From Clostridia bacterium (GTDB lineage: Bacteria > Bacillota > DSM-521 > Neomoorellales > Neomoorellaceae): a stretch of DNA of 64,000 bases. A program made the translations under genes and the position numbers. The notes beneath the pieces were generated by a model, which saw only the letters and a program-made list of their open reading frames with translations, did not search any database and was not told the DNA's origin. Location: positions 62,001-126,000 of the forward strand of contig JASUSV010000001.1 in assembly GCA_030445865.1 (NCBI GenBank), written 5' to 3'. Positions 1-64,000 of this stretch are shown here, one piece after another. Positions within the stretch are counted from its first letter, which is position 1, and every line of letters begins with the position of its first letter.

Positions 1-206
1 AGATCACGGTTACACATTTTAAGGGCTGACCTCCAATATTGGTGCGCTCCACATATAAGTATAAATCAAAGCCCCCAAATAAGCCAGTAAAAATTGCCCG
101 AAATATCCATACCATAATCTCATCATTTCCCCGATGGGGCTTTTAAGGTCTACCCGAAATAGCAAAACAACCCTTTCAGACATACCATAAAATAAGGTGA
201 TGGGTA

Positions 207-764
207 ATGCCTAAAATTTTGATCGTCCTCGCGGAAAGGCGGCTTTATTTTTATAAGAACGGCCGGATCATGAAGTCTTATCCCATTGCCATCGGTAAAC
301 CCTCTACGCCCACGCCGACGGGGATATATTACGTAGTCAATAAAGTAATCAACCCCGGTGGCATCCTAGGTACCCGCTGGATGGGGTTGAGCATACCCAG
401 TACCGGCGGCCCTTACGGCATCCACGGCACTTCCATGCCCTGGAGCATCGGCCAGGCCGTCTCCAACGGGTGCATCCGCATGTATAATCACGACATCGAG
501 GAAATCTTCCCTCATGTACCTATTGGTACCACGGTGGAAATTATCGCCGGTGGCCCAGCCGACCCCTCCTGCCCCACCGGGCATAAACGCCCCTACATCG
601 TCCAGCCCGGCGATACCCTCTGGGGCATAGCGCGGCGCTTCGACTTGAGTCTCGCCGACCTAATCGCCGCCAACGACCTGCCCAATCCGGACCTAATTTA
701 CCCAGGCCAGCTAATCTATCTTCCGGACTGTATACAATATTCTTTTTCTCCGGCTCTTGTTTAA
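207..764 (+). CDS. L,D-transpeptidase (YkuD fold) with C-terminal LysM
   Basis: 185 residues. The first two thirds form a YkuD L,D-transpeptidase domain: an IHG motif near residue 72 is followed by the catalytic stretch SNGCIRM near residues 87-93, with the expected Ser, Gly, Cys and Arg. The C-terminal 45 residues are one LysM repeat starting YIVQPGDTLWGIA, which binds peptidoglycan. Such enzymes form 3-3 cross-links through a Cys acyl-enzyme and in spore formers often act on the spore cortex or cell wall. There is no obvious signal peptide, which is common in the YkuD group. The start is ATG with AAGGTGA about 6 bases upstream. It stands alone; the next gene on the strand begins about 200 bases further on. 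Confidence 0.93.
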   Translation: MPKILIVLAERRLYFYKNGRIMKSYPIAIGKPSTPTPTGIYYVVNKVINPGGILGTRWMGLSIPSTGGPYGIHGTSMPWSIGQAVSNGCIRMYNHDIEEIFPHVPIGTTVEIIAGGPADPSCPTGHKRPYIVQPGDTLWGIARRFDLSLADLIAANDLPNPDLIYPGQLIYLPDCIQYSFSPALV

Positions 765-961
765 CAAGGCCGTTTTTGTTATACTGGAGGCGGTTATTAG
801 CCCTTGGTGGCGCTTTTTTCGCCATTGAAGTGCTTTTTTTATCCTCTTTTGCCCATTATGGAGGTGAGATGGAAAAGAGGGTTAATTTTTTCACAATAGT
901 TACCTAGCTTATAGAAATTAAAAACTTGGGCCAAATAAGAGAAACTGGAGGATGGTAGAAA

Positions 962-2539
962 ATGACATTCAGCAAACCCAACCGTTCTGACGCGACGGAA
1001 ACTAAAAACCGTACGCCCAGATCCGTATGTCCCTTTAGCGGGCTCTGCGCCACCTGCCTTGCCGGCTGCGAGGGCCTCTGCGAAGTGGGGCGCTCCGCCT
1101 TTCGCGGCAAAGAAGTAATCTACCCGCAGCCTTTCGGCACCACAACTTCCGCCTCGGAAAAAGATTACCCCATAGACTTCTCCCACTTTAACATTATGGG
1201 CAGCGCCGTAGGAGCGCATGGCATAGAAGCCGACAGTAACAAGGCCATTTTCCCGGCTGTAGACCTGAACATGGAAGTAGGCGCCGGCAGCGATAAAATC
1301 AAGGTAAAGCTGCCTATCATTATCGGCGCTATGGGCTCGACGAAAGTAGCTGCCGATTACTGGGATGGACTGGCTATCGGCGCCGCCATTTCCGGTACCA
1401 TCATTACCATCGGAGAAAACGTCTGCGGTATGGACCCCGGTCTCGAGCTTAAAAACGGTCGCGTTGCCCGCTCGCCTAATCTAGAAAAACGCATAAAAAT
1501 GTTCCAGGACTGGTACCGCGGCTACGGCACCATCGCCGTCCAGGCCAACGTGGAAGATACCATGCTGGGCGTCCAGGAATATGCCCTGGAGAAGCTAGGC
1601 GTAGACGCAGTTGAAATTAAGTGGGGCCAGGGCGCCAAGGATATCGGCGGCGAAGTCAAACTGGACTCCCTGGAGCGCGCGCTGCAGCTTAAGAGCCGGG
1701 GCTACATCGTTCTGCCCGATCCCGAAAATCCCTCCGTCCAGGAGGCCTATAAAGCCGGTGCTTTTACCGAGTTCGAGCGCCACTCCCGCATCGGCATGGT
1801 TGACGAGGAGAGCTTCCACAAACGGGTGGAAGAGCTGCGCCGGGCCGGTGCCAAGTATATTTTCTTAAAAACCGGCGCCTACCGTCCGGCCGATTTGGCC
1901 AGGGCCGTCAAATTTGCCTCCGACGCGAAACTCGATCTCTTGACCGTAGATGGGGCGGGCGGCGGCACAGGTATGAGCCCCTGGCGTATGATGAACGAGT
2001 GGGGTATCCCCACCGTAGAAATAGAATCCCTGCTCTACCAGTATTTGGCCCGGCTAGCGGCCAAAGGCGCCTACATCCCTGCCGTAGCCATTGCTGGCGG
2101 TTTTAGCCTAGAAGACCACGTCTTCAAGGGCCTGGCTTTAGGCGCGCCCTACGTTAACTTGATAGAGATGGCTCGCGCCCCCTTAACGGCGGCCATGGTA
2201 GGAGCTACCATAGCTAAAGGCCTGCAGGAAGGCAAGCTGGGACCCATTCATAGGAAGTACGGCCAGAGCATCGAACAGATTTTTATTACCGCGGCCGAAC
2301 TCAAGGATATGCTGGGCGATGACTTCAAGCGCCTGCCGGCCGGAGCCATCGGCGTCTACACCTACTTCGAGCGCGTCAAGCAAGGTCTGCGCCAGTTCAT
2401 GTGCGGCGCCAGGAAGTTCAGCTTGAAGTACATCAGCCGCGACGACATCGCCGCCCTGACGCCGGAAGCTGCGCGGGTAAGTGGCATCCCCTACGTCATG
2501 GATCTGGATAAAGAAGAGGTTGAAAAGATCCTGGGGTAA
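962..2539 (+). CDS. FMN-binding glutamate synthase-like protein
   Basis: 525 residues, matching the stand-alone glutamate synthase domain (central plus FMN domain of GltB, as in archaeal-type GltB). The FMN TIM barrel is visible from about residue 110, with the conserved VDGAGGGTGMSPW phosphate-binding stretch near residue 330 and AIAGGF near residue 374. The N-terminus carries five closely spaced cysteines (residues 21-38, pattern C-x5-C-x2-C-x3-C-x3-C), which could bind an iron-sulfur cluster; this is inference. The glutaminase domain is absent, so ammonia must come from elsewhere or the substrate differs. ATG start with GGAGG about 10 bases upstream. Monocistronic, with a hairpin terminator behind it. 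Confidence 0.85.
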   Translation: MTFSKPNRSDATETKNRTPRSVCPFSGLCATCLAGCEGLCEVGRSAFRGKEVIYPQPFGTTTSASEKDYPIDFSHFNIMGSAVGAHGIEADSNKAIFPAVDLNMEVGAGSDKIKVKLPIIIGAMGSTKVAADYWDGLAIGAAISGTIITIGENVCGMDPGLELKNGRVARSPNLEKRIKMFQDWYRGYGTIAVQANVEDTMLGVQEYALEKLGVDAVEIKWGQGAKDIGGEVKLDSLERALQLKSRGYIVLPDPENPSVQEAYKAGAFTEFERHSRIGMVDEESFHKRVEELRRAGAKYIFLKTGAYRPADLARAVKFASDAKLDLLTVDGAGGGTGMSPWRMMNEWGIPTVEIESLLYQYLARLAAKGAYIPAVAIAGGFSLEDHVFKGLALGAPYVNLIEMARAPLTAAMVGATIAKGLQEGKLGPIHRKYGQSIEQIFITAAELKDMLGDDFKRLPAGAIGVYTYFERVKQGLRQFMCGARKFSLKYISRDDIAALTPEAARVSGIPYVMDLDKEEVEKILG

Positions 2540-2608
2540 ACGCCCAGGACCCGGTGTGAAAGATGCTCATAGCCCGGTTTCGGTGGAAGCTGGGGATAAC
2601 TACTTAAA

Positions 2609-2633
2609 AGGCCCTCTGCTTGATAGAGGGCCT
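2609..2633 (+). terminator. Rho-independent terminator after the glutamate synthase-like gene
   Basis: A perfect 9-bp stem AGGCCCTCT / AGAGGGCCT with a 7-base loop, followed by AATTTTATACTTTT on the plus strand. It separates this gene from the convergent SPOCS gene. Confidence 0.85.
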
Positions 2634-2690
2634 AATTTTATACTTTTGCCATCAATATTTAGCGCCCGACCCTAGGGTCAGGTGCAGTGC

Positions 2691-4367
2691 TTACCCTTTC
2701 GGCCCGCAGGGGATGCGGATCTGCTGGCCGATCTGCAGGTTTTCCGGCTGGATGCCCGGGTTGAGCTGCATGATAGCTTCGACCGTTATACCAAAGCGCT
2801 GGGCAATCTTCCAAAGAGTGTCCCCCGGCTGGATAATGTAGTAACGGATGCTGGGCTCTGGGCAGGGCTCCTCCGGCGGCGCAGGTTCTACCGGAACTAG
2901 GAAAACATCGGTGACGACTTCCATCTGCACCGGCTGGGTAACTTTGGCAAAGACGAAGAGCACGGCCGTCTGCTTCCAAGGGAACTGGGTCAGGACCTGG
3001 CCGGGCGTAAAGACGAAAGTGGAGCAAATATTGGGCGGATACTCGGGGCCATCGTGGCTGATGTGTTCGATTTCGTATTTAATCTGGAGGTTCATATCCG
3101 GCTCGGCACCCGGCACGTCGACAAAGGCGGTAAAGCCGACATCGATGCCCTGTTCGAAGACCCCTTCGGTGCAGAGGTCAACATAAAAGATCTGCTTGTG
3201 CAAAATGCCTTCGATTATTACCTTGTCGGGCAAGACTTTGGTATCCCGGCGTTTTACGTTTATCTTTGTCTTCGTATCCACGATCTTCTTTACCGGCCGC
3301 TCGAAGTAAACGTCTTCGCGCAGATTTATCTGGCGCTGATTCTCGCCCACTACGCTCTCTACACGCAGGAGCTCCTTAGTAACGTCGATGCCCTCGCCGG
3401 TAACGTTGGTAACTACTTCTAACTGCAGGTCCTCGGTAACTTTGGCAAAAACGCGCAAAATCACCGTCTGCCGGGCACGAGTGAAGCCGGTCTCCTCCGT
3501 CCCGTCCCGTAGGTCGTGATTGATATACTCCACATCTACCTTAACATCCACCGTCATGTCCTTTTTAGCGCCAGGGATGTGGACAAAGGCGCTAAATTTT
3601 TCGTCGACGCTCTTTTCGTAAACGCGGCCGGTGTCAAATTCCACGTAAATAATTTGCTTATGCAACTTGCCTTCGATAATTACTTTGTCCGGCACTATCT
3701 CCGTAGTTATGTCCTCGATTTTGGTGATGGCTTCTTTGATCTTTTTGATCCTGCGATCGAAGGTGACGTCGTTGATCAAGGAAACCTGCTTCGTATCCTC
3801 GCCTACCACGCTGTGAACTTTCAACAACTCTTTTTCAACGTTAATTTTCATACCCGGAGCAACTACATCGGTTACCACCTCCATCTGGACGGTTTCGGTG
3901 ACTTTAGCAAAGAGCTCCATCACCACCGTCTGCCGCCAGACATCGGCTGCCGTAACGTAAGCATCTACATAGGGTTCTGCAATATCGGTGTGGTCGATAT
4001 ATTCTACCCTGGCCTCAAAATATACCGTCATTTTCTCCCGCGCCCCGGGCACTTCTACAAATTGCGTAAAGCGTTCTTCAACAGTTTTCTCATATACTTC
4101 TCCGGCAACATAGGAGATGCCGTCTACGGTGGCCGTCTCCCCGGCTACCCAGTAAATTTGCTTGTGCAGCGCACCCTCAATAATGACCTTGTCTTCGATC
4201 GGTTTGGCCTCAATGTCACGTATCTCAGCTGTCGCCTGCCAGATCTTTTTCACTTTAATTGGAAAGCCTATATTACTTATGAAAGTAGCCTGGACGGTAT
4301 TTTCACCAATGACGTTCTCTACTTTAAGCAGGCGCCTGATTACCTTCAGATTGCTATTGCTGGGCAT
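2691..4367 (-). CDS. SPOCS (DUF3794) x3 - LysM protein, probable spore coat / cortex protein
   Basis: 558 residues. Three SPOCS domains repeat in tandem, each opened by a related segment (LLKVENVIGE near residue 14, LLKVHSVVGE near 181, LLRVESVVGE near 337) and each with a KVIIEG.LHKQI motif. A single LysM (YYIIQPGDTLWKIAQRFGI) occupies about residues 508-552. SPOCS domains occur in Firmicute spore coat proteins and LysM targets peptidoglycan, so a place at the forespore surface is likely. The repeats differ clearly, so the duplication is old. ATG start with GGGAGG upstream. No signal peptide is seen, as expected for a protein made in the mother cell. Confidence 0.9.
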   Translation of the reverse strand: MPSNSNLKVIRRLLKVENVIGENTVQATFISNIGFPIKVKKIWQATAEIRDIEAKPIEDKVIIEGALHKQIYWVAGETATVDGISYVAGEVYEKTVEERFTQFVEVPGAREKMTVYFEARVEYIDHTDIAEPYVDAYVTAADVWRQTVVMELFAKVTETVQMEVVTDVVAPGMKINVEKELLKVHSVVGEDTKQVSLINDVTFDRRIKKIKEAITKIEDITTEIVPDKVIIEGKLHKQIIYVEFDTGRVYEKSVDEKFSAFVHIPGAKKDMTVDVKVDVEYINHDLRDGTEETGFTRARQTVILRVFAKVTEDLQLEVVTNVTGEGIDVTKELLRVESVVGENQRQINLREDVYFERPVKKIVDTKTKINVKRRDTKVLPDKVIIEGILHKQIFYVDLCTEGVFEQGIDVGFTAFVDVPGAEPDMNLQIKYEIEHISHDGPEYPPNICSTFVFTPGQVLTQFPWKQTAVLFVFAKVTQPVQMEVVTDVFLVPVEPAPPEEPCPEPSIRYYIIQPGDTLWKIAQRFGITVEAIMQLNPGIQPENLQIGQQIRIPCGPKG

Positions 4368-4434
4368 AAGTTTACCTCCCTTCCGGAAAACCTTTCATCA
4401 TAAATATATGCGGCCTTTCCTAAAAAGTACCCTC

Positions 4435-5280
4435 TTAATTATATATGCGGCCTTTTTTAAAAGGTTTCTCCTCGTTTTTTGCAACCGTAAGTGGCCGGTC
4501 TTCCCATTCTTCTAAAACCGGATCGGGGTCCAAGATGGATTGATAATGGCTTAAGGGACTGTATATGCCCCTGGGGTCCCTGGCCATATAGCGCCGGTAC
4601 TTGATCAAATGTTCGGCCGGGTTTGCCCAGCCGTAATGGCGCAGACGGATGTCGCTATAGAGCCCGTCAAAATGCCAAAGGTTGCAGGGCACCCGGCCGC
4701 AGTGCAGGGGTTGCTCCCGCCAGCGGTAAGGAAAGGCCGGAATATAACGGAAAATATAGATGCCGAAGCGGTGGTATGGATTCCACATCTTATCAACCCG
4801 GTAGCAGGTGAAGCTGCCCCAGAATTCAAAAAGGCGAAAGGCGACCCAGTAATACTTGTCGTTCAAAAGCCGGTCGCGCTCATAGATAATCCGGTCTTCA
4901 AATATCTCGTCGGCGTCAATAGCCAGAACCCATTCCGGCTGCGTAGATTTAGTCATTTCCCATAACTTCTGGCGCAAAGCATATTCGTTTTTCCAAAAGA
5001 GGGGGCGTTTATTGCGTTCTAGAACTTTTACTTTAGGGTAGCCGGCGCAAATCTCATAGGTAGCATCAGTACTGGCATCGTCGAGGATTACCATTTCATC
5101 AACGTAACGACTCAAATGATCAAGGCAGGCTTTAAGATAGCGACCGGCCTCATTGCGCACCACCATCATGGCCGTAAGTTTGGGACGGCAATTATCCAAA
5201 TTACAGGCACCTCCCCGTTTAGACGCAAGCAGCCCGGCTCCTACGCCTGGGTTTGGGACAAGTTTCATTCCTTTCCCCAT
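4435..5280 (-). CDS. Family 2 glycosyltransferase
   Basis: 281 residues. From about residue 34 it has the GT-A fold signature KLTAMMVVRNEA, then VILDDASTDAT and the metal-binding AIDADE motif near residue 125. Sequences of this type resemble the WaaE/KdtX-like GT2 branch, but the sugar cannot be read from the sequence. The first about 30 residues look like an extra lead, so a shorter start is possible; the annotated ATG overlaps the end of the upstream glycosyltransferase by 16 bases, which indicates translational coupling. The two genes probably decorate one surface or spore glycan or glycoprotein. Confidence 0.85.
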   Translation of the reverse strand: MGKGMKLVPNPGVGAGLLASKRGGACNLDNCRPKLTAMMVVRNEAGRYLKACLDHLSRYVDEMVILDDASTDATYEICAGYPKVKVLERNKRPLFWKNEYALRQKLWEMTKSTQPEWVLAIDADEIFEDRIIYERDRLLNDKYYWVAFRLFEFWGSFTCYRVDKMWNPYHRFGIYIFRYIPAFPYRWREQPLHCGRVPCNLWHFDGLYSDIRLRHYGWANPAEHLIKYRRYMARDPRGIYSPLSHYQSILDPDPVLEEWEDRPLTVAKNEEKPFKKGRIYN

Positions 5281-5987
5281 TTAGCCAGGTACCTCGCCTG
5301 ATTTTGATAGAAGGCAGCGCTGAGATCTATTTGCTCGCCCCGGAAAGTTACGCTGCCGAAATGGTGGACAAAAACGTCGCCAGCACACCAGAGTTCGTAG
5401 CCTGCCAGGCGCGCCCGTAAAGAATAATCGTTGTCCTCGAAATTGCCCGGCCAGAAGCGCTCATCGAGGTAGCCTACCCTTTCCAGGACCTCGCGTTTAA
5501 ATAGCAGGCAGAAACCGACGAGCATTTCCACCTGAAACCAGCGGTTTAAATCAGGGGAGTTGAAATCCCGGGCAAAAGCGATCATTTCCTCCAGATTTTG
5601 ATAGCGCACTGGCAGGAGCTGCCGCCCACCCACGTAATTAGAACGCGGCCCCACGAGACCAGCCCGGGGTTTGACCTCAAGCCCCGCCAGCATGTTGCTC
5701 AGCCAGCGCGGGGTCACCACCACATCGTTATTCAAAAGCAAAAGATAGTTGCCGCGGGCGACTGCCAGGCCCCGGTTAACGGCGGCGGCAAAACCATGAT
5801 TTTTTCCCAAGCAGATTAGCCTTACACCTTGGCGGCGCTTGAGTTTTTCCGGCGTGGCGTCGGTGGAGCCGTTATCGACGATAATAATTTCATGAGCTTC
5901 AGGAGTAAAACGCTCGATGCTCTCAAGACAAAGGCGAGTATAAGGCCATTGATTTAAAACCGGAATAATAATCGAAGTCAAGGACAT
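5265..5987 (-). CDS. Family 2 glycosyltransferase
   Basis: 240 residues, a compact GT2 enzyme of the rhamnosyl/GlcNAc-transferase type. SIIIPVLNQW opens the fold, IIIVDNGSTDAT binds the nucleotide, and LLLLNNDVV near residue 85 carries the DXD-like metal site. A further motif, WPGNFEDNDYSLRARLAGY, contains the ED that usually supplies the catalytic base. No membrane helix is seen, so it is probably cytosolic. ATG start with AAGGAGAAATA upstream. First gene of a two-gene unit with the glycosyltransferase at 4435-5280, divergent from the XRE regulator. Confidence 0.88.
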   Translation of the reverse strand: MSLTSIIIPVLNQWPYTRLCLESIERFTPEAHEIIIVDNGSTDATPEKLKRRQGVRLICLGKNHGFAAAVNRGLAVARGNYLLLLNNDVVVTPRWLSNMLAGLEVKPRAGLVGPRSNYVGGRQLLPVRYQNLEEMIAFARDFNSPDLNRWFQVEMLVGFCLLFKREVLERVGYLDERFWPGNFEDNDYSLRARLAGYELWCAGDVFVHHFGSVTFRGEQIDLSAAFYQNQARYLAKWGKE

Positions 5988-6034
5988 AATTATTTCTCCT
6001 TACCCACCGGGTTCTAATAATTCGCATTTTATAG

Positions 6035-6063
6035 TTGGACAATACTATTAGCTTTAATAATAT
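6035..6063 (+). promoter_or_regulatory. Sigma-A type promoter of the XRE regulator gene
   Basis: TTGGAC, 17 bases, then TAATAT, about 65 bases before the start codon at 6129. Good match in sequence and spacing; not tested. Confidence 0.6.
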
Positions 6064-6128
6064 AAGGCCTGTAGTTGCTTTACTTCTCATGCGCTTACCT
6101 CCAAGATATTGTTTAAGGAGGACGCAGC

Positions 6129-6500
6129 ATGAAAGAAGAAGTAAAAGATGTAGAAAGCATAGGCCAGAAAATTAGGATTCTTCGCCAACGTCTCGGTCTG
6201 ACCCAGGAAGAACTGGGTGAACGTACTAATCTCCATTACAGCTACATAGGCCAGCTCGAACGCGGCGACAAAACTCCGTCCCTTAAAACCTTGCGCAAAA
6301 TAGCCAGTGCCCTCAATGTCTCCCCGGAATATCTTTTCGAAACCAGGTCTGGCTACGAAATAGAAGACCAGCCCGAATGGTGGCTTCAGGAGATTAAATC
6401 CCTGCTTGCCAACCGGCCGCAGGAAGACGCCGTTTTTGTTCTAGAATTAGTGCGGGCTGTTTTAAAATGGTGTGATAATTACAAAAAGAAGCGATCTTAA
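6129..6500 (+). CDS. XRE-family helix-turn-helix regulator
   Basis: 123 residues. The N-terminal half (about residues 10-68) is a Cro/C1-type helix-turn-helix, with the recognition region TNLHYSYIGQLERGDKTPS and a following KTLRKIASALNVSPEYLF helix. The C-terminal 50 residues are helical and acidic and have no recognised domain; they may dimerise or hold a ligand site. It is a SinR-like size without a nearby SinI-like partner. ATG start with AAGGAGG 7 bases upstream and a promoter match at 6035. The gene is divergent from the two glycosyltransferases, so it may control them, but no operator is evident. Confidence 0.85.
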   Translation: MKEEVKDVESIGQKIRILRQRLGLTQEELGERTNLHYSYIGQLERGDKTPSLKTLRKIASALNVSPEYLFETRSGYEIEDQPEWWLQEIKSLLANRPQEDAVFVLELVRAVLKWCDNYKKKRS

Positions 6501-6547
6501 AAGACCGCCCGGTAAATTACCTTGCCACCGGCAGGAGCAAATTAGGT

Positions 6548-6730
6548 TCACGGTGGGCAATACTTCCTCAGGATTAATTTGAGCTTTTGTACCCTCTGGT
6601 GCTGCTGCTGCATCAGCTCCATAAAAACGTAAGCGAGTTCCCGGTCTGCCTGCCTGGCGTAACCCAGGTAATTCCTTAACAGGGCCTCTTCATAGCGCAA
6701 AGAACGGCGCAGCATCTCTTCCGGTCGCAA
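6548..6730 (-). CDS. Small ferritin-like helical protein
   Basis: 60 residues, almost wholly helical and rich in Glu, Arg, Gln and Leu. The stretch YEEALLRNYLGYARQADREL resembles one helix pair of the short ferritin-like / CotF-like proteins common in spore formers, but it is too short for a four-helix bundle on its own and would have to dimerise. TTG start with GGAGGG 7 bases upstream. It lies 14 bases after the peptidase gene and is probably cotranscribed. Function unknown. Confidence 0.6.
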   Translation of the reverse strand: MRPEEMLRRSLRYEEALLRNYLGYARQADRELAYVFMELMQQQHQRVQKLKLILRKYCPP

Positions 6731-6744
6731 ATTTTATCCCTCCA

Positions 6745-7674
6745 TTAAATAGTAACCTCCAGCAAGCGCAATACGTTGCTAATACAGCTATAAATGGTGG
6801 CCGTCTCCGTCCCGCCCACCAGAAGCCCCACGGCGCGCATATTCTGATCTACCAGTAGCGAGCCGCTGTCGCCCGGCCCGCCCATTTTATTAGTAAGAAA
6901 TTGATCTTCCAGGAGGGCCCAGCGGCTTTCCCCATAAAAAATGCGTATGCGTAAGTCTACCAGGCGAATGCGACCGCGGCTGACGCCCGAAGTCCGCCCA
7001 CTTTTAAAAACGGTTAGGCCAAGGCGGGGCTCTGCCGTCCCCCCGGGTTTACCTAAACCCAAAGGGCGCTCCGTAATCAATTCCCGCCGGATGGGCGCCG
7101 CCAGGGCAGCATCAACCAGATTAGCCTCGCCGCCAAAGGAGAGGGGGACAAAATCGTCCAGCGTCGCTATGGCATCCTCAAGGGTGCCGCCATCGCCGGG
7201 ACTGGGTTGCAAAATAGGGTCGCCGGGCTTTGAACGCCCATCCATCCCATCGGTACTATTGGCCAGGACGTGGTTGTTGGAAAGGATCATGGCCTCGCCT
7301 GTCCGCTGCCGCCGCACAACGGCTCCAAAAGTACCGAACGGTACAAGATAATGGGCCAAGCTAACGCCCGGGGGCGCCGGCCTTAACCTCGCCGTGCGCT
7401 CGTTAATAGCCGGCGCCCGGCCGGCGGCAAATGATAGGGTTTTAACTTCTCCGATCTCTAAAACATCGGTTATAGCCCCGCGCCAGATACGCGGTACCCC
7501 TTCCCCCGCCCCCAGGGCCTGGGGCGGTATTTTTTTGCTCACGCAGACAATTATAGCCGGGGTAGATGTCGGTTTTCCTCTCACTTCCTTGTAGCCAAGG
7601 CCCACACCGACAACGCGGGGTAGACCCAGAAGTTCGTGCTTGTGAAGTTCTAAAAACCGTTTTAAATCCGGCAT
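6745..7674 (-). CDS. S1-like (trypsin-fold) serine peptidase, Nal1-type
   Basis: 309 residues from the preferred ATG at 7674, which has GGGGTGAGGAG just upstream; an upstream in-frame start at 7716 lacks this. A His in LSNNHVLA (about residue 133) and a Ser in GGPGDSGSLLVD (about 275) fit the catalytic His and nucleophile of trypsin-like peptidases; a DD pair lies between them in ATLDDF. There is no signal peptide, so it is cytosolic or spore-located. The N-terminal 90 residues (GVGLGYKEVRGKPT...) are typical of this bacterial group, whose substrates are unknown. It follows the CAP gene after a terminator. Confidence 0.75.
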   Translation of the reverse strand: MPDLKRFLELHKHELLGLPRVVGVGLGYKEVRGKPTSTPAIIVCVSKKIPPQALGAGEGVPRIWRGAITDVLEIGEVKTLSFAAGRAPAINERTARLRPAPPGVSLAHYLVPFGTFGAVVRRQRTGEAMILSNNHVLANSTDGMDGRSKPGDPILQPSPGDGGTLEDAIATLDDFVPLSFGGEANLVDAALAAPIRRELITERPLGLGKPGGTAEPRLGLTVFKSGRTSGVSRGRIRLVDLRIRIFYGESRWALLEDQFLTNKMGGPGDSGSLLVDQNMRAVGLLVGGTETATIYSCISNVLRLLEVTI

Positions 7675-7721
7675 AGTCTCCTCACCCCTTTCCCGCCCTC
7701 TCTTCATGATATGCAATAAAA

Positions 7722-7744
7722 AAGCCGCCTGAAACAGGCGGCTT
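7722..7744 (-). terminator. Terminator after the CAP-domain gene
   Basis: Stem AAGCCGCCTG / CAGGCGGCTT with a 3-base loop, followed on the minus strand by TTTTTTATTGC. Confidence 0.9.
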
Positions 7745-7773
7745 AATCTTGAACTAAAAATTAATAACGCTGC

Positions 7774-8499
7774 TTATAAACCTATAAAATGCTGGGTGAA
7801 CATTTTTCCGTAAGGGCCTCCGGAGACAATACCGATGCCGATGTGGGTAAAATTGGGATTTAAAATATTAGCCCGGTGCCCGGGGCTATTCATGAGGCTT
7901 TTATGAGCCGAGGTTACTGACGGGGCCCCGGCCAGGTTTTCCCCGGCATAACGGTAGGCGATGCCTGCCTTACGCATCTGGTCAAAAGGCGAGCCCAGGG
8001 TGGAAGACTGGTGCCCGAAGTAATTATTGACGACCATATCCCGGCTTTTGGCCCTGGCCGTAACCACCAGCCTCATATCCACCTGGAGGGGTTTTAAGCC
8101 GGCCTTGACCCGTTCGGCATTAACCAAGTCGATCATCTGCCGCTCTTCCTCTGTCAACTCCTGCGCCAGCTGGGGCTGAGGTTGAGGTTCCGGTTTTGGC
8201 CGGGGCTCCGGCGCGGGCTGGGGTTGCGGTCCAACCGCCCTTTCGGGTTGCGGTATACGGATCTCTATCTTCGGCCCATTCTTTAAAGAAGGCTTGAGAA
8301 CAAAGGTGTAGCGGATTATGTAGCAGTAATATCCTGCTTGAAAAGTCTGGGGGGTAGTAAGGCAAATAATGCGGCTGAGGGTCTGGTATCTTTGCCCTGG
8401 CGTTACAGCAGCCAAAGCTTTTAGTGGGACTAAACCCAAAGACAAGAAAATAACCAGGATTCCGGCCAGCCCTTTAACTAATAATCCCTTTTTCGCCAT
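7774..8499 (-). CDS. Secreted CAP/SCP-domain protein (YkwD-like)
   Basis: 241 residues. A signal peptide covers residues 1-31 (KK then a hydrophobic core ending ALA-AVT). A proline-rich linker (PQPQPAPEPRPKPEPQPQ) near residues 90-110 leads to a C-terminal CAP domain of about 125 residues, with LVNAERVKAGLKPL, the GHQSS and GENLAGA signatures, and a SPGHRANILNP motif. YkwD-type CAP proteins are widespread in spore formers; their biochemical role is unsettled. ATG start with AGGAG. Monocistronic between two hairpin terminators. Confidence 0.9.
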   Translation of the reverse strand: MAKKGLLVKGLAGILVIFLSLGLVPLKALAAVTPGQRYQTLSRIICLTTPQTFQAGYYCYIIRYTFVLKPSLKNGPKIEIRIPQPERAVGPQPQPAPEPRPKPEPQPQPQLAQELTEEERQMIDLVNAERVKAGLKPLQVDMRLVVTARAKSRDMVVNNYFGHQSSTLGSPFDQMRKAGIAYRYAGENLAGAPSVTSAHKSLMNSPGHRANILNPNFTHIGIGIVSGGPYGKMFTQHFIGL

Positions 8500-8575
8500 A
8501 TCCCTACTCCTCTGCTTTAATTTACTACTTCCTTCGGCAAAAAAAGCCAGAATCCTTTAGGTAAATTAAACCAAT

Positions 8576-8609
8576 AAAAAGGGGCTAGCGGTCATAACCT
8601 CTAGCCCTT
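8576..8609 (-). terminator. Terminator after veg
   Basis: Minus-strand stem GGGCTAG / CTAGCCC with a loop of about 12 bases, followed by CTTTTTATTGG. Confidence 0.75.
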
Positions 8610-8612
8610 AGC

Positions 8613-8888
8613 TTACGATTTAGACCCTATTTTTATGTCGCCGTCGCTTCCTTCCACCGTAAGCTCCACCGTCTCGGTTAAAACATCAGTATAACTAAAA
8701 GAGATGCGGCGTTCTGGGGCCTTTTGTTCTTCCAGGCGGATTACGAATATATTAGGGTAAGTCCTTTCCAGGACGCCAATCCGCTCCAAAACTTTTTTGC
8801 GCCCCCGGTTAGCCCGTAACTTAACTTTTTGGCCAACGCGAGCTTCTAGGTCTTTCCTTATTGTGGCCAGCACTTCCTTGCCTGCCAA
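8613..8888 (-). CDS. veg: Veg protein (biofilm / spore outgrowth regulator)
   Basis: About 91 residues, close to the B. subtilis Veg length. Family landmarks are visible: LGK-like VGQKVKLRANRGRKK, the ERTYPNIFVI segment and the C-terminal FSYTDVLTETVEL. In Bacillus, Veg promotes biofilm gene expression and spore outgrowth. The preferred start is TTG at 8888 with AAGGTGG 5 bases upstream. A frame start at 8909 would leave almost no leader, because the promoter at 8921-8949 predicts a transcript start near 8914. Position next to yabG and rsmA matches the Bacillus order. Confidence 0.9.
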   Translation of the reverse strand: MAGKEVLATIRKDLEARVGQKVKLRANRGRKKVLERIGVLERTYPNIFVIRLEEQKAPERRISFSYTDVLTETVELTVEGSDGDIKIGSKS

Positions 8889-8920
8889 GGAAACCACCTT
8901 CTTTTCCAAAAATATATTTT

Positions 8921-8949
8921 ATTATACTATGGCAGACAAGGAATGTCAA
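8921..8949 (-). promoter_or_regulatory. Consensus sigma-A promoter of veg
   Basis: TTGACA, 17 bases, TATAAT: a perfect match to the vegetative consensus, with an A+T-rich stretch upstream that could act as an UP element. The B. subtilis veg promoter is also known as very strong. Confidence 0.93.
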
Positions 8950-8999
8950 GTAAAATTTAATTTTACTAAAGATCCAGAGTTCATGTCAAGGATAAATTT

Positions 9000-9881
9000 T
9001 TAATAAGGCGAAACAGGGTAGCTCAGGCGTAATCTTCCGCAAATCTCGACTCCACCTATGCCTTCAATGCCCGTGACCGTATCCTTAATGATTTCCCGGG
9101 GAGTTAAAAGTTTCTCTATAGAAGTAAAGGCTATGCGCTCGGCGATAAAAACCGGGTCGTAGGCATGGATGAGCACTCTCTGGGGAGAACTGGCAAAAGT
9201 AGCCCCGGCTTCAATTAAGACTTCGTAATGGGACTGGCAGGCACCGGCAATTATGACCAGGTCGTCGTGGCTGGGACGTAAAGCCCTGGCAGCCCGGACA
9301 GCAGCAGCAAAATGTTTGGAATTCCGGTAACTATCCAGGCTGGTGAAATCCCCTTTTTCCTTGATAAAGCCATCGTGGCCGGTCAGTATCAGTATGTTGG
9401 GAGTGTGTTTTTTTAACAACTCGGTAACCTGGTCTTTTTGTTTATCCTCGCTTATATGGTAACCTTGAGCCGGCAGGTTAAGCTGCTTATAGGCGTGCAA
9501 ACATTTTTCCAGGTATTCTTCATCCCCGTCTATATGCAGCACCTTGCCGGGGATCTCAAAAAAATTTTGTTCGTCTTCCTCTGTCTTTTCCGACCTTTCA
9601 CCTCGAAATAGAAGATCGCGCTCTAGTTCGCGCCTTTGCAAAATTCGGCGGAAACGCCCTGAATATTTCTGAATTTCATTATGGCGATAACGCAGAACCT
9701 GTTCCGCCGGTCGCAACTCCAGATCGTCTAAAGGGGCATCGGCCAGCAGGCGAACATCCAGGCCGCGCAGGATTGCCGTCTGTTCACCTTTGTCGGTAAC
9801 CGTAATCGCCTTGACCTTAAAAAAAATATCGCCGCCATAGGAACGTCGGGCCACAATATCGCCTGGCTTAATGCCGGCCAT
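9000..9881 (-). CDS. yabG: Sporulation-specific protease YabG
   Basis: 293 residues, the usual YabG (peptidase U57) length. It begins with the KPGDIVARRSYGGDIFFKV barrel-like segment and continues with family stretches LHIDGDEEYLEKCL, NILILTGHDG and SRPRVLIHAYDP-like SPQRVLIHAYDPV. YabG cleaves spore coat proteins (and pre-pro-CspA in clostridia) during coat assembly and works in the mother cell. The ATG at 9881 is chosen because GGGGGAGGG lies 6-7 bases before it; an in-frame ATG at 9899 overlaps that site. It is monocistronic between veg and a divergent glycosyltransferase. Confidence 0.92.
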   Translation of the reverse strand: MAGIKPGDIVARRSYGGDIFFKVKAITVTDKGEQTAILRGLDVRLLADAPLDDLELRPAEQVLRYRHNEIQKYSGRFRRILQRRELERDLLFRGERSEKTEEDEQNFFEIPGKVLHIDGDEEYLEKCLHAYKQLNLPAQGYHISEDKQKDQVTELLKKHTPNILILTGHDGFIKEKGDFTSLDSYRNSKHFAAAVRAARALRPSHDDLVIIAGACQSHYEVLIEAGATFASSPQRVLIHAYDPVFIAERIAFTSIEKLLTPREIIKDTVTGIEGIGGVEICGRLRLSYPVSPY

Positions 9882-10024
9882 TCCCTTTCCCTCCCCCATC
9901 TTGGCTTTTACCCTTCTTTATTTTATGTCCGACAGCCTACAGGAGTGATGAACCTTTTAACCCAAGACGCATAGTCTATCAATGGACAGGGGTACTTATC
10001 CGGCCTAGAAAGGTGGCTGTATTG

Positions 10025-10840
10025 ATGTATATAGCCGTTCTCCCGGCGCGAAACGAGAGCCGGCGCCTCGTTCAAGTCATAACCAATCTGCTCCCGCTCC
10101 CGTTGGGCCTTATCGTACCCGTAATCAACGGCTCTTCCGACACTACGCTGGCCGAAGTCTTAAAGCTGCGATCACCGCGGGTAGAAATATTATTTTTCCC
10201 CGAATCCCTCGGCCTGGACGTTCCCAGGGCTGTAGGCGCCAAATATGCCCTGGTTCGCGGGGCCAAAGGCGTGCTTTTTGTTGACGGCGATATGGTGGGG
10301 AGCTTCCAGACAGAGCTACTGCAGCTCCTCGAGGCCCTAAATCGGGGGTGTGACCTCGTATTAACTAACTGCTACCCCGCCAGCATTGTTCCCCGCCCCC
10401 TGACGGCAGCCATGCTCTTTTACCGGGCCCTTTTAAACCATGAGCTCGGGCTCGATGGGGAGATCGGCCTGGCAACTCCTTCCCACGGACCCCATGCCAT
10501 TTCGGCTCTTTTCCTTCAGACCGTTCCCTTGGAATACCTGGCTACTCCCCCCAAAGCCCTAGCCTGCGCCCGGTTAAAAAATTTAAAAATTCAATTGGGA
10601 GCAAGCCTGGATCACGCACGCCTGGGCTCCAGTATTCGTACTATCGCCCACGGGATAAACATAGTGCACACCATCATCGGCGATTGCCTGGAGGCCCTGA
10701 CCCTGGCCCGCGGGGAAAAACCCTCGCGCACTGCGGCCGGTCAAACCTTTGTGGGTTACGACATTTACCGCCGCCGTGATATTCTTAAAATGGTGCTGGA
10801 AAATAAGCGCCCCTTCCTGGTTATCCGCCTCAAGAACTAA
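10025..10840 (+). CDS. Family 2 glycosyltransferase
   Basis: About 271 residues from the ATG at 10025, which has AAGGTGG 8 bases upstream; a GTG at 10013 overlaps that site. The fold opens with MYIAVLPARNES, has VINGSSDTT at the nucleotide site and LFVDGDMVGS as the DXD metal motif near residue 90. The C-terminal third is less conserved and lacks clear membrane helices. The acceptor is not recognisable. It sits between yabG and a spore-type lytic enzyme, so a spore envelope glycan is a reasonable guess, no more. Confidence 0.8.
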   Translation: MYIAVLPARNESRRLVQVITNLLPLPLGLIVPVINGSSDTTLAEVLKLRSPRVEILFFPESLGLDVPRAVGAKYALVRGAKGVLFVDGDMVGSFQTELLQLLEALNRGCDLVLTNCYPASIVPRPLTAAMLFYRALLNHELGLDGEIGLATPSHGPHAISALFLQTVPLEYLATPPKALACARLKNLKIQLGASLDHARLGSSIRTIAHGINIVHTIIGDCLEALTLARGEKPSRTAAGQTFVGYDIYRRRDILKMVLENKRPFLVIRLKN

Positions 10841-10939
10841 CATTTATTTACATCCTAACCATCCGGTTACTAATGCTCCGCTACCCTATTTCCTGTATAA
10901 TGGTATTACCAAATTGTCCAAGCCTAGGCAGAAGGAGTG

Positions 10940-11716
10940 ATGGCCATTAAACATGTAAGACTAAAACTAATCTACCTCTGGGCCAGCATATTCTTCTTAT
11001 TTAGCCTGTTCTTTAATGCACCCTCGGCCACGGCCGCTTCCTACACCGTCCAGCCCGGCGATACCTTATTTTTTATCGGCCAGCGCTTCGGACTCTCGGC
11101 TCAGGAAATTCAGGCCGCCAACGGCCTTACAAGTTCTACTATATATCCGGGCCAGACGCTGTGGGTACCAAATAACGGCGGGATTACATATATCGTACAT
11201 CCCGGCGATACCTTATTTTTTATCGGCCAGCGCTTCGGACTCTCGGTTCAGGAAATCAAGGCCGCCAACGGCCTTACAAGCGATTATCTCTATCCCGGGC
11301 AGCGACTCTGGATCCCGGCTACGGTCGGCCAGAACGCTTCCCGCGGAGGCAGCGCCAGGGAAATCGCCAGCGACCTCGACCTGCTGGCCCATCTTGTTTA
11401 CGGTGAGGCCAGGGGCGAGCCTTACGTTGGCCAGGTGGCGGTAGCCGCCGTAGCTTTAAACCGGGTGCGCAGCCCCTTCTTTCCTAAAACCGTCGCTGGA
11501 GTAATTTTTGAACCCTATGCCTTTACCTGCGTCAGCGACGGACAATTTTACCTTCAGCCCAATGCTACCGCCTACCAAGCGGCCAGGGAAGCTATGGCCG
11601 GCCGTGATCCCACCGGCGGCGCCCTTTACTACTGGAACCCGGTAACGGCTACCAGCCCCTGGGTATGGTCACGAACCATTATTACCAAAATCGGCAACCA
11701 CGTCTTCGCCATATAA
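10940..11716 (+). CDS. Spore cortex-lytic-type hydrolase (SleB/CwlJ) with two LysM repeats
   Basis: 258 residues. A signal peptide spans residues 1-33 (ends SATA-AS). Two LysM repeats follow (about residues 35-78 and 84-127), nearly identical to each other. The C-terminal 120 residues form a Hydrolase_2 (SleB/CwlJ) domain with the catalytic Glu in LVYGEARGEPYVGQ and the conserved AAVALNRV. SleB-type enzymes are lytic transglycosylases acting on muramic-lactam cortex during germination; LysM-containing versions also act on vegetative walls. ATG at 10940 behind GAAGGAG; a GTG overlaps it at 10937. Followed directly by a strong terminator. Confidence 0.9.
   Translation: MAIKHVRLKLIYLWASIFFLFSLFFNAPSATAASYTVQPGDTLFFIGQRFGLSAQEIQAANGLTSSTIYPGQTLWVPNNGGITYIVHPGDTLFFIGQRFGLSVQEIKAANGLTSDYLYPGQRLWIPATVGQNASRGGSAREIASDLDLLAHLVYGEARGEPYVGQVAVAAVALNRVRSPFFPKTVAGVIFEPYAFTCVSDGQFYLQPNATAYQAAREAMAGRDPTGGALYYWNPVTATSPWVWSRTIITKIGNHVFAI
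11054..11280 (+). repeat. Direct repeat, 147-base period, encoding two LysM units
   Basis: The copies start near 11054 and 11201. At least 45 consecutive bases are identical, including the CGATACC-TTATTTTTTATCGG core, and most of the rest of the unit also matches. The period is 49 codons, so the reading frame is kept. Synonymous sites are almost unchanged, which shows a recent tandem duplication or gene conversion. Confidence 0.9.
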
Positions 11717-11747
11717 AAGGGATGGGTTACTTATACCCATCCCTTTT
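11715..11747 (+). terminator. Terminator after the SleB-like gene
   Basis: Stem AAAAGGGATGGGT / ACCCATCCCTTTT with a 7-base loop. The A-tract/T-tract ends make it usable on both strands; the plus-strand gene stops immediately before it. Confidence 0.88.
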
Positions 11748-11835
11748 ATATTGCTTGCTCGCTCCTAACCCTCTGGCATCTGCTTTCTGGAAAGGCTAGG
11801 CTTACCGCCCTCCGCTGTAACCTTGCAAAAAAGCA

Positions 11836-12321
11836 TCAGCCGCTCTTGGTATACCTGTCCGCAACTTTGGAGGCACCGCAGGAATAGGGTTTGATCTTGG
11901 CGGCAAAACCGCTTCCCACCACCATTCCCACGATTTCCCGGATCAACTCTTTAGTTTCGCCATTAGGGCCGATATCCAGGTGGATCTCAACGTTGAGTTC
12001 CGGGTGACCGTGAGCTGCCAACTGCTGGCCGAGAAAGCTGGCAACCTCCAGACTTAAAGCCGCCTCATAAAAAATCCTCTGGCGCAAGGAGGTAATTTTG
12101 CGCTGGTATTTCTTACGGTAGTAATAACGCGCTCCTTTACCTACCTTGTGGATAATGATTGCCGTCACAAAGCAGGTGTTGGCGTTTAATCTCGCCTGAG
12201 AATCCGAGCCGATGATTACTTTATACTGGGATTCAGGCGAGCTCCCAATAAACTCCATAATATCTTTAAAAACTTCTTCGGCGCTAAGACGGCCCTTGGT
12301 GGGACTGATAAAGTAGTTCAC
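11836..12321 (-). CDS. ykuK: YkuK family RNase H-like protein (DUF458)
   Basis: About 161 residues. It aligns well with B. subtilis YkuK: SAEEVFKDIMEFI, YKVIIGSDSQ, VTAIIIHKVGKGARY, HLDIGPNGETKELI and the terminal KPYS...VADRYTKS. The family has an RNase H-like fold (acidic GSDSQ and HLDIG sites) but no settled role. The preferred start is GTG at 12321 with AAGGTG 6 bases upstream; an ATG at 12369 would double the overlap with rsmA. It overlaps the rsmA end by about 38 bases and is translated in another frame, so the two are likely coupled. Confidence 0.85.
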   Translation of the reverse strand: MNYFISPTKGRLSAEEVFKDIMEFIGSSPESQYKVIIGSDSQARLNANTCFVTAIIIHKVGKGARYYYRKKYQRKITSLRQRIFYEAALSLEVASFLGQQLAAHGHPELNVEIHLDIGPNGETKELIREIVGMVVGSGFAAKIKPYSCGASKVADRYTKSG

Positions 12322-13207
12322 TTCCTGCACCTTCTTTCTGCTGCTCCAGGCAGTTTGCAAGGCGGGCAAATTCCTGCAAGCTCAAAGTCTCGCCTCGGCG
12401 ACCAGGATCAATGCCTGCATCCACCAGCGCTTTAGCTATAAACTCTCTGGGCAAGCCCAGGGCCCCCAGCGCATTTAAAATGGTTTTACGCCGCCGGCCA
12501 AAGGCAGCACGCACTATCCGGAAGAGAGCTTCGGGCTGGGCATCTACAACCGGCTTATCCCTTATTTTAGATCGCAGGACAACAGAATCTACTTCCGGCC
12601 GCGGCCAAAAAACCGTACGCGGCACGTGTACCAAAACCTCGACCTCGGCATAATAGTTGACCGCCACCGTCAAGGCGCCGTATTCTTTACTGCCCGGCGC
12701 CGCCTGCAACCGCTTCCCTACTTCCTTCTGAACCATGAGCACCATGGAACTTATACAAAAACCGCCTTCTAAAAGGTGGAAAAGAAGCGGAGTGGTAATA
12801 TAATAAGGGAGGTTGGCCACAATCTTATACCTCGGCAACCTCCCCCTGTCTTCAATTTTTAAAGCTTCCGCTACCAGTCCGTCAAAATCGGCTTTTAATG
12901 CGTCGCCGCTAACGATTTTTACGTTCCCGGCTTCCGCCAGTATTTCCGCCAGCACCGGCAGCAGGCGTTCATCTTTTTCTATCGCCAGCACTAATCCCGC
13001 TACTTTAGCGAGTTCCTGGGTTAACGCGCCGATACCGGGGCCGATCTCGACCACTACCTCTTCCGGTGTAATCTCGGCCAAACGGACGATCTTCCTGGCT
13101 AGGTTGGCGTCAACCAAAAAGTTTTGACCCCACGCCTCCTTTAAAACCAGGTTCCTTTGCCTAAGTATGGCCTTAGTCCTTCCTGGCGCGGCAACGCTCT
13201 CTTCCAC
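12284..13207 (-). CDS. rsmA: 16S rRNA (adenine1518-N6/adenine1519-N6)-dimethyltransferase
   Basis: 307 residues, slightly longer than the usual 270-290. SAM-binding motif I is VVEIGPGIGALTQ (near residue 50) and the catalytic motif is NLPYYI (near residue 133), both intact; the N-terminal WGQNFLVD is typical. It dimethylates two adjacent adenines in helix 45 of 16S rRNA during late 30S assembly. GTG start with GGAGGT about 9 bases upstream. The next gene upstream in Bacillus would be rnmV, which is missing here and replaced by the accessory island. Confidence 0.96.
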   Translation of the reverse strand: MEESVAAPGRTKAILRQRNLVLKEAWGQNFLVDANLARKIVRLAEITPEEVVVEIGPGIGALTQELAKVAGLVLAIEKDERLLPVLAEILAEAGNVKIVSGDALKADFDGLVAEALKIEDRGRLPRYKIVANLPYYITTPLLFHLLEGGFCISSMVLMVQKEVGKRLQAAPGSKEYGALTVAVNYYAEVEVLVHVPRTVFWPRPEVDSVVLRSKIRDKPVVDAQPEALFRIVRAAFGRRRKTILNALGALGLPREFIAKALVDAGIDPGRRGETLSLQEFARLANCLEQQKEGAGSELLYQSHQGPS

Positions 13208-13273
13208 ATTTATTTACCTCCAGATTGTATTATACAGCAAAGGCGGGGAAGATTCAAATATTATGAACAACCA

Positions 13274-13300
13274 GGGGGGCGCAAATCAGGCTCGCCCCCC
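13274..13300 (-). terminator. Terminator behind the TctC relic
   Basis: Stem GGGGGGCG / CGCCCCCC with an 11-base loop. It lies just past the stop codon of the tctC fragment, before rsmA. Confidence 0.65.
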
Positions 13301-13311
13301 TTATTCCAATC

Positions 13312-13531
13312 TTACTTAATTTGACCGGTTTCTTTTAAGATCTTTTCAAAGAATCGTTCCCGTTCATCGAAATACTTTACCGCTTCCTCCAGGCTGTAGT
13401 TAAGGATTATCAAACCTGCGTTCTACAAAATTCCTTATACTTTTCGTCTTCAACTCCTGCCTTAAAAGCTTTATACAGAAGGTTCACCACTTGTTTAGGT
13501 GTTCCCTTGGCGAAAGTCAGGCCAAAGCTAA
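13312..13531 (-). pseudogene. C-terminal remnant of a TctC-type substrate-binding protein, frameshifted
   Basis: Reading the minus strand from about 13531 gives GLTFAKGTPKQVVNLLYKAF followed by KAGVEDEKYKEFC, then a stop near 13410. A +1 shift continues as SLEEAVKYFDERERFFEKIL and ends KETGQIK at 13312. Both pieces match the end of tripartite tricarboxylate transporter (TctC/Bug) binding proteins, where a glycine-threonine-proline loop is followed by a helical tail ending in a Lys-rich stop. About 70 of the usual 320 residues remain. No start codon or binding-site part is present, and the TctA/TctB membrane partners are absent, so this is a relic of a dicarboxylate or tricarboxylate importer. 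Confidence 0.8.
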
Positions 13532-13534
13532 TTC

Positions 13535-14221
13535 TTATAATTCATGCCCCTGGCCGGGATCTAGTACTATGCATTTTGCCGGCGTATCCCCTTCTACCAT
13601 AAGCTTGAATTTATAGGGGTCCTGGTTAATGGCTTCCCAGGTATTATAGTGCATGGGTATAACCACCTTGGGCTGTAATAACTTAACCGCCCGCAGGGCA
13701 TCCTCCATTCCCATGGTTACCCGGTCGCCTATGGGGAGCAGGGCCACATCAATGGGAGCAGTCTCACCGATTAACTTCATGTCAGAAAATAAACACGTGT
13801 CCCCAGCGTGGTAAATTGTTTTTTCACCACAGTGTACCAGGAAGCCGCAGGGGTTGCCGGTGTAGATAAACTCCTTCTGGCCGACAGAAGAGCTGTGCCA
13901 GGCCGGTACAAACTTCACCCACCCGAAATCGAATTTAAAAGTGCCGCCGAAATGCCCTACCATTGCTTTGGCCCCCAGCCCAAGGCAATACCGGGCCAGT
14001 TCGCTTACCGCCAAAATTGGCGACCCAAACTTTTGCGAAAGCTCAATTGCATCACCCAGGTGATCGTAATGGCCGTGAGTTACCAAGATAAGATCGGCCT
14101 TAAAATCATCCGGCAACGGCGCGGCCAAGGTATTGCCCTTAAACCAGGGGTCTATCAAGATGCTGGCGTTATCGCCTATTATGGCAAAAGCAGCATGGCC
14201 AAAATAAGTAAGTTTAACCAT
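13535..14221 (-). CDS. UPF0173 metal-dependent hydrolase (metallo-beta-lactamase fold)
   Basis: 228 residues, the normal length of the UPF0173 / YtkL family. The metal site THGHYDHLGD (HxHxDH) is at about residues 48-57, an Asp ligand at HAGDTCLF, and a final His at IPMHYNTWEA. Activity is unassigned; related folds hydrolyse thioesters and phosphodiesters. It is the last intact gene of the hydratase/CoA-transferase operon (96-base gap after the MaoC gene), so a thioesterase-like clean-up role is possible but unproven. ATG start with GGTGAGGTGG upstream. Confidence 0.85.
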   Translation of the reverse strand: MVKLTYFGHAAFAIIGDNASILIDPWFKGNTLAAPLPDDFKADLILVTHGHYDHLGDAIELSQKFGSPILAVSELARYCLGLGAKAMVGHFGGTFKFDFGWVKFVPAWHSSSVGQKEFIYTGNPCGFLVHCGEKTIYHAGDTCLFSDMKLIGETAPIDVALLPIGDRVTMGMEDALRAVKLLQPKVVIPMHYNTWEAINQDPYKFKLMVEGDTPAKCIVLDPGQGHEL

Positions 14222-14317
14222 TTCCGGAAAACCACCTCACCAAGAGTTTCTTAATTGCATTTCTCCAAATTCTTTATTTTTCCTGCCAAACCTTTAGCCA
14301 AACCCCGGGCGGTTATT

Positions 14318-14758
14318 TTATCTCTCCTCCCTGGAAGGCAGAATGATTGTAGCCTCTCCTTTAACCGTTACCTCGCCCTTCTGGTTTTCCATCCAGATCT
14401 CGCAGTCCACCAGCTTTTCCTGCCCTAAAACCCGCCTGGCCTTCACCCGGCCGCGGCAGAACAGGGTGTTCCCAGGCACATCGATGGCCGTGTAGCGACA
14501 GGAGATGCGCCGCAAGAAGCTGTTAGGTCCTCCCCAGGCCAGAAGCATGCGTGCCAGCAGGGACAACTTAAAGGGACCGTGAACAATTACCGTCGGTAGC
14601 CCCTGGGAGCGGGCAAATTCTTGATCGTAATGAATAGGGTTATAATCTCCGGCGGCGCAGGCCCAGCGGACCAGGTGCTCGGTAGTAATAGGGCCTACCT
14701 CCAAACAGGGGATTTCCATGCCCTCTTTTACATCTTCAAAATAAAGCTGTGGTAACAA
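14318..14758 (-). CDS. MaoC-like enoyl-CoA hydratase, catalytic half (pair 2)
   Basis: About 146 residues, one hot-dog fold. The (R)-hydratase motif is complete in AAGDYNPIHYDQEFARSQG: Asp and His spaced five apart as in MaoC/PhaJ, followed by the VHGPFKLSLLARML helix. It should add water to an enoyl-CoA double bond or remove it from a 3-hydroxyacyl-CoA. The TTG at 14758 with GGGGGTG 5 bases upstream is preferred; the frame is open to a TTG at 14797. It follows a FAS1-like partner at 14844 and the two probably form a heterodimer that mimics double-hot-dog hydratases. Confidence 0.85.
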   Translation of the reverse strand: MLPQLYFEDVKEGMEIPCLEVGPITTEHLVRWACAAGDYNPIHYDQEFARSQGLPTVIVHGPFKLSLLARMLLAWGGPNSFLRRISCRYTAIDVPGNTLFCRGRVKARRVLGQEKLVDCEIWMENQKGEVTVKGEATIILPSREER

Positions 14759-14843
14759 GATAACACCCCCATGCTTAGTGCTTTTCAAATAGGCCAATAG
14801 AATTATCCGTCATCCTTGGTTTTGGCGGGGTTTCGGCACAACC

Positions 14844-15308
14844 CTACCGTTTAACAACCGTTACTTTATTGGTCATACAAAGCTCGCCGTGCTGGTTGTA
14901 ATAATTGGTTTCGGTAGTAATAAAGATCATCTTCCCGGAGCGCCCTTCCTTTTCTTCGATACTTAAGATGCGCGTGTTGGCCCTTATGGTATCGCCGACT
15001 TTTATGGGGCGGTAAAAAATTAACTCATCCCCTCCCCTGACGCGCCTGGTTAAAGGCAAGGGAATATCGAAGTCACGCTCCGAGCCGGAAGGCATATTGG
15101 TGGTCAAAAAAGCCGGGGGCATGGGGATGCCGCCATAAATAGTTTGAGAGGCGAAATCGGCGTCCCGGTAAAGGGGGTTGTTTCCGTCAAAAATGGCCTC
15201 CGCAAAGCGCCTCACCGCTCCTTTTTCGATTTCCAGGGGCTCGCCCAGGCCGGTCTCCCTGCCCACGTATTCCGCAGCTATTTTAGCTACCAGCTTTTCC
15301 TCGCTCAT
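14844..15308 (-). CDS. FAS1-like dehydratase, N-terminal-type half (pair 2)
   Basis: 154 residues, matching the MaoC_dehydrat_N / FAS1-like dehydratase domain. It has RRFAEAIFDGNNPLYRDADF in the place of the hydratase motif: the Asp-Asn-Pro are kept but the catalytic His is Tyr. This is usual for the structural half of a two-part hydratase such as mesaconyl-CoA or 3-hydroxyacyl-ACP dehydratases. The GGIPMPPAFL segment is also typical. ATG start with GGAGG 11 bases upstream. It lies between the CoA-transferase gene at 15335 and the catalytic MaoC half at 14318. Confidence 0.82.
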   Translation of the reverse strand: MSEEKLVAKIAAEYVGRETGLGEPLEIEKGAVRRFAEAIFDGNNPLYRDADFASQTIYGGIPMPPAFLTTNMPSGSERDFDIPLPLTRRVRGGDELIFYRPIKVGDTIRANTRILSIEEKEGRSGKMIFITTETNYYNQHGELCMTNKVTVVKR

Positions 15309-15334
15309 TTTAGCACCGACCTCCTCGTGTAACT

Positions 15335-16546
15335 TCAGATAATTTCTTTCTTCTCTAAGCGGGCTATTTCTCCTTCCGTCAACCCTAAAAGTTGTCTGAA
15401 AACGTAATCGTTATCTTCCCCTAACAGAGGAGCGGGTTGACTGATACCCCCAGGTGTGGCGCTTAAACGCCAGCAGGGCCCGTAAACAATCTGCCGGCCT
15501 ACCTCCGGATGGTCCAGCTCCCAGAAAGCCCGGCGCTCCTTAAGGTGGGGATCAGCCAAAAGCTCGGGCACATTCAGGGAGGGACCGGCGGCCACGCCGC
15601 TGGCTTGTAGTAACTCCATCAACCGGTAGGGCTCAAACTGGCTGGTCCAGAAAGAAATTAGGGTATCTAATTCCTCCCGGTGCTGCTGCCGGGAAGCCGG
15701 GTCGGCGTAGCGGGGGTCGGTGGCCAGATCCGGCCGGTTCATGACCCGGCAAAGCGCCACCCATTCTTCCTCGCTTTCAACGGCAATAGCAATCCATTTA
15801 TCTTCCCCCTGGCAGGGGTAACACCCGTGCGGGTGCTTAAAGGGATGGCTGTTGCCAAGTCTGCCGCTATTTTTGCCGGTTACGGCCTGCTCCACCAAAG
15901 CATCTGCTATTAAATTGATAGAAACTTCCATCTGGGAAACGTCGATATACTGGCCCTCACTGCTCTTTTCGCGGTTGTATAAGGCTACCAGGACGGCGAA
16001 GGCGCCATAGAGGGCCGAGGCGGTGTCCGGGAACATGCCACCCAGAGATTCCGGTGGGCCGTCGGGGTAGCCGGTAAGATAATCTAAACCCGCCCAGGCG
16101 TCAATGGAAGGGCCATAGCCCACATAATCCCGCTGGGGACCGGTATGGCCGAAGGCAGATAAGGAAAGCATGATAATGTCCGGCTTCACGAGTTTGAGAT
16201 TCTCATAATCGAGGCCGAGTTTTTGCATCACCCGCGGCGAAAAATTTTCGATAACCACATCGCTGATGGCCACCAGGCGCTTGGCCAAACTCGCCCCTTC
16301 TGGATGGGTTAGGTCTATGGTGCAGCTCAACTTACCCCGGTTCTGGGCGTTCCACACGCCGCTGCGGTTTAAGCCCGGTACCCCTCCAGGGTAAGGGCCC
16401 TGGCGGCGGTGCACGTCCGTCCTTTTCTTGCTCTCAACCTTTATCACTTCCGCCCCCATGTCGGCCAGTATTTGAGCGCAATAAGGACCGGCCCAGACGT
16501 GGCCGAAATCCACCACCCTTATTCCTTTTAAGGCACCCTGGCTCAC
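15335..16546 (-). CDS. Class III (CaiB/BaiF) CoA-transferase, catalytic subunit
   Basis: 403 residues. The fold starts GIRVVDFGHVWAGPYCAQ; the putative active-site Asp lies in MFPDTASALYGAF (about residue 194), followed by the family signature SEGQYIDVS. Class III enzymes pass CoA between carboxylic acids through an aspartyl-CoA anhydride. The GTG at 16546 is preferred: GGGGGGAGGG precedes it and it shares a 4-base GTGA overlap with the stop codon of the paired CoA-transferase gene. That coupling, and the missing Asp in the partner, suggest a BbsEF-like heteromer in which this is the active chain. The substrate is likely a dicarboxylic or hydroxy acid. Confidence 0.88.
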   Translation of the reverse strand: MSQGALKGIRVVDFGHVWAGPYCAQILADMGAEVIKVESKKRTDVHRRQGPYPGGVPGLNRSGVWNAQNRGKLSCTIDLTHPEGASLAKRLVAISDVVIENFSPRVMQKLGLDYENLKLVKPDIIMLSLSAFGHTGPQRDYVGYGPSIDAWAGLDYLTGYPDGPPESLGGMFPDTASALYGAFAVLVALYNREKSSEGQYIDVSQMEVSINLIADALVEQAVTGKNSGRLGNSHPFKHPHGCYPCQGEDKWIAIAVESEEEWVALCRVMNRPDLATDPRYADPASRQQHREELDTLISFWTSQFEPYRLMELLQASGVAAGPSLNVPELLADPHLKERRAFWELDHPEVGRQIVYGPCWRLSATPGGISQPAPLLGEDNDYVFRQLLGLTEGEIARLEKKEII

Positions 16547-17646
16547 CGGCCCTCCCCCCATCTAAATGTAGAAAATTTGGCCGGGCAACCCGGCGCCGGG
16601 AAGCTTCGACCGTCTTCCGTACTTACAGGCAGAAAATATTGGTGCTCTACAAGTTGAGGGAAAGTGAAAAGATCTTCCAGGCTGTTTACCGCCGCAAAGG
16701 GAACTTTACGTTTTTGCGCTTCCCGGCAGATTTCCTCTTTGCTATGCTGGCTCAGCCAGGCGTTTACCAGGGGATCCAGGGCCTCGCAGTTCCGGTAACG
16801 CGATTCCTGGTCTTTAAAGCGCTCGTCTTTAGCCCACTCGGGATTATCCATCATCTCCACAAAACCCTGCCACTGGCGCTCTTCCATGATCTGCACAAAG
16901 ACGTAGCCGTCCCGGCAGCGCCTGATGCCCAGGGGAGCGATCCCCCGGCTGCGGGTAAAGCGGGAGGGTATGATACCCTGGTAAAGGTAAACCGCCAGCT
17001 CGCGCCTGAGCAGGGGAAGCAGGCATTCCAGAATGGCAATGTCCACATGTTGGCCCTTTTTAATCCGCTCGCGGGCCAGCAGGGCGCACATGGTAGCCCC
17101 GGCAGCGCTCAAGCCGGCGTAGAAGTAGGCGATTTGCCCCGGCCCTTTTAAGGGCTCCCATTTTTCGCGTCCACTCCTGCCGCCGATTTCGCGGGGGGTC
17201 ATGTAGCCGAGGCCCGACATGTGAAAAACTACGAGTTCGTTGGCTTTATAGGCGCGATAGGGGCCTGACCGGCCAAAAGGGCTGATAGAAGTCAGAATTA
17301 ATTGCGGATTTACTGGCTCCAGCGAATGAATATTTATCCCCCATTTTTCTGCCAACTCAAAGGGCAAATCCTCGATTAGAACATCGGCACCCGCCAGCAG
17401 CTCGCCAAACAGCTTGCGGCCCGAAGGCGCATTTAAGTCCAGAGCGACGCTTTCCTTGCCGGCATTTAAATAAGCGGAAAGAGCCTTTTGTACTACCGGA
17501 GCATAATCACCGGGGCCGCTCTGTCCGGGTAGTTCTAATCTTGTAACTCCGGCGCCGAAGCCAGCCAGCAGGCGTGCGCAGTAGGCGGCGGCTACCGTAC
17601 TGCCGAGTTCCAGTACTCTTAATCCTCTTAACGGTACTTCCGGCAA
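16543..17646 (-). CDS. Class III CoA-transferase-like protein, subunit without the active-site Asp
   Basis: 367 residues, same CaiB/BaiF fold: GLRVLELGSTVAAAYCARLL at the start and RIKKGQHVDIAI in the signature position. Alignment by eye with the neighbour puts Tyr, not Asp, at the catalytic position (local sequence GQIAYFYAGLS). It is therefore unlikely to be active alone. Known two-subunit enzymes such as succinyl-CoA:benzylsuccinate CoA-transferase have one such inactive chain. TTG start at 17646 with GGGGAG upstream, one base after the stop of the MaoC gene. Probably a structural partner of the downstream gene. Confidence 0.8.
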   Translation of the reverse strand: MPEVPLRGLRVLELGSTVAAAYCARLLAGFGAGVTRLELPGQSGPGDYAPVVQKALSAYLNAGKESVALDLNAPSGRKLFGELLAGADVLIEDLPFELAEKWGINIHSLEPVNPQLILTSISPFGRSGPYRAYKANELVVFHMSGLGYMTPREIGGRSGREKWEPLKGPGQIAYFYAGLSAAGATMCALLARERIKKGQHVDIAILECLLPLLRRELAVYLYQGIIPSRFTRSRGIAPLGIRRCRDGYVFVQIMEERQWQGFVEMMDNPEWAKDERFKDQESRYRNCEALDPLVNAWLSQHSKEEICREAQKRKVPFAAVNSLEDLFTFPQLVEHQYFLPVSTEDGRSFPAPGCPAKFSTFRWGEGR

Positions 17647-17647
17647 T

Positions 17648-18061
17648 TTAATCTCCCCTTGGCACGAGCCCGCTGGCCGTGCCCACAATTACCTTTTCGC
17701 CGTCCTGCTTCTCGACCCAGACATCGCACTCTACCCGGATGGCTTCGCCTTCCAGTATTTTTGCTTTAACCATTCCTTTAGCCGTAACAAAATCGTTAAC
17801 GTAAGTGGGTCGGCGAAAAGTAAGGTCCCATTTACCGCCCTTAATCCACCCTTCGCCGAAACACATGAGCATCATTTTAAAAATTACGGCTGCCACTTGA
17901 GGCCCTACGGCTACCGGCGCCGGCAAACCCTCGCGCCTGGCCGCTTCCTCATCTGTATGAATGGTCTTCTCGTCTCCTTTTTTGAAAATCTCGAGCCGCA
18001 ACTGGCGAGATACCGGCGGCAAGTAAGTCCCCAGCTCCGTATCTTTAGTAATTATAACCAT
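17648..18061 (-). CDS. MaoC-like hydratase half (pair 1)
   Basis: 137 residues from the ATG at 18061, chosen because GGGAGG lies 7 bases before it; an upstream in-frame start would run through the preceding gene. The hot-dog helix reads KKGDEKTIHTDEEAARREG, so Asp and His keep the hydratase spacing although the usual Asn-Pro between them is Lys-Thr. The AVGPQVAAVIFKMML stretch matches the following helix. It is probably the catalytic half of a heteromer with the gene at 18078; the altered motif may mean a different substrate from pair 2. Confidence 0.78.
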   Translation of the reverse strand: MVIITKDTELGTYLPPVSRQLRLEIFKKGDEKTIHTDEEAARREGLPAPVAVGPQVAAVIFKMMLMCFGEGWIKGGKWDLTFRRPTYVNDFVTAKGMVKAKILEGEAIRVECDVWVEKQDGEKVIVGTASGLVPRGD

Positions 18062-18077
18062 GATTTTGCCTCCCAAA

Positions 18078-18590
18078 TTAAATGCTTTCCGCTTTGATGC
18101 CGCTGTCGATGCCGACCCCCGTACGGGGAGCCGTCCTTTCGATATAATCCAGCACATGAGTGCGCCTCGTCCGGAACAACTCCTCTCCAGCTTCATTCAC
18201 GCCTACGGCTTCGTAGCTGATATACTCGCGGTTATTTTTAATCCATTTATCCACTATCCGGGCGGAGATAATGATTTTTTCATTGGGCTTGATAGGAGCT
18301 AAATTTTCCATCTGCCACTTGTAAAACAGCCCGCGGACGTTATAAGTGCGCGACAGCAACCACCGCGGGGGCCGGTAAGTAATCTGGGGGGGAGCAATAA
18401 CCCCTCCAAAAGGAGAGTCGATCTTATACCATTCATGGTAGTCTTCGTCCATCAGGCACTGGGCGTCGATCATCTCCTGGGTAATAATCCATTCCAAGGA
18501 ACCGAGGTCTTTGCCAACCTCGATGTCCTCAAATTTGGCCCTTTCGCCCTTTTCATCCCTCAAGACCCTTGCCTTACCTTCTCCGGTCAT
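18078..18590 (-). CDS. FAS1-like dehydratase half (pair 1)
   Basis: 170 residues of the MaoC_dehydrat_N type. The catalytic motif position reads DEDYHEWYKIDSPFGGVIAP, with no Asp-x4-His dyad, so it is a non-catalytic partner. The APPQITYRPPRWLL and IKPNEKIIISARI stretches are typical of the family. First gene of the six- or seven-gene operon, 53 bases downstream of a sigma-54 promoter; ATG start. The gap to the next gene is only 16 bases. Confidence 0.78.
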   Translation of the reverse strand: MTGEGKARVLRDEKGERAKFEDIEVGKDLGSLEWIITQEMIDAQCLMDEDYHEWYKIDSPFGGVIAPPQITYRPPRWLLSRTYNVRGLFYKWQMENLAPIKPNEKIIISARIVDKWIKNNREYISYEAVGVNEAGEELFRTRRTHVLDYIERTAPRTGVGIDSGIKAESI

Positions 18591-18608
18591 TCTTCGAACC
18601 CCCTAAAA

Positions 18609-18640
18609 AATAATCCCTGAAGCAACTTCAGGGATTATTT
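18609..18640 (-). terminator. Terminator of the sigma-54 activator gene, overlapping the downstream promoter start site
   Basis: Perfect 14-bp stem AATAATCCCTGAAG / CTTCAGGGATTATT with a 3-base loop, followed on the minus strand by TTTTTTAG. A transcript from the sigma-54 promoter at 18643-18659 would start inside the stem, near 18632, and so would escape the hairpin. Confidence 0.85.
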
Positions 18641-18642
18641 AT

Positions 18643-18659
18643 AGCAAAGTCCATGCCAA
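18643..18659 (-). promoter_or_regulatory. Sigma-54 (-24/-12) promoter of the hydratase/CoA-transferase operon
   Basis: The minus strand reads TTGGCATGGACTTTGCT. It keeps the GG at -24 and GC at -12 with correct spacing; one base (T for C in TGGCAC) differs from the consensus. It lies directly downstream of a sigma-54 activator gene. Confidence 0.85.
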
Positions 18660-18735
18660 GTTAATTCAACAAAAGCTGGCCGGAATTCCAGGCTTTCTTT
18701 AACATTATTATTATCATTTCTGCAAAAAATTCGCA

Positions 18736-20124
18736 TCAATGATTATCTCCGGCCTTTAACTTCCGGTAAAGCGTGGCCAGGCTGATACCCAGTGCTTCTG
18801 CCGCCCTGCGCTTACCTTCGGTAGAATGGCCGTAAATCTTTAACTGCTCTAAAATCGCCTGAACTTCTACCTCTTTTTTTAAAAAACGCAGGCGCCGCGT
18901 CTCTTCATCAGGATTTGCTCCCATTTTTATCTTAAACCCATTTTTACCGTTTCTAGAGAAAGGGAAGCAGTCGGGAGGAATAAGCTCTCCCTCCACGACA
19001 TTGACCGCGTACTCCACGGCATTTTTTAATTCCCGGACATTACCCGGCCATGGATAGTTGACCAACTCTTTCAAGGCCTGCCAGCTGAATTTAAGGTTGC
19101 GCCTGTATTTGTTATTCAATTGACCGAGATAATACTGGGCGATGGCTATAATATCCTCTTTGCGCTCCCTCAAAGGAGGCAAATATATAGGAACCACGTT
19201 TAGCCGGTAGAACAAGTCCTCGCGGAAAAGACCTCGGGCCATCAGTTCTTCGAGATCTTTATTGGTGGCCGCTATTATCCTTATATCGATTTTCTTTTCT
19301 TTCGTGCCGCCGATCCTTCTTACCACCCGTTCTTCTAAAACACGCAATAACTTGGCCTGCAAGTAGGCATTCATGTCGCCGATCTCGTCTAAGAAAATGG
19401 TCCCTTTGTCGGCAAGCTCCAGCAGACCAATTTTCCCTTGCTTGTTGGCTCCGGTAAACGCTCCTGGCTCATAACCAAAAAGTTCGCTCTCTAAAAGGTC
19501 GGCAGGTATGGCCGCGCAATTTACCGCCACAAAATACCCCTTGTTGCGGGCACTGGCAGCATGGATGGCCCTGGCGATCAATTCTTTACCCGTCCCCGTT
19601 TCGCCACGGATGAGCACGGTAGATTCAGTTTGGGCTATTCTCTTTACCGTCTCGATTATACGGTGAAAGCTCGGGGAGGCGCATACAATATTGGCAAAAA
19701 TTTCTCTGGCAGCATAGTCCTGGTCTTCGTACTTGGTAATACTTGTATTGGAATTTTTATAGGATTCAATCAAATTACTGACTTCTTTTACATTCCGGGA
19801 AACGCTTACTACTCCCAAAACCCTGCCGTTCTCCAAAATCGGTATCACATCGGAAATATACTCGTCCTCGCCTTTCTTTTTCCGTATACCCTGGATCGCC
19901 CTGCCTGTGTTCAGTACCCGGGGGATGACCAGCGGGCCGGGTCTGACCTCCTCAATTCTTTTGCCGATTGCTTCCTCTTTCGATACCCCTCGCATACGGC
20001 AGTAAGCATCGTTAAGAAAACATATTCTGCCCTCACTATCCGTAATTAAAATGGCTTCATTCATAGCGTCTAAAATACTTTCTATATTAAGCACGCCAAT
20101 TTTACTCGATTCTAAATTCGCCAT
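18736..20124 (-). CDS. PAS - AAA+ - Fis sigma-54-dependent transcriptional activator
   Basis: 462 residues. A PAS domain occupies about residues 10-115 (MNEAILITDSEGRICFLN). The AAA+ domain follows, with Walker A GETGTGKE, the sigma-54 contact loop GAFTGA, and Walker [10 protein letters not shown]. The C-terminus (about 410-460) is a Fis-type helix-turn-helix ending RRAAEALGISLATLYRKL. It would bind upstream sites and drive open-complex formation at sigma-54 promoters, with the PAS domain sensing a metabolite. The start at 20124 is preferred for its AGGAGGGGG site. It lies between the two operons with -24/-12 promoters and is the obvious activator for both. Confidence 0.93.
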   Translation of the reverse strand: MANLESSKIGVLNIESILDAMNEAILITDSEGRICFLNDAYCRMRGVSKEEAIGKRIEEVRPGPLVIPRVLNTGRAIQGIRKKKGEDEYISDVIPILENGRVLGVVSVSRNVKEVSNLIESYKNSNTSITKYEDQDYAAREIFANIVCASPSFHRIIETVKRIAQTESTVLIRGETGTGKELIARAIHAASARNKGYFVAVNCAAIPADLLESELFGYEPGAFTGANKQGKIGLLELADKGTIFLDEIGDMNAYLQAKLLRVLEERVVRRIGGTKEKKIDIRIIAATNKDLEELMARGLFREDLFYRLNVVPIYLPPLRERKEDIIAIAQYYLGQLNNKYRRNLKFSWQALKELVNYPWPGNVRELKNAVEYAVNVVEGELIPPDCFPFSRNGKNGFKIKMGANPDEETRRLRFLKKEVEVQAILEQLKIYGHSTEGKRRAAEALGISLATLYRKLKAGDNH

Positions 20125-20236
20125 CCTACCCCCTCCTGGGTATCTAGGTATAACAACATTGAGTTCCTTTTCCAAAATAATGAGATTCTGATGTTATTAT
20201 TATTTCTCTATTTTGATAAAAAGTCCTTCCCACATA

Positions 20237-20263
20237 TAAAAAATCCCGGGAGGCAAGTCCCGG
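20237..20263 (-). terminator. Terminator after the citE-like gene
   Basis: Minus-strand stem CCGGGA / TCCCGG with a 6-base loop, then GATTTTTTATATG. It ends the sucCD-citE unit before the activator gene. Confidence 0.75.
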
Positions 20264-20274
20264 AATTTTTAAGC

Positions 20275-21147
20275 CTATTTCCCACATTTTTCAACTCCGT
20301 ACTTTTCCAATAACCTCAGCGCTCTCTGCACTATCGGTTTATCTACCATCCTGCCTTCGACAACTATAACGCCCAGATTCTGAGCCTGGGCTTCTTCAAA
20401 AGCCGCCACTACCTTGCGGGCGTATTCCAGCTCGGCTTCGGTAGGGGAAAAAGCTTTATTGATAATTTCTACCTGTTTGGGGTGGATGGCGCACTTGCCG
20501 CTAAAGCCGAGTTGACGGGCCAGGCGGCACTCCCTTTCCAGGCCGTCAGGATCGTTTAAGTCGGAGTACACGGTGTCCAGGGCCATAATTTTGGCCGCGG
20601 CCGCGGCCAGAACGATATTGCCCCGCGCATGGGCCAGCTCGATACCTTCACGGCTGCGGGAGGTACCCAGATCGCTGGCGAAATCTTCGGCCCCCAGGGA
20701 CAAAGCCTCTACCCTTTCGGAAGCCGTGGCGATTTCATAGGCCCTGATTACCCCCAGTGCCGTCTCTAAAAGGGCGATTATCTTGATGCCGCTGCGCGGC
20801 AATCCCAGTTCCTGCTCTAAATTGACAAGGGTACGGCTGACGTAACGTATTTCATCCGCCGCTTCTACTTTAGGCAACACTATTCCCCTAAGATTGGGGC
20901 TAACGACGGCCTGCAAGTCGGCATCGATGAGTCCGCTGGAGACGGCATTCGTCCGCACGTAAATCGGGAGTCCCAGTGGTTGCTCTTTCAGATACTGGTG
21001 AATAAGTTGCCGGGCCGCCGGCTTTTCCGCCGGGGAAACGGCATCTTCCAGGTCCCAGATCACGGCGTCAGCGCCCACGGTTGGAGTCTTGGCCAGCATT
21101 TTTTCTTTATTCCCCGGCATAAAGAGGAGGCTGCGCATCAGGCTCAT
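20275..21147 (-). CDS. CitE-like lyase (malyl-CoA / citramalyl-CoA lyase family)
   Basis: 290 residues, HpcH/HpaI aldolase superfamily, CitE branch. RSLLFMPGNK opens the barrel, WDLEDAV binds CoA and metal, LLETALG holds a metal-binding Glu, and LGAEDFASDLG and GFSGKCAIHP complete the site. Stand-alone CitE-like enzymes, without the CitD and CitF partners seen in citrate lyase, split (S)-malyl-CoA, beta-methylmalyl-CoA or citramalyl-CoA into acetyl- or propionyl-CoA plus glyoxylate or pyruvate. Here it follows a ligase pair that could make the CoA ester. ATG start; a second ATG three codons later (MRSLLFMPG) is equally likely. Confidence 0.87.
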   Translation of the reverse strand: MSLMRSLLFMPGNKEKMLAKTPTVGADAVIWDLEDAVSPAEKPAARQLIHQYLKEQPLGLPIYVRTNAVSSGLIDADLQAVVSPNLRGIVLPKVEAADEIRYVSRTLVNLEQELGLPRSGIKIIALLETALGVIRAYEIATASERVEALSLGAEDFASDLGTSRSREGIELAHARGNIVLAAAAAKIMALDTVYSDLNDPDGLERECRLARQLGFSGKCAIHPKQVEIINKAFSPTEAELEYARKVVAAFEEAQAQNLGVIVVEGRMVDKPIVQRALRLLEKYGVEKCGK

Positions 21148-21192
21148 TTGAGCATATAGCCCCTTTCTTATTTTTAATAATTTTTATATTCG

Positions 21193-22107
21193 CTACTGAC
21201 CACCTTTTTCCTCCCCGAATAACGAGCGCAGCACATCTCCGATTTCATCCAAGTTGCGCACTACATAGGCCCCGGCCTCCCGCAGGCATTTTTCTTTCTG
21301 GGAAGGCCGGCCCCTGCCTTGGGAAATTATGGCCCCGGCATGACCGAATACGGTGTTTTCCGGCATGGTTTCGGTAAAACGGCCGGCAATATAGGAGATA
21401 AGTGGCTTGGTAAACCTGCCAGCGGCTATCATCTCGGCTACTTCTTCTTCAAAAGTAGTGCCGGGTTCCGAGAACATTACCACCGCGTCGGTGCCCTCAT
21501 CCTCCTGGAAAAGCGCAAGCAGGTCGCAGGGGGTCGAGCCGATAAGGCTGTCGCCGCCGATGCTTATAGCTGTACTGACCCCGAAACCCGCCCGCTTGAT
21601 CGTCCAGCTAGTCTCCGCCGTCATACCGCCGCTGCGGGAAATGACGCCAATGCGGCCGGGAGGGAAGCAGCGGTCCGGATTGTCGCCGCCGATAGCCCCG
21701 AGCTTCATTCTCTCGCCGGGGCTGATTATCCCCACGGAATTAGGCCCTACTATTATCACCGCTGCCTCTTTGGCCAGGTGAAGAAATTTCAGGGCGTCGT
21801 GCTGCGGAACATTTTCGGTGGCTATCCAGATGAGTTTAACGTTGTTATCTATGGCTTCCAACACGGCGTCGTAAACAAAAGCGGGGGGCACGTAGACGGC
21901 AGTAGTATTAATGCCATGCTCCTGGCAAGCAGCCTTCAGGCTATCGTATATGGGAATGCCGTGGATTTCCTGCCCACCCTTGCCGGGCGTTATCCCGGCC
22001 AGGACAGGGGTGCCGTAAGCGAGCGTATGCCTGGCCACCATGGAAGCCTCGCGCCCGGTAATACCCTGGATGGCAATCCTGGAATTTTTATCGATTAAAA
22101 TAGCCAT
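21193..22107 (-). CDS. SucD-like acyl-CoA ligase alpha subunit
   Basis: 304 residues. It has the CoA-binding fold (IAIQGITGREASMVARHTL), VGPNSVGIISPGE and the phosphohistidine motif FGHAGAII (about residue 250). The length and the ETMPENTVFGHAG context differ a little from true succinyl-CoA synthetase, as in malate-CoA ligase (MtkB) and other specialised relatives. With the beta subunit, one base upstream, it should couple ATP or GTP to CoA ester formation on a dicarboxylate. The CitE-like lyase downstream favours malate, citramalate or itaconate as substrate over succinate; this is inference. Confidence 0.88.
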   Translation of the reverse strand: MAILIDKNSRIAIQGITGREASMVARHTLAYGTPVLAGITPGKGGQEIHGIPIYDSLKAACQEHGINTTAVYVPPAFVYDAVLEAIDNNVKLIWIATENVPQHDALKFLHLAKEAAVIIVGPNSVGIISPGERMKLGAIGGDNPDRCFPPGRIGVISRSGGMTAETSWTIKRAGFGVSTAISIGGDSLIGSTPCDLLALFQEDEGTDAVVMFSEPGTTFEEEVAEMIAAGRFTKPLISYIAGRFTETMPENTVFGHAGAIISQGRGRPSQKEKCLREAGAYVVRNLDEIGDVLRSLFGEEKGGQ

Positions 22108-22108
22108 T

Positions 22109-23332
22109 TTACCTGCTTCCCTCCCCGTAATACTCCTGCATCTTGGCGATTATCTTCTGGGCCGCCTCTCTCATGCTGACTTCTTCAGCATAGTAGTCAA
22201 TTCCGGCTTGCAAAAAGAGCCTGCGGGCCTCGTCCTCGTTGACCCCGGCCTCCCTGACAACTATAGGAAAAGTTTTGGGGTCAATATTTAATTCTTTTAA
22301 CGCCCGAAGTAAGCCCTGGGCCACCAGGTCGACCTGGGTGTTGTTGGTAATATTCTGGGCCACTATTAACCCCCGTACCCCCGGCTTACTTAAGATTACC
22401 TTCGCCAGGCCGTAGACTTTTTCGGCCGTGGGGTTGCCGCCGAACTCCGAATAATTGGCGGGCTTGCCGCCGAACTCCAGCAGGGTATCGAACATTAATA
22501 AACTGCCGCCGCCCCCGCCGCACATAAAACCGATGTCGCCGCCGTCCATCTCCGTATATCGCGCCGTGCCCCGGTAGGGGTCTTTTTCGTTGACCTCCAC
22601 GGCCTGTTTTTCTAGCTCGGTAAGGGGCCGCCAGGCCCGCTCCATACCCATCTGGACGAAACCGGCCAGGTCGGGATGGCGGTAAAGGGCACTATCATCC
22701 AGGCCGAGAACGCAGGCCGCCGCTATTACCTCTCCTTTATGGGTAATAACCAGCGGGTTTACCTCTAAAAGATAGGCGTCCAGATCGGCCCAAGCACGGT
22801 AGAGGGAAACCAGGGTGGCCGTTAAATCCAGCAGGGCTTTACCCGACATTCCCAGTTCGGACCATATCTCGCGCGCTTTAAAAGCAGGCAGACCTAATAT
22901 AGGGTCGGGGTGATAGATTTTCACTTTATCCTTTTCTTTTTGGATTATTTCTTCTACATCCATCCCTCCCGCCGTACTCGCTATAACTGCCGGTTTTTTT
23001 ACCGAACTATCAATGGTTATGGAAACATATAGCTCCTGCTCGATGTCGAGCTTTTCTTCCACCAGTAGGCGTTCAACGGGATAATTAGAAAGGGTCAGCC
23101 CCAGGATCTCGCTAGCAACCTTAACCGCCTCCTGGGTATCCCCAGCAAACCTCACTGCCCCGGCCTTGCCGCGCTTACCAATAGGAACTAACGCCTTGAT
23201 AACCACTTCTTTCCCCAGCTCTGCCGCCGCCTTTCCCGCCTCGTCTGCCGTTGAAACTATGCGAAACTCCGGTACTTTAATGCCGTATCTCGCCAGAAGC
23301 TTTTTAGCCTGGTCCTCTAAAAGACGCGCCAT
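22109..23332 (-). CDS. SucC-like acyl-CoA ligase beta subunit
   Basis: 407 residues, about 20 longer than standard SucC. The ATP-grasp half is recognisable (KALVPIGKRGKAGAV, LLEVNPLVIT) and the C-terminal ligase domain has DGGDIGFMCGGGGGSLLMFD and FGGNPTAEKVYGL in place of the usual GGGA.. versions. These variants mark a side branch of the family, seen also in malate-CoA ligases. The stop codon is separated from the sucD-like start by one base, so the subunits are coupled. ATG start with GGAGGTAAGGC upstream. A terminator-like hairpin stands between it and the first gene of the operon. Confidence 0.88.
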   Translation of the reverse strand: MARLLEDQAKKLLARYGIKVPEFRIVSTADEAGKAAAELGKEVVIKALVPIGKRGKAGAVRFAGDTQEAVKVASEILGLTLSNYPVERLLVEEKLDIEQELYVSITIDSSVKKPAVIASTAGGMDVEEIIQKEKDKVKIYHPDPILGLPAFKAREIWSELGMSGKALLDLTATLVSLYRAWADLDAYLLEVNPLVITHKGEVIAAACVLGLDDSALYRHPDLAGFVQMGMERAWRPLTELEKQAVEVNEKDPYRGTARYTEMDGGDIGFMCGGGGGSLLMFDTLLEFGGKPANYSEFGGNPTAEKVYGLAKVILSKPGVRGLIVAQNITNNTQVDLVAQGLLRALKELNIDPKTFPIVVREAGVNEDEARRLFLQAGIDYYAEEVSMREAAQKIIAKMQEYYGEGSR

Positions 23333-23365
23333 TTTGCCTTACCTCCACTTACAGCCAAGTATGAT

Positions 23366-23405
23366 AAAAAGAGAGGCGTAATGATTTGGGGGGCATCATT
23401 ACGCC
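23366..23405 (-). terminator. Internal terminator between the M29-like gene and the sucCD-like genes
   Basis: Perfect 11-bp stem GGCGTAATGAT / ATCATTACGCC with a 9-base loop, then TCTCTTTTTATC on the minus strand. No promoter motif was seen between it and the sucC-like gene, so it may set a ratio between the first gene and the rest. Confidence 0.75.
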
Positions 23406-23440
23406 GATTATCTAAGTAAAGGCCATTTAGAAAGCATTTT

Positions 23441-24451
23441 TTAAAAAAGCAGCCTACCATTATCAACAATCTTCTCGCCGTCTACGTAGATGGTTACCTG
23501 CTGCATGACGCCGTCCAAATGTACGTTAGCCTCAACCTCTCCGGCAATGCCTTCCACTAGCCTGCCGCCGAAGGCGTGGTTATCGCCCAGGGCTACGTGG
23601 GCCGTCCCGGCAATCTTTTTGTCTTCATTCTTATTGCCCGTAACGATGCCTTTATGGTTGATGCCGATGCCGAACTCGGCTAAATTATCGGCGCCCTCCC
23701 CCGACCGCTCTACAAGTTTGCGCAGCCGTTCGGCTTCTTCTCCGCCTTCAATCTTTACTACTTTCCCCTCTTTGACGGTTAATTTTATGGGCGTATTAAT
23801 CTTGCCGATGCCACCCATAGAAGTATCTATAATGGCTATGCCTTCAGCGGTACCCTCGATAGGGGCTATCATGACCTCGCCCGAAGGGAAAGAGGCGTGG
23901 TTATAGGTTTCTTCGGCGATGCTGTAGGCCGGCAGGGGCAGGCGGCCATCAATGTTGCCGCTAATATCCGTACCCTTAGGCGTAGTCACGCGGATGGTCT
24001 TGGCCTTCTTGAGCAGGTCTGCCAGCCATAGCGCCCGCGAGCGCATCTTCTGAAATTCTCTTTCGTCAAAATAGGCTTCTATAATGCCGCGCCGGAAGGT
24101 GTCGATGCCTGCGCCGGGGACGCTTAGGTGCCTGCCGCCGTTTTGGATGCAGCCGATCATGGCGTTGGAAAAGCTCAAAGTCTCGTTGCAACAGGTAATG
24201 GCCACGTCTACCGACTTCATAGTATCGGCAACCGCCTTGGGCGGTTCTTCACCCGGGGCCAAAGGGGGTTTCATATATACCGTCACTACCTCGGCCCCCA
24301 TAGAAGCCCAGGCAGCAGCAAAAGCGATAGGGATTTCCTGCTGCACGGTGGGTGTGGTAACGACTACTACCCTGTCGTTTGGTTTATAGTTGTGCTCTGC
24401 ATGCCACTTCGCTGCCCTCATAATTTCGATGACCATTGATGTACCGCTCAC
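23441..24451 (-). CDS. M29 aminopeptidase / NicX-like metalloenzyme
   Basis: 336 residues. The C-terminal part has the metal-binding layout of thermophilic aminopeptidases T/S and of 2,5-dihydroxypyridine dioxygenase (NicX): a Glu in LAEFGIGIN, a His in GTAHVALGDNHAFGG, and His and Asp in ANVHLDGVM. The N-terminal half is an open alpha/beta domain. Members of this family outside peptidases open rings or act on amino acid-like acids, so a peptidase function is not certain; the catabolic setting argues for a small-molecule substrate. GTG start with GGAGTGG upstream. First gene behind the best sigma-54 promoter of the window. Confidence 0.75.
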   Translation of the reverse strand: MSGTSMVIEIMRAAKWHAEHNYKPNDRVVVVTTPTVQQEIPIAFAAAWASMGAEVVTVYMKPPLAPGEEPPKAVADTMKSVDVAITCCNETLSFSNAMIGCIQNGGRHLSVPGAGIDTFRRGIIEAYFDEREFQKMRSRALWLADLLKKAKTIRVTTPKGTDISGNIDGRLPLPAYSIAEETYNHASFPSGEVMIAPIEGTAEGIAIIDTSMGGIGKINTPIKLTVKEGKVVKIEGGEEAERLRKLVERSGEGADNLAEFGIGINHKGIVTGNKNEDKKIAGTAHVALGDNHAFGGRLVEGIAGEVEANVHLDGVMQQVTIYVDGEKIVDNGRLLF

Positions 24452-24499
24452 GTTAGACCACTCCTTTGATGCTTTAAAAATTCCTTAAAATTTATCTAT

Positions 24500-24516
24500 A
24501 GCAATTCCCGTGCCAG
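24500..24516 (-). promoter_or_regulatory. Sigma-54 (-24/-12) promoter of the M29-sucCD-citE operon
   Basis: The minus strand reads CTGGCACGGGAATTGCT, a perfect match to the YTGGCACGRNNNTTGCW consensus, 49 bases before the GTG start of the M29-like gene. Confidence 0.93.
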
Positions 24517-24530
24517 GTAACAGAAAAAGA

Positions 24531-24557
24531 AAAGCCCAGCTATTCTTGGGCTTTTTT
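24531..24557 (-). terminator. Terminator upstream of the sigma-54 promoter
   Basis: Stem AAAGCCCA / TGGGCTTT with T-tracts on both sides, usable in both directions. It insulates the operon from the decayed genes upstream. Confidence 0.8.
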
Positions 24558-24677
24558 AAAAACAAATCCGTTTATTGGTTTCAATCACCCGTAAAATTTT
24601 CATTGTGCCAGAAATATTTACTTCAAAAAATCGGGGTGCCGCCTTCTTCACTCCAGGATTATCCAGATCACGTTGCT

Positions 24678-25075
24678 TCAGCCGGGTAGTTCAGCAACAA
24701 TCATTTCTCTTGAGAGCAATCCACCCAGGTTTTCAATTAAATTTCCCTTGCGGTCTATAATCAATACTCTGGGCACGCCTTCTTTTAAAATATCTTCATA
24801 ATGCCTTTTTGCGTAACTTCGTAAACTTCATAAAAATAGAAGTTAATTTTGCCTCTAAACTCATCTTTAATTGCCGCCATTACAGGCAGCATGCGTTTAG
24901 AAGTTCACTTTCCAGGCTTATCAGAGTAAGGATCGGCATATAAAAATATAACCGCAGGAGACCCGCCTTGAACATATTACCAATAGGAACCTTGTTCCTT
25001 GATTAAACTCTTATAATTTGGGGTAATAAAAACTAGAAGGAGAGAAAGGAAACCAAAAATAACGCCTGCGGTCGA
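24678..25075 (-). pseudogene. Broken membrane-anchored thioredoxin-like gene
   Basis: The minus strand encodes a hydrophobic anchor (VIFGFLSLLLVFIT), then PAVIFLYADPYSDKPGK, a stop, and TSKRMLPVMAAIKDEFRGK, followed after a frameshift near 24812 by YAKRHYEDILKEGVPRVLII and DRKGNLIENLGGLLSREM. This is a thioredoxin fold. Damage seen: TAA at 24977-24979, TGA at 24905-24907 exactly where the first redox Cys is expected, and the frameshift. The 120 bases behind it down to the terminator hold another open stretch, ending near 24555, that I do not recognise. Confidence 0.75.
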
Positions 25076-25086
25076 CTCCTTAATGC

Positions 25087-26127
25087 TTAGGCATTAACCA
25101 ATTTGGAATGAAAACTGAAATCTGAGGAATTAAAATTGAAAATTACCTGACCTATAAACAATAATACGAGTAAGAAAGGATAAAAAGATTTCATTTTCTT
25201 TTCCATGGATATATTACCAATGCGGGCTCCGACTACCAGCCCTACTCCAGCAGAAGGTATAAATAGACCGATACCTATTGAGGCCACTATCGCTATTAAG
25301 AAGTGGAGGGGTTCAATGCCAAACTTTTGAACTACCGGCAAGAAAACGAGCGTAAAAATAAGCGCTTCTGGCACGCCTTCTAGCAAATAGCCTACAATTA
25401 TTAATGCCAGGTTAGCTCCCAACATAAAGATAAAGGGGCTATTGGAAATAGATAAAAAGAAGCTCATATGGTTTTCAAAAACAAAGCTATTAGCCGACCC
25501 AGCTTTTAGTACATTTATAAGAACATCAGGATCGACCCCTGCTTTTACTCCTAAGGTTAGGCTCTCCGCTAAAACGGTTAGGTTAGCTGAAACAACCAAA
25601 TTATTGATTATCTTCACTATTTTGCCGGTACCCAGACCCCCACAGTAATATATTTCTTTACCCATCGTCTTTAAAATATCTAGACAACGCTCATATACTG
25701 ATCGATCTCCTCCAACCATAATTGTAAGCGTACCCGCAACGGCGGCTTCTCGGGTACGAGTTACAGGTGCATCAAGTATATACGCACCCTTTTCCTTCAC
25801 ATGTTCTGCAAGTTCAAGAACTGTCCCGGCATCAATGGTGCTCATTTCAATAAGTACTGCATCAGGTTGTAATCCCTCAAGAATACCCTCTTTCCCCATA
25901 ACGGCAGCTTCTACATCTTTTGCCGTTGGTAGCATAGTAATTATTACCTCAGACTTGGATGCAACTTCTTTAGCATTTGAACATGCCTTGGCTCCCATAG
26001 CTGTAACTTCTTTTAGGGCTTCAGGGTTTATATCAAAAACAAACGCCGGGTAGCTTGCCCTTATCAGATTTTGACACATTGGGTTACCCATAGCCCCTAA
26101 ACCTATGAAGCCTACTCTTTGTTTCAT
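25087..26127 (-). CDS. Chimera: 3-hydroxyisobutyrate / tartronate-semialdehyde reductase N-terminus fused to DctM permease C-terminus
   Basis: 346 residues from two unrelated families. Residues 1 to about 218 are a beta-hydroxyacid dehydrogenase: Rossmann motif GFIGLGAMGNPM, substrate loop DAPVTRTREAAVAGTL, and the catalytic Lys in GTGKIVKIINN. The C-terminal helical domain (about 75 residues) is missing. From about residue 220 the protein becomes the last 130 residues of a TRAP large permease (FFLSISNSPFIFMLGANLAL, then GIGLFIPSAGVGL), with three to four membrane helices. The simplest origin is a deletion joining two genes in frame. ATG overlaps the activator stop (ATGA). It is probably non-functional. 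Confidence 0.85.
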   Translation of the reverse strand: MKQRVGFIGLGAMGNPMCQNLIRASYPAFVFDINPEALKEVTAMGAKACSNAKEVASKSEVIITMLPTAKDVEAAVMGKEGILEGLQPDAVLIEMSTIDAGTVLELAEHVKEKGAYILDAPVTRTREAAVAGTLTIMVGGDRSVYERCLDILKTMGKEIYYCGGLGTGKIVKIINNLVVSANLTVLAESLTLGVKAGVDPDVLINVLKAGSANSFVFENHMSFFLSISNSPFIFMLGANLALIIVGYLLEGVPEALIFTLVFLPVVQKFGIEPLHFLIAIVASIGIGLFIPSAGVGLVVGARIGNISMEKKMKSFYPFLLVLLFIGQVIFNFNSSDFSFHSKLVNA

Positions 26128-27446
26128 GGAAACTTTCTCCCGCTAGTAAGAATGATATGGTTATTCTTAACAATGCAAGTTCCATGTATATTGCAATAAA
26201 ACTGGGTCAGAGCGTTTTTTAATTCTCGAACGTTACCGGGCCAGGAATGAGCCTGAAGAACTTCTAGAGCCCGGCGAGAAATAGAGATACTGGTATTTCT
26301 TTCCTTATTCAATTTTTGCAGAAAATAATCGACCAGGAGCGGGATGTCAAGAGGCCTATGCCGCAACGGGGGAATATTAATAGGAATTTCATTTAGGCGG
26401 TAGTAAAGATCTTCCCGGAACTGGCCTTCCTGCAACATTTTCTCCAAGTTCTTGTTTGTGGCTGCAATCACCCTCACGTTAACCTTCGTTTCTCTGGTGC
26501 CGCCCAGGTGCCTGATTTTACCTTCCTGTAGGACACGTAATAGCTTGGCTTGTAAAGTAAGGCTCATATCGCCGATCTCATCTAAGAAAAGGGTGCCGCC
26601 GTTGGCTATTTCAAAAAGGCCCATCTTGCCCTTGGCTCTGGCGCCGGTAAAAGCTCCGGGTTCATAGCCGAAAAGTTCGCTTTCCAACAGATCTTCCGGA
26701 ATAGCAGCGCAGTTTACGGCCACAAAGTACTTCTCCCGGCGATAGCTAGCATTGTGTATAGCCTGGGCCAGCATCTCTTTGCCGGTGCCGCTTTCACCGC
26801 AAATTAGCACGCTGCAATCGGTATTGGCCACCCTGCGGGCGCGCTCAAGGACGGCCTGGAATTTTTTGTCCTGGGTAATTATATGGCTAAAAGTGTAGTT
26901 AGCCTCGGCAAATACATCATTTCTGCTATCAAATTGTTTGAGGCTTATACCAGAGCTCTGGCATTTCTCGATCAGGCGTTTTACCCTCTGGATCTCCTGA
27001 GAAACGCTAATAGCCCCAATTATGTTGCCGTCATTACATATGAGGGGCATGACGCTGACGATATATTCCTCATTGCCGAATTTTTTATGGATATCCAGGC
27101 GCGGTTTGCCAGACTTAATGGCCTCTGAAACCAGTTGACCCGTCCGGACCGTCTGAAGCTTGCGCCCAACTATATCCTCCTTAGGTATGCCCCGGATCCT
27201 TGAATAGGAAGAATTTACAAATCGTACAATACAGTGCTCATTTTCAATTACTTGCTGCTTTTTCAGGGCTTCCAATATTTTACTATAACCTATAAGTTCC
27301 TGGATAGGCTTACCGATTACAACCTGGTTATAATCGCAACCGAGAAGGCTTTTAGCGGCTTCGTTCATAAACAACACCTTGCCATGAGCATCAATCTGAA
27401 CGATGCCGAGAACATTCAGCATTTTACTCTTTTGAACTTCATTCAT
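26124..27446 (-). CDS. PAS - AAA+ sigma-54 activator lacking the DNA-binding domain
   Basis: 440 residues. PAS-type sensing region(s) in the first 165 residues ([19 protein letters not shown], then [18 protein letters not shown]), AAA+ domain with [14 protein letters not shown] and LFLDEIGDM. It resembles the activator at 18736 in layout and sequence. The protein ends soon after the AAA+ domain at [11 protein letters not shown], without a Fis helix-turn-helix. The stop overlaps the start of the chimeric gene. It may act without specific DNA binding, or be a casualty of the decay seen around it. ATG start with AGGAGAG upstream. Confidence 0.85.
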
Positions 27447-27475
27447 GTAGTTTCTCTCCTGGGTGGTTTGGGTCT

Positions 27476-27643
27476 ATATCTTTAAGTTTGAGGCCCGCTT
27501 TCTTTAGGGTTAGGGGGATAGCCTTTACCGGCCCGATGCCCATTATTTTCGGGTCAACGCCGGTTAGGCGTAAGATCTTATGGCGGCCAGGGTTTAAGGC
27601 CTAAAGCTCTAACTTTTTGTTCCGACATGACTACTACGGCAGC
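27476..27643 (-). pseudogene. Thiolase fragment, frameshifted
   Basis: The minus strand reads [20 protein letters not shown], a stop, then after a shift [20 protein letters not shown] and [16 protein letters not shown]. These match the thiolase segment before the catalytic NEAFA motif (alanine-valine rich SEEKA region, then GVDP.IMGIGPV). Roughly 55 of about 390 residues remain. It ends against the ribosome-binding site of the activator gene, which points to a deletion there. Confidence 0.78.
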
Positions 27644-27684
27644 GGATAAGAGGTAAAAATTCTGAGATCTATTAAGGAGAGGAC

Positions 27685-28200
27685 TCACTTACTTGACAAC
27701 TCTTCGCTAAGTTTATAAAGAAATTGAAGCCAGTTCTTGATGCTCATCGCTAAATCAGTATACGTTTTTAGCGCCTGTTCTACCAAGCTGCTGAATTTAT
27801 CCCAGTCAGGTATTGGCGGAGCATAAATATGACGCGCTCTGTGTCTAAAACGTCGGTATTCATCTAAAGTTGCACCCAGTTCGGCTGAAATAACTGCCGG
27901 CCGCACCTCTGGGATATCATAAGCCATACGCTGAAGCAAATCACGGTGCCACTGCTCCCCGCTCGGAATATCCTGGTCGATAGATTTAGCGATGCGCAAA
28001 AAGAGATCTTCAATGGCTGTATAAAAGTTCTCCGCTAAATGGGCCGCCCCATTAATTTCAAGCTCATTTAAGTTTTCGCTCTGAGCTTTCTTCCAAGCTT
28101 TATCCAGGCTCTCAGCAAGGGCTTCGATATTACGCAGACCATGGGCCAGTTCGACGGCCAGCACCTTGAACCCGTTCCCGGTTTTACCCTTAACCGGCAT
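27685..28200 (-). CDS. HEPN-domain RNase toxin (HepT-like)
   Basis: About 171 residues, helical. The HEPN RNase motif Rx4-6H is present in YRRFRHRARHIYAPP near residue 140. HepT-like proteins cleave or are AMPylated RNA-targeting toxins controlled by a paired minimal nucleotidyltransferase. The ATG at 28200 with GGGGAG upstream is preferred; it overlaps the end of the nucleotidyltransferase gene by 11 bases, typical for this pair. It lies at the end of the accessory island. Confidence 0.82.
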   Translation of the reverse strand: MPVKGKTGNGFKVLAVELAHGLRNIEALAESLDKAWKKAQSENLNELEINGAAHLAENFYTAIEDLFLRIAKSIDQDIPSGEQWHRDLLQRMAYDIPEVRPAVISAELGATLDEYRRFRHRARHIYAPPIPDWDKFSSLVEQALKTYTDLAMSIKNWLQFLYKLSEELSSK

Positions 28201-28555
28201 AGAGAATCTCCCCTTCATTATAAATTACCTCTGCTAAGGAAGGGATGATCTCATTGATATCAACTAAATCGAAAGGGAAATCTGTTACCTCCTCTAGACG
28301 TCTCTCTGCCTTTAAAAAAAGGTTGGGAGCCAGTCCCTCCACACCGAGGTCAATATCTGAGCCTTCATCGAAATATTCAGGGCGGAGGAGAGAGCCAAAC
28401 AAGTAGACCCGCCGAGCGCCGAATTCTTTTCCTAAAATACTGGCCATAAATTTGGCCTGCTGGTAAGCCTTTTTAGCCAACATTAAATTATACTCTTTTT
28501 TCTGCCTACCAGCCTTATCCCAGGCGCTGATATATTGATCCCATTCCGCCTGCAT
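28190..28555 (-). CDS. Minimal nucleotidyltransferase antitoxin (MNT / MntA-like)
   Basis: 121 residues from the ATG at 28555, which has AAGGAGG 6 bases upstream. The pol-beta nucleotidyltransferase motif is YLFGSLLRPEYFDEGSDIDL: Gly-Ser, then an Asp-x-Asp pair after the usual spacing. A third acidic residue is at FPFDLVDI. The N-terminal 50 residues are helical and longer than in the smallest MNTs. It should AMPylate and so silence the HEPN partner downstream (type VII system). Confidence 0.84.
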   Translation of the reverse strand: MQAEWDQYISAWDKAGRQKKEYNLMLAKKAYQQAKFMASILGKEFGARRVYLFGSLLRPEYFDEGSDIDLGVEGLAPNLFLKAERRLEEVTDFPFDLVDINEIIPSLAEVIYNEGEILYAG

Positions 28556-28917
28556 GTTTGGCCTCCTTCCATATTTGGTTTGCAAGTAGATAATAACATG
28601 ATAAAAAAGTTGAAACAAGTGACATCCTAACCCATGAATTGGAGGCATCCCGTCGCGGGGTGACAGCTTTTCAGCCGCAGGTTAGCCAGCATTCCCCGGA
28701 TGACCCAGATCATCACCCACTCAATTTTGTTACGAAGTAACCAAAGGAATTGTTCTTGTTTCTAACGATGAGGAAACCAGGCTTACTTTCGTAGAAGATA
28801 CCTGAGCGAGATATTTTGACTTTGAGCCATTATTAAAAGCGTCTCTCCTCGATATGTTAGCCTCGACCTAAAAAGTATAGGGGGCACCGCTTTTTACGGT
28901 CCCCCCTTATAAACGCC
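28556..28917. other. Gene-free stretch with a possible relic and a terminator
   Basis: No intact gene. On the plus strand, 28730-28870 stays open as YEVTKGIVLVSNDEETRLTF, then a TGA, then ARYFDFEPLLKASLLDML; it looks like a short decayed protein that I do not recognise. A terminator closes the stretch at 28880-28905. Confidence 0.35.
28880..28905 (-). terminator. Terminator after the YabE-like genes
   Basis: GGGGG-C-ACCG paired with CGGT-CCCCC around a short loop; on the minus strand it is followed by CTATACTTTTT. It sits just past the end of the gene at 28918. Confidence 0.75.
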
Positions 28918-29925
28918 CTAATCCAGTACATATACCTTGACGCGCTTAACGCCCCAGCGCCAGGCAGCCTCCTCGCTTTCTAAGTAAACGTCGATGCGGT
29001 TCCCCTTGATGGCGCTACCTACATCCTGGGCCACGCCGAAACCGTAGCCTTCGACATACAACCTGCTCCCGAGGGGGACTACCGCCGGGTCTACCGCTAT
29101 AGTGCCTACCTTTGGCCGCGTACCGGTCGCCGTAATCCCATTTGGCTCGTAATAAGCCGTGACTATGGCCCAGAAAGAACGTTCAAAGTGGAAAGTCTGG
29201 CCGCCGCGGGAGGCCGTAGTTAGGATTCCCGCGGCAACAATTTCGGGTACCGGTTCTTTCAGAATTTTCTCCTCAACAAATTCCCGCTTGACTTCCTGCC
29301 CGTCTTCATAAATTACTCGGTAAATTTGGAGCGCCAGGCCTTTACGGCCTTTTTGGATCGTACGGGAAATCCCTTTTTCCAGTTCCGGGTCTTCCCGCCG
29401 CACGACGCGGTAAGGCAATTCCTGTTCCACGGAAACCTCTTTAGTTGTCACTCTAGTTACTTTAATTTCCGTGCCCGCTTCCAGAACCGTATCTAAAGCT
29501 GGTTCCACCCGGTCGTCCGGGCCGACCGCAACACCTGCTACGGCCAGCGCCTCCCTTACCTTGACCGGAAGAACAACCTTAACAGTAATTTCCCGCCCGT
29601 CTACCCGTACAGTCACCGGCACAGCATGGGATACCACTACCTTCATGCCGCTGCGCAAGGGAGTAGCCAGGCTAGGCTCAACCCTATCTTCCGGCTGCAG
29701 GTCTATTGCTTTTTCGGCCAACAGCGCAGCTACATCCCTGGCAAAAGTACTTACTCTGACCTCTCCTTGATTGTCTACCTGCAGCGTTACCTTTTTTAAA
29801 GCAAAGCTGTATACGCCCCAACCCGTCCCGGTTAAAAGCAGAACTACGGCTACCAGGAACCAGAGCCAGAGGCGCCGGCGCCTTTGAGAGTTCTTCTGGC
29901 GCCATGCCGTGATCCAGCCGTCCAT
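28918..29925 (-). CDS. YabE-like protein: DUF348 - G5 - 3D domains
   Basis: 335 residues. A membrane anchor at about 20-42 is followed by two DUF348 units (VTLQVDNQGEVRVSTFARDV; VTVRVDGREITVKVVLPVKV), a G5 domain (EQELPYRVVRREDPELEKG...) and a C-terminal 3D domain with its three Asp (TAYYEPNG, IAVDPAVVPLG, AQDVGSAI). The 3D domain is a lytic transglycosylase-like fold as in MltA, Rpf/Sps proteins and YabE of Bacillus. It acts on peptidoglycan outside the membrane. It is a tandem paralog of the gene at 30005, separated by 79 bases. Confidence 0.88.
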   Translation of the reverse strand: MDGWITAWRQKNSQRRRRLWLWFLVAVVLLLTGTGWGVYSFALKKVTLQVDNQGEVRVSTFARDVAALLAEKAIDLQPEDRVEPSLATPLRSGMKVVVSHAVPVTVRVDGREITVKVVLPVKVREALAVAGVAVGPDDRVEPALDTVLEAGTEIKVTRVTTKEVSVEQELPYRVVRREDPELEKGISRTIQKGRKGLALQIYRVIYEDGQEVKREFVEEKILKEPVPEIVAAGILTTASRGGQTFHFERSFWAIVTAYYEPNGITATGTRPKVGTIAVDPAVVPLGSRLYVEGYGFGVAQDVGSAIKGNRIDVYLESEEAAWRWGVKRVKVYVLD

Positions 29926-30004
29926 GGAACACCTCCCTGTCAGAGTTGGTAAATACTTCGACGACAGGGAAGCATTTTCCTGCTAAGTTGGCTGGAATAA
30001 TTTG

Positions 30005-31045
30005 TTAGATACCTAAAATTTTTACTTTAACCCGTTTCCGTCCCCACTGGATAGCTTCTTCTTCGCTCTCCATAAAAACGTCAATGCGCCGGCCTATAAT
30101 CAGACCGCCTGTATCCTGAGCCTCGGCATAGCCATAACCCTCGACGTAAAGCTTCGTCCCCAGGGGGATCAAGCTGGGATCTACGGCCACTATTCCGCGG
30201 TGAGGATAAATGCCCGTTGCCGTCGGATTTCCGGTATGCGTATAAGCGGTAGCAATTACCTCTAGCACCTGGCCGGCACGGGCGGCCGTTTCCGGCCATT
30301 CGCGCGTACCGTAGGCTATAATTTTGGGCTGGGGCTTGACCTCCACCCAGGTATCTATGAGCTCGCGTTTAACCTCTAGGCCGTTTTCTTTAATAACTTT
30401 GTATTTATAAAACTTGAGGCCTTCCTTGCCCTCCTGCACTACCCGCTCGCTTCCTTCCACCAGGCGGTAATGGGGCCGTTTGATGACGCTAAAAGGCAAC
30501 TTCTCCTCGACCAATTCAATTTCTTCCTGGCGATTTATTACCCGGACATATAAATTTTCCTGGCCGCTGCCCAGGTTTGTCTCGACTTTATCTCCCGGCT
30601 TTAAAGTAATGCCCTGCTGGGCCAAAACCGCACCTACCGTCGGCACCGGAACTTTAACGAACTCCTGGCGGCCGCCTACTTCTACTAAAACAGGGACCGC
30701 CCGGGTAATCATAACGGCCAATCCCGGCCAGATAAGAGCCTCCGGGCCCGGGAAAACCAGGTCCTGGGGCTGGATTCTAATTCCTGCCTCCTTTAGAGCT
30801 TCACCCACGGTCCAATGTCTGGTAACCAGCGTCTTTACTTTACCGTTATCGTTGATCTGCACCTGGCGCTCCGTCCAACCTCCCAGAAAAGCAGACCAGA
30901 TCACGGCCAGTAGGCAAAGCCCGGCGATAACTTTACGCCCCTGCCAAACGGCCAATCTCTTACTTATGGCCTTATACAGAGGTAGCATAGCTTCACTCCT
31001 TAAAGCTACAGGTTTCCAGACATATTTTTGCCAACTCCTTTCCAA
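30005..31045 (-). CDS. yabE: YabE-like protein: DUF348 - G5 - 3D domains
   Basis: 346 residues, same layout as its neighbour: membrane anchor about residues 35-58, DUF348 units (VQINDNGKVKTLVTRHWTVG and VPVLVEVGGRQEFVKVPVPT), G5 (EEKLPFSVIKRPHYRLVEGS), and 3D domain (TAYTHTGNPTATG, VDPSLIPLGTKLYVEGYG, AQDTGGLI). In Bacillus, YabE is a cell wall-binding protein next to rnmV and rsmA and is controlled by antisense RNA; no antisense promoter was identified here. Position behind tatD and metG follows the Bacillus order. Confidence 0.9.
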   Translation of the reverse strand: MERSWQKYVWKPVALRSEAMLPLYKAISKRLAVWQGRKVIAGLCLLAVIWSAFLGGWTERQVQINDNGKVKTLVTRHWTVGEALKEAGIRIQPQDLVFPGPEALIWPGLAVMITRAVPVLVEVGGRQEFVKVPVPTVGAVLAQQGITLKPGDKVETNLGSGQENLYVRVINRQEEIELVEEKLPFSVIKRPHYRLVEGSERVVQEGKEGLKFYKYKVIKENGLEVKRELIDTWVEVKPQPKIIAYGTREWPETAARAGQVLEVIATAYTHTGNPTATGIYPHRGIVAVDPSLIPLGTKLYVEGYGYAEAQDTGGLIIGRRIDVFMESEEEAIQWGRKRVKVKILGI

Positions 31046-31059
31046 CTTAAACCTAAATA

Positions 31060-31085
31060 AAAAACCCGCCGGTGTAGTGGCGGGT
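31060..31085 (-). terminator. Terminator after metG-tatD
   Basis: Stem ACCCGCC / GGCGGGT with an 8-base loop, followed on the minus strand by TTTTTTATTTAGG. Confidence 0.85.
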
Positions 31086-31131
31086 AGACCCCGTTAGACA
31101 TTCTTTTTACGGCCAGAAATACGGGCTCTCG

Positions 31132-31899
31132 TCATAGATTAAATAATTTCCTCGCATTGGCGGCAGTAACTGCAGCTACTTCTTCTACGGACAGCCCGCG
31201 GGCGGTCGCCACCGCTTTGGCTACGTAATATACATAGGCCGGCTCGTTGCGGCGCCCCCGGTAGGGGTCCGGGGTGAGATAGGGGCAATCGGTTTCGATG
31301 AGCAGGCGGTCTAAAGGTAAAAGGCGGGCCAGTTCCAAGGGACGCCTAGCATTTTTAAAGGTAAGCGGCCCGGCCAAGGAAATATAAAGCCCTAGGTCTA
31401 GGCATTTTTTGGCCGTCTCCCAGCTACCGGAAAAACAATGCATCACGCCGCCAGCCGGGCTTAACCTCTCGGTCCGCAGCACCCGCAGGGTATCTTCATG
31501 AGCTTCGCGGTCGTGGATGATAAAAGGTAAACGTAGTTCCCGGGCCAGGTTCAAGTGCCACCGGAAAACTTCTTCCTGTTGCTTCCGGGGCGAGAGGTTG
31601 CGGTAATAATCAAGGCCGGTTTCGCCGATGGCCACTACGCGCCGGTCCATACTCAAACCCTTAAGTACCCTCTCCGCCTCCTCGTCGAAATCGGCGGCAT
31701 CATGAGGGTGGATGGCCACGGTTGCATGGATAAAAGGGTAAGCATGGGCCAGTTCGAGCGCCCGCCGCGAGGATTCCACATCAAAACCCACGTTGATGAC
31801 CGCCGCCACCCCCGCCTCTTTAAACCGCCGTATCACCTCCGGCAAATCCTTATCATAAGCCGGGTCATTTAGGTGAGCATGGGAATCGATTAATTCCAT
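31132..31899 (-). CDS. tatD: TatD-family metal-dependent DNase
   Basis: 255 residues, usual TatD length. Metal ligands are visible as SHAHLND near the start, GETGLDYYR, the His of FIIHDRE, MHCFSGS and the final LLIETDCPYLTPDPYRG. TatD proteins are TIM-barrel 3'-5' exonucleases with roles in DNA repair and fragmentation. Its ATG shares bases with the metG stop codon (TGATG), so translation is coupled, as in many Firmicutes. Confidence 0.93.
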   Translation of the reverse strand: MELIDSHAHLNDPAYDKDLPEVIRRFKEAGVAAVINVGFDVESSRRALELAHAYPFIHATVAIHPHDAADFDEEAERVLKGLSMDRRVVAIGETGLDYYRNLSPRKQQEEVFRWHLNLARELRLPFIIHDREAHEDTLRVLRTERLSPAGGVMHCFSGSWETAKKCLDLGLYISLAGPLTFKNARRPLELARLLPLDRLLIETDCPYLTPDPYRGRRNEPAYVYYVAKAVATARGLSVEEVAAVTAANARKLFNL

Positions 31900-33851
31900 C
31901 AGCGCACCACGGCCCCGTCGGTAATTTCAGCGTCCGTGGTCAGCAGCGCCAGGTTATCTCCATCTACCGCCGCCAGGACCATGCCTTCGGAAACGATACC
32001 GCGAAGTTTGGCCGGCTTGAGGTTGGCCACCAGGATTACCTTTTTGCCCACCAGGTCCTCCGGCCGGTAATATTTTGCGATGCCGGCCACCACCGTGCGC
32101 CGCTCGTCGCCCAATTTTACCTCCAGCTTTAAGAGCTTGTCGGCCTTGGGCACCCTTTCGGCGGCCAACACCTGGGCCACGCGGAGCTTGATCCGGCCGA
32201 ACTCCTCGATACTTATGAGTTCTTCGCCTTCCTTGCCAGCGGCGGAACTCTCAGCCCGGTCGCTTTCCCCGTTCTTTGTGCAAACTACGGCCGGCGCCGC
32301 CCCCTCCCCCTGCCATTCCAGGCGCGGGAAAAGGGGTTCGCCGCGGGCGATCTTGATGCCGGCCGGTATGCCGCCCCAGGGGGCAAGGCTATCCCAGGCA
32401 TGGAGTTCTGCTTTTTCTGCAATACCCAACTGCTGCCAGACCCGGCGCGGTACTCCCGGCATAAAAGGAGTGCACATTACCGTGGCCTGACGAATGGCTT
32501 CCGCCAGGTTATAGAGCACGGTGTTAAGCCGCTCCCGGTTTTCCGATCGCCGCGCCAGGCTCCAGGGAGCGGTTTCCTCAATATATTTGTTGGCCCGGTT
32601 AATCAATTCCCAGATGGAGCTCAAGGCTTTAGCAAACTCAAAATTATTTAGAGCCCTATCTACTTCCTCGGGCACCCGGGCGGCCAGGCTTTTAAGCTCC
32701 CGGTCAAGGGGGCTTTCTTCGCTTCCCGGGGCAGGGATATAGCCGCCGGCAAATTTTTCTATCATGGCCGTCGTCCGGCTCAACAGGTTACCGAAATCGT
32801 TGGCCAGGTCGGTATTGATGCGGTTTACCAGGGCCTCTTCGGAATAGTAACCGTCATTGCCGTAAGGCATCTCCCGCAGCAGAAAATAGCGAATGGCATC
32901 GGAGCCGTAACGTTCTATAAGGATCATGGGGTCCACAACGTTACCTTTGGATTTGGACATTTTGCCGCCTTCAACTAAAAGCCAGCCGTGGCCGAAGACC
33001 TGCCTGGGTAACTCAATACCGGCTGCCATGAGGATTATCGGCCAGATGATGGTGTGGAAGCGCACGATATCCTTGCCTACCAGGTGAACGGCTCCGGGCC
33101 AGTAGCGCCGGAATAAGCTATCGTCTTCCGTACCGTAGCCTAAGGCTGAAATATAGTTGGTCAGGGCGTCAAACCAGACGTAAATAACATGTCTGGAGTC
33201 GAAAGGTACGGGGATGCCCCAGTCGAAGGTTGTGCGGGAAACGCAGAGGTCTTCCAACCCGCCTTTGATAAAATTGATCATCTCGTTACGCCGGGAGGGC
33301 GGCTGGATAAATTCGGGATGTTCCTCGATGTATTCAAGCAGGCGGTCGGCATATTTGCTCAGACGGAAAAAGTAACTTTCCTCGCGCAAGAGCTCTACCG
33401 GCCGGCCGCAGTCGGGGCAGTTGCCTTCCACCAGTTGGCGCTCAGTCCAGAAAGTTTCGCAGGGCGTACAATACCAGCCTTCGTATTCCGACTTGTAAAT
33501 GTCACCCTGCTCGTAAATACGGCGGAAGAGCTCCTGGACCACCCGCTTGTGCCGCCCCTCCGTAGTCCGAATAAAATCGTTGTACTGGATGTCGAGCCGC
33601 CGCCAGAGCTCCTGGAAACTGGCCACAATACGGTCTACATACGTCAGGGGCTCTACGCCTGCCTCCTGCGCCTTGCGCTGGATTTTCTGGCCGTGCTCGT
33701 CCGAGCCGGTTAAAAAGTAAACATCGTAGCCGCGCATCTTTTTATACCGGGCCAGGGTGTCGGCCATAGTGGTAGTCAAAGCATGGCCGATGTGTAATTT
33801 ATCGCTGGGGTAATAAATTGGGGTGGTTACATAAAAAACCTTATTCTCCAA
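31899..33851 (-). CDS. metG: Methionine-tRNA ligase, long form
   Basis: About 650 residues. HIGH-type motif KLHIGHALTT, zinc knuckle CTPC...CPDC (about residues 125-145), and GKMSKSKGN signature are present. The C-terminal 110 residues, after a linker rich in Ala, Glu and Ser, are a tRNA-binding (EMAP-II/Arc1p-like) domain: IKLRVAQVLAAERVPKADKL and GKKVILVANLKPAKLRGI. The TTG at 33851 with AAAGGGGA upstream is preferred; another TTG 27 bases earlier overlaps that site. First gene of metG-tatD, divergent from abrB. Confidence 0.96.
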   Translation of the reverse strand: MENKVFYVTTPIYYPSDKLHIGHALTTTMADTLARYKKMRGYDVYFLTGSDEHGQKIQRKAQEAGVEPLTYVDRIVASFQELWRRLDIQYNDFIRTTEGRHKRVVQELFRRIYEQGDIYKSEYEGWYCTPCETFWTERQLVEGNCPDCGRPVELLREESYFFRLSKYADRLLEYIEEHPEFIQPPSRRNEMINFIKGGLEDLCVSRTTFDWGIPVPFDSRHVIYVWFDALTNYISALGYGTEDDSLFRRYWPGAVHLVGKDIVRFHTIIWPIILMAAGIELPRQVFGHGWLLVEGGKMSKSKGNVVDPMILIERYGSDAIRYFLLREMPYGNDGYYSEEALVNRINTDLANDFGNLLSRTTAMIEKFAGGYIPAPGSEESPLDRELKSLAARVPEEVDRALNNFEFAKALSSIWELINRANKYIEETAPWSLARRSENRERLNTVLYNLAEAIRQATVMCTPFMPGVPRRVWQQLGIAEKAELHAWDSLAPWGGIPAGIKIARGEPLFPRLEWQGEGAAPAVVCTKNGESDRAESSAAGKEGEELISIEEFGRIKLRVAQVLAAERVPKADKLLKLEVKLGDERRTVVAGIAKYYRPEDLVGKKVILVANLKPAKLRGIVSEGMVLAAVDGDNLALLTTDAEITDGAVVR

Positions 33852-33966
33852 GAGAACAGGTCCCCTTTCTAATATCAAAGCTTCTCTACCTGGTTAGCTT
33901 CAGTTTAACGAAAAAAGCAAGACTTGGCAAGGATAGCCCGAAGAAAGGATTTTCTTGCCTAAATGG

Positions 33967-33995
33967 TTGACTTTTACTGGAAACGTTGGTATTAT
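33967..33995 (+). promoter_or_regulatory. Sigma-A promoter of the abrB-like gene
   Basis: TTGACT, 17 bases, TATTAT, about 49 bases before the TTG start. Confidence 0.8.
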
Positions 33996-34043
33996 ATCAC
34001 TAGGTTGTCGAAACGTGTAGAAGAAGAAAGGGGGAGGAGAGCC

Positions 34044-34295
34044 TTGATTAAATCAACCGGCATTGTACGCAAGGTGGACGAGTTGGGCCGGGTGGTGATT
34101 CCCATCGAACTTCGCCGTACCCTGGGGATAGAGCAGAAAGACGCTCTGGAGATTTACGTCGACCAGGAAAAAATTATTCTCAAAAAATATGAACCGGCCT
34201 GTGTCTTTTGCGGTAATGCTGAAAACGTAATGAATTTCCGCGGCAAAAACGTCTGTACCGATTGCGCCCGGGCTATGGTTTCCCAGGCCGTCTAA
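34044..34295 (+). CDS. abrB: AbrB-family transition-state regulator
   Basis: 83 residues. The swapped-hairpin DNA-binding domain is at the N-terminus: KSTGIVRKVDELGRVVIPIE and LRRTLGIEQKDALEIYVD. The C-terminal 30 residues hold a zinc-knuckle-like CVFC...CTDC, a form common in clostridial AbrB proteins but not in B. subtilis AbrB. AbrB represses post-exponential and sporulation genes during growth. TTG start at 34044 with GGGGGAGGAG 4 bases upstream; an earlier ATG lies inside the promoter and is not used. Position between metG and rsmI is the Bacillus one. Confidence 0.92.
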   Translation: MIKSTGIVRKVDELGRVVIPIELRRTLGIEQKDALEIYVDQEKIILKKYEPACVFCGNAENVMNFRGKNVCTDCARAMVSQAV

Positions 34296-35134
34296 TCAAC
34301 ATCTTTAGCCTCCAAAACGGCCCGGTAGATATCCCGCCGCGGCCGCCGGTATTTTAAAGCAACTACACGCATGGCCTCCTTGAGGTCATATCCTTTTGCC
34401 GCCAGTTCTCGCACTTCCCGGGCCGCATCTTCAGGTTTAAAATCCGGCGCCCCCTGGGGCGGGGCCCCTGCCACTACCAGGGTGACCTCGCCCCTTGGCG
34501 GGTTTGTCTTAAAATATGCGGCTGCCGCCGCCGGCGTACCCCGCCAGGCCGTTTCAAATTTCTTGGTTAACTCTCGGGCAACTACCAGTTGGCGCTCCCC
34601 AAATACGGCTGCAAGATCCTCCAGAGTCTCTACTAGCCGGTGGGGCGCCTCGTAAAATATAAGGGTGCGGGACTCAAAAGCCAGGCTCTGCAAAAGTTTA
34701 AGCCGCCTGGCCGGCTCCCGCGGCAGGAAACCTTCAAAGATAAAGCGGTCGGTAGATAATCCAGAAATTACCAATGCAGTCACCAAAGCGCTGGGGCCGG
34801 GTACGGGTATGATTTCAAATCCGGCGGCAATGGTTTCCCGCACCAGTTCGGCGCCGGGATCGGCGATCCCCGGCATACCGGCATCGGTAACCAGGGCAAT
34901 GCGCTTTCCCTCCTTTAAAAGCCCCAGCAGGCGGGGTATCTTTCGCGATAGATTGTGGCGGTGATAACTTATCAGGGGCGTATGGATATCATAATGGGAT
35001 AAAAGTTCACGCGTCCGCCGGGTATCTTCGGCGGCAATTAAATCCACTTCCCGGAGCACCCGTAAAGCCCTCAAAGTTATATCTTCCAAATTGCCTATAG
35101 GCGTGCCTACCAGGAAAAGTTGTCCCCCCGGCAT
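34292..35134 (-). CDS. rsmI: 16S rRNA (cytidine1402-2'-O)-methyltransferase
   Basis: 280 residues, tetrapyrrole methylase fold. LFLVGTPIGNLEDITLRAL and AAEDTRRTRELLSHY are the family hallmarks, with VTDAGMPGIADPG at the SAM pocket and PGPSALVTALVISGL following. RsmI adds a 2'-O-methyl to C1402 in the decoding centre. It lies 4 bases after yabA and is convergent with abrB, overlapping its end by 4 bases. Confidence 0.95.
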   Translation of the reverse strand: MPGGQLFLVGTPIGNLEDITLRALRVLREVDLIAAEDTRRTRELLSHYDIHTPLISYHRHNLSRKIPRLLGLLKEGKRIALVTDAGMPGIADPGAELVRETIAAGFEIIPVPGPSALVTALVISGLSTDRFIFEGFLPREPARRLKLLQSLAFESRTLIFYEAPHRLVETLEDLAAVFGERQLVVARELTKKFETAWRGTPAAAAAYFKTNPPRGEVTLVVAGAPPQGAPDFKPEDAAREVRELAAKGYDLKEAMRVVALKYRRPRRDIYRAVLEAKDVD

Positions 35135-35138
35135 AAAC

Positions 35139-35423
35139 TCATTTTCCCCGCTTTTCTAAAAAACTAAGGCAAAAAAGGCAATCTTCCGAGCCACGCACGC
35201 GAGCAAAACTAGGGGGGCAAATGTGAAAGCCTTCCGCATAGAGTTTAGTCAAAGCGGAAGATTCTGCCCCTTCAATTATCTCTGCCGTCAAGACCGCCCG
35301 CAAACGGCGATTTTCATTTTCCAGGGCCAATACCTGGCTTTTAAAGCGCCTCACTTCCTTCAAAACCTCAACCAGCCTGTTCTCTACCTCCACCAGGGAT
35401 TCTACCAGGCCCTCGATGCTCAT
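35139..35423 (-). CDS. yabA: Replication initiation control protein YabA
   Basis: 94 residues, shorter than the 119 of B. subtilis YabA but with both parts: an N-terminal leucine-zipper coiled coil (about 1-50, [20 protein letters not shown]) and a C-terminal zinc site with His, Cys and a CLFC pair (FHICPPSF... [10 protein letters not shown]). YabA bridges DnaA and the DnaN clamp and limits re-initiation. ATG start one base after the ricT stop. Confidence 0.88.
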
Positions 35424-36224
35424 TTAATTTTCCACCTCAATCTGGTGCAGCGGAAATTCCGAGGTAATCCCTTCGGCAAATTCCACAATTACCGTCTCTT
35501 TTATTACATTATAGGCCGTAACTTTGCCGACTCCCGCAGGCGTGCGCACTTGTGCGCCGCAGGGCGGGAAGTATTCCTTGGCCGCCTCATAGATATCGTT
35601 CTCATAACGGAGGCAGCACATGAGGCGACCGCATACCCCCGAAATTTTGCTGGGGTTAAGGGAAAGAAACTGGTCTTTGGCCATACGTATGGTCACCGGG
35701 TCAAATTCGCCCATAAAGGAAGAGCAGCACAGAGTCCGGCCGCAGCACCCGATGCCGCCCAGCATTTTAGCCTCATCCCGTACGCCGATTTGGCGTAGTT
35801 CGATGCGGGTGCGAAAAACGCTTGCCAGATCTTTAACCAGTTCGCGAAAATCAACCCGGCCTTCTGCGGTGAAATAAAAAATTATTTTGGCGCCGTCAAA
35901 GGTCATTTCCGCATCCACCAGTTTCATAGGCAGACCGTGGTCCTGGATCTTTCTCTGACAGATACCCACAGCTTCTTTTTCCCGCAGTTTATTTTCCTGT
36001 ACCTGCTTTTCATCAGCCGGCGTAGCCTTGCGGAGGACTTTTTTGAGAGGCTGGACGATGTACCCTTCCTCTACCTCGCGCGGGCCTATTACCACTTCCC
36101 CGTATTCCAGGCCGCGCACCGTCTCCACGATTACCTTATCCCCCTCTTTTAAATCCAACCCCCCAATCTCGAAATAATATATTTTACCGGCTTTTTTAAA
36201 ACGGACGCCTACAACCCTAACCAC
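35424..36224 (-). CDS. ricT: RicT / YaaT (PSP1-domain) protein
   Basis: 266 residues. The PSP1 domain is visible as LREKEAVGICQRKIQDHGLP and MTFDGAKIIFYFTAEGRVDF; two cysteine clusters follow, GCCGRTLCCSSF and CGRLMCCLRYE, which in the RicAFT complex bind iron-sulfur clusters. RicT acts with RicA and RicF in RNase Y-dependent mRNA maturation and in sporulation phosphorelay control. It overlaps the end of holB by 8 bases. RicA and RicF genes are not in the window. Confidence 0.93.
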   Translation of the reverse strand: MVRVVGVRFKKAGKIYYFEIGGLDLKEGDKVIVETVRGLEYGEVVIGPREVEEGYIVQPLKKVLRKATPADEKQVQENKLREKEAVGICQRKIQDHGLPMKLVDAEMTFDGAKIIFYFTAEGRVDFRELVKDLASVFRTRIELRQIGVRDEAKMLGGIGCCGRTLCCSSFMGEFDPVTIRMAKDQFLSLNPSKISGVCGRLMCCLRYENDIYEAAKEYFPPCGAQVRTPAGVGKVTAYNVIKETVIVEFAEGITSEFPLHQIEVEN

Positions 36225-37065
36225 CTAAGTGTAACCCCTTTCTTAACTGGGCCTGCAAATCCAGCAATAAGACCTCTAAAGTTAAACGGCGGTTGGCATT
36301 CTTCTGTAAGGCACGCCTGGCCTTGGTTATGGCCCGGTAACAACGGACGAGCGCCGGCAGGTCCCAGGCATTTATTTCCTTTATTTGAGCGGTAAATAAT
36401 AGTTTCTCCTCGCCCGTCAACTGCCATACCAGGCTATCCCGGCAGGCTATGGCCAGGCCTGCTAAGACCCCCTCCAGGTCCTCTTCTTGCTCCATTTCCG
36501 GTAATATTTCCTGAAAAAGAGCCAAGAGATCGGCCATGCAAATCCGCTGCCAGTAAGCTGCTCCGGCAGCCCCGATGGTGCCGGCTTCTTCCATCGCCAG
36601 CTCCTGGCAACGCGAGCGTATGGTAGGCAACAGCTGTTCCCCTCTGGCGGCCAACAAAAAAAAGTAGGTGTCCTCTGGGGGTTCTTCCAGAGTCTTGAGC
36701 AGGCAATTGGCCGCCTCGGTTGTAAAATCTTCGGCTGCCGTTACGATAACCACTTTGGCCCCACCCTGGCAAGCTTCCAGGCTCAGCCTAGCTTCCAGCT
36801 GACGCACCTGCTCGATCTTGATACTTTTTCCTTCCGGCCGCAAGTAATGGACATCAGGGTGGTTGCCTAAAGCTACTTGCCGGCAAGACCGGCAATTCCC
36901 GCATGGCCTTCCTTCCTGTGGTGCAATGCAATTGAGGGCCGCCGCTACCTTTTCTGCCAACTGCAGTCTCGTTGCCGGGTCTCCGCCAGTTAAAAGATAG
37001 GCATGGGCTAGCCTGCTTGCAAGCAGGGCCTGCTGTAACACGGCTGCGGCCTTCACCTTTGCCAC
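36217..37065 (-). CDS. holB: DNA polymerase III delta' subunit
   Basis: 282 residues. AAA+ clamp-loader fold with a degenerate P-loop (TGGDPATRLQLA, no GKT), a zinc site (CIAPQEGRPCGNCRSC, about residues 46-61) and the SRC motif in TIRSRCQEL. These mark delta', the stator subunit without ATPase activity. It completes the clamp loader with DnaX (47539). It overlaps tmk by 13 bases and ricT by 8. The yaaQ and yaaR genes, between tmk and holB in Bacillus, are absent. Confidence 0.92.
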   Translation of the reverse strand: MAKVKAAAVLQQALLASRLAHAYLLTGGDPATRLQLAEKVAAALNCIAPQEGRPCGNCRSCRQVALGNHPDVHYLRPEGKSIKIEQVRQLEARLSLEACQGGAKVVIVTAAEDFTTEAANCLLKTLEEPPEDTYFFLLAARGEQLLPTIRSRCQELAMEEAGTIGAAGAAYWQRICMADLLALFQEILPEMEQEEDLEGVLAGLAIACRDSLVWQLTGEEKLLFTAQIKEINAWDLPALVRCYRAITKARRALQKNANRRLTLEVLLLDLQAQLRKGLHLGG

Positions 37066-37700
37066 CTTCTTAAAAAAGAATCTACTATGGCTCTAACGGC
37101 GGCAAACACTTCCTCCACCGTCCCGCAGGCGTCAATCAAGCGGAAGCGCTCGGGTTCACGCCGGGCCAGCTCCAAGAAACCGGCCCTTACTCTTTGATGA
37201 AACTCAAGCGTTTCCTTTTCGATACGGTCAAGGCCGTTTTTTCGCCTGTCGCGGTGACGCCGCCTCAAGCCGATTTCAACGGGCACATCCAGGTAAAGAG
37301 TCAAGTCCGGCTCCAGTCCCCCGGCGGCAAACCTATTTAACCTTTGTATCAACTCTAATCCCAGACCGCGGGCGTAACCCTGATAGGCCAGGCTGGAATC
37401 TCCAAAACGGTCACAGACGACCGCCTTGCCGGATTGCAGAGCCGGCCAGATTACCTCGGCCACATGCTGTGCGCGGTCGGCAAGATAAAGCAGCAATTCC
37501 GCGCGCTCGTTTAAATTACCTGTTGCCGTTTCCAGGACTAAACGCCGTATCTGCTCTCCCAGCGCCGTCCCTCCCGGTTCCCGCGTACGTACGACCGCCC
37601 AGCCGCAACGGCCTAAATAAGCCGAAAGGAGGTCGGCCTGAGTGGATTTTCCGCTTCCGTCAATTCCCTCCAGGGTAATAAAAGGGCCGCGCAACTTCAC
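37053..37700 (-). CDS. tmk: Thymidylate kinase
   Basis: 215 residues. P-loop EGIDGSGKSTQ, the DR(F/Y) motif VVCDRFGDSSLAYQGYARGL, and the LID region RRRHRDRRKNGLDR with several Arg are all intact. It converts dTMP to dTDP. Its start overlaps the stop of the yaaO gene by 4 bases. Confidence 0.95.
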   Translation of the reverse strand: MKLRGPFITLEGIDGSGKSTQADLLSAYLGRCGWAVVRTREPGGTALGEQIRRLVLETATGNLNERAELLLYLADRAQHVAEVIWPALQSGKAVVCDRFGDSSLAYQGYARGLGLELIQRLNRFAAGGLEPDLTLYLDVPVEIGLRRRHRDRRKNGLDRIEKETLEFHQRVRAGFLELARREPERFRLIDACGTVEEVFAAVRAIVDSFLRRWQR

Positions 37701-39127
37701 TCCTCCACTACCATTATACCAGCCTCAGGGCCGAGCACTTGGCGCAAATAATCCACCATTTCCTCAGTAAGCAACTCCCCTGGTGCCGTCAGGCAACAAC
37801 CCGGGGGGCAGGGAGCAATAATTTCCGCCGCCACCTTGCCAGCCGCTTCTTTAAGGGGAACCCGGTGTCGCCGCGCCAAAAATGCCTCGCGGGGCGTTAG
37901 GACGAAGGGGGGTATATGGACCGGCAATGCAGGTAGCCGCCAATCTAGAAGTTGCCTACCGCTCCTGCGAGCAAGTCCCTGCAATCCCGCGACTAATCTT
38001 TCCACCTTTTCTTCCCGGTCACCAGGTGTAAGCAAAATAAGAAGATAATCCTTTCCGGCCATTTCTACCTCCTGCCGATAGGAGCGCCGGAGCGTTTCCG
38101 CCGCTTCTTCGCCCCGGCACCCCAGCGGCGCCGTGGGAATAACCAGCCGGGTCAAGTCTAAAGTCAAGGCCGCCGGGCTACATACTTCCTCCGGCCCTAA
38201 ACAAGGTAACCCTAATTTAGATAGCTTGTCCCGCAGCTCCAGGGCCAGATCTAAAACAAAGGTCCAGAGTTCGCGTCCCTTTAATTGCGCCTGGTACCGT
38301 GCCGCGTCCAGGGAGGCCAGCAAAAGGTAAGAAGGGCTGGTGGTCTGGACAAGGTTCAAGGCTGCGGCCACTTTCTCCCAATCAAGCCCTTGCCGGATAT
38401 GGAGCATGGCCGCTTGGGTGAAGGCACTTAGAGTCTTGTGCGCGCCCTGTACCACGTAATCGGCGCCCAATTTTAAAGCCGGTGATGGCAGACGCGGTTC
38501 CAGGCCGTAATGGCTGCCATGGGCCTCATCGGCCAGCACCTCGACGTGGTGGGCGTGGGCCAGCGCAATAAGACCCTCTGCCCGCGGTACTATCCCTTCA
38601 TACGTCGGATACACCAGAAAAAGGAGGCGGGCTCGGGGATGCTTCTCCAGGGCCGCTGCCAGCACCTCTGGCCTGATGCCCAAAGGCAGCAAGGGCTCCT
38701 TTAACCAATCCGCCTCCAGGTATACCGGCCGGGCGCCGGTAAGAATTAAACCGGCGAAGGCGGACCGGTGGGCATAGCGGGGCAATAAGACAACGTCTCC
38801 AGGGCTGCAGGTGGCCAGAAAAACAGACAAAATGCCTGCCGTAGCACCGTTAACCAGAAAAAAGGTATGCCCGGCGCCGAAAAAAGCTGCCGCCTGCTCT
38901 TGCGCCGCCCGGATGGCCCCTGCCGGTTGCTGCAAATTATCCAGGTCGGGCAGCTCGGTGAGGTCGCAAGCGAAAACATGAGGGCCTATAAAATCCCGCC
39001 AGGCCGGCCAGGCCCCGGCGCCGTCTTTATGCCCAGGGGTATGCCAGGAATCCCTTTGCAGGCGGCGGTAGTTTTCCAGCGCCCCCAGTAGCGGGGGCAG
39101 ACCCCGGAAATAACCTTGTCCAGGCAT
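37697..39127 (-). CDS. yaaO: Orn/Lys/Arg decarboxylase family PLP enzyme (YaaO-like)
   Basis: 476 residues, the short form without an N-terminal wing. RDSWHTPGHKDG is the family N-terminal hallmark, GATAGILSVFL and LADEAHGSHYG hold PLP contacts, and the Schiff-base Lys is in VQGAHKTLSAFTQ. The C-terminal domain ends with the acidic PCPPGC region. Substrate (arginine, lysine or another) is not readable. Related YaaO-type enzymes provide polyamines. It starts the yaaO-tmk-holB-ricT-yabA-rsmI unit. Confidence 0.88.
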   Translation of the reverse strand: MPGQGYFRGLPPLLGALENYRRLQRDSWHTPGHKDGAGAWPAWRDFIGPHVFACDLTELPDLDNLQQPAGAIRAAQEQAAAFFGAGHTFFLVNGATAGILSVFLATCSPGDVVLLPRYAHRSAFAGLILTGARPVYLEADWLKEPLLPLGIRPEVLAAALEKHPRARLLFLVYPTYEGIVPRAEGLIALAHAHHVEVLADEAHGSHYGLEPRLPSPALKLGADYVVQGAHKTLSAFTQAAMLHIRQGLDWEKVAAALNLVQTTSPSYLLLASLDAARYQAQLKGRELWTFVLDLALELRDKLSKLGLPCLGPEEVCSPAALTLDLTRLVIPTAPLGCRGEEAAETLRRSYRQEVEMAGKDYLLILLTPGDREEKVERLVAGLQGLARRSGRQLLDWRLPALPVHIPPFVLTPREAFLARRHRVPLKEAAGKVAAEIIAPCPPGCCLTAPGELLTEEMVDYLRQVLGPEAGIMVVEE

Positions 39128-39254
39128 ATTACCACCTGTGGATTATTGTAACATACCCGGCCGGGGCTTAAAATACCACATTTGGGAGCCGGCCATAACC
39201 TGCTTGGGACCGGCTTCGGGTCCTACCAAGCGATAAATGGGAGAGCATGGTGTC

Positions 39255-40025
39255 CTACGGCCCCTGGCGCTGGACTCCCTCATGGTCAACGTAATAGTCG
39301 CCCGGGAGCAATAGTTTGCCTACCGGTACTACCTGGTAGCCGTCGGCCTGGAGTTTATTTAAAAGTTGTGGCAGGATGCCGGCCGTATGCCGGCCGTTAT
39401 TATGAAACAAAACGATGGCTCCCGGCTTGATACCTTTAGTTACCCGCTCATATATATCCTGCGCCGATAGCTCTTCTCTCCAGTCCAGGGAATCCACGCT
39501 CCACTGGATGGGCGTATAGCCCAGTTGCTGGACAATGCGAATTACCCGGTCGTTATAATCGCCAAAAGGCGGCCGGAAAAGGGTCGGCTTAAAACCCGTG
39601 ATTTCAGTTATTAAGCGGGCGTTTTCCTGGAGCTCGCGTTCTATCTCCGCCTCACTCAAAGCCGTAAAGTGGGGGTGGGTGGCCGAATGAAGACCGATCT
39701 CGTGGCCGGCAGCAGCAATTTGTTTGGCCACTTCCGGATATTTTTTAAGCCAGATATTAGTAAGAAAAAAGGTGGTCTTGACATTATAATGTTGCAGAGC
39801 AGCCAAAATCTTGGGAGTATATTCTGCTCCCCAAGTTGCGTCGAAAGAAAGGGCTACCTTCTTCTCGTTTATGCCTACAGAATAAATAGGCAATAACCTT
39901 TTAGAGCGGCCTACCAGCACCGCCAGCGGGTGATAATCCGCCAGCAACGCTCCCAGGAGTAGCCCGCCTAAAAAGGCCAGCACGAGCGCCGCCAGATACT
40001 TCTTTCCCTTTAAAGTAAAAATCAT
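39255..40025 (-). CDS. Polysaccharide deacetylase, PdaB-like
   Basis: 256 residues. Membrane anchor at about 7-28, then a NodB domain: VALSFDATWGAEYTP (motif 1 Asp, second position Ala as in PdaB), HSATHPHF (motif 2 His-x4-His) and FRPPFGDYN (motif 3). PdaB-type enzymes are needed to keep the spore cortex after late sporulation. The start region lies inside a hairpin (40021-40048). ATG preceded by GGGGGG and GGGG runs. Confidence 0.88.
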   Translation of the reverse strand: MIFTLKGKKYLAALVLAFLGGLLLGALLADYHPLAVLVGRSKRLLPIYSVGINEKKVALSFDATWGAEYTPKILAALQHYNVKTTFFLTNIWLKKYPEVAKQIAAAGHEIGLHSATHPHFTALSEAEIERELQENARLITEITGFKPTLFRPPFGDYNDRVIRIVQQLGYTPIQWSVDSLDWREELSAQDIYERVTKGIKPGAIVLFHNNGRHTAGILPQLLNKLQADGYQVVPVGKLLLPGDYYVDHEGVQRQGP

Positions 40026-40048
40026 CCCCGGTACCCCCCAGGGATGAT
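40021..40048 (-). promoter_or_regulatory. Hairpin over the start codon of the deacetylase gene, also the porB terminator
   Basis: Minus-strand ATCATCCC pairs with GGGATGAT around a 12-base loop; the 3' arm contains the ATG start and is followed by TTTTTACTTT inside the coding region. It can act as terminator for porB and would occlude initiation of the deacetylase. Confidence 0.6.
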
Positions 40049-40079
40049 CTTATTCGGGCCATAAAAAAGATATGCCGGG

Positions 40080-41015
40080 CTAGCTCATCTCGGCCAATTT
40101 AAGAAGGTGCTCCCAGCGCTCGTCTACCTGGCGCTGGAATTCTTCTATTAGATATTCATTTCCCTTTTGGAAAAAGTGGGCAAAGCGGCCCTGAGGCCTC
40201 AGGTAATCCTCTACGGGCAACTTCCTGCGCGGCGTATGATTGATGATCCACTTCTTCCCACCGTCCGTTACCTCATAAAGAGGGTAAAAGCAGCACTCCG
40301 TCCCCAGGCGGGCGATTTCTACTGTTTTGGAGCTGGGGAAGCGCCAGCCACGCGGGCAGGGAGCCTGGACGTTGATAAAAGAAGGGCCGTCGTAATTTAA
40401 AGCCGTCTGCACCTTCCGCATCAGATCCCGCCAGGCGTGCAGGGAGGCGTTGGCCGCATAGGCGCCGTGGGCGGCGGCAATCTGGACTATATCTTTGCGC
40501 GGCTGCTGTTTGCCCTTTTGGGCCGGCCCTACATGGCTGGTCGTCGTCCAGGCGCCGTAGGGCGTAGCGCCGGAACGCTGGATGCCGGTATTCATGTAGG
40601 CCCCATTATCGTAACATACGTAGAGGCACCTGTGCCCCCTCTCCAGCATCCCGGAGAGGGCCTGCAGGCCGATATCGTAGGTGCCGCCGTCACCGCCGAT
40701 AACGATAATATCAAATTCCTTATCCCTTGCTAGCCTACCCCGTTTCTTTAAGGCTACTACGGCCCTCTCGATTCCGCTGGCAACAGCGGCGGCGTTTTCA
40801 AAAGCATTATGGTAATAGGGGACTTTCCAGGAAGAGTAGGGGAATACCGCCGAAGAAACTTCCAGGCAGCAAGTAGGATTTACCACTATCGGGTTATGGG
40901 GAGCAGCGTAGAGCACTTGCTTGACGATCATGGGCGCCGGGCAACCAACGCAAAGGCGGGCGCCGCCGGTAAAAAGCGGCTCCCTCTGGCTGAGCTCTTT
41001 TAAATTCAAGGCCAT
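40080..41015 (-). CDS. porB: Pyruvate:ferredoxin oxidoreductase, beta subunit
   Basis: 311 residues from the ATG at 41015, with GGGAG 4 bases upstream. TPP site: VIGGDGGTYDIGLQALSG followed by YDNGAYMNTGIQRSG, a stretch characteristic of the pyruvate-specific enzymes; the cluster Cys lie in ARLCVGCPAP and NPTCCLEV. The four-subunit enzyme converts pyruvate plus CoA to acetyl-CoA, CO2 and reduced ferredoxin, or the reverse in acetogens. One base after porA; last gene of porCDAB. Confidence 0.92.
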   Translation of the reverse strand: MALNLKELSQREPLFTGGARLCVGCPAPMIVKQVLYAAPHNPIVVNPTCCLEVSSAVFPYSSWKVPYYHNAFENAAAVASGIERAVVALKKRGRLARDKEFDIIVIGGDGGTYDIGLQALSGMLERGHRCLYVCYDNGAYMNTGIQRSGATPYGAWTTTSHVGPAQKGKQQPRKDIVQIAAAHGAYAANASLHAWRDLMRKVQTALNYDGPSFINVQAPCPRGWRFPSSKTVEIARLGTECCFYPLYEVTDGGKKWIINHTPRRKLPVEDYLRPQGRFAHFFQKGNEYLIEEFQRQVDERWEHLLKLAEMS

Positions 41016-41016
41016 T

Positions 41017-42204
41017 TTACTCCCACCCCCTGAGGTCGAGGTAATTAAGAATGCGGTCTGGTTCCCCACTGGCCGCGACCTTCTGTAAATGCTCGTAAAC
41101 CCTGTGTATGCTCTTTACCGGGACATCGCGGCCACCCAGGCCGGCTACATAACTGATGAGGTTAATACGCACGCTCTGGCGGTACAGGGCGGCGATGATA
41201 TCGGAAAACACCGCCGGACCCGGTGCGCCGGGGGAAACCGCCTTCTCCATCACCGCCGCGGCACGAATATTTTTCAGGGCCCCGGCTAACTCCTGTACAG
41301 GGAAAGGGCGATAACAGCGCATCTTTAAAAGCCCGGCCTTTATACCTTCACCGCGCAAGGCGTCTACGGCTACCCGCGCCGTACCCGCCATGGAACCCAG
41401 GGTGATCACCGCGATTTCGGCGTCGTCCAGTTTGTAGCCCTCGACGAGCCCATACCGGCGCCCAAACCTATCTCCAAATTCCCGGCCAACCTCTTCTATT
41501 TTTTCTTTGGACTGCTCTAGGGCATAAACTTGCGCATACTTATGCTCGAAAAAGTATTCGGGTAGGGTCAGGTTCCCGGCAGTAATGGGGCGCTCGGTGT
41601 CCAACAAATTGAGGCGCGGCTTAAATTCGCCTATAAACTCCTTCACTTCACCATCATCCAGCAGTTCTACCGGCTCCATGTTATGGCTCACGATAAAGCC
41701 GTCCAGGCAGACCATCACCGGTAACATTACCTGGTGGTCCTCAGCTATGCGGACGGCCTGGATGACCGTATCGTAAACCTCCTGGGGATTTTCGCAGTAT
41801 AACTGGATCCAGCCAGCGTCACGGGAGCCAAGGCTGTCGCTCTGATCGTTATGTATATTGATGGGGGCTGAAAGAGTGCGATTAACATTTACCATAACAA
41901 TAGGCAGCCGGTTGCCGGCGGCAATATAAAGCATTTCATGCATTAAGGCCAGGCCCTGGGCTGAAGTACAGGTCATGGTACGGACGCCAGCCATAGAAGA
42001 ACCGCAGCAGGCGCTCAAAGCGCTGTGCTCGCTTTCGACATTAATCAACTCCGTCTGCACCAAACCCTCGGCTACAAACTCGGCAAACCTTTCCACGATT
42101 TCCGTCTGGGGAGTAATAGGGTAAACGGCCACCACCTCGGGGTCGATCTGGCGCATGGCTTCAGCAGCCGCGCCGTCGCCGGTCAGGCCTATCTTCTTCC
42201 TCAC
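41017..42204 (-). CDS. porA: Pyruvate:ferredoxin oxidoreductase, alpha subunit
   Basis: 395 residues. TPP pyrimidine domain at the N-terminus (VAVYPITPQTEIVERF, INVESEHSALSACCGSSMAG, MTCTSAQGLALMHEM) and the C-terminal transketolase-like domain (VITLGSMAGTARVAVDALR). The conserved Glu in VESEH is in place. It pairs with PorB to form the catalytic site. ATG start, 32 bases after the ferredoxin subunit gene. Confidence 0.93.
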   Translation of the reverse strand: MRKKIGLTGDGAAAEAMRQIDPEVVAVYPITPQTEIVERFAEFVAEGLVQTELINVESEHSALSACCGSSMAGVRTMTCTSAQGLALMHEMLYIAAGNRLPIVMVNVNRTLSAPINIHNDQSDSLGSRDAGWIQLYCENPQEVYDTVIQAVRIAEDHQVMLPVMVCLDGFIVSHNMEPVELLDDGEVKEFIGEFKPRLNLLDTERPITAGNLTLPEYFFEHKYAQVYALEQSKEKIEEVGREFGDRFGRRYGLVEGYKLDDAEIAVITLGSMAGTARVAVDALRGEGIKAGLLKMRCYRPFPVQELAGALKNIRAAAVMEKAVSPGAPGPAVFSDIIAALYRQSVRINLISYVAGLGGRDVPVKSIHRVYEHLQKVAASGEPDRILNYLDLRGWE

Positions 42205-42236
42205 GATTTATTATCCTCCTCCCGCATCGCCTTACC

Positions 42237-42578
42237 CTAAACCTTGCAGTCTCGATACTCTCCGCCCTCGACCATAGTCATGGCGCCTTCCCGCGGGCAT
42301 TCATTGGCACAGACGCCGCAACCTTTACACAAAGAAGCATTAATTCCTGCCATTTTACCTCCTGTTACTTTTATAGCCATCTCCGGGCAAAAAAGCCAGC
42401 AGATGAGGCAACTGGTACACTCTTCCTTATTCCACACCGGCCTCCGGGTGCGCCAGCTCCCGGTCTCGTAATCTTCGGAACCCTCGGATAAAATGGCTCC
42501 CGCCAGGGGGATCTCATACCAGTTAGGCAGGCAGGTTTTGTCTAGCTTGCGAATAGAATCATTGATTTTTCTCTTCAT
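42237..42578 (-). CDS. porD: Pyruvate:ferredoxin oxidoreductase, delta (ferredoxin) subunit
   Basis: 113 residues. Two 4Fe-4S motifs: CTSCLICWLFCP and CKGCGVCANECP, after a 60-residue N-terminal tail typical of PorD. It passes electrons from the TPP site to external ferredoxin. The ATG overlaps the porC stop by 4 bases. Confidence 0.92.
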   Translation of the reverse strand: MKRKINDSIRKLDKTCLPNWYEIPLAGAILSEGSEDYETGSWRTRRPVWNKEECTSCLICWLFCPEMAIKVTGGKMAGINASLCKGCGVCANECPREGAMTMVEGGEYRDCKV

Positions 42579-43150
42579 AAGCTCTGCACCTCCTCATAGG
42601 CCCGGCGTACGGCGTTAAGATTTTTGGTCACAACTTCGGAGCTGAACCTATGACCGAATTGCTCGGAAAACTCGGCCAGGATGTTTTCCAGTTTAATCCT
42701 CCCCATTACCCGGGCCAGGGCTCCTACCATAGGCGTATTGGGGATAGGCCGGCCTATCTCCTCGGTAGAAATCTTGTAGGCATCAACGCTATATACCCGG
42801 TACTCCCCCTTTAAGCCCAGCTCCTGCGCCAGCTCTGCCGGTGCGCCCGGATAATTAGCAACAACCGCCCCTCCTGGCTTTAGCCCGGCCGTAACCTTCA
42901 CGACTTTAAGCAGGGTCGGATCTAACACCACTACCATGTCCGGTTCTTCAATGGCGCAGTACAGGTAAATAGGTGCGTCACTTAAGCGGGTATAAGCGAC
43001 GATGGGAGCCCCCATGCGTTCGGTGCCAAACTGGGGGAAAGACTGAAAGTAAAGGTTCTCCCGTATGGCCGAGGCTGCCAGGTAACGCGAGGCCAGGACC
43101 GCTCCCTGCCCACCCCGGGCGTGCCAGCGTATTTCAAGCATCTCCGCCAA
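42575..43150 (-). CDS. porC: Pyruvate:ferredoxin oxidoreductase, gamma subunit
   Basis: 191 residues of the PFOR gamma fold: EIRWHARGGQGAVLASRYLA at the N-terminus (CoA site), FPQFGTERMGAPIVAYTRL and IPNTPMVGALARVMG. First gene of porCDAB; promoter at 43220. ATG start with a GGGGGAGGAAAGG site. Confidence 0.92.
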   Translation of the reverse strand: MAEMLEIRWHARGGQGAVLASRYLAASAIRENLYFQSFPQFGTERMGAPIVAYTRLSDAPIYLYCAIEEPDMVVVLDPTLLKVVKVTAGLKPGGAVVANYPGAPAELAQELGLKGEYRVYSVDAYKISTEEIGRPIPNTPMVGALARVMGRIKLENILAEFSEQFGHRFSSEVVTKNLNAVRRAYEEVQSL

Positions 43151-43219
43151 AACCTTTCCTCCCCCTCTCCGGGATTGAGATTTTATTCACTTATACTATT
43201 AAGAAAATTTAACCCTTAT

Positions 43220-43249
43220 AATATATCACTTTGAGTAAAAACTCGTCAA
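43220..43249 (-). promoter_or_regulatory. Sigma-A promoter before porCDAB
   Basis: TTGACG, 18 bases, TATATT in the A+T-rich gap between korD and porC. It allows por expression apart from kor. Confidence 0.65.
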
Positions 43250-43252
43250 TGT

Positions 43253-43501
43253 TCACTTCCGGCGCTCGATAAGTATGGCGCAGTCGGGGCAGATGAGTTC
43301 GCACTTTTTACAGGCAATACAGGGCTTGCCGTGCCCCGGCTCCACTACCGGCGTACCCAAGAAGCCCAGTTGACGCGACCACCCGATGGTGTCCACCGGG
43401 CACTTTTCAATACATAGACCGCAGCCCTTGCATAAAGCCGGGAACAGGTGAAAGATGCCCTTACCATTTTCGGTTATAATTGCTTCGAAATTGGCGACCA
43501 A
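43253..43501 (-). CDS. korD: 2-oxoacid:ferredoxin oxidoreductase, delta (ferredoxin) subunit
   Basis: 82 residues. Two clusters: CKGCGLCIEKCP and CIACKKCELICPDC (the second with five Cys). TTG start at 43501, with AAGGTGATC 5 bases upstream, an unusually complete match to the 16S rRNA end, straddling the stop codon of korC. A longer frame running back into korC is rejected for this reason. Last gene of korABCD. Confidence 0.87.
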   Translation of the reverse strand: MVANFEAIITENGKGIFHLFPALCKGCGLCIEKCPVDTIGWSRQLGFLGTPVVEPGHGKPCIACKKCELICPDCAILIERRK

Positions 43502-43508
43502 TCCTAGA

Positions 43509-44081
43509 TCACCTTCTTTCGCGGACGTCACCGTATTGCCGCCCCAGATCCAGCGCCCGGTAGTTAAGTTCCCGTAGGACTGGGTCCTGGGCAAATCTAT
43601 GGCCCAAATGACGCTCAAGGGCTTCTTTTACACGTTCTAACGGCAAAAAATTTATTAACGACAGCAAGACGCCCAGGATGATGACATTAAAGACGCGCGG
43701 GTGCAATTCTTCTTCGGCCAGCTTTAAAGCTGGGACGCTTACACTCCTCTGGCCCGGGCCGTAAACCTTTTTTACTTCTTCTTCCAAGGAGGAATCGTAT
43801 AAAAGCAGGCTTTCTGGAGCCACATACTGCCTTACCCGTGATACAGATCGGGAGCTTAAAACGCCGACCATATCGCTGGTGGCAAACTTAGGCGCGCTTA
43901 CAGGTTCTTCCCCTATCTGCACAAAAGCCAGGGAAACCCCGCCCCGTTGTTCCACGCCAAAACTGGGGATATAGAGGGCTTGTTTACCGGCGGCAAAAGC
44001 GGCTTCTGCCAGTATTTCGGCGATAGATTGCACTCCCTGGCCTCCTTCCCCGGCCAGCACAATTTTTAAATTACTTTTCAC
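43509..44081 (-). CDS. korC: 2-oxoacid:ferredoxin oxidoreductase, gamma subunit
   Basis: 190 residues. IVLAGEGGQGVQSIAEILAEAA and PSFGVEQRGGVSLAFVQIG are the gamma-subunit hallmarks; VFNVIILGVLLSLINFLP follows. It overlaps korB by 4 bases. Confidence 0.9.
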   Translation of the reverse strand: MKSNLKIVLAGEGGQGVQSIAEILAEAAFAAGKQALYIPSFGVEQRGGVSLAFVQIGEEPVSAPKFATSDMVGVLSSRSVSRVRQYVAPESLLLYDSSLEEEVKKVYGPGQRSVSVPALKLAEEELHPRVFNVIILGVLLSLINFLPLERVKEALERHLGHRFAQDPVLRELNYRALDLGRQYGDVRERR

Positions 44082-44815
44082 TGCCTTATTTCGCCTACCT
44101 TAAAATAGCCGCTCATTTCCTTTTCGAGGAAATGCCAAGTCTCAGCAGCGTTGGTGCGCCAGTTGGTGGGGCAGGTTGAAAGGGATTCTACAAAAGAAAA
44201 ACCTTTCCCTTCAATCTGATGGACAAGGGCCTTTTTGATAAAATTTTTTAGCTGGATCATGCTGGCTACCGTGCCCCGGGCAATATAAGCCCCCGTTGGG
44301 GCAATACTATCCACCAGTTCCGGCCCCAGAACCGGCGCGCCGGCAGCTTTAACTTCCCGGCCATAAGGGGTGGTTTCCGTCTTCTGCCCCGGTAAAGTGG
44401 TAGGGGCCATCTGGCCGCCTGTCATGGCATAGAGGGAATTATTAGCGACAATTACCGTAAGGAATTCATTGCGCGCGGCCGCGTTTACTAAATGCTGGGC
44501 GCCAATGGCATATGCCCCGCCGTCGCCCATATAGGCCACCACTATTAATTCCGGCCGCACCCGCTTTAATCCAGTCAGCACGGGCAGCGTGCGGCCGTGA
44601 TGGGTATGGATGCTATCGATATTGAAAAAGTCCCAGGCCAGCAGTGAACAGCCGATGTCGCACGCGAAAATAAGCCTATCTTGAAGATCGAGTTCATCGA
44701 CGGCCATCCCCAGGGCTTTAAGGATAAGCCCATGGCCGCAGCCGGGGCAAAACTTGTGCGGCTTGGTTTCCGGCCGCCAGGATCTGGGTATGGCCGGCCT
44801 GGCCTGCACGCTCAT
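44078..44815 (-). CDS. korB: 2-oxoacid:ferredoxin oxidoreductase, beta subunit
   Basis: 245 residues. Cluster and TPP features: FCPGCGHGLILKAL, FACDIGCSLLAWDFF, HTHHGRTLPVLTGLK, VVAYMGDGGAYAIGAQHL and NNSLYAMTGGQMAPTT. The MTGGQ stretch is usual in 2-oxoglutarate and branched-chain 2-oxoacid enzymes, in contrast to the pyruvate-type in porB. In an acetogen it would supply succinyl-CoA / 2-oxoglutarate links. Overlaps korA and korC by 4 bases each. Confidence 0.9.
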   Translation of the reverse strand: MSVQARPAIPRSWRPETKPHKFCPGCGHGLILKALGMAVDELDLQDRLIFACDIGCSLLAWDFFNIDSIHTHHGRTLPVLTGLKRVRPELIVVAYMGDGGAYAIGAQHLVNAAARNEFLTVIVANNSLYAMTGGQMAPTTLPGQKTETTPYGREVKAAGAPVLGPELVDSIAPTGAYIARGTVASMIQLKNFIKKALVHQIEGKGFSFVESLSTCPTNWRTNAAETWHFLEKEMSGYFKVGEIRQ

Positions 44816-45918
44816 AAGCCGTACCCCGCCGAATTTAAAATTTTGGCCGCCTCGGCGGCTATCTCCTCGGGGGTAATGCCTAACCCAGGCCTAAAATAGC
44901 CATGCACTGGTTGTTCCAGGCCGTAGAGGCTCGGTTTAATGAGTCTCTCCAGCTGGCCGTAAGCGGATTCCGCTACCAGGATCAGGCGGGCACCGCCCGC
45001 CGCTTCCCGCAACTCCTTTTCTGCCAGAGGGCGCAGGGTAATGGGGCGAAAATACCCTGCTTTAAGGCCCTGCTGGCGTAAAATTTTAACTGCTGCCAGG
45101 GCCGCGCGCGCAACCACGCCGTGGGCTACGATTAAAAGCTCGCAGTCATCGGCTCTAAAGGTAACGTATTCGGCTAAATCTGCCGCTGCCCTGGCATAAT
45201 CGCCCGCGGCAGCCATTACCACTTCATAGAGCTCTTCTTCCAGGTTAAACGTATTGCGCAGGTGTACCGGCTCCCGCTCTTCCCCCGGCCGGCCCGGAAG
45301 ACCTAGCAGAGGCCGGGCCGGTACCATCTCCCAGCCCCGTTCTTCCGGATCAAAAAGTATAATCGGCTCGTACATCTTGGACTGATAGCCATCGCCCAAA
45401 ATAAAGGTGGGAAAGCGATACTTCCAGGCGATATTAAAAGCTTTCAACGTGTACTCGAAAAGTTCCTGGTGGCTGGACGTGGAATACACAACCCGGAAGC
45501 CTTCGCCGTTGCCTCCAAAGCATGTCAGGTTCAACTCCTGCTGGGAATAAATTACCGTCCCCGTCGAAGGGCCTCCCCGCTGGGCCACGATTACCACTAC
45601 CGGCAGGCGCATCATTTCGGCCATAGATAGCGGTTCCTGCATAAGCACATTTCCCGGCCCGGCCGTGGCCGTAAAGGCCTTTTTGCCGGCCAGCACACCT
45701 CCGATAGTGGCAAAGCCTGCCGAAAGCTCGTCCTCAGTCTGGAGGAATTCGCGGCCGAACCTATGGGCCAGGCGCGTCCAGTAATGCATAAGTTCATTCT
45801 GGGGCGTAATGGGGTAGCCGTACATTACATCGGCGCCTGCAGCCAGGGTTGCCCAGGCCAGCACTTCGTTGCCGGCCATAAAAGCGCGCCGTTCGCCGGT
45901 AAGCGGTCTTTCGGCCAT
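44812..45918 (-). CDS. korA: 2-oxoacid:ferredoxin oxidoreductase, alpha subunit
   Basis: 368 residues. MYGYPITPQNELMHYW, EDELSAGFATIGGVLAG, TATAGPGNVLMQEPLSMAEM and VIVAQRGGPSTGTVIYSQQE follow the KorA/VorB pattern. The substrate is 2-oxoglutarate or a branched-chain 2-oxoacid; sequence alone does not decide. First gene of korABCD, upstream of por; the intergenic 90 bases before bofA hold no clear motif. Confidence 0.9.
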   Translation of the reverse strand: MAERPLTGERRAFMAGNEVLAWATLAAGADVMYGYPITPQNELMHYWTRLAHRFGREFLQTEDELSAGFATIGGVLAGKKAFTATAGPGNVLMQEPLSMAEMMRLPVVVIVAQRGGPSTGTVIYSQQELNLTCFGGNGEGFRVVYSTSSHQELFEYTLKAFNIAWKYRFPTFILGDGYQSKMYEPIILFDPEERGWEMVPARPLLGLPGRPGEEREPVHLRNTFNLEEELYEVVMAAAGDYARAAADLAEYVTFRADDCELLIVAHGVVARAALAAVKILRQQGLKAGYFRPITLRPLAEKELREAAGGARLILVAESAYGQLERLIKPSLYGLEQPVHGYFRPGLGITPEEIAAEAAKILNSAGYGL

Positions 45919-46008
45919 AAACTTTGCCTCCTTGGGGAAACTTGCGATTTCCGGTAACTAATCACTTTTTATTATTTCCCCTTGCCCCTCAATTATCCCC
46001 AAAAGGCT

Positions 46009-46275
46009 TTACAGGACCAGGCGGAGAAATATAAGCAAGATTAATCCCGGCAGGCCTAAAAAACCGACAATAAGCACCGTAACCCAGTTCAGCGGTATTA
46101 TGAAGTTAAAATAGGCGCCGATAAAATTAAAGGCCCAAAGGAGGAGCAGGCCGAAAAAGGAATTTAAAGCTATTCTAAATAAAAAGCGTAAAGGCTTTAA
46201 AAATACCCTGCCGACAAGGTATATTAAGAAAACGAGGAAAAGTAGAGCAAAAAAAATTTGGATGGTTTCGGTCAT
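46009..46275 (-). CDS. bofA: Pro-sigma-K processing inhibitor BofA
   Basis: 88 residues with two to three hydrophobic helices and the C-terminal NWVTVLIVGFLGLPGLILL segment typical of BofA. It holds SpoIVFB inactive in the forespore outer membrane until engulfment signalling. Its ATG overlaps the yaaL stop (ATGA). In Bacillus yaaO follows after a few genes; here korABCD-porCDAB intervene. Confidence 0.88.
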   Translation of the reverse strand: MTETIQIFFALLFLVFLIYLVGRVFLKPLRFLFRIALNSFFGLLLLWAFNFIGAYFNFIIPLNWVTVLIVGFLGLPGLILLIFLRLVL

Positions 46276-46511
46276 CGTGAGGCCACCCCCTCGTTAGGCG
46301 AATCCTTAAGCTTTCCCTGGCGAACCAGTTTCCAGAGGTACATGTAACGCCGCTCGGCAGCCTCCAGGCGGTATATGGCTACATCGATTAAATCCGGGTC
46401 TGTTACTTCGGAAAAAAAGTTACGGGCGGCCAGCCATTCCTGCTTTGCCTGCTCTAAGGCCTGAACCACATCCTCCAGGTCTTCATCGCGGGTATAAAAA
46501 GCCGTTACCAT
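46272..46511 (-). CDS. yaaL: YaaL-like DUF2508 protein
   Basis: 79 residues, helical. DLEDVVQALEQAKQEWLAAR and DLIDVAIYRLEAAERRYMYL match the DUF2508 pattern. It is a small conserved protein of unknown role between recR and bofA in Firmicutes. Confidence 0.85.
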   Translation of the reverse strand: MVTAFYTRDEDLEDVVQALEQAKQEWLAARNFFSEVTDPDLIDVAIYRLEAAERRYMYLWKLVRQGKLKDSPNEGVASR

Positions 46512-46596
46512 AGGATTTCACCCCCAACCACATCTGGAATTCTGTCACTATGATATGCAGTTGGGAGTAAAATCTTGCTATTAATTTCCTTTTTTA

Positions 46597-47199
46597 CTAT
46601 CCTATCTCCTGCCTTCCGGCCAAAGAGCGGGCCAGAGTAACTTCATCGGCGTATTCCAGGTCGCCCCCGACGGGCAAGCCGTAAGCCAAGCGGGTGACTT
46701 TCAGGCCCAGGGGCTTTAAAATTTTGGCCAGGTAAAGCGCGGTCGCCTCCCCTTCGGCGTCGGCGTTGGTTGCCAGGATTACTTCCTGAATTCGACCCGA
46801 ACGGAGGCGTGCCAGTAATTCCTTGATCTTTAACTTTTCCGGCCCTATGCCCTCCAGGGGGGAGATGGCGCCGTGCAAGACGTGGTAGAGGCCGCGAAAT
46901 TGCCTTGTTTTCTCTAAGGCGACCACATCCCTGGCTTCCTCCACCACGCAGACGACGGTCTGGTCGCGCTCGGGATCGCTACAAAAGCGGCAGGGGTCAA
47001 CGTCGGTCAGGTTGGCGCAAACCGAGCAGTAATGAACTTTAGCCCTGGCCTCCAAAATAGCCTCTGCCAGGGCCCTGACTTCTTCTTCCGGCCGGTGTAA
47101 AATATGAAAAGCCAGGCGCTGGGCGGTTTTTGGCCCTACACCCGGCAGTTTATGCAGTTCCTCGATCAGCCTGGCTACCGGTTGCGCATAGTACTGCAT
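46597..47199 (-). CDS. recR: Recombination protein RecR
   Basis: 200 residues, typical length. Helix-hairpin-helix [20 protein letters not shown], zinc site CSVC...CRFC (about residues 57-71) and the TOPRIM domain ([16 protein letters not shown]) with the [29 protein letters not shown] parts. It loads RecA with RecO/RecF at gaps. Follows ebfC by 15 bases. Confidence 0.95.
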
Positions 47200-47214
47200 G
47201 GCCTGGCAAACCCT

Positions 47215-47535
47215 CTAAAAAGGCATACCCGGTAATTTTATGCCGCCGGTTATTTTGGTCATTTCTGTAGCTACCATCTCCTGCGACTTACGCAGGGCTT
47301 CGTTTACTGCCGCCAAAACTAAGTCCTGGAGCATTTCTACCTCGCCGGGGTCTACAACTGCGGGATCGATTTTAATGGCCAAAACTTCCTGGCGGCCGTT
47401 AACCGTCACCTGCACGACTCCGCCGCCGGCGCTGGCCTCTACCGTCCGCTCGCCCAGTTCTTCCTGTAGTTTGGCCATTTGGGCCTGCATTTTTTGCACC
47501 TGTTTTATCATTTTGTTCATATTGCCAAAACTCAT
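47215..47535 (-). CDS. ebfC: YbaB/EbfC nucleoid-associated protein
   Basis: 106 residues: NMNKMIKQVQKMQAQMAKLQ then VEASAGGGVVQVTVNGRQEV and a helical C-terminus. Homodimeric, binds DNA as tweezers. Conserved between dnaX and recR (yaaK). ATG start with GGAGG. Confidence 0.94.
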   Translation of the reverse strand: MSFGNMNKMIKQVQKMQAQMAKLQEELGERTVEASAGGGVVQVTVNGRQEVLAIKIDPAVVDPGEVEMLQDLVLAAVNEALRKSQEMVATEMTKITGGIKLPGMPF

Positions 47536-47538
47536 TTT

Positions 47539-49224
47539 TTAGCCTCCTACCTCATCTTCATTTTCTACCACTTCCGCCCCAAAAAGCTCCTTTATTCTGG
47601 CCAGCATCTCTATGTTGGCGGCCTCACTATTTTTCGGCGCCTGCCCTGTAGGGGGGCTTAAGATAAATTCCAGTTGTAAAGGTTGACCCCAAAAACGGCG
47701 GCATACTTCCTCTAGGACCGCTTTATTTTTGGGTTTAGCGGCATTTTCCATGTGGAAAGCCGCCTTAAAGGCGATAGTTAAAGTCTGTCCTTCCAGGCTA
47801 AACGGTTCGCCCTCGCGCAAAAAAGCCTGCAAAGCCACGCTTTTTTTGCGCAGAGCTTCCAGCACTTTCGGCCAGCGCTGTTTTATGTCTTCGAGGGAAA
47901 GGGTCTTTATTGCCGGCCTCTCTTCTTTTTGCGAAGCCGGGCTCGCAGAACCCCTCCGATCGGCCTCGGCAATTGACCCCTGCGCCCCCGCGGCAGCAGC
48001 AGGATTAACCGGTACCACCTGGGCCGGCTCGATCCGGCTTGCCGTAGTATGTTCCAGGCCGGCAAAGGCCCTTTCCAAGGCTTCCACTTTTTCTTCCAGG
48101 GCCGCCAGCCGGCGGTTAAGGTCATTCCGGATGTTACGTTCATTTAAAAACTGCGCCAGGGCCATTTCCAGCTCGATGCGGGGGAAATCGCTCCACCGCA
48201 TGTTGTTCGCCGCTTCCTGCAAGCAGCGCAGCAGGGCCAGGACCCGCTCCGCCCCAAACTCCCGGGCCTGTTTTCTAAGATAAGGTAAGAATTCCTCCCC
48301 TGCGCTAACCAAAGACGTGGATTGCGGGTCCACGGCTAAAAGCAAAAGGTCGCGGCAGTGATTTAAAAAATCGGAAAGCAATTGCCGCGGCTCCTGCCCT
48401 TTCTGTAAAGCTTCATTTAATAAACGCAGGGCCTGTCCCCCTTCGCCACGGGCTAAGGCCTCGCCCAGGTTCAAAAGAAGCGCCTCTTCCGTAAACCCCA
48501 GAACCGAAGCCGCCAGAGCCGCCGATATCTTCCTTTCCCCGGTGGCCAGCACTTGGTCCAGTAAGCTCAAAGCGTCGCGCATACCGCCGCCGGCCTTCTG
48601 CGCTATTAAAGCCAGGGCTTTCTCCTCAACTTCAAATCCGGAGGCTTCGGCGACCTGGCGGAGGCGGCCTACCACATCTTTTATTTTTAACGGGCGAAAA
48701 TCAAAACGCTGGCAGCGGGAAATTATGGTGGCCGGGACTTTACGCGGCTCGGTGGTGGCCAAGATAAAAAAAACATGAGCCGGCGGTTCTTCCAGGGTCT
48801 TTAGAAGGGCATTAAAGGCTTCCGGCGTAAGCATATGTACTTCATCAATTATATAAATTTTATATTTGCCTTCCGCCGGACTTAAGGTTACCCTTTCCCG
48901 CAGCGCCCGGATCTCGTCGATGCCCCGATTGGAGGCGGCATCGATCTCAAAAACATCCAAAGAATTGCCCTGGGATATCTGGCGACAATTAGGGCATTCA
49001 TTGCAAGGTTCGCCGGACCGGGGGTTCTGGCAATTAACCGCTTTAGCCAGAATCCTGGCCGTGCTCGTTTTACCTGTGCCCCGGGGGCCGCAAAAAAGAT
49101 AGGCATGCACCAGCCTGCCCCGATCCACGGCATTTTTTAACGTGCGGGTTACGTGCTCTTGACCGACTACTTCCTCAAAAGTCTGGGGCCGCCACTGCCG
49201 GTACAGGGCCAGGTACTGCTCCAT
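47539..49224 (-). CDS. dnaX: DNA polymerase III gamma/tau subunit
   Basis: 561 residues. P-loop FCGPRGTGKTSTARILAKAV, zinc site CQNPRSGEPCNECPNC, DEVHML Walker B and TTEPRKVPATIISRCQRFDF sensor. The tail after residue about 360 (coiled coil, Ala/Pro-rich linker, C-terminal domain) corresponds to tau. No run of A or T that would cause frameshifting to make gamma was noted in the sense strand. ATG start. Confidence 0.96.
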   Translation of the reverse strand: MEQYLALYRQWRPQTFEEVVGQEHVTRTLKNAVDRGRLVHAYLFCGPRGTGKTSTARILAKAVNCQNPRSGEPCNECPNCRQISQGNSLDVFEIDAASNRGIDEIRALRERVTLSPAEGKYKIYIIDEVHMLTPEAFNALLKTLEEPPAHVFFILATTEPRKVPATIISRCQRFDFRPLKIKDVVGRLRQVAEASGFEVEEKALALIAQKAGGGMRDALSLLDQVLATGERKISAALAASVLGFTEEALLLNLGEALARGEGGQALRLLNEALQKGQEPRQLLSDFLNHCRDLLLLAVDPQSTSLVSAGEEFLPYLRKQAREFGAERVLALLRCLQEAANNMRWSDFPRIELEMALAQFLNERNIRNDLNRRLAALEEKVEALERAFAGLEHTTASRIEPAQVVPVNPAAAAGAQGSIAEADRRGSASPASQKEERPAIKTLSLEDIKQRWPKVLEALRKKSVALQAFLREGEPFSLEGQTLTIAFKAAFHMENAAKPKNKAVLEEVCRRFWGQPLQLEFILSPPTGQAPKNSEAANIEMLARIKELFGAEVVENEDEVGG

Positions 49225-49250
49225 ATTCCATTCGCCCCTAAAATATATAA

Positions 49251-49280
49251 AAAGAGATTATCCCGCGGAATAATCTCTTT
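49251..49280 (-). terminator. Terminator of the SRP RNA
   Basis: 11-bp stem AAAGAGATTAT / ATAATCTCTTT with an 8-base loop, followed on the minus strand by TTATATATTTT. Just downstream of the SRP RNA 3' end and ahead of dnaX. Confidence 0.85.
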
Positions 49281-49296
49281 TCTTCTAAAAGTTTAA

Positions 49297-49565
49297 GACC
49301 GTGCACCTGCCGTTGAACATGACCTCCAGGCGTTACCGCTGCAGGTAACTCAAGTCAGGCGCCCCTACGGCACCCGAGATGGCTTACTTACCGCTGCTTC
49401 CTTCCGGACCTGACGGGGTTCGTAAGTTCTCGCCGCGTAGGACCCGGCTTTCCTCGCCCCTTACAACGGCCGGTCCCCAAAGGCCAGGCCCGCCGGCAGG
49501 AGTTCGACCCCGCTATAGCGGCTTGCGGGTTACAGGGCACCGCTACCTCCCCGTCTAGCACGGTC
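49297..49565 (-). ncRNA. ffs: Signal recognition particle RNA, large Bacillus type
   Basis: 269 nt. The ends pair as GACCGTGC / GCACGGTC (helix 1). The SRP54 site is visible on the minus strand as GTCAGGTCCGGAAGGAAGCAG, with the GGAA loop and symmetric internal loop, near 49389-49440. The 5' part carries an Alu-type domain (GGGAGGTAGCGGTGCCCTGTAAC, shown here as two pieces GGGGAGGTAGCG and GGTGCCCTGTAAC). Position between tadA/tRNAs and dnaX is as in B. subtilis (scr). Confidence 0.93.
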
Positions 49566-49585
49566 AAACTCTTAAAAAATCAAAA

Positions 49586-49680
49586 TGGCGGAGAGAGTGG
49601 GATTTGAACCCACGAGGCGGATTTGTAATCCGCCTACTCGCTCTCCAGGCGAGCGCCTTCAACCACTCGGCCACCTCTCC
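49586..49680 (-). tRNA. tRNA-Ser(GGA)
   Basis: 95 nt with encoded CCA. Acceptor GGAGAGG..., anticodon loop CTGGAGA, long variable arm as in all serine tRNAs. Reads UCU and UCC. Confidence 0.95.
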
Positions 49681-49684
49681 ACCC

Positions 49685-49780
49685 TGGCGGAGAGAGTGGG
49701 ATTCGAACCCACGAGGCAGCTTGTTAGGCCGCCTACTCGATTTCGAGTCGAGCGCCTTCAACCAGCTCAGCCATCTCTCC
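49685..49780 (-). tRNA. tRNA-Ser(CGA)
   Basis: 96 nt with encoded CCA, anticodon loop CTCGAAA. Its first 14 bases overlap the tadA coding end; the tadA stop TGA lies in the D-arm part TGGCTGAG. Reads UCG. Confidence 0.94.
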
Positions 49781-50234
49781 GCAATTCAGCAAAAAATTTT
49801 TTTAGGATCCCCCGGCATTCATCTTCTAGCACACCGGCGATAACTTCGACCCGGTGGTTGAAGCGGGGGTTATCTACCAGATTTAGAACGGAATCTACAG
49901 CCCCGGCCCTGGGATCCGGCGCACCGTAGACCAGGCGGCTGATCCGGGCCTGTACTATGGCTCCGGCGCACATAGGGCACGGCTCCAGGGTAACATAAAG
50001 GGTAACGCCATTTAACCTCCAACCGCCCCTAAATGCAGCCGCTTCCCGCAGCACCAGTATCTCCGCATGGGCCGTGGGGTCCTGCCAGCTTTCCAGCCGG
50101 TTGTGCCCGCGGGCGATAATCACTCCTTCGTATACCGCTACCGCACCTACGGGAACCTCGCCCTGCACATAGGCCTCCTCAGCCTCCTGCAGGGCCACAC
50201 GCATAAAATACTCGTGCCCTCTCGCAGATTCCAA
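49767..50234 (-). CDS. tadA: tRNA-adenosine(34) deaminase
   Basis: About 155 residues. Zinc deaminase motifs TAHAEILVLREAA (HAE) and TLEPCPMCAGAIVQARI (PCxxC) are intact; FMRVALQEAEEAYVQGEVPV is the usual N-terminus. It converts A34 to inosine in tRNA-Arg(ACG), whose gene lies 135 bases upstream in the same cluster. The TTG at 50234 with GGGG upstream is preferred; the open frame extends through a tRNA gene to 50306, which is not credible. Its 3' end runs 14 bases into tRNA-Ser(CGA). Confidence 0.93.
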   Translation of the reverse strand: MESARGHEYFMRVALQEAEEAYVQGEVPVGAVAVYEGVIIARGHNRLESWQDPTAHAEILVLREAAAFRGGWRLNGVTLYVTLEPCPMCAGAIVQARISRLVYGAPDPRAGAVDSVLNLVDNPRFNHRVEVIAGVLEDECRGILKKFFAELRRDG

Positions 50235-50273
50235 ACTTCTACCCCAGTATAAAATCACGTAATTCTTTGTAAA

Positions 50274-50350
50274 TGGTGCGCCCGGAGGGACTCGAACCCC
50301 CGACACGCGGTTTAGGAAACCGCTGCTCTATCCACCTGAGCTACGGACGC
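50274..50350 (-). tRNA. tRNA-Arg(CCT)
   Basis: 77 nt with encoded CCA. Acceptor GCGTCCG / CGGGCGC, anticodon loop TTCCTAA. Reads AGG. Confidence 0.93.
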
Positions 50351-50368
50351 AGACAATATAAATAAAAA

Positions 50369-50445
50369 TGGCGCGCCCGGAGGGACTCGAACCCCCAACC
50401 ACCTGGTTCGTAGCCAGTTACTCTATCCTGTTGAGCTACGGGCGC
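50369..50445 (-). tRNA. tRNA-Arg(ACG)
   Basis: 77 nt with encoded CCA. Acceptor GCGCCCG / CGGGCGC, anticodon loop CTACGAA. A34 is the substrate of TadA, encoded just downstream. Reads CGU, CGC and CGA as ICG. Confidence 0.93.
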
Positions 50446-50495
50446 AAAGTGGCAGCCTGTTTAAAACGGCTGGAATTATATTTTATTTATTATAA

Positions 50496-50591
50496 TGGCG
50501 GAGAGAGTGGGATTCGAACCCACGGTACAGGCTTAACACCTGTACAATCGCTTAGCAGGCGACCGCCTTCGACCTACTCGGCCATCTCTCC
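50496..50591 (-). tRNA. tRNA-Ser(GCT)
   Basis: 96 nt with encoded CCA, anticodon loop CTGCTAA, long variable arm. Reads AGU and AGC. Confidence 0.94.
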
Positions 50592-50603
50592 ACGCTCACT
50601 TAC

Positions 50604-50693
50604 TGGCGGAGGGGGTGGGATTCGAACCCACGGTGCCTGGAAGGCATCACTGGTTTTCAAGACCAGCTCCTTAAACCCCTCGGACACCCCTCC
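50604..50693 (-). tRNA. tRNA-Ser(TGA)
   Basis: 90 nt with encoded CCA, anticodon loop CTTGAAA, long variable arm. Reads UCA. First tRNA after the cluster promoter. Confidence 0.95.
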
Positions 50694-50713
50694 AGTTTTA
50701 CCAGGGCAGTTTG

Positions 50714-50743
50714 AGTATAGCACAAAGCTGTTGTTTCTGTCAA
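50714..50743 (-). promoter_or_regulatory. Strong sigma-A promoter of the tRNA / tadA cluster
   Basis: TTGACA, 18 bases, TATACT, about 14 bases before the predicted transcript start and 21 before the first tRNA. Confidence 0.88.
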
Positions 50744-50897
50744 CTTGATGTAAAACGCCGCACCAGATCCAATACGGTTAAGAAGAGCTTTTTTATCGTA
50801 TATGAACTATAGCCCCTAAAATCGGACTTGCTTTAAAGCATAAAATACCACAAAATTCCTCTTGTATAAAAGTTTAAATTTTTAGGAGGTCAAACCC

Positions 50898-52007
50898 TTG
50901 AACGATAACCGCATATTATTTCTCTTTAACGCTCTGCCGCCCTCGAAAAGGAGCGGCGTTTTTAGCGAATGCCTATCCTGGCACACGGTGCGTCGGATAT
51001 ACCGCGCCTTACTGGAAGGCCAAAACGAAGTTTATACCTTAAATTTACGAAGTCCGGAACAATTGGCCGGAGCCTTAAAGCGCCTGCCTACGCCCAGCCT
51101 GGCCTTCATCCTAGCCGAAGGCCTTTTAGAACAGCCCCGCACTCTTTACGATGGCAGCGGGGCAGCCCTGGTACGGTCCTTGCTGGGGCAATACGGTATC
51201 CCCTGTAGCCATTCGCCTGTAGCCAGCATGGAGATCTGCCGCCATAAAAGCCTCACTTATATCAGGCTGGCAAGTAGGGGGATACCCGTACCGCCTCATC
51301 AACTGCTTGATCCCTCCCAGACAAATCTTTTCGCCCAAGCGAAGAAGGCAGCTAAAGAACTCGGCTTCCCCCTCTTTGTCAAGCCCAACGGCGGCGGCAA
51401 CAGCCTGGGCATCGACAGGGATTCCCTTGTCCCAAACTACCATCAGTTGCATAATAAAATTCAGGCCATTTTAAATACCCTGGGGGAAGTCCCTGTATTA
51501 GCAGAACAGTATCTCCCTGGACCCGAATATACCGTAGGCATCATCGGGCCGAACCCTCTCTACGTCCTGCCTCCTCTGGCCTTCCCTGCCGGCGTCATCC
51601 GGTCGCTAGAAGTAAAAAAAGAATCCAAAACCAGCCCACCGGCGGTCATCGGTCTTAAGGATAGGCATTACGAACTTTTGGGATCTCTGGCTCTTAAAAC
51701 CTTCCGGGCTGTCAACGCCTGCGATGTTCTGCGTATTGATCTGCGCGAAGATGCGGCCGGCAACCTCTATGTAATTGACGTAAACGGTACCCCTTCTTTA
51801 AACCCCACTGCCTCCCTTATCCTTATGGCAGAGTATTTAAATATAAGTTATACCCAAATTATTAACCTCATACTTTACTACAGTCTGACGCGCCACGGGC
51901 TAAAACCCAGCGCCAGGATGCAGGAACTCCTGATTAAACCTTTTAGCCTCCTGGAACCCTATGGTTGGGAAGTAGAAAATATTCCCGCTTTTTCTTTCCA
52001 GAGCTAG
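50898..52007 (+). CDS. ATP-grasp ligase, D-Ala-D-Ala ligase-like
   Basis: 369 residues. ATP-grasp fold: KSLTYIRLASRGIPVPPHQL, LGFPLFVKPNGGGNSLGIDR, VLAEQYLPGPEYTVGIIG and the metal site LYVIDVNGTPSLNPT. The layout is that of D-alanine-D-alanine ligase, but spacing and N-terminus differ from Ddl (no clear Ddl N-terminal signature), and a cell-wall gene context is missing. Substrate therefore open: a dipeptide or an amino acid-like ligase. TTG start with AGGAGGT 7 bases upstream. Confidence 0.8.
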   Translation: MNDNRILFLFNALPPSKRSGVFSECLSWHTVRRIYRALLEGQNEVYTLNLRSPEQLAGALKRLPTPSLAFILAEGLLEQPRTLYDGSGAALVRSLLGQYGIPCSHSPVASMEICRHKSLTYIRLASRGIPVPPHQLLDPSQTNLFAQAKKAAKELGFPLFVKPNGGGNSLGIDRDSLVPNYHQLHNKIQAILNTLGEVPVLAEQYLPGPEYTVGIIGPNPLYVLPPLAFPAGVIRSLEVKKESKTSPPAVIGLKDRHYELLGSLALKTFRAVNACDVLRIDLREDAAGNLYVIDVNGTPSLNPTASLILMAEYLNISYTQIINLILYYSLTRHGLKPSARMQELLIKPFSLLEPYGWEVENIPAFSFQS

Positions 52008-52019
52008 GCGAAAATAAAA

Positions 52020-52046
52020 CCCCCTGATTAAAAATTAATCAGGGGG
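52020..52046 (-). terminator. Terminator of the DoxX gene, probably bidirectional
   Basis: Perfect 11-bp stem CCCCCTGATTA / TAATCAGGGGG; minus-strand tail TTTTATTTT. Lies between convergent genes. Confidence 0.88.
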
Positions 52047-52069
52047 TGACAATCAATGGTGATTTTCCA

Positions 52070-52606
52070 TCATACTATGCCCGTTGCGGATTCATCTGCT
52101 CGCTCTCTTTTTAATAAATTTTTTTTCTTAAGCACAAACTTAATAATAAGATTATCTAAGCCGTAATAGTACGCTCCGGCACCGGCCACGAGAAGCAAGA
52201 TGGCCGCCGTATAAAGAACCGGATTGGTACTGGCCGTTCCTGCCAGCATAAAGTTAAGATTCATAAAGGCGCCCGTAATCAAGGCGAAGACGGTTGCGGC
52301 GCCGAGTATGAGGGCGATTCCCGTGGCAATTTCACCGAAAATTACTAGCTTGCTAAACCAGGTATAATGTCCGCCATTCAGTAAACCTTCGATAAAACTC
52401 TGGTACCAACCATACTTAATGGCAGGCGTAGAATTGGGCAACGCTCCCACAGCCTTGGCCCAATAACCTTTAAGGGCCAGGCCTCCGTCTATCCACTTGG
52501 GGTCGGTTATTTTGTGCAAACCGGCATTCAGCCACTGCCAGCCTAGCCAGATACGTAAAAGAGTCCAGATAAGATTTAGCCTGGAATCTCGTAATAATTT
52601 TAACAT
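52070..52606 (-). CDS. DoxX-family membrane protein
   Basis: About 178 residues with four hydrophobic helices. WTLLRIWLGWQWLNAGLHKI and SKLVIFGEIATGIALILGAA are the DoxX hallmarks, and AFMNLNFMLAGTASTNPVLY follows. The ATG at 52606 behind AGGAGGGTGAAGGGG is preferred. DoxX proteins take part in thiol or quinone redox chemistry in some bacteria; function here unknown. Immediately follows the membrane sensor gene on the strand. Confidence 0.85.
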   Translation of the reverse strand: MLKLLRDSRLNLIWTLLRIWLGWQWLNAGLHKITDPKWIDGGLALKGYWAKAVGALPNSTPAIKYGWYQSFIEGLLNGGHYTWFSKLVIFGEIATGIALILGAATVFALITGAFMNLNFMLAGTASTNPVLYTAAILLLVAGAGAYYYGLDNLIIKFVLKKKNLLKRERADESATGIV

Positions 52607-52713
52607 CCCCTTCACCCTCCTTTTTGTGTTAACATTCTCTAACTTTACTATAAACACTCAAGGAGGTGGTCGGGAATCGGTTGAAATCCTTATTTTTATC
52701 TAGGTTCTACAAC

Positions 52714-53400
52714 TTAATCTGGCTGTCCGATCTTCATAAAACCCTTGATAATGTTCGCTGGGAAAAATTTTGCCGGCGGCACTACCAGCCCGCCAGCAAA
52801 AGCATAAAGAAGAAAAACCAGGGTTCCGCCAATCAGGTTACGCTCTATTTTTACATCGTTTAGTTTTCTCACTTCCTCCCGCTGCACCCAAAGGCCCCAA
52901 GAACTTAAAAGGGCGCCCGGAAAAGCCAAAACATAACGCGACCAAATCTCAGCGTAGGTTAGCCATGCCTGCGGATTTCCGGTGCTCCTCGCAAACAAAC
53001 TAAAAAGAAGGTAGATCCAGAATGAAAGGGCGGCCCAGGGTAGATAAGGAAGCCATTTATTTACTGCCGGCCTGTTGCCGGAAAGCGAGCTGCCAAAAGA
53101 AAAAAGGAAGGCAAAAGAAATGGAGATAAGGAAGGCGTGTCCCCCACCCAAAACAGAACCCCGCAGGGTTTGCCAGCCCCCGGTCTCGAGTCCGGGCGAG
53201 AGGAAAATATAAGCCCATTCGGCTATGCCGTGAAGCAAGCCAAAACCCGAAAGCAACCGCAAATGCCGGCCTAACGGCAAACTACTCGGCCGCCAGGCCC
53301 TCAAAGCAATGCTGAAACCCATGAGGAAAAAGGCTAAACCATAGATAAAGAAAACTAAAAACCAATTTCGACCGAGAAAGGCTTGTATGGCTGCTGGCAG
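52714..53400 (-). CDS. Membrane-embedded sensor domain without output domain (truncated histidine kinase-like)
   Basis: About 228 residues in six to seven hydrophobic helices: NWFLVFFIYGLAFFLMGFS, FGLLHGIAEWAYIFL, RYVLAFPGALLSSWGLWV, LIGGTLVFLLYAFAGGLVVP. It resembles the N-terminal membrane sensor of a group of Firmicute histidine kinases (LRAWRPSSLPLGRHL is typical), but ends at residue about 228 with no kinase. The likely start is CTG at 53400, with AGGGGAGGG upstream and 12 bases past the serS stop; the first ATG (53322) would delete the first helix. Function unknown; truncation suspected. Confidence 0.7.
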   Translation of the reverse strand: MPAAIQAFLGRNWFLVFFIYGLAFFLMGFSIALRAWRPSSLPLGRHLRLLSGFGLLHGIAEWAYIFLSPGLETGGWQTLRGSVLGGGHAFLISISFAFLFSFGSSLSGNRPAVNKWLPYLPWAALSFWIYLLFSLFARSTGNPQAWLTYAEIWSRYVLAFPGALLSSWGLWVQREEVRKLNDVKIERNLIGGTLVFLLYAFAGGLVVPPAKFFPANIIKGFMKIGQPD

Positions 53401-53415
53401 TCTAAGCCCTCCCCT

Positions 53416-54696
<1,281 letters not shown>

Positions 54697-54722
54697 TCAC
54701 CCTTTTTAACTCCTAGTATTAC

Positions 54723-56297
54723 CTAAATATGGACGTAATGTACATCCAGGACACCGTCAATTTGCCGAATTTCGTTTAAAACTTCCGGCGGCACTTCTTC
54801 GTCTATATTCAAGACCATAACCGCTTCCCCCCCTATCACTTGTCGGCCAACCTGCATGGCAGCGATATTTATGCCGTGAGCGCCGATAGCCAGGCCTACG
54901 GGCCCGATAATACGAGGCCGATCGATATGCGGTACCACCAGCAAATGGCCTTGAGGGACAGCATCAATGGCATAGCCGTTTAAACGTACCAGCCGCGGTT
55001 CATTACTTACCGTAACCGTTCCGGCCAAAGAAGTAGGTTTCGGGCCGTTGGTGGCTACGGTAATCAGGTTGGTGTAATACTCCATTTCTCTTGATTTATA
55101 CTCGCGCACCTTTATACCGCGCTGGCGGGCTATAACCGGAGCATTTACGTAGTTCACGGTATCCGGTAAGAGGGGTTTTAAAAATCCTTTTAAAAAAGTA
55201 TTGGTTACTACGGAAAGATCAAACTGGGCCAGTTCGCCGGTATAGCGCAGTTCGATCTCGCGAACCGGGCCATCTAGTAACTGGGCCAGAAACTTGCCCA
55301 AGCGCTCGGCCAGATCCAGGTAAGGCTTTAAAACCGGGGCGAGTTCTTCGCGTAAAACAGGGATGTTAACGGCATTATGCACCGGTTGGCCCTGGGCGTA
55401 GCGAATAAAATCCTGGGCCACTTCAATAGCTACGGCTACCTGGGCTTCTTCCGTAGAAGCTCCAAGGTGGGGCGTGACAATAACTGTTTCCAGCTCAAAA
55501 AGAGGGCTTTCGGTTATAGGCTCCTTTTCAAATACATCCAGCGCCGCCCCTGCCAGGCGCCCTTCCTTTAAAGCCTGGTAAAGCGCCGCCTCGTCCACCA
55601 GACCGCCGCGAGCGATATTTAAAAGGCGGGCGCCGGGTTTCATGATTTTAATCGTCTCGCTGTTTATAATGTAGCGGGTTTCCGGCACCAGGGGAACGTG
55701 CAGGGTTAAAAAGTCGGCGCCGGAAAGGACCTCCTCCAGAGAGCCCAAGACGACGCCCAGCCGTGCTGCGTGCTCTTCGGAAATATAAGGATCGTAACCC
55801 CGCACCTCCATGCCCATAGCCCTAGCCCGCTTGGCTACCTCGCTGCCGATTTTACCTAAGCCGATAATGCCCAGCGTCTTGCCGCGCAGCTCAATGCCGG
55901 TAAACTTATTCTTTTCCCAGCGCCCCTGTTTTAAGGTCTGGTTCGCCTGGGGAATATTACGGGCCAGCGCCAGGAGCATTCCGATAGTATGTTCTGCAGC
56001 CGCTATGGTATTTCCTTCCGGCGCGTTCACCACAATTATACCGCGTTCGGTGGCCGCCTCCACATCGATATTATCGGTACCAACCCCGGCGCGGCCGATA
56101 ATTTTAAGCCGCCGCCCCGCCTCGATGACCTCACGGGTTACCTTGGTGGCGCTGCGGACGATAAGGCCTTCAAAACCGCCAACAACCTCCAACAATTCTT
56201 CTTTTGCCATCTTGGCGCGAACTTCAACTTCCACCCCTGACTGGCGTAAAAGTTCCACGCCTTCTTGAGAGACGTTATCTAAAATTAAAACGCGCAT
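54723..56297 (-). CDS. serA: D-3-phosphoglycerate dehydrogenase
   Basis: 524 residues, long form. NAD site GLGKIGSEVAKRARAMGM, catalytic Arg/Glu/His in NIARGGLVDE, EKEPI and VTPHLGASTEEAQ; a regulatory domain (about 320-445, allosteric-substrate-binding type) and a C-terminal ACT domain (VVPHIDRPRIIGPV to the end, serine feedback). First enzyme of serine synthesis, between the aminotransferase and serS genes and probably under the same T-box. Confidence 0.96.
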   Translation of the reverse strand: MRVLILDNVSQEGVELLRQSGVEVEVRAKMAKEELLEVVGGFEGLIVRSATKVTREVIEAGRRLKIIGRAGVGTDNIDVEAATERGIIVVNAPEGNTIAAAEHTIGMLLALARNIPQANQTLKQGRWEKNKFTGIELRGKTLGIIGLGKIGSEVAKRARAMGMEVRGYDPYISEEHAARLGVVLGSLEEVLSGADFLTLHVPLVPETRYIINSETIKIMKPGARLLNIARGGLVDEAALYQALKEGRLAGAALDVFEKEPITESPLFELETVIVTPHLGASTEEAQVAVAIEVAQDFIRYAQGQPVHNAVNIPVLREELAPVLKPYLDLAERLGKFLAQLLDGPVREIELRYTGELAQFDLSVVTNTFLKGFLKPLLPDTVNYVNAPVIARQRGIKVREYKSREMEYYTNLITVATNGPKPTSLAGTVTVSNEPRLVRLNGYAIDAVPQGHLLVVPHIDRPRIIGPVGLAIGAHGINIAAMQVGRQVIGGEAVMVLNIDEEVPPEVLNEIRQIDGVLDVHYVHI

Positions 56298-56319
56298 AAA
56301 CTCTCCCTCCTCACTACGC

Positions 56320-57474
56320 TTAACCAGTTTTTCGCAAAACTTTCTGAGCTGCCGCTACGGCCACCCCTTCGGCTCGCACCAACCCCAGCTCATCCAATAC
56401 CATTTCTAAGGCTGCCAGCCCGGCCAGAATATCCGTAGGTAAAACGTAACCCAAGTGCCCAATACGGAAAACGCTGTCTTTAACGTCTCCCTGACCGCCG
56501 GCCACAACAACGCCGTATTTTTCCCGCAGAGGAGTGATAATGTCTTTTGGCTTAATTCCCGCCGGCACTTTTACCGCCGTAACCGAAGGCGAAGCCACTT
56601 CATCTGCAGCCAGCAGCTCCAGACCAAGGGCTTTTATCCCGGCCCGTACCATATCGCGCATAAGGGCATGCCGAGCCTGGCTACCGGCAAGGGTTTCTTC
56701 CTGGAGCATTTTTAAAGATTCTCTTAAGCCGAAAAGTAAGGAAACTGCAGGCGTATAGGGAGTCTGGCCTTTATCCTTAGATTTGCGGGCGGCCAGCAAG
56801 TCCAGGTAGTAGCGTTTATTAGCGCATTTCTCGGCCACCCGCCAGGCCCGCTCATTTATACTGAGTACGGCCAACCCCGGCGGCAACATAAGGGCTTTTT
56901 GGGAACCGGCAATGACCACATCTAGGTCCCAGGCATCGGTCTGCAACTCGGCGGCCGCCAGGCCGCTAATGCTGTCTACAATGAGCAGGGCCGGGTGATC
57001 TCCCCGCGCCTGGCTTAAAGCCCGCACGTCGTTAAGTACACCGGTAGAAGTTTCATTGTGTTGAAGTAAAATGGCCTTGATGGTTTTATTTTTGTCCTCT
57101 GCCAACCTTTCGGCCAGCCGGTTCGGGTCGGCGGCCTGCCCGTAAGGAAAGGCCATAATCTCAGCTTCTACCCCAAAAGCCTGGCAGATTTTAATAAAAC
57201 GCCCGCCGAAAGCCCCTATGGTGACGATTAAAGCTTTATCACCCGGTTCCAAAAAATTGGCTACGGCAGCCTCCATACCCCCTGTTCCCGAACAGGTTAG
57301 GACTATTACTTCTCCCTTGGTACAAAAAACTTCCTGTAAGCCCTGGTTCACTTCGGTTAAAAGTTCTTTAAATTCCGGGCCGCGGTGGTTAATGGCCGGA
57401 GCCGCCATGGCCTGCACTATGCGCGGCGGTACTGGTGTAGGACCTGGCAATAAAAGTATCTGTTTGGAAAGCAT
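56320..57474 (-). CDS. Class V aminotransferase (alanine/serine-glyoxylate or phosphoserine type)
   Basis: 384 residues from the ATG at 57474. ILLLPGPTPVPPRIVQAMAA and VLTCSGTGGMEAAV open the fold; the PLP Lys lies in VVIAGSQKALMLPPGLAV and the Asp in LIVDSISGLAA. Such enzymes transaminate alanine, serine or phosphoserine with glyoxylate, pyruvate or 3-phosphohydroxypyruvate. Placed before serA, it likely serves as the serine-pathway transaminase (no serC/serB seen). Controlled by a T-box. GGGGAGG lies 14 bases before the ATG, a long spacing. Confidence 0.88.
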   Translation of the reverse strand: MLSKQILLLPGPTPVPPRIVQAMAAPAINHRGPEFKELLTEVNQGLQEVFCTKGEVIVLTCSGTGGMEAAVANFLEPGDKALIVTIGAFGGRFIKICQAFGVEAEIMAFPYGQAADPNRLAERLAEDKNKTIKAILLQHNETSTGVLNDVRALSQARGDHPALLIVDSISGLAAAELQTDAWDLDVVIAGSQKALMLPPGLAVLSINERAWRVAEKCANKRYYLDLLAARKSKDKGQTPYTPAVSLLFGLRESLKMLQEETLAGSQARHALMRDMVRAGIKALGLELLAADEVASPSVTAVKVPAGIKPKDIITPLREKYGVVVAGGQGDVKDSVFRIGHLGYVLPTDILAGLAALEMVLDELGLVRAEGVAVAAAQKVLRKTG

Positions 57475-57518
57475 ATTTGTTGCTAAAACCTCCCCAAGAT
57501 TTTTTAAGCTAAATAAAA

Positions 57519-57784
57519 AACTCTCGTCCAAACAATACAGGGACGAGAGTTTAACCCGCGGTGCCACCCTTCTTGGCAGGTTAAAAATTACAACCTGCCC
57601 TCTCATGCATGCGTAACGGACATGACCGTCCTGGCTTGCTCCGGCTTTTAAACCGGATTTCTCGCCGGCAGCTCCAAGGTGCCTTTCACCTATAAGGCCA
57701 GCCGGTTTGCACCAACCACCGGCTCTCTTGCCTCTTAGCCCTACAGGCTACTCTCCTCTTCTTCGCCTTTTGCCCTTTAATTTA
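57519..57784 (-). promoter_or_regulatory. T-box riboswitch leader
   Basis: The T-box motif AGGGTGGCACCGCGGGTT is at 57553-57570. Stem I has the AGAGTAG loop-E element and a specifier loop between CCTGTA and TATAGG, reading TGAAAGGCACC. Terminator stem CTCTCGTCC / GGACGAGAG (57521-57549) with T-tail TTTTTTATTT. Specifier most likely GGC (Gly), because the base after it must be A to pair with U33 of the tRNA. Confidence 0.9.
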
Positions 57785-57790
57785 GATGAT

Positions 57791-57819
57791 ATTTTACTAT
57801 GTCCCGTCTCAAAATGCAA
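57791..57819 (-). promoter_or_regulatory. Sigma-A promoter of the T-box unit
   Basis: TTGCAT, 17 bases, TAAAAT on the minus strand, ahead of the leader. Confidence 0.65.
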
Positions 57820-57925
57820 TAGATTTTTTGGGTAGGAATATACATGGTGTAGAATGAATAAAGGTTTGTAATGGGAACCAGCCGTGACCCGATTGTTAAA
57901 ATAAAATATGTTATGAAAATAGAAA

Positions 57926-58516
57926 TTAAACATCAGCTCCGGCCACAGTTTCCAAAAAATAGCGGTGTACACGCAAGTCCGAAGTCAGTTCTGGGTGAAA
58001 GGCGGCGCTAAGCAGCCTTCCCTGCCTCGCCATTACCACTTTCCCCATAAAAGTAGCCAGAGCTTCTGCCGGTGGCTGTACCTCTTCCAGGTAAGGCGCG
58101 CGGATAAATACGCCGGGAAAAGGTTCCGGCCCTAATACCGGAATATCCAACCTGGCTTCAAAGCTATCCACCTGCCGCCCAAAAGCGTTGCGCAAAACGC
58201 TAACCCGCATGAGCCCCAGCCGAGGCTGGTCGCTGCCGATAATATTTTCCGCCAGCAGGACCATACCGGCGCAGGTGCCGAGGATGGGCATTCCCTCCCG
58301 GGCCAGGTTGCAAATAGGATCCAAAAGCTCAAATTCAACTAAAAGCCTGCCGATGGTTGTGCTCTCCCCGCCGGGGATAATCATTGCCTCACATCTTTTT
58401 AGTTCCTGGAGCTTACGGACTTCAAAACCCCTGGCGCCACACAACTCCAACATCTGGATGTGTTCACGAAAGGCCCCCTGCAGGGCCAGAACGCCGACCT
58501 GCTTCAACTTTACCAA
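57926..58516 (-). CDS. pdxT: Pyridoxal 5'-phosphate synthase glutaminase subunit
   Basis: 196 residues. Glutaminase triad: Cys in [12 protein letters not shown], His and Glu in [28 protein letters not shown] and [15 protein letters not shown] are also conserved. It gives ammonia to PdxS. Its start overlaps the pdxS end by 7 bases. Confidence 0.96.
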
Positions 58517-59400
58517 CCTCGATCCTGCATCCGTTCTTCCGGCCGAATGCTGGATATCTCCAGGCCGGGCATGGGCTCACCCAGGTCGCGAGAAACTTCG
58601 GCTAAGATTTCCGGATCACGATAATGGGTGGTAGCCATAACAATAGCGCGGGCTCGCTTGGCCGGGTTGGCCGATTTAAATATACCAGAACCCACAAAAA
58701 TGCCGTCGGCACCCAGTTGCATCATAAGGGCGGCGTCGGCAGGAGTGGCAATACCGCCGGCAGCAAAGTTGACAACCGGCAGGCGCCCCAACTCCTTCAC
58801 CTGGCGCACCAGCTCATAGGGCGCTTGAATATTTTTGGCAAAAGCCATAAGCTCGTCGTCGGGCATATTCTGTACGCGCCGGATCTCGGCCATAATCAGG
58901 CGCATATGGCGAACGGCCTCCACCACGTTGCCCGTCCCGGCTTCGCCTTTAGTACGGATCATTGCCGCTCCTTCACCAATACGCCTCAAGGCTTCACCTA
59001 AATTGCGGGCTCCGCAGACGAAGGGAACTTTAAATTCGTGTTTATTAATGTGGTGTTCTTCATCCGCCGGGGTCAGCACTTCGCTTTCGTCTATATAATC
59101 AACACCCAGAGCTTCCAAGATCTGGGCCTCAACGAAGTGGCCGATCCTTACTTTGGCCATAACCGGGATGGTCACGGCATCCATAATCTTAAGGATGATG
59201 GAGGGATCGGCCATGCGGGCTACGCCGCCTGCTGCCCTTATATCAGCCGGCACCCGTTCTAAAGCCATAACGGCGCAGGCACCGGCTTCTTCAGCGATTT
59301 TGGCTTGCTCCGGAGTGGTGACGTCCATGATCACGCCGCCTTTAAGCATTTCGGCCAAGCCTTTTTTGACCGTCCAGGTCCCTTTTTCCGCAGCAACCAT
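58510..59400 (-). CDS. pdxS: Pyridoxal 5'-phosphate synthase lyase subunit
   Basis: 296 residues, full length. [60 protein letters not shown] (catalytic Lys), [20 protein letters not shown] and [20 protein letters not shown]. It forms PLP from ribose 5-phosphate, glyceraldehyde 3-phosphate and ammonia; PLP is needed by the neighbouring transaminase and YaaO. Downstream of gyrA with a 93-base gap. Confidence 0.97.
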
Positions 59401-59493
59401 GTTTCTCCCCTCCCGACTACGTGTTGATTTTACTACACCGGATATAAAAAAACAACAAACTATTTTTCCCTGGGTTACCCCGCCGGGCTAATT

Positions 59494-61917
59494 TTAATCT
59501 TCCCTAATATTATTTTCTACTCTGGCCGCGGCCACCACGCGATCGGTATCGCTTAAGCGCATAACCGTCACACCCTGAGCGTAACGCCCCTGGCGGGAAA
59601 TATCTTCTACCTTAATAATGATAAGCAGGCCTTCGGCAGTTATCAACATAAGTCCGGCACCCGGTCGGGCAACTACCGCCGCTGCCACTCTTCCCGAACG
59701 CTCGGTCACCTTGAAGGCCAGGACGCCTTTACCTCCCCTACCCTGGATCCGAAATTCTGTTATTGGCGTCCGTTTACCGAATCCGCGTTCTGAGATTATC
59801 ACCAGTTCGGCATCGGGTTCGGCTATTTCCAGACCGGACACCGTATCTCCTTTCTCAAGCCTGATACCTATTACGCCTCTTGCAACTCGCCCTGTAGGCC
59901 GTACTTCCGCCTCGCTGAAGCGAATCGCTATTCCTCCTGACGTTACTAAAATCAACTCCTTTTGACCGTCAGTCAAACGTACTCCTATAAGTTCGTCGTC
60001 TAGGTCAAGATTAATAGCAAGTAGTCCGTCCCGGCGTGAAGTATTATATTCGACTAAAGGCGTTTTCTTTACCATGCCCTTCCTGGTTGCCATAAAAAGG
60101 TATTCTTCGGTATCCAGGGTTTTAACCGGAATAACGGCAGTTATAACCTCTCCCTGATCGAGATAGATCAAATTTACCAGGGGGGTTCCTCTGGCCTGGC
60201 GGCCTGCTTCCGGTACCTCGTGTACCCGCAGGCGGTAAACTTTACCGCGGTTAGTAAAAAAGAGCAGATAATGGTGGGTCGTGGTTATAAAGACGTTCTC
60301 GATAAAATCTTCTTCTCGCGTAGTTGCAGCCTGGACGCCGCGGCCTCCTCGCTTCTGGCTGTGGTAAACCGATGCTGGCTGGCGTTTAATATATCCCCGG
60401 TGGCTAAGGGTTATCACCACTTCTTCCTCGGGAATTAAATCCTCAGGTTCTGGAACATCTTCTTGAAAAATTATCTGGGTACGCCGGGGATCGGCAAATT
60501 TCTCTTTCAGCTCGCCCAATTCCTTTTTGATAATCTCCAGGACTTTAGCTTCGCTGGCTAAAACGCTCTGGTAATAACTAATTTTTTCTTTTAAATCCTG
60601 GTACTCCTCTTCCAATTTCTGTCGTTCCAAAGCTGTCAAGCGCTGCAGGCGCATATCTAAAATCGCCTGGGCCTGTCGTTCAGTAAGGTTAAAGTTTTGC
60701 ATTAACGCTCGGCGGGCATCTTCGACATTTGCGGATCGGCGTATGGTCTGGATAACCGCATCAAGAAAACTTAAAGCTATGCGCAGGCCTTCAACGATAT
60801 GGGCCCGCTCTTCCGCCTGCCTCAAAAGATACCGCGTACGCCTGGTTACTACTTCTTTCTGGTGCCCGAGGTAAAACTCGAGCATTTCCTTAATGTTTAA
60901 AACCCTGGGCTGGCCGTCCACCAGGGCTAGCATAATAACGCCGAATTTTTCCTGTAACTGGCTGTGTTTATAAAGCTGATTTAAGATCACTTTCGGCTTT
61001 ACATCGCGCCGGAGTTCTATAACGATACGTAAACCTGTACGGTCGGATTCGTCGCGAAGGTCGGTTATACCATCGATCTTCTTTTCGTGCACCAGATTAG
61101 CAATGCCCTCAATAAGCCTGGCTTTGTTAACCTGGTAAGGGATTTCACTGACGATGATCTGGCTTTTGCCGTTAGGAAGAACTTCTACCTGGGTTTTAGC
61201 CCGCATAGTAATGCTGCCGCGCCCGGTGCGGTAGGCAGTACGAATACCTTCCCGGCCAACTATTAAGCCACCGGTAGGAAAATCCGGGCCCTTAATATAC
61301 TCCATTATTTCTTTAAGGCTGGCCTGGGGTTTATCCGCCAGTAAAATAAGGGCGTCTATAACTTCACCCAGATTATGGGGCGGGATGTTGGTGGCCATAC
61401 CTACGGCAATGCCGGAGGAACCGTTTACTAAAAGATTTGGCAGCCTGGAAGGTAAAACTACGGGTTCTTTTAAGCTACCGTCATAATTGGGCGTAAAATC
61501 GACTGTATCCTTATCTATATCGGCCAGCATGGTGCTAGCAATGCTGGCCAGCCGCGCTTCGGTATAGCGCATGGCTGCCGGCGCATCGCCATCTACAGAG
61601 CCGAAGTTGCCGTGACCGTCGATCAAAGGGTAGCGGCTGGCAAAATCCTGGGCCAGCCTAACCATGGCTTCATATACCGCCGCGTCGCCGTGCGGGTGAT
61701 AACGGGCCAGAACCTGGCCTACTACCCAGGCCGATTTTTTATGAGGCTTATCCGGCGTCATACCCGCTTCATGCATGGCATAAAGGATGCGACGGTGGAC
61801 GGGTTTAAGGCCGTCGCGTACATCTGGAAGGGCGCGACCTACAATTACGCTCATGGCGTAGTCGATATAGGAGCGCCGCATCTCTTCTTCAATTTTTACC
61901 AGTTTAATGTTAGTCAA
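59494..61917 (-). CDS. gyrA: DNA gyrase subunit A
   Basis: 807 residues. IDYAMSVIVGRALPDVRDG, the quinolone region HPHGDAAVYEAMVRL, catalytic Tyr in APAAMRYTEARL, and the GyrA box QKRGGRGVQ, then the beta-pinwheel. 22 bases after gyrB. Confidence 0.98.
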   Translation of the reverse strand: MTNIKLVKIEEEMRRSYIDYAMSVIVGRALPDVRDGLKPVHRRILYAMHEAGMTPDKPHKKSAWVVGQVLARYHPHGDAAVYEAMVRLAQDFASRYPLIDGHGNFGSVDGDAPAAMRYTEARLASIASTMLADIDKDTVDFTPNYDGSLKEPVVLPSRLPNLLVNGSSGIAVGMATNIPPHNLGEVIDALILLADKPQASLKEIMEYIKGPDFPTGGLIVGREGIRTAYRTGRGSITMRAKTQVEVLPNGKSQIIVSEIPYQVNKARLIEGIANLVHEKKIDGITDLRDESDRTGLRIVIELRRDVKPKVILNQLYKHSQLQEKFGVIMLALVDGQPRVLNIKEMLEFYLGHQKEVVTRRTRYLLRQAEERAHIVEGLRIALSFLDAVIQTIRRSANVEDARRALMQNFNLTERQAQAILDMRLQRLTALERQKLEEEYQDLKEKISYYQSVLASEAKVLEIIKKELGELKEKFADPRRTQIIFQEDVPEPEDLIPEEEVVITLSHRGYIKRQPASVYHSQKRGGRGVQAATTREEDFIENVFITTTHHYLLFFTNRGKVYRLRVHEVPEAGRQARGTPLVNLIYLDQGEVITAVIPVKTLDTEEYLFMATRKGMVKKTPLVEYNTSRRDGLLAINLDLDDELIGVRLTDGQKELILVTSGGIAIRFSEAEVRPTGRVARGVIGIRLEKGDTVSGLEIAEPDAELVIISERGFGKRTPITEFRIQGRGGKGVLAFKVTERSGRVAAAVVARPGAGLMLITAEGLLIIIKVEDISRQGRYAQGVTVMRLSDTDRVVAAARVENNIRED

Positions 61918-61939
61918 CTACCTGCCTCCCGAAACTAGT

Positions 61940-63859
<1,920 letters not shown>

Positions 63860-63891
63860 TCACCTGGATATACTTTTAACTTTCCTTAAAG

Positions 63892-63920
63892 AATATAACA
63901 TAAAACGAAATTCCCCTCAA
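63892..63920 (-). promoter_or_regulatory. Candidate promoter of gyrBA
   Basis: TTGAGG, 17 bases, TATATT on the minus strand, about 40 bases before the gyrB ATG. The remaining sequence to the window end shows nothing further. Confidence 0.5.
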
Positions 63921-64000
63921 CGAGACCTACAGGGAAGTAAACACTCACCTCTACCTTTCTATTTCTGCTTTCACTAGGGTTGCATTTTTTTATAAGATCT

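Follow-up and report, generated by a model that had tools for sequence, protein, structure and literature searches.

The adjacent class III CoA-transferase genes A and B of this Clostridia genome probably encode a heteromer of the BbsEF kind, with a single working site, co-expressed hydratases and, less certainly, a substrate of the dicarboxylate class. Within this explanation, the predicted association of A with an inactive chain B is well supported by sequence comparison. An arrangement of one active and one dead CoA-transferase chain is known from toluene degraders, and the pair described here serves an organic-acid pathway other than theirs. Hereafter, the window denotes the whole stretch of 64,000 nucleotides that was analysed.

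Two overlapping genes of the class III CoA-transferase family

Both products match PF02515 over its full length (A 375.8 bits, B 268 bits; Pfam cut-off 23.3), and the 2.08 Mb genome has no PF02515 genes besides A and B. Their features are as follows.

16543..17646, minus strand: gene B, which starts with TTG and encodes a class III CoA-transferase chain of 367 aa, E-type (non-catalytic)
15335..16546, minus strand: gene A, which starts with GTG and encodes a class III CoA-transferase chain of 403 aa, F-type (catalytic)
16543..16546, minus strand: stop/start overlap of B and A, 4 bases (GTGA), read from the sequence
17125..17127, minus strand: codon for Tyr174, which B has at the catalytic Asp column of the alignment
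16025..16027, minus strand: codon for Asp174, the catalytic residue of A, which corresponds in the alignment to BbsF Asp178

The longest open reading frames span 15335-16561 and 16543-17688, and shorter starts fit better, namely TTG at 17646 for B, preceded by GGGGAG, and GTG at 16546 for A, preceded by GGGGGGAGGG, each with a purine-rich ribosome site. These starts, implied by the initial annotation, are preferred, and the GTGA overlap that it described stands with them; the strings PDTASALYGAF and GQIAYFYAG, on which it had relied, both occur in the translated genes.

The catalytic aspartate is present in A and replaced in B

In a 76-row alignment with solved structures and homologues, the catalytic column holds Asp in A and Tyr (within QIAYF) in B. 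The catalytic Asp of class III CoA-transferases is thus found in the downstream gene and is missing from its partner, as had been claimed from the sequence at the outset. BbsE also has Tyr at this column. The BbsF residue in this column carries the number 178 in chain B of 9fn0, which provides an independent anchor for the column, and the PDB entry 9fol of BbsEF is titled 'D178-CoA adduct'. An Asp in the active site of B had been named beforehand as the observation that would speak against a dead partner, and the alignment with BbsE and BbsF shows Tyr instead. Furthermore, neither Asp nor Glu was found within the stretch KGPGQIAYFYAGLSAAG around Tyr174, so that a small alignment shift could not restore a catalytic acid.

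The Asp is present in 49/49 ordinary class III enzymes and in all 14 F-type chains compared, and its absence in B is therefore not a matter of chance. A second conserved residue follows the same division: the Asn of the ENF motif occurs in 14/14 F chains, 46 of the 49 ordinary enzymes and 0/13 E chains. B, one of these E chains, has Asp in its place, and in a wider Chloroflexota set a few E-type chains retain the Asn.

B and A belong to a broad family of paired chains

In a careful tree of 74 rows, B groups with BbsE (13 rows, support 100/99) and A with BbsF (14 rows, 100/100), and a quick tree of 98 proteins recovers the same two clades, the E-type with B and BbsE (41 rows, 100) and the F-type with A and BbsF (43 rows, 100). 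The B-A pair accordingly consists of a BbsE-clade chain and a BbsF-clade chain lying side by side, E then F. Over the loci read, 35 such tandem pairs were counted, the window pair included, with Asp in the F chain of 35/35 and in the E chain of 9/35; as the loci were picked by similarity to E-type or F-type chains, these pairs do not sample class III enzymes at random. In addition, two natural E-F fusion proteins are encoded, in two genomes, in which the N-terminal half is dead (Leu or Glu) and the C-terminal half is active (Asp).

L128:1474-4014: E-F fusion, 846 aa
L132:268-2712: E-F fusion, 814 aa

The fusions are a direct hint that E and F chains may work jointly. Based on the clades, the tandem pairs and the fusions together, an obligate heteromer with one working site is the best reading.

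The E-F tandem pairs are abundant in Chloroflexota genomes, and those pairs, for example in the Dehalococcoidales MAG JAQTVW010000082 (L003), share gene order and clades with the window pair at 37-45% identity. They differ in having enoyl-CoA hydratases or corrinoid proteins as neighbours, without SucCD/CitE, and in that several of their E chains bear Asp. At one Chloroflexota locus (L079, G405:C135), an E/F pair with Glu at the Asp position of the E chain is accompanied by a HadA-like/MaoC pair related to that of the window operon and by four genes for enoyl-CoA hydratases. Another, a 15 kb Chloroflexota contig (L145, G615:C57:1-15218), carries five complete tandem E/F pairs in a row and an extra F chain.

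The subclade of B is not that of BbsE, and the exact position of B within it is weakly supported (41). It holds both Asp-bearing and Asp-less chains, so that B may have lost its Asp independently of BbsE; and since some E-type chains of this subclade keep Asp, one-sided inactivity is not universal.

Chain B is eroded on one side

B lacks the C-terminal ~37 residues, a tail present in 9/9 other E chains of the alignment, and is also missing part of the large-domain loop after IExP. When the domain limits are transferred approximately from the mesaconyl-CoA transferase structure (PMC9196870), B keeps 16/23 (70%) of the E-consensus columns of the small domain, where other E rows keep 41-77%, 57/101 (56%) of those in the N-terminal part of the large domain and 10/32 (31%) of those in the C-terminal part, the large-domain values being the lowest among ten E chains. 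The pocket of class III dimers is formed where the large domain of one subunit meets the small domain of the other, as described for mesaconyl-CoA transferase (PMC9196870). The one-sided erosion of B, seen in this one sequence, would fit a half-site enzyme.

This erosion also bears on whether B takes part in the enzyme at all. A could form an ordinary class III homodimer alone, homodimers being the state of ordinary class III enzymes, with B a decaying or purely regulatory duplicate, as no other E-type chain seen is as eroded as B, whose tail and loop are gone. However, the reading frame of B is intact, it has a ribosome-binding site, its GC content by codon position resembles that of its neighbours and its small domain is conserved, and E and F chains nearly always co-occur and are sometimes fused; we therefore regard a homodimer of A as unlikely. 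It is less probable still, and in our judgement very improbable, that both chains are catalytic, B through another residue or reaction such as racemase-like or lyase chemistry: racemases do share the class III fold and some E-type chains have Asp or Glu at the site, but B is without the Asp and the ENF Asn, its large domain is missing its C-terminal part and the loop close to the site, and no Asp or Glu stands nearby.

The closest relatives of B reach 37-40% identity at best. No close orthologue was found among 399 genomes of the same phylum, which gave generic homologues only, as did a plasmid search, and a scan of genome contigs with B as the query returned a single locus. An AlphaFold2 model of B, built from four sequences, is weak (pLDDT 65.8, pTM 0.62); Foldseek with this model recovered the class III fold, within which BbsE and the others are not separable.

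The pair is embedded between two hydratase pairs

B and A lie within an operon (18590-14318, minus strand) in the order HadA-like, MaoC, B, A, HadA-like, MaoC, directly downstream of a regulator gene.

18736..20175, minus strand: PAS / sigma-54 activator / Fis-HTH regulator gene, directly upstream of the operon
18643..18658, minus strand: sigma-54-like -24/-12 site TGGCATGGACTTTGCT, ahead of the operon, with a single mismatch
18078..18590, minus strand: HadA-like degenerate hotdog subunit 1, first operon gene, Pfam match absent, catalytic Asp/His motif absent by eye
17648..18061, minus strand: MaoC-type hydratase subunit 1, ATG at 18061 after GGGAGG, GDEKTIH motif
14844..15308, minus strand: HadA-like (FAS1_DH_region) subunit 2, motif degenerate (NNPLY)
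14318..14797, minus strand: MaoC/HadB-like hydratase subunit 2, full GDYNPIH motif

Judged by eye, the MaoC partners keep the Asp/His hydratase motif and the HadA-like partners have lost theirs, and hence each of the three enzymes of the operon resembles an active/degenerate pair. No relative of HadA-like subunit 1 was found among the 399 genomes of the same phylum; one occurs at the Chloroflexota locus L079.

The promoter-like site and the gene layout suggest that A and B are co-expressed with the two hydratase pairs under their own sigma-54 activator. Over the whole window, three sigma-54-like sites with at most one mismatch were observed and 1.2 were expected, so that it is their placement, not their number, that is telling. 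Right after the -12 element of the operon's site stands a perfect hairpin of 15 bp with a T run behind it (18640-18608, minus strand; MFE -22.3 kcal/mol, z -4.5). It may serve as the terminator of the activator gene's transcript, and transcripts from the putative sigma-54 promoter would begin within its left arm.

The benzylsuccinate pathway is absent

The likeness of the pair to BbsEF, which the initial annotation had proposed, stands as to architecture: the dead chain precedes the active one in tandem, Tyr faces Asp at the catalytic column, the chains fall into the E and F clades, tandem pairs always have Asp in F, natural fusions exist, and the ENF Asn is lost in the dead chain. The window pair differs from BbsEF in that it belongs to another E-subclade, that a loop and the C-terminal tail are missing from its dead chain, and that it stands without any bbs/bss genes. 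The larger or unusual acid substrate suggested at the same time did not find support. The benzylsuccinate pathway is absent from the genome, and the surrounding genes point instead to a route for a dicarboxylic or hydroxy acid.

Control bbs operons of the same phylum (L070-L072) comprise thiolase, two SDRs, E, F, acyl-CoA dehydrogenase and enoyl-CoA hydratase, with a PFL-like gene at one of them. That the pair is a true benzylsuccinate or alkylsuccinate CoA-transferase is barely credible: BbsF is the best solved-structure match of A (248 bits) and both chains lie in the E and F clades, but no PFL-like glycyl radical enzyme gene was found in the window genome, its only acyl-CoA dehydrogenase gene is away from this locus, no bbs genes were found here, and the L070-L072 chains, unlike the window pair, group with BbsE/BbsF at 98-100%.

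Two wider pathway assignments were excluded as well, a GRE-linked hydrocarbon-succinate pathway by the missing PFL-like gene, and a full beta-oxidation operon by the absence of thiolase, SDR and acyl-CoA dehydrogenase from the operon.

The neighbouring operon and the class of substrate

Upstream of the regulator gene lies an operon in the order M29-like, SucC-like, SucD-like, CitE-like.

24500..24515, minus strand: sigma-54-like -24/-12 site TGGCACGGGAATTGCT of the M29-like/SucCD/CitE operon, no mismatch
22109..23332, minus strand: SucC-like CoA ligase beta subunit
21193..22107, minus strand: SucD-like CoA ligase alpha subunit
20275..21147, minus strand: CitE/HpcH-like acyl-CoA lyase, probable pathway partner
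G000:C69:56115-56999 and 99552-100439 (L104, L105): further SucD-like copies of the same genome, 67-69% identical, lying in clusters of CoA-ligase and lyase genes that also hold TRAP or succinate dehydrogenase genes

The CitE-like lyase stays below the cut-offs of the curated families (RipC, 206.5 of 375 bits; CitE, 290.2 of 443.4 bits). The same genome carries two more close copies of the SucCD module (67-69%), at least one of which is accompanied by a CitE-like gene, a TRAP transporter and succinate dehydrogenase genes, and SucCD modules found elsewhere in the phylum lie next to MmgE/PrpD, lyase and TRAP genes. These neighbours indicate dicarboxylate metabolism, and an unsaturated or hydroxy dicarboxylic acid is our best, still tentative, guess for the substrate, drawn from the neighbours alone. 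The separate promoter-like sites of the hydratase/CoA-transferase operon and the SucCD/CitE operon count against this guess.

Further upstream, a broken thioredoxin-like coding remnant was noticed by eye ahead of the M29-like operon (about 24700-24900, minus strand). A chimeric open reading frame (25087-26127, minus strand), with an NAD-binding 3-hydroxyisobutyrate-dehydrogenase-like N-terminus and a TRAP DctM tail, is apparently a deletion remnant.

Two known systems offer a comparison. SmtAB of Chloroflexus, the succinyl-CoA:malate CoA-transferase, is a heteromer of two class III chains with a hydroxy dicarboxylate substrate, and is likened to the pair by description only. Itaconate degradation (CoA-transferase, itaconyl-CoA hydratase RipB/Ich, citramalyl-CoA lyase RipC/CLYBL) proceeds through three reaction types that are also encoded here, namely CoA transfer, MaoC-type hydration and CitE-type cleavage; it differs in that the window scores are all under the curated family cut-offs and the window hydratases are split into two-subunit pairs.

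Proposed mechanism and implications

Based on these findings, we propose that Asp174 of A would attack the acyl-CoA donor to give an enzyme-acyl anhydride, which would be converted into an aspartyl-CoA thioester on A, from which CoA would be passed to the incoming acid. The active site would be formed as a half-site by the large domain of A and the small domain of B, whose own large domain has lost Asp, the ENF Asn, loop and C-terminal tail while its small domain remains conserved. Most likely, though with less certainty, the pair would activate an unsaturated or hydroxy dicarboxylic acid, which the MaoC-type pairs would hydrate next, and the adjacent CitE-like lyase might cleave the hydrated product.

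A bolder reading, to which we give a rather low probability, is that the pair represents a heteromer losing one site domain by domain, independently of BbsE, in an undescribed sigma-54-controlled pathway whose transferase and hydratases alike are active/degenerate heteropairs. If so, the dead chain would retain just what the site of its partner requires, the small domain.

In conclusion, BbsEF, the single characterised heteromeric case used here, now stands within a broad family of paired transferases, including fusions and arrays, in which the F chain is consistently catalytic and the E chain usually dead. Because annotation pipelines label both chains 'CoA transferase', a good many apparent paralogue expansions may in fact consist of two-subunit enzymes. 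To this family, the window pair contributes an extreme dead chain, useful for tests of what such a partner has to retain.
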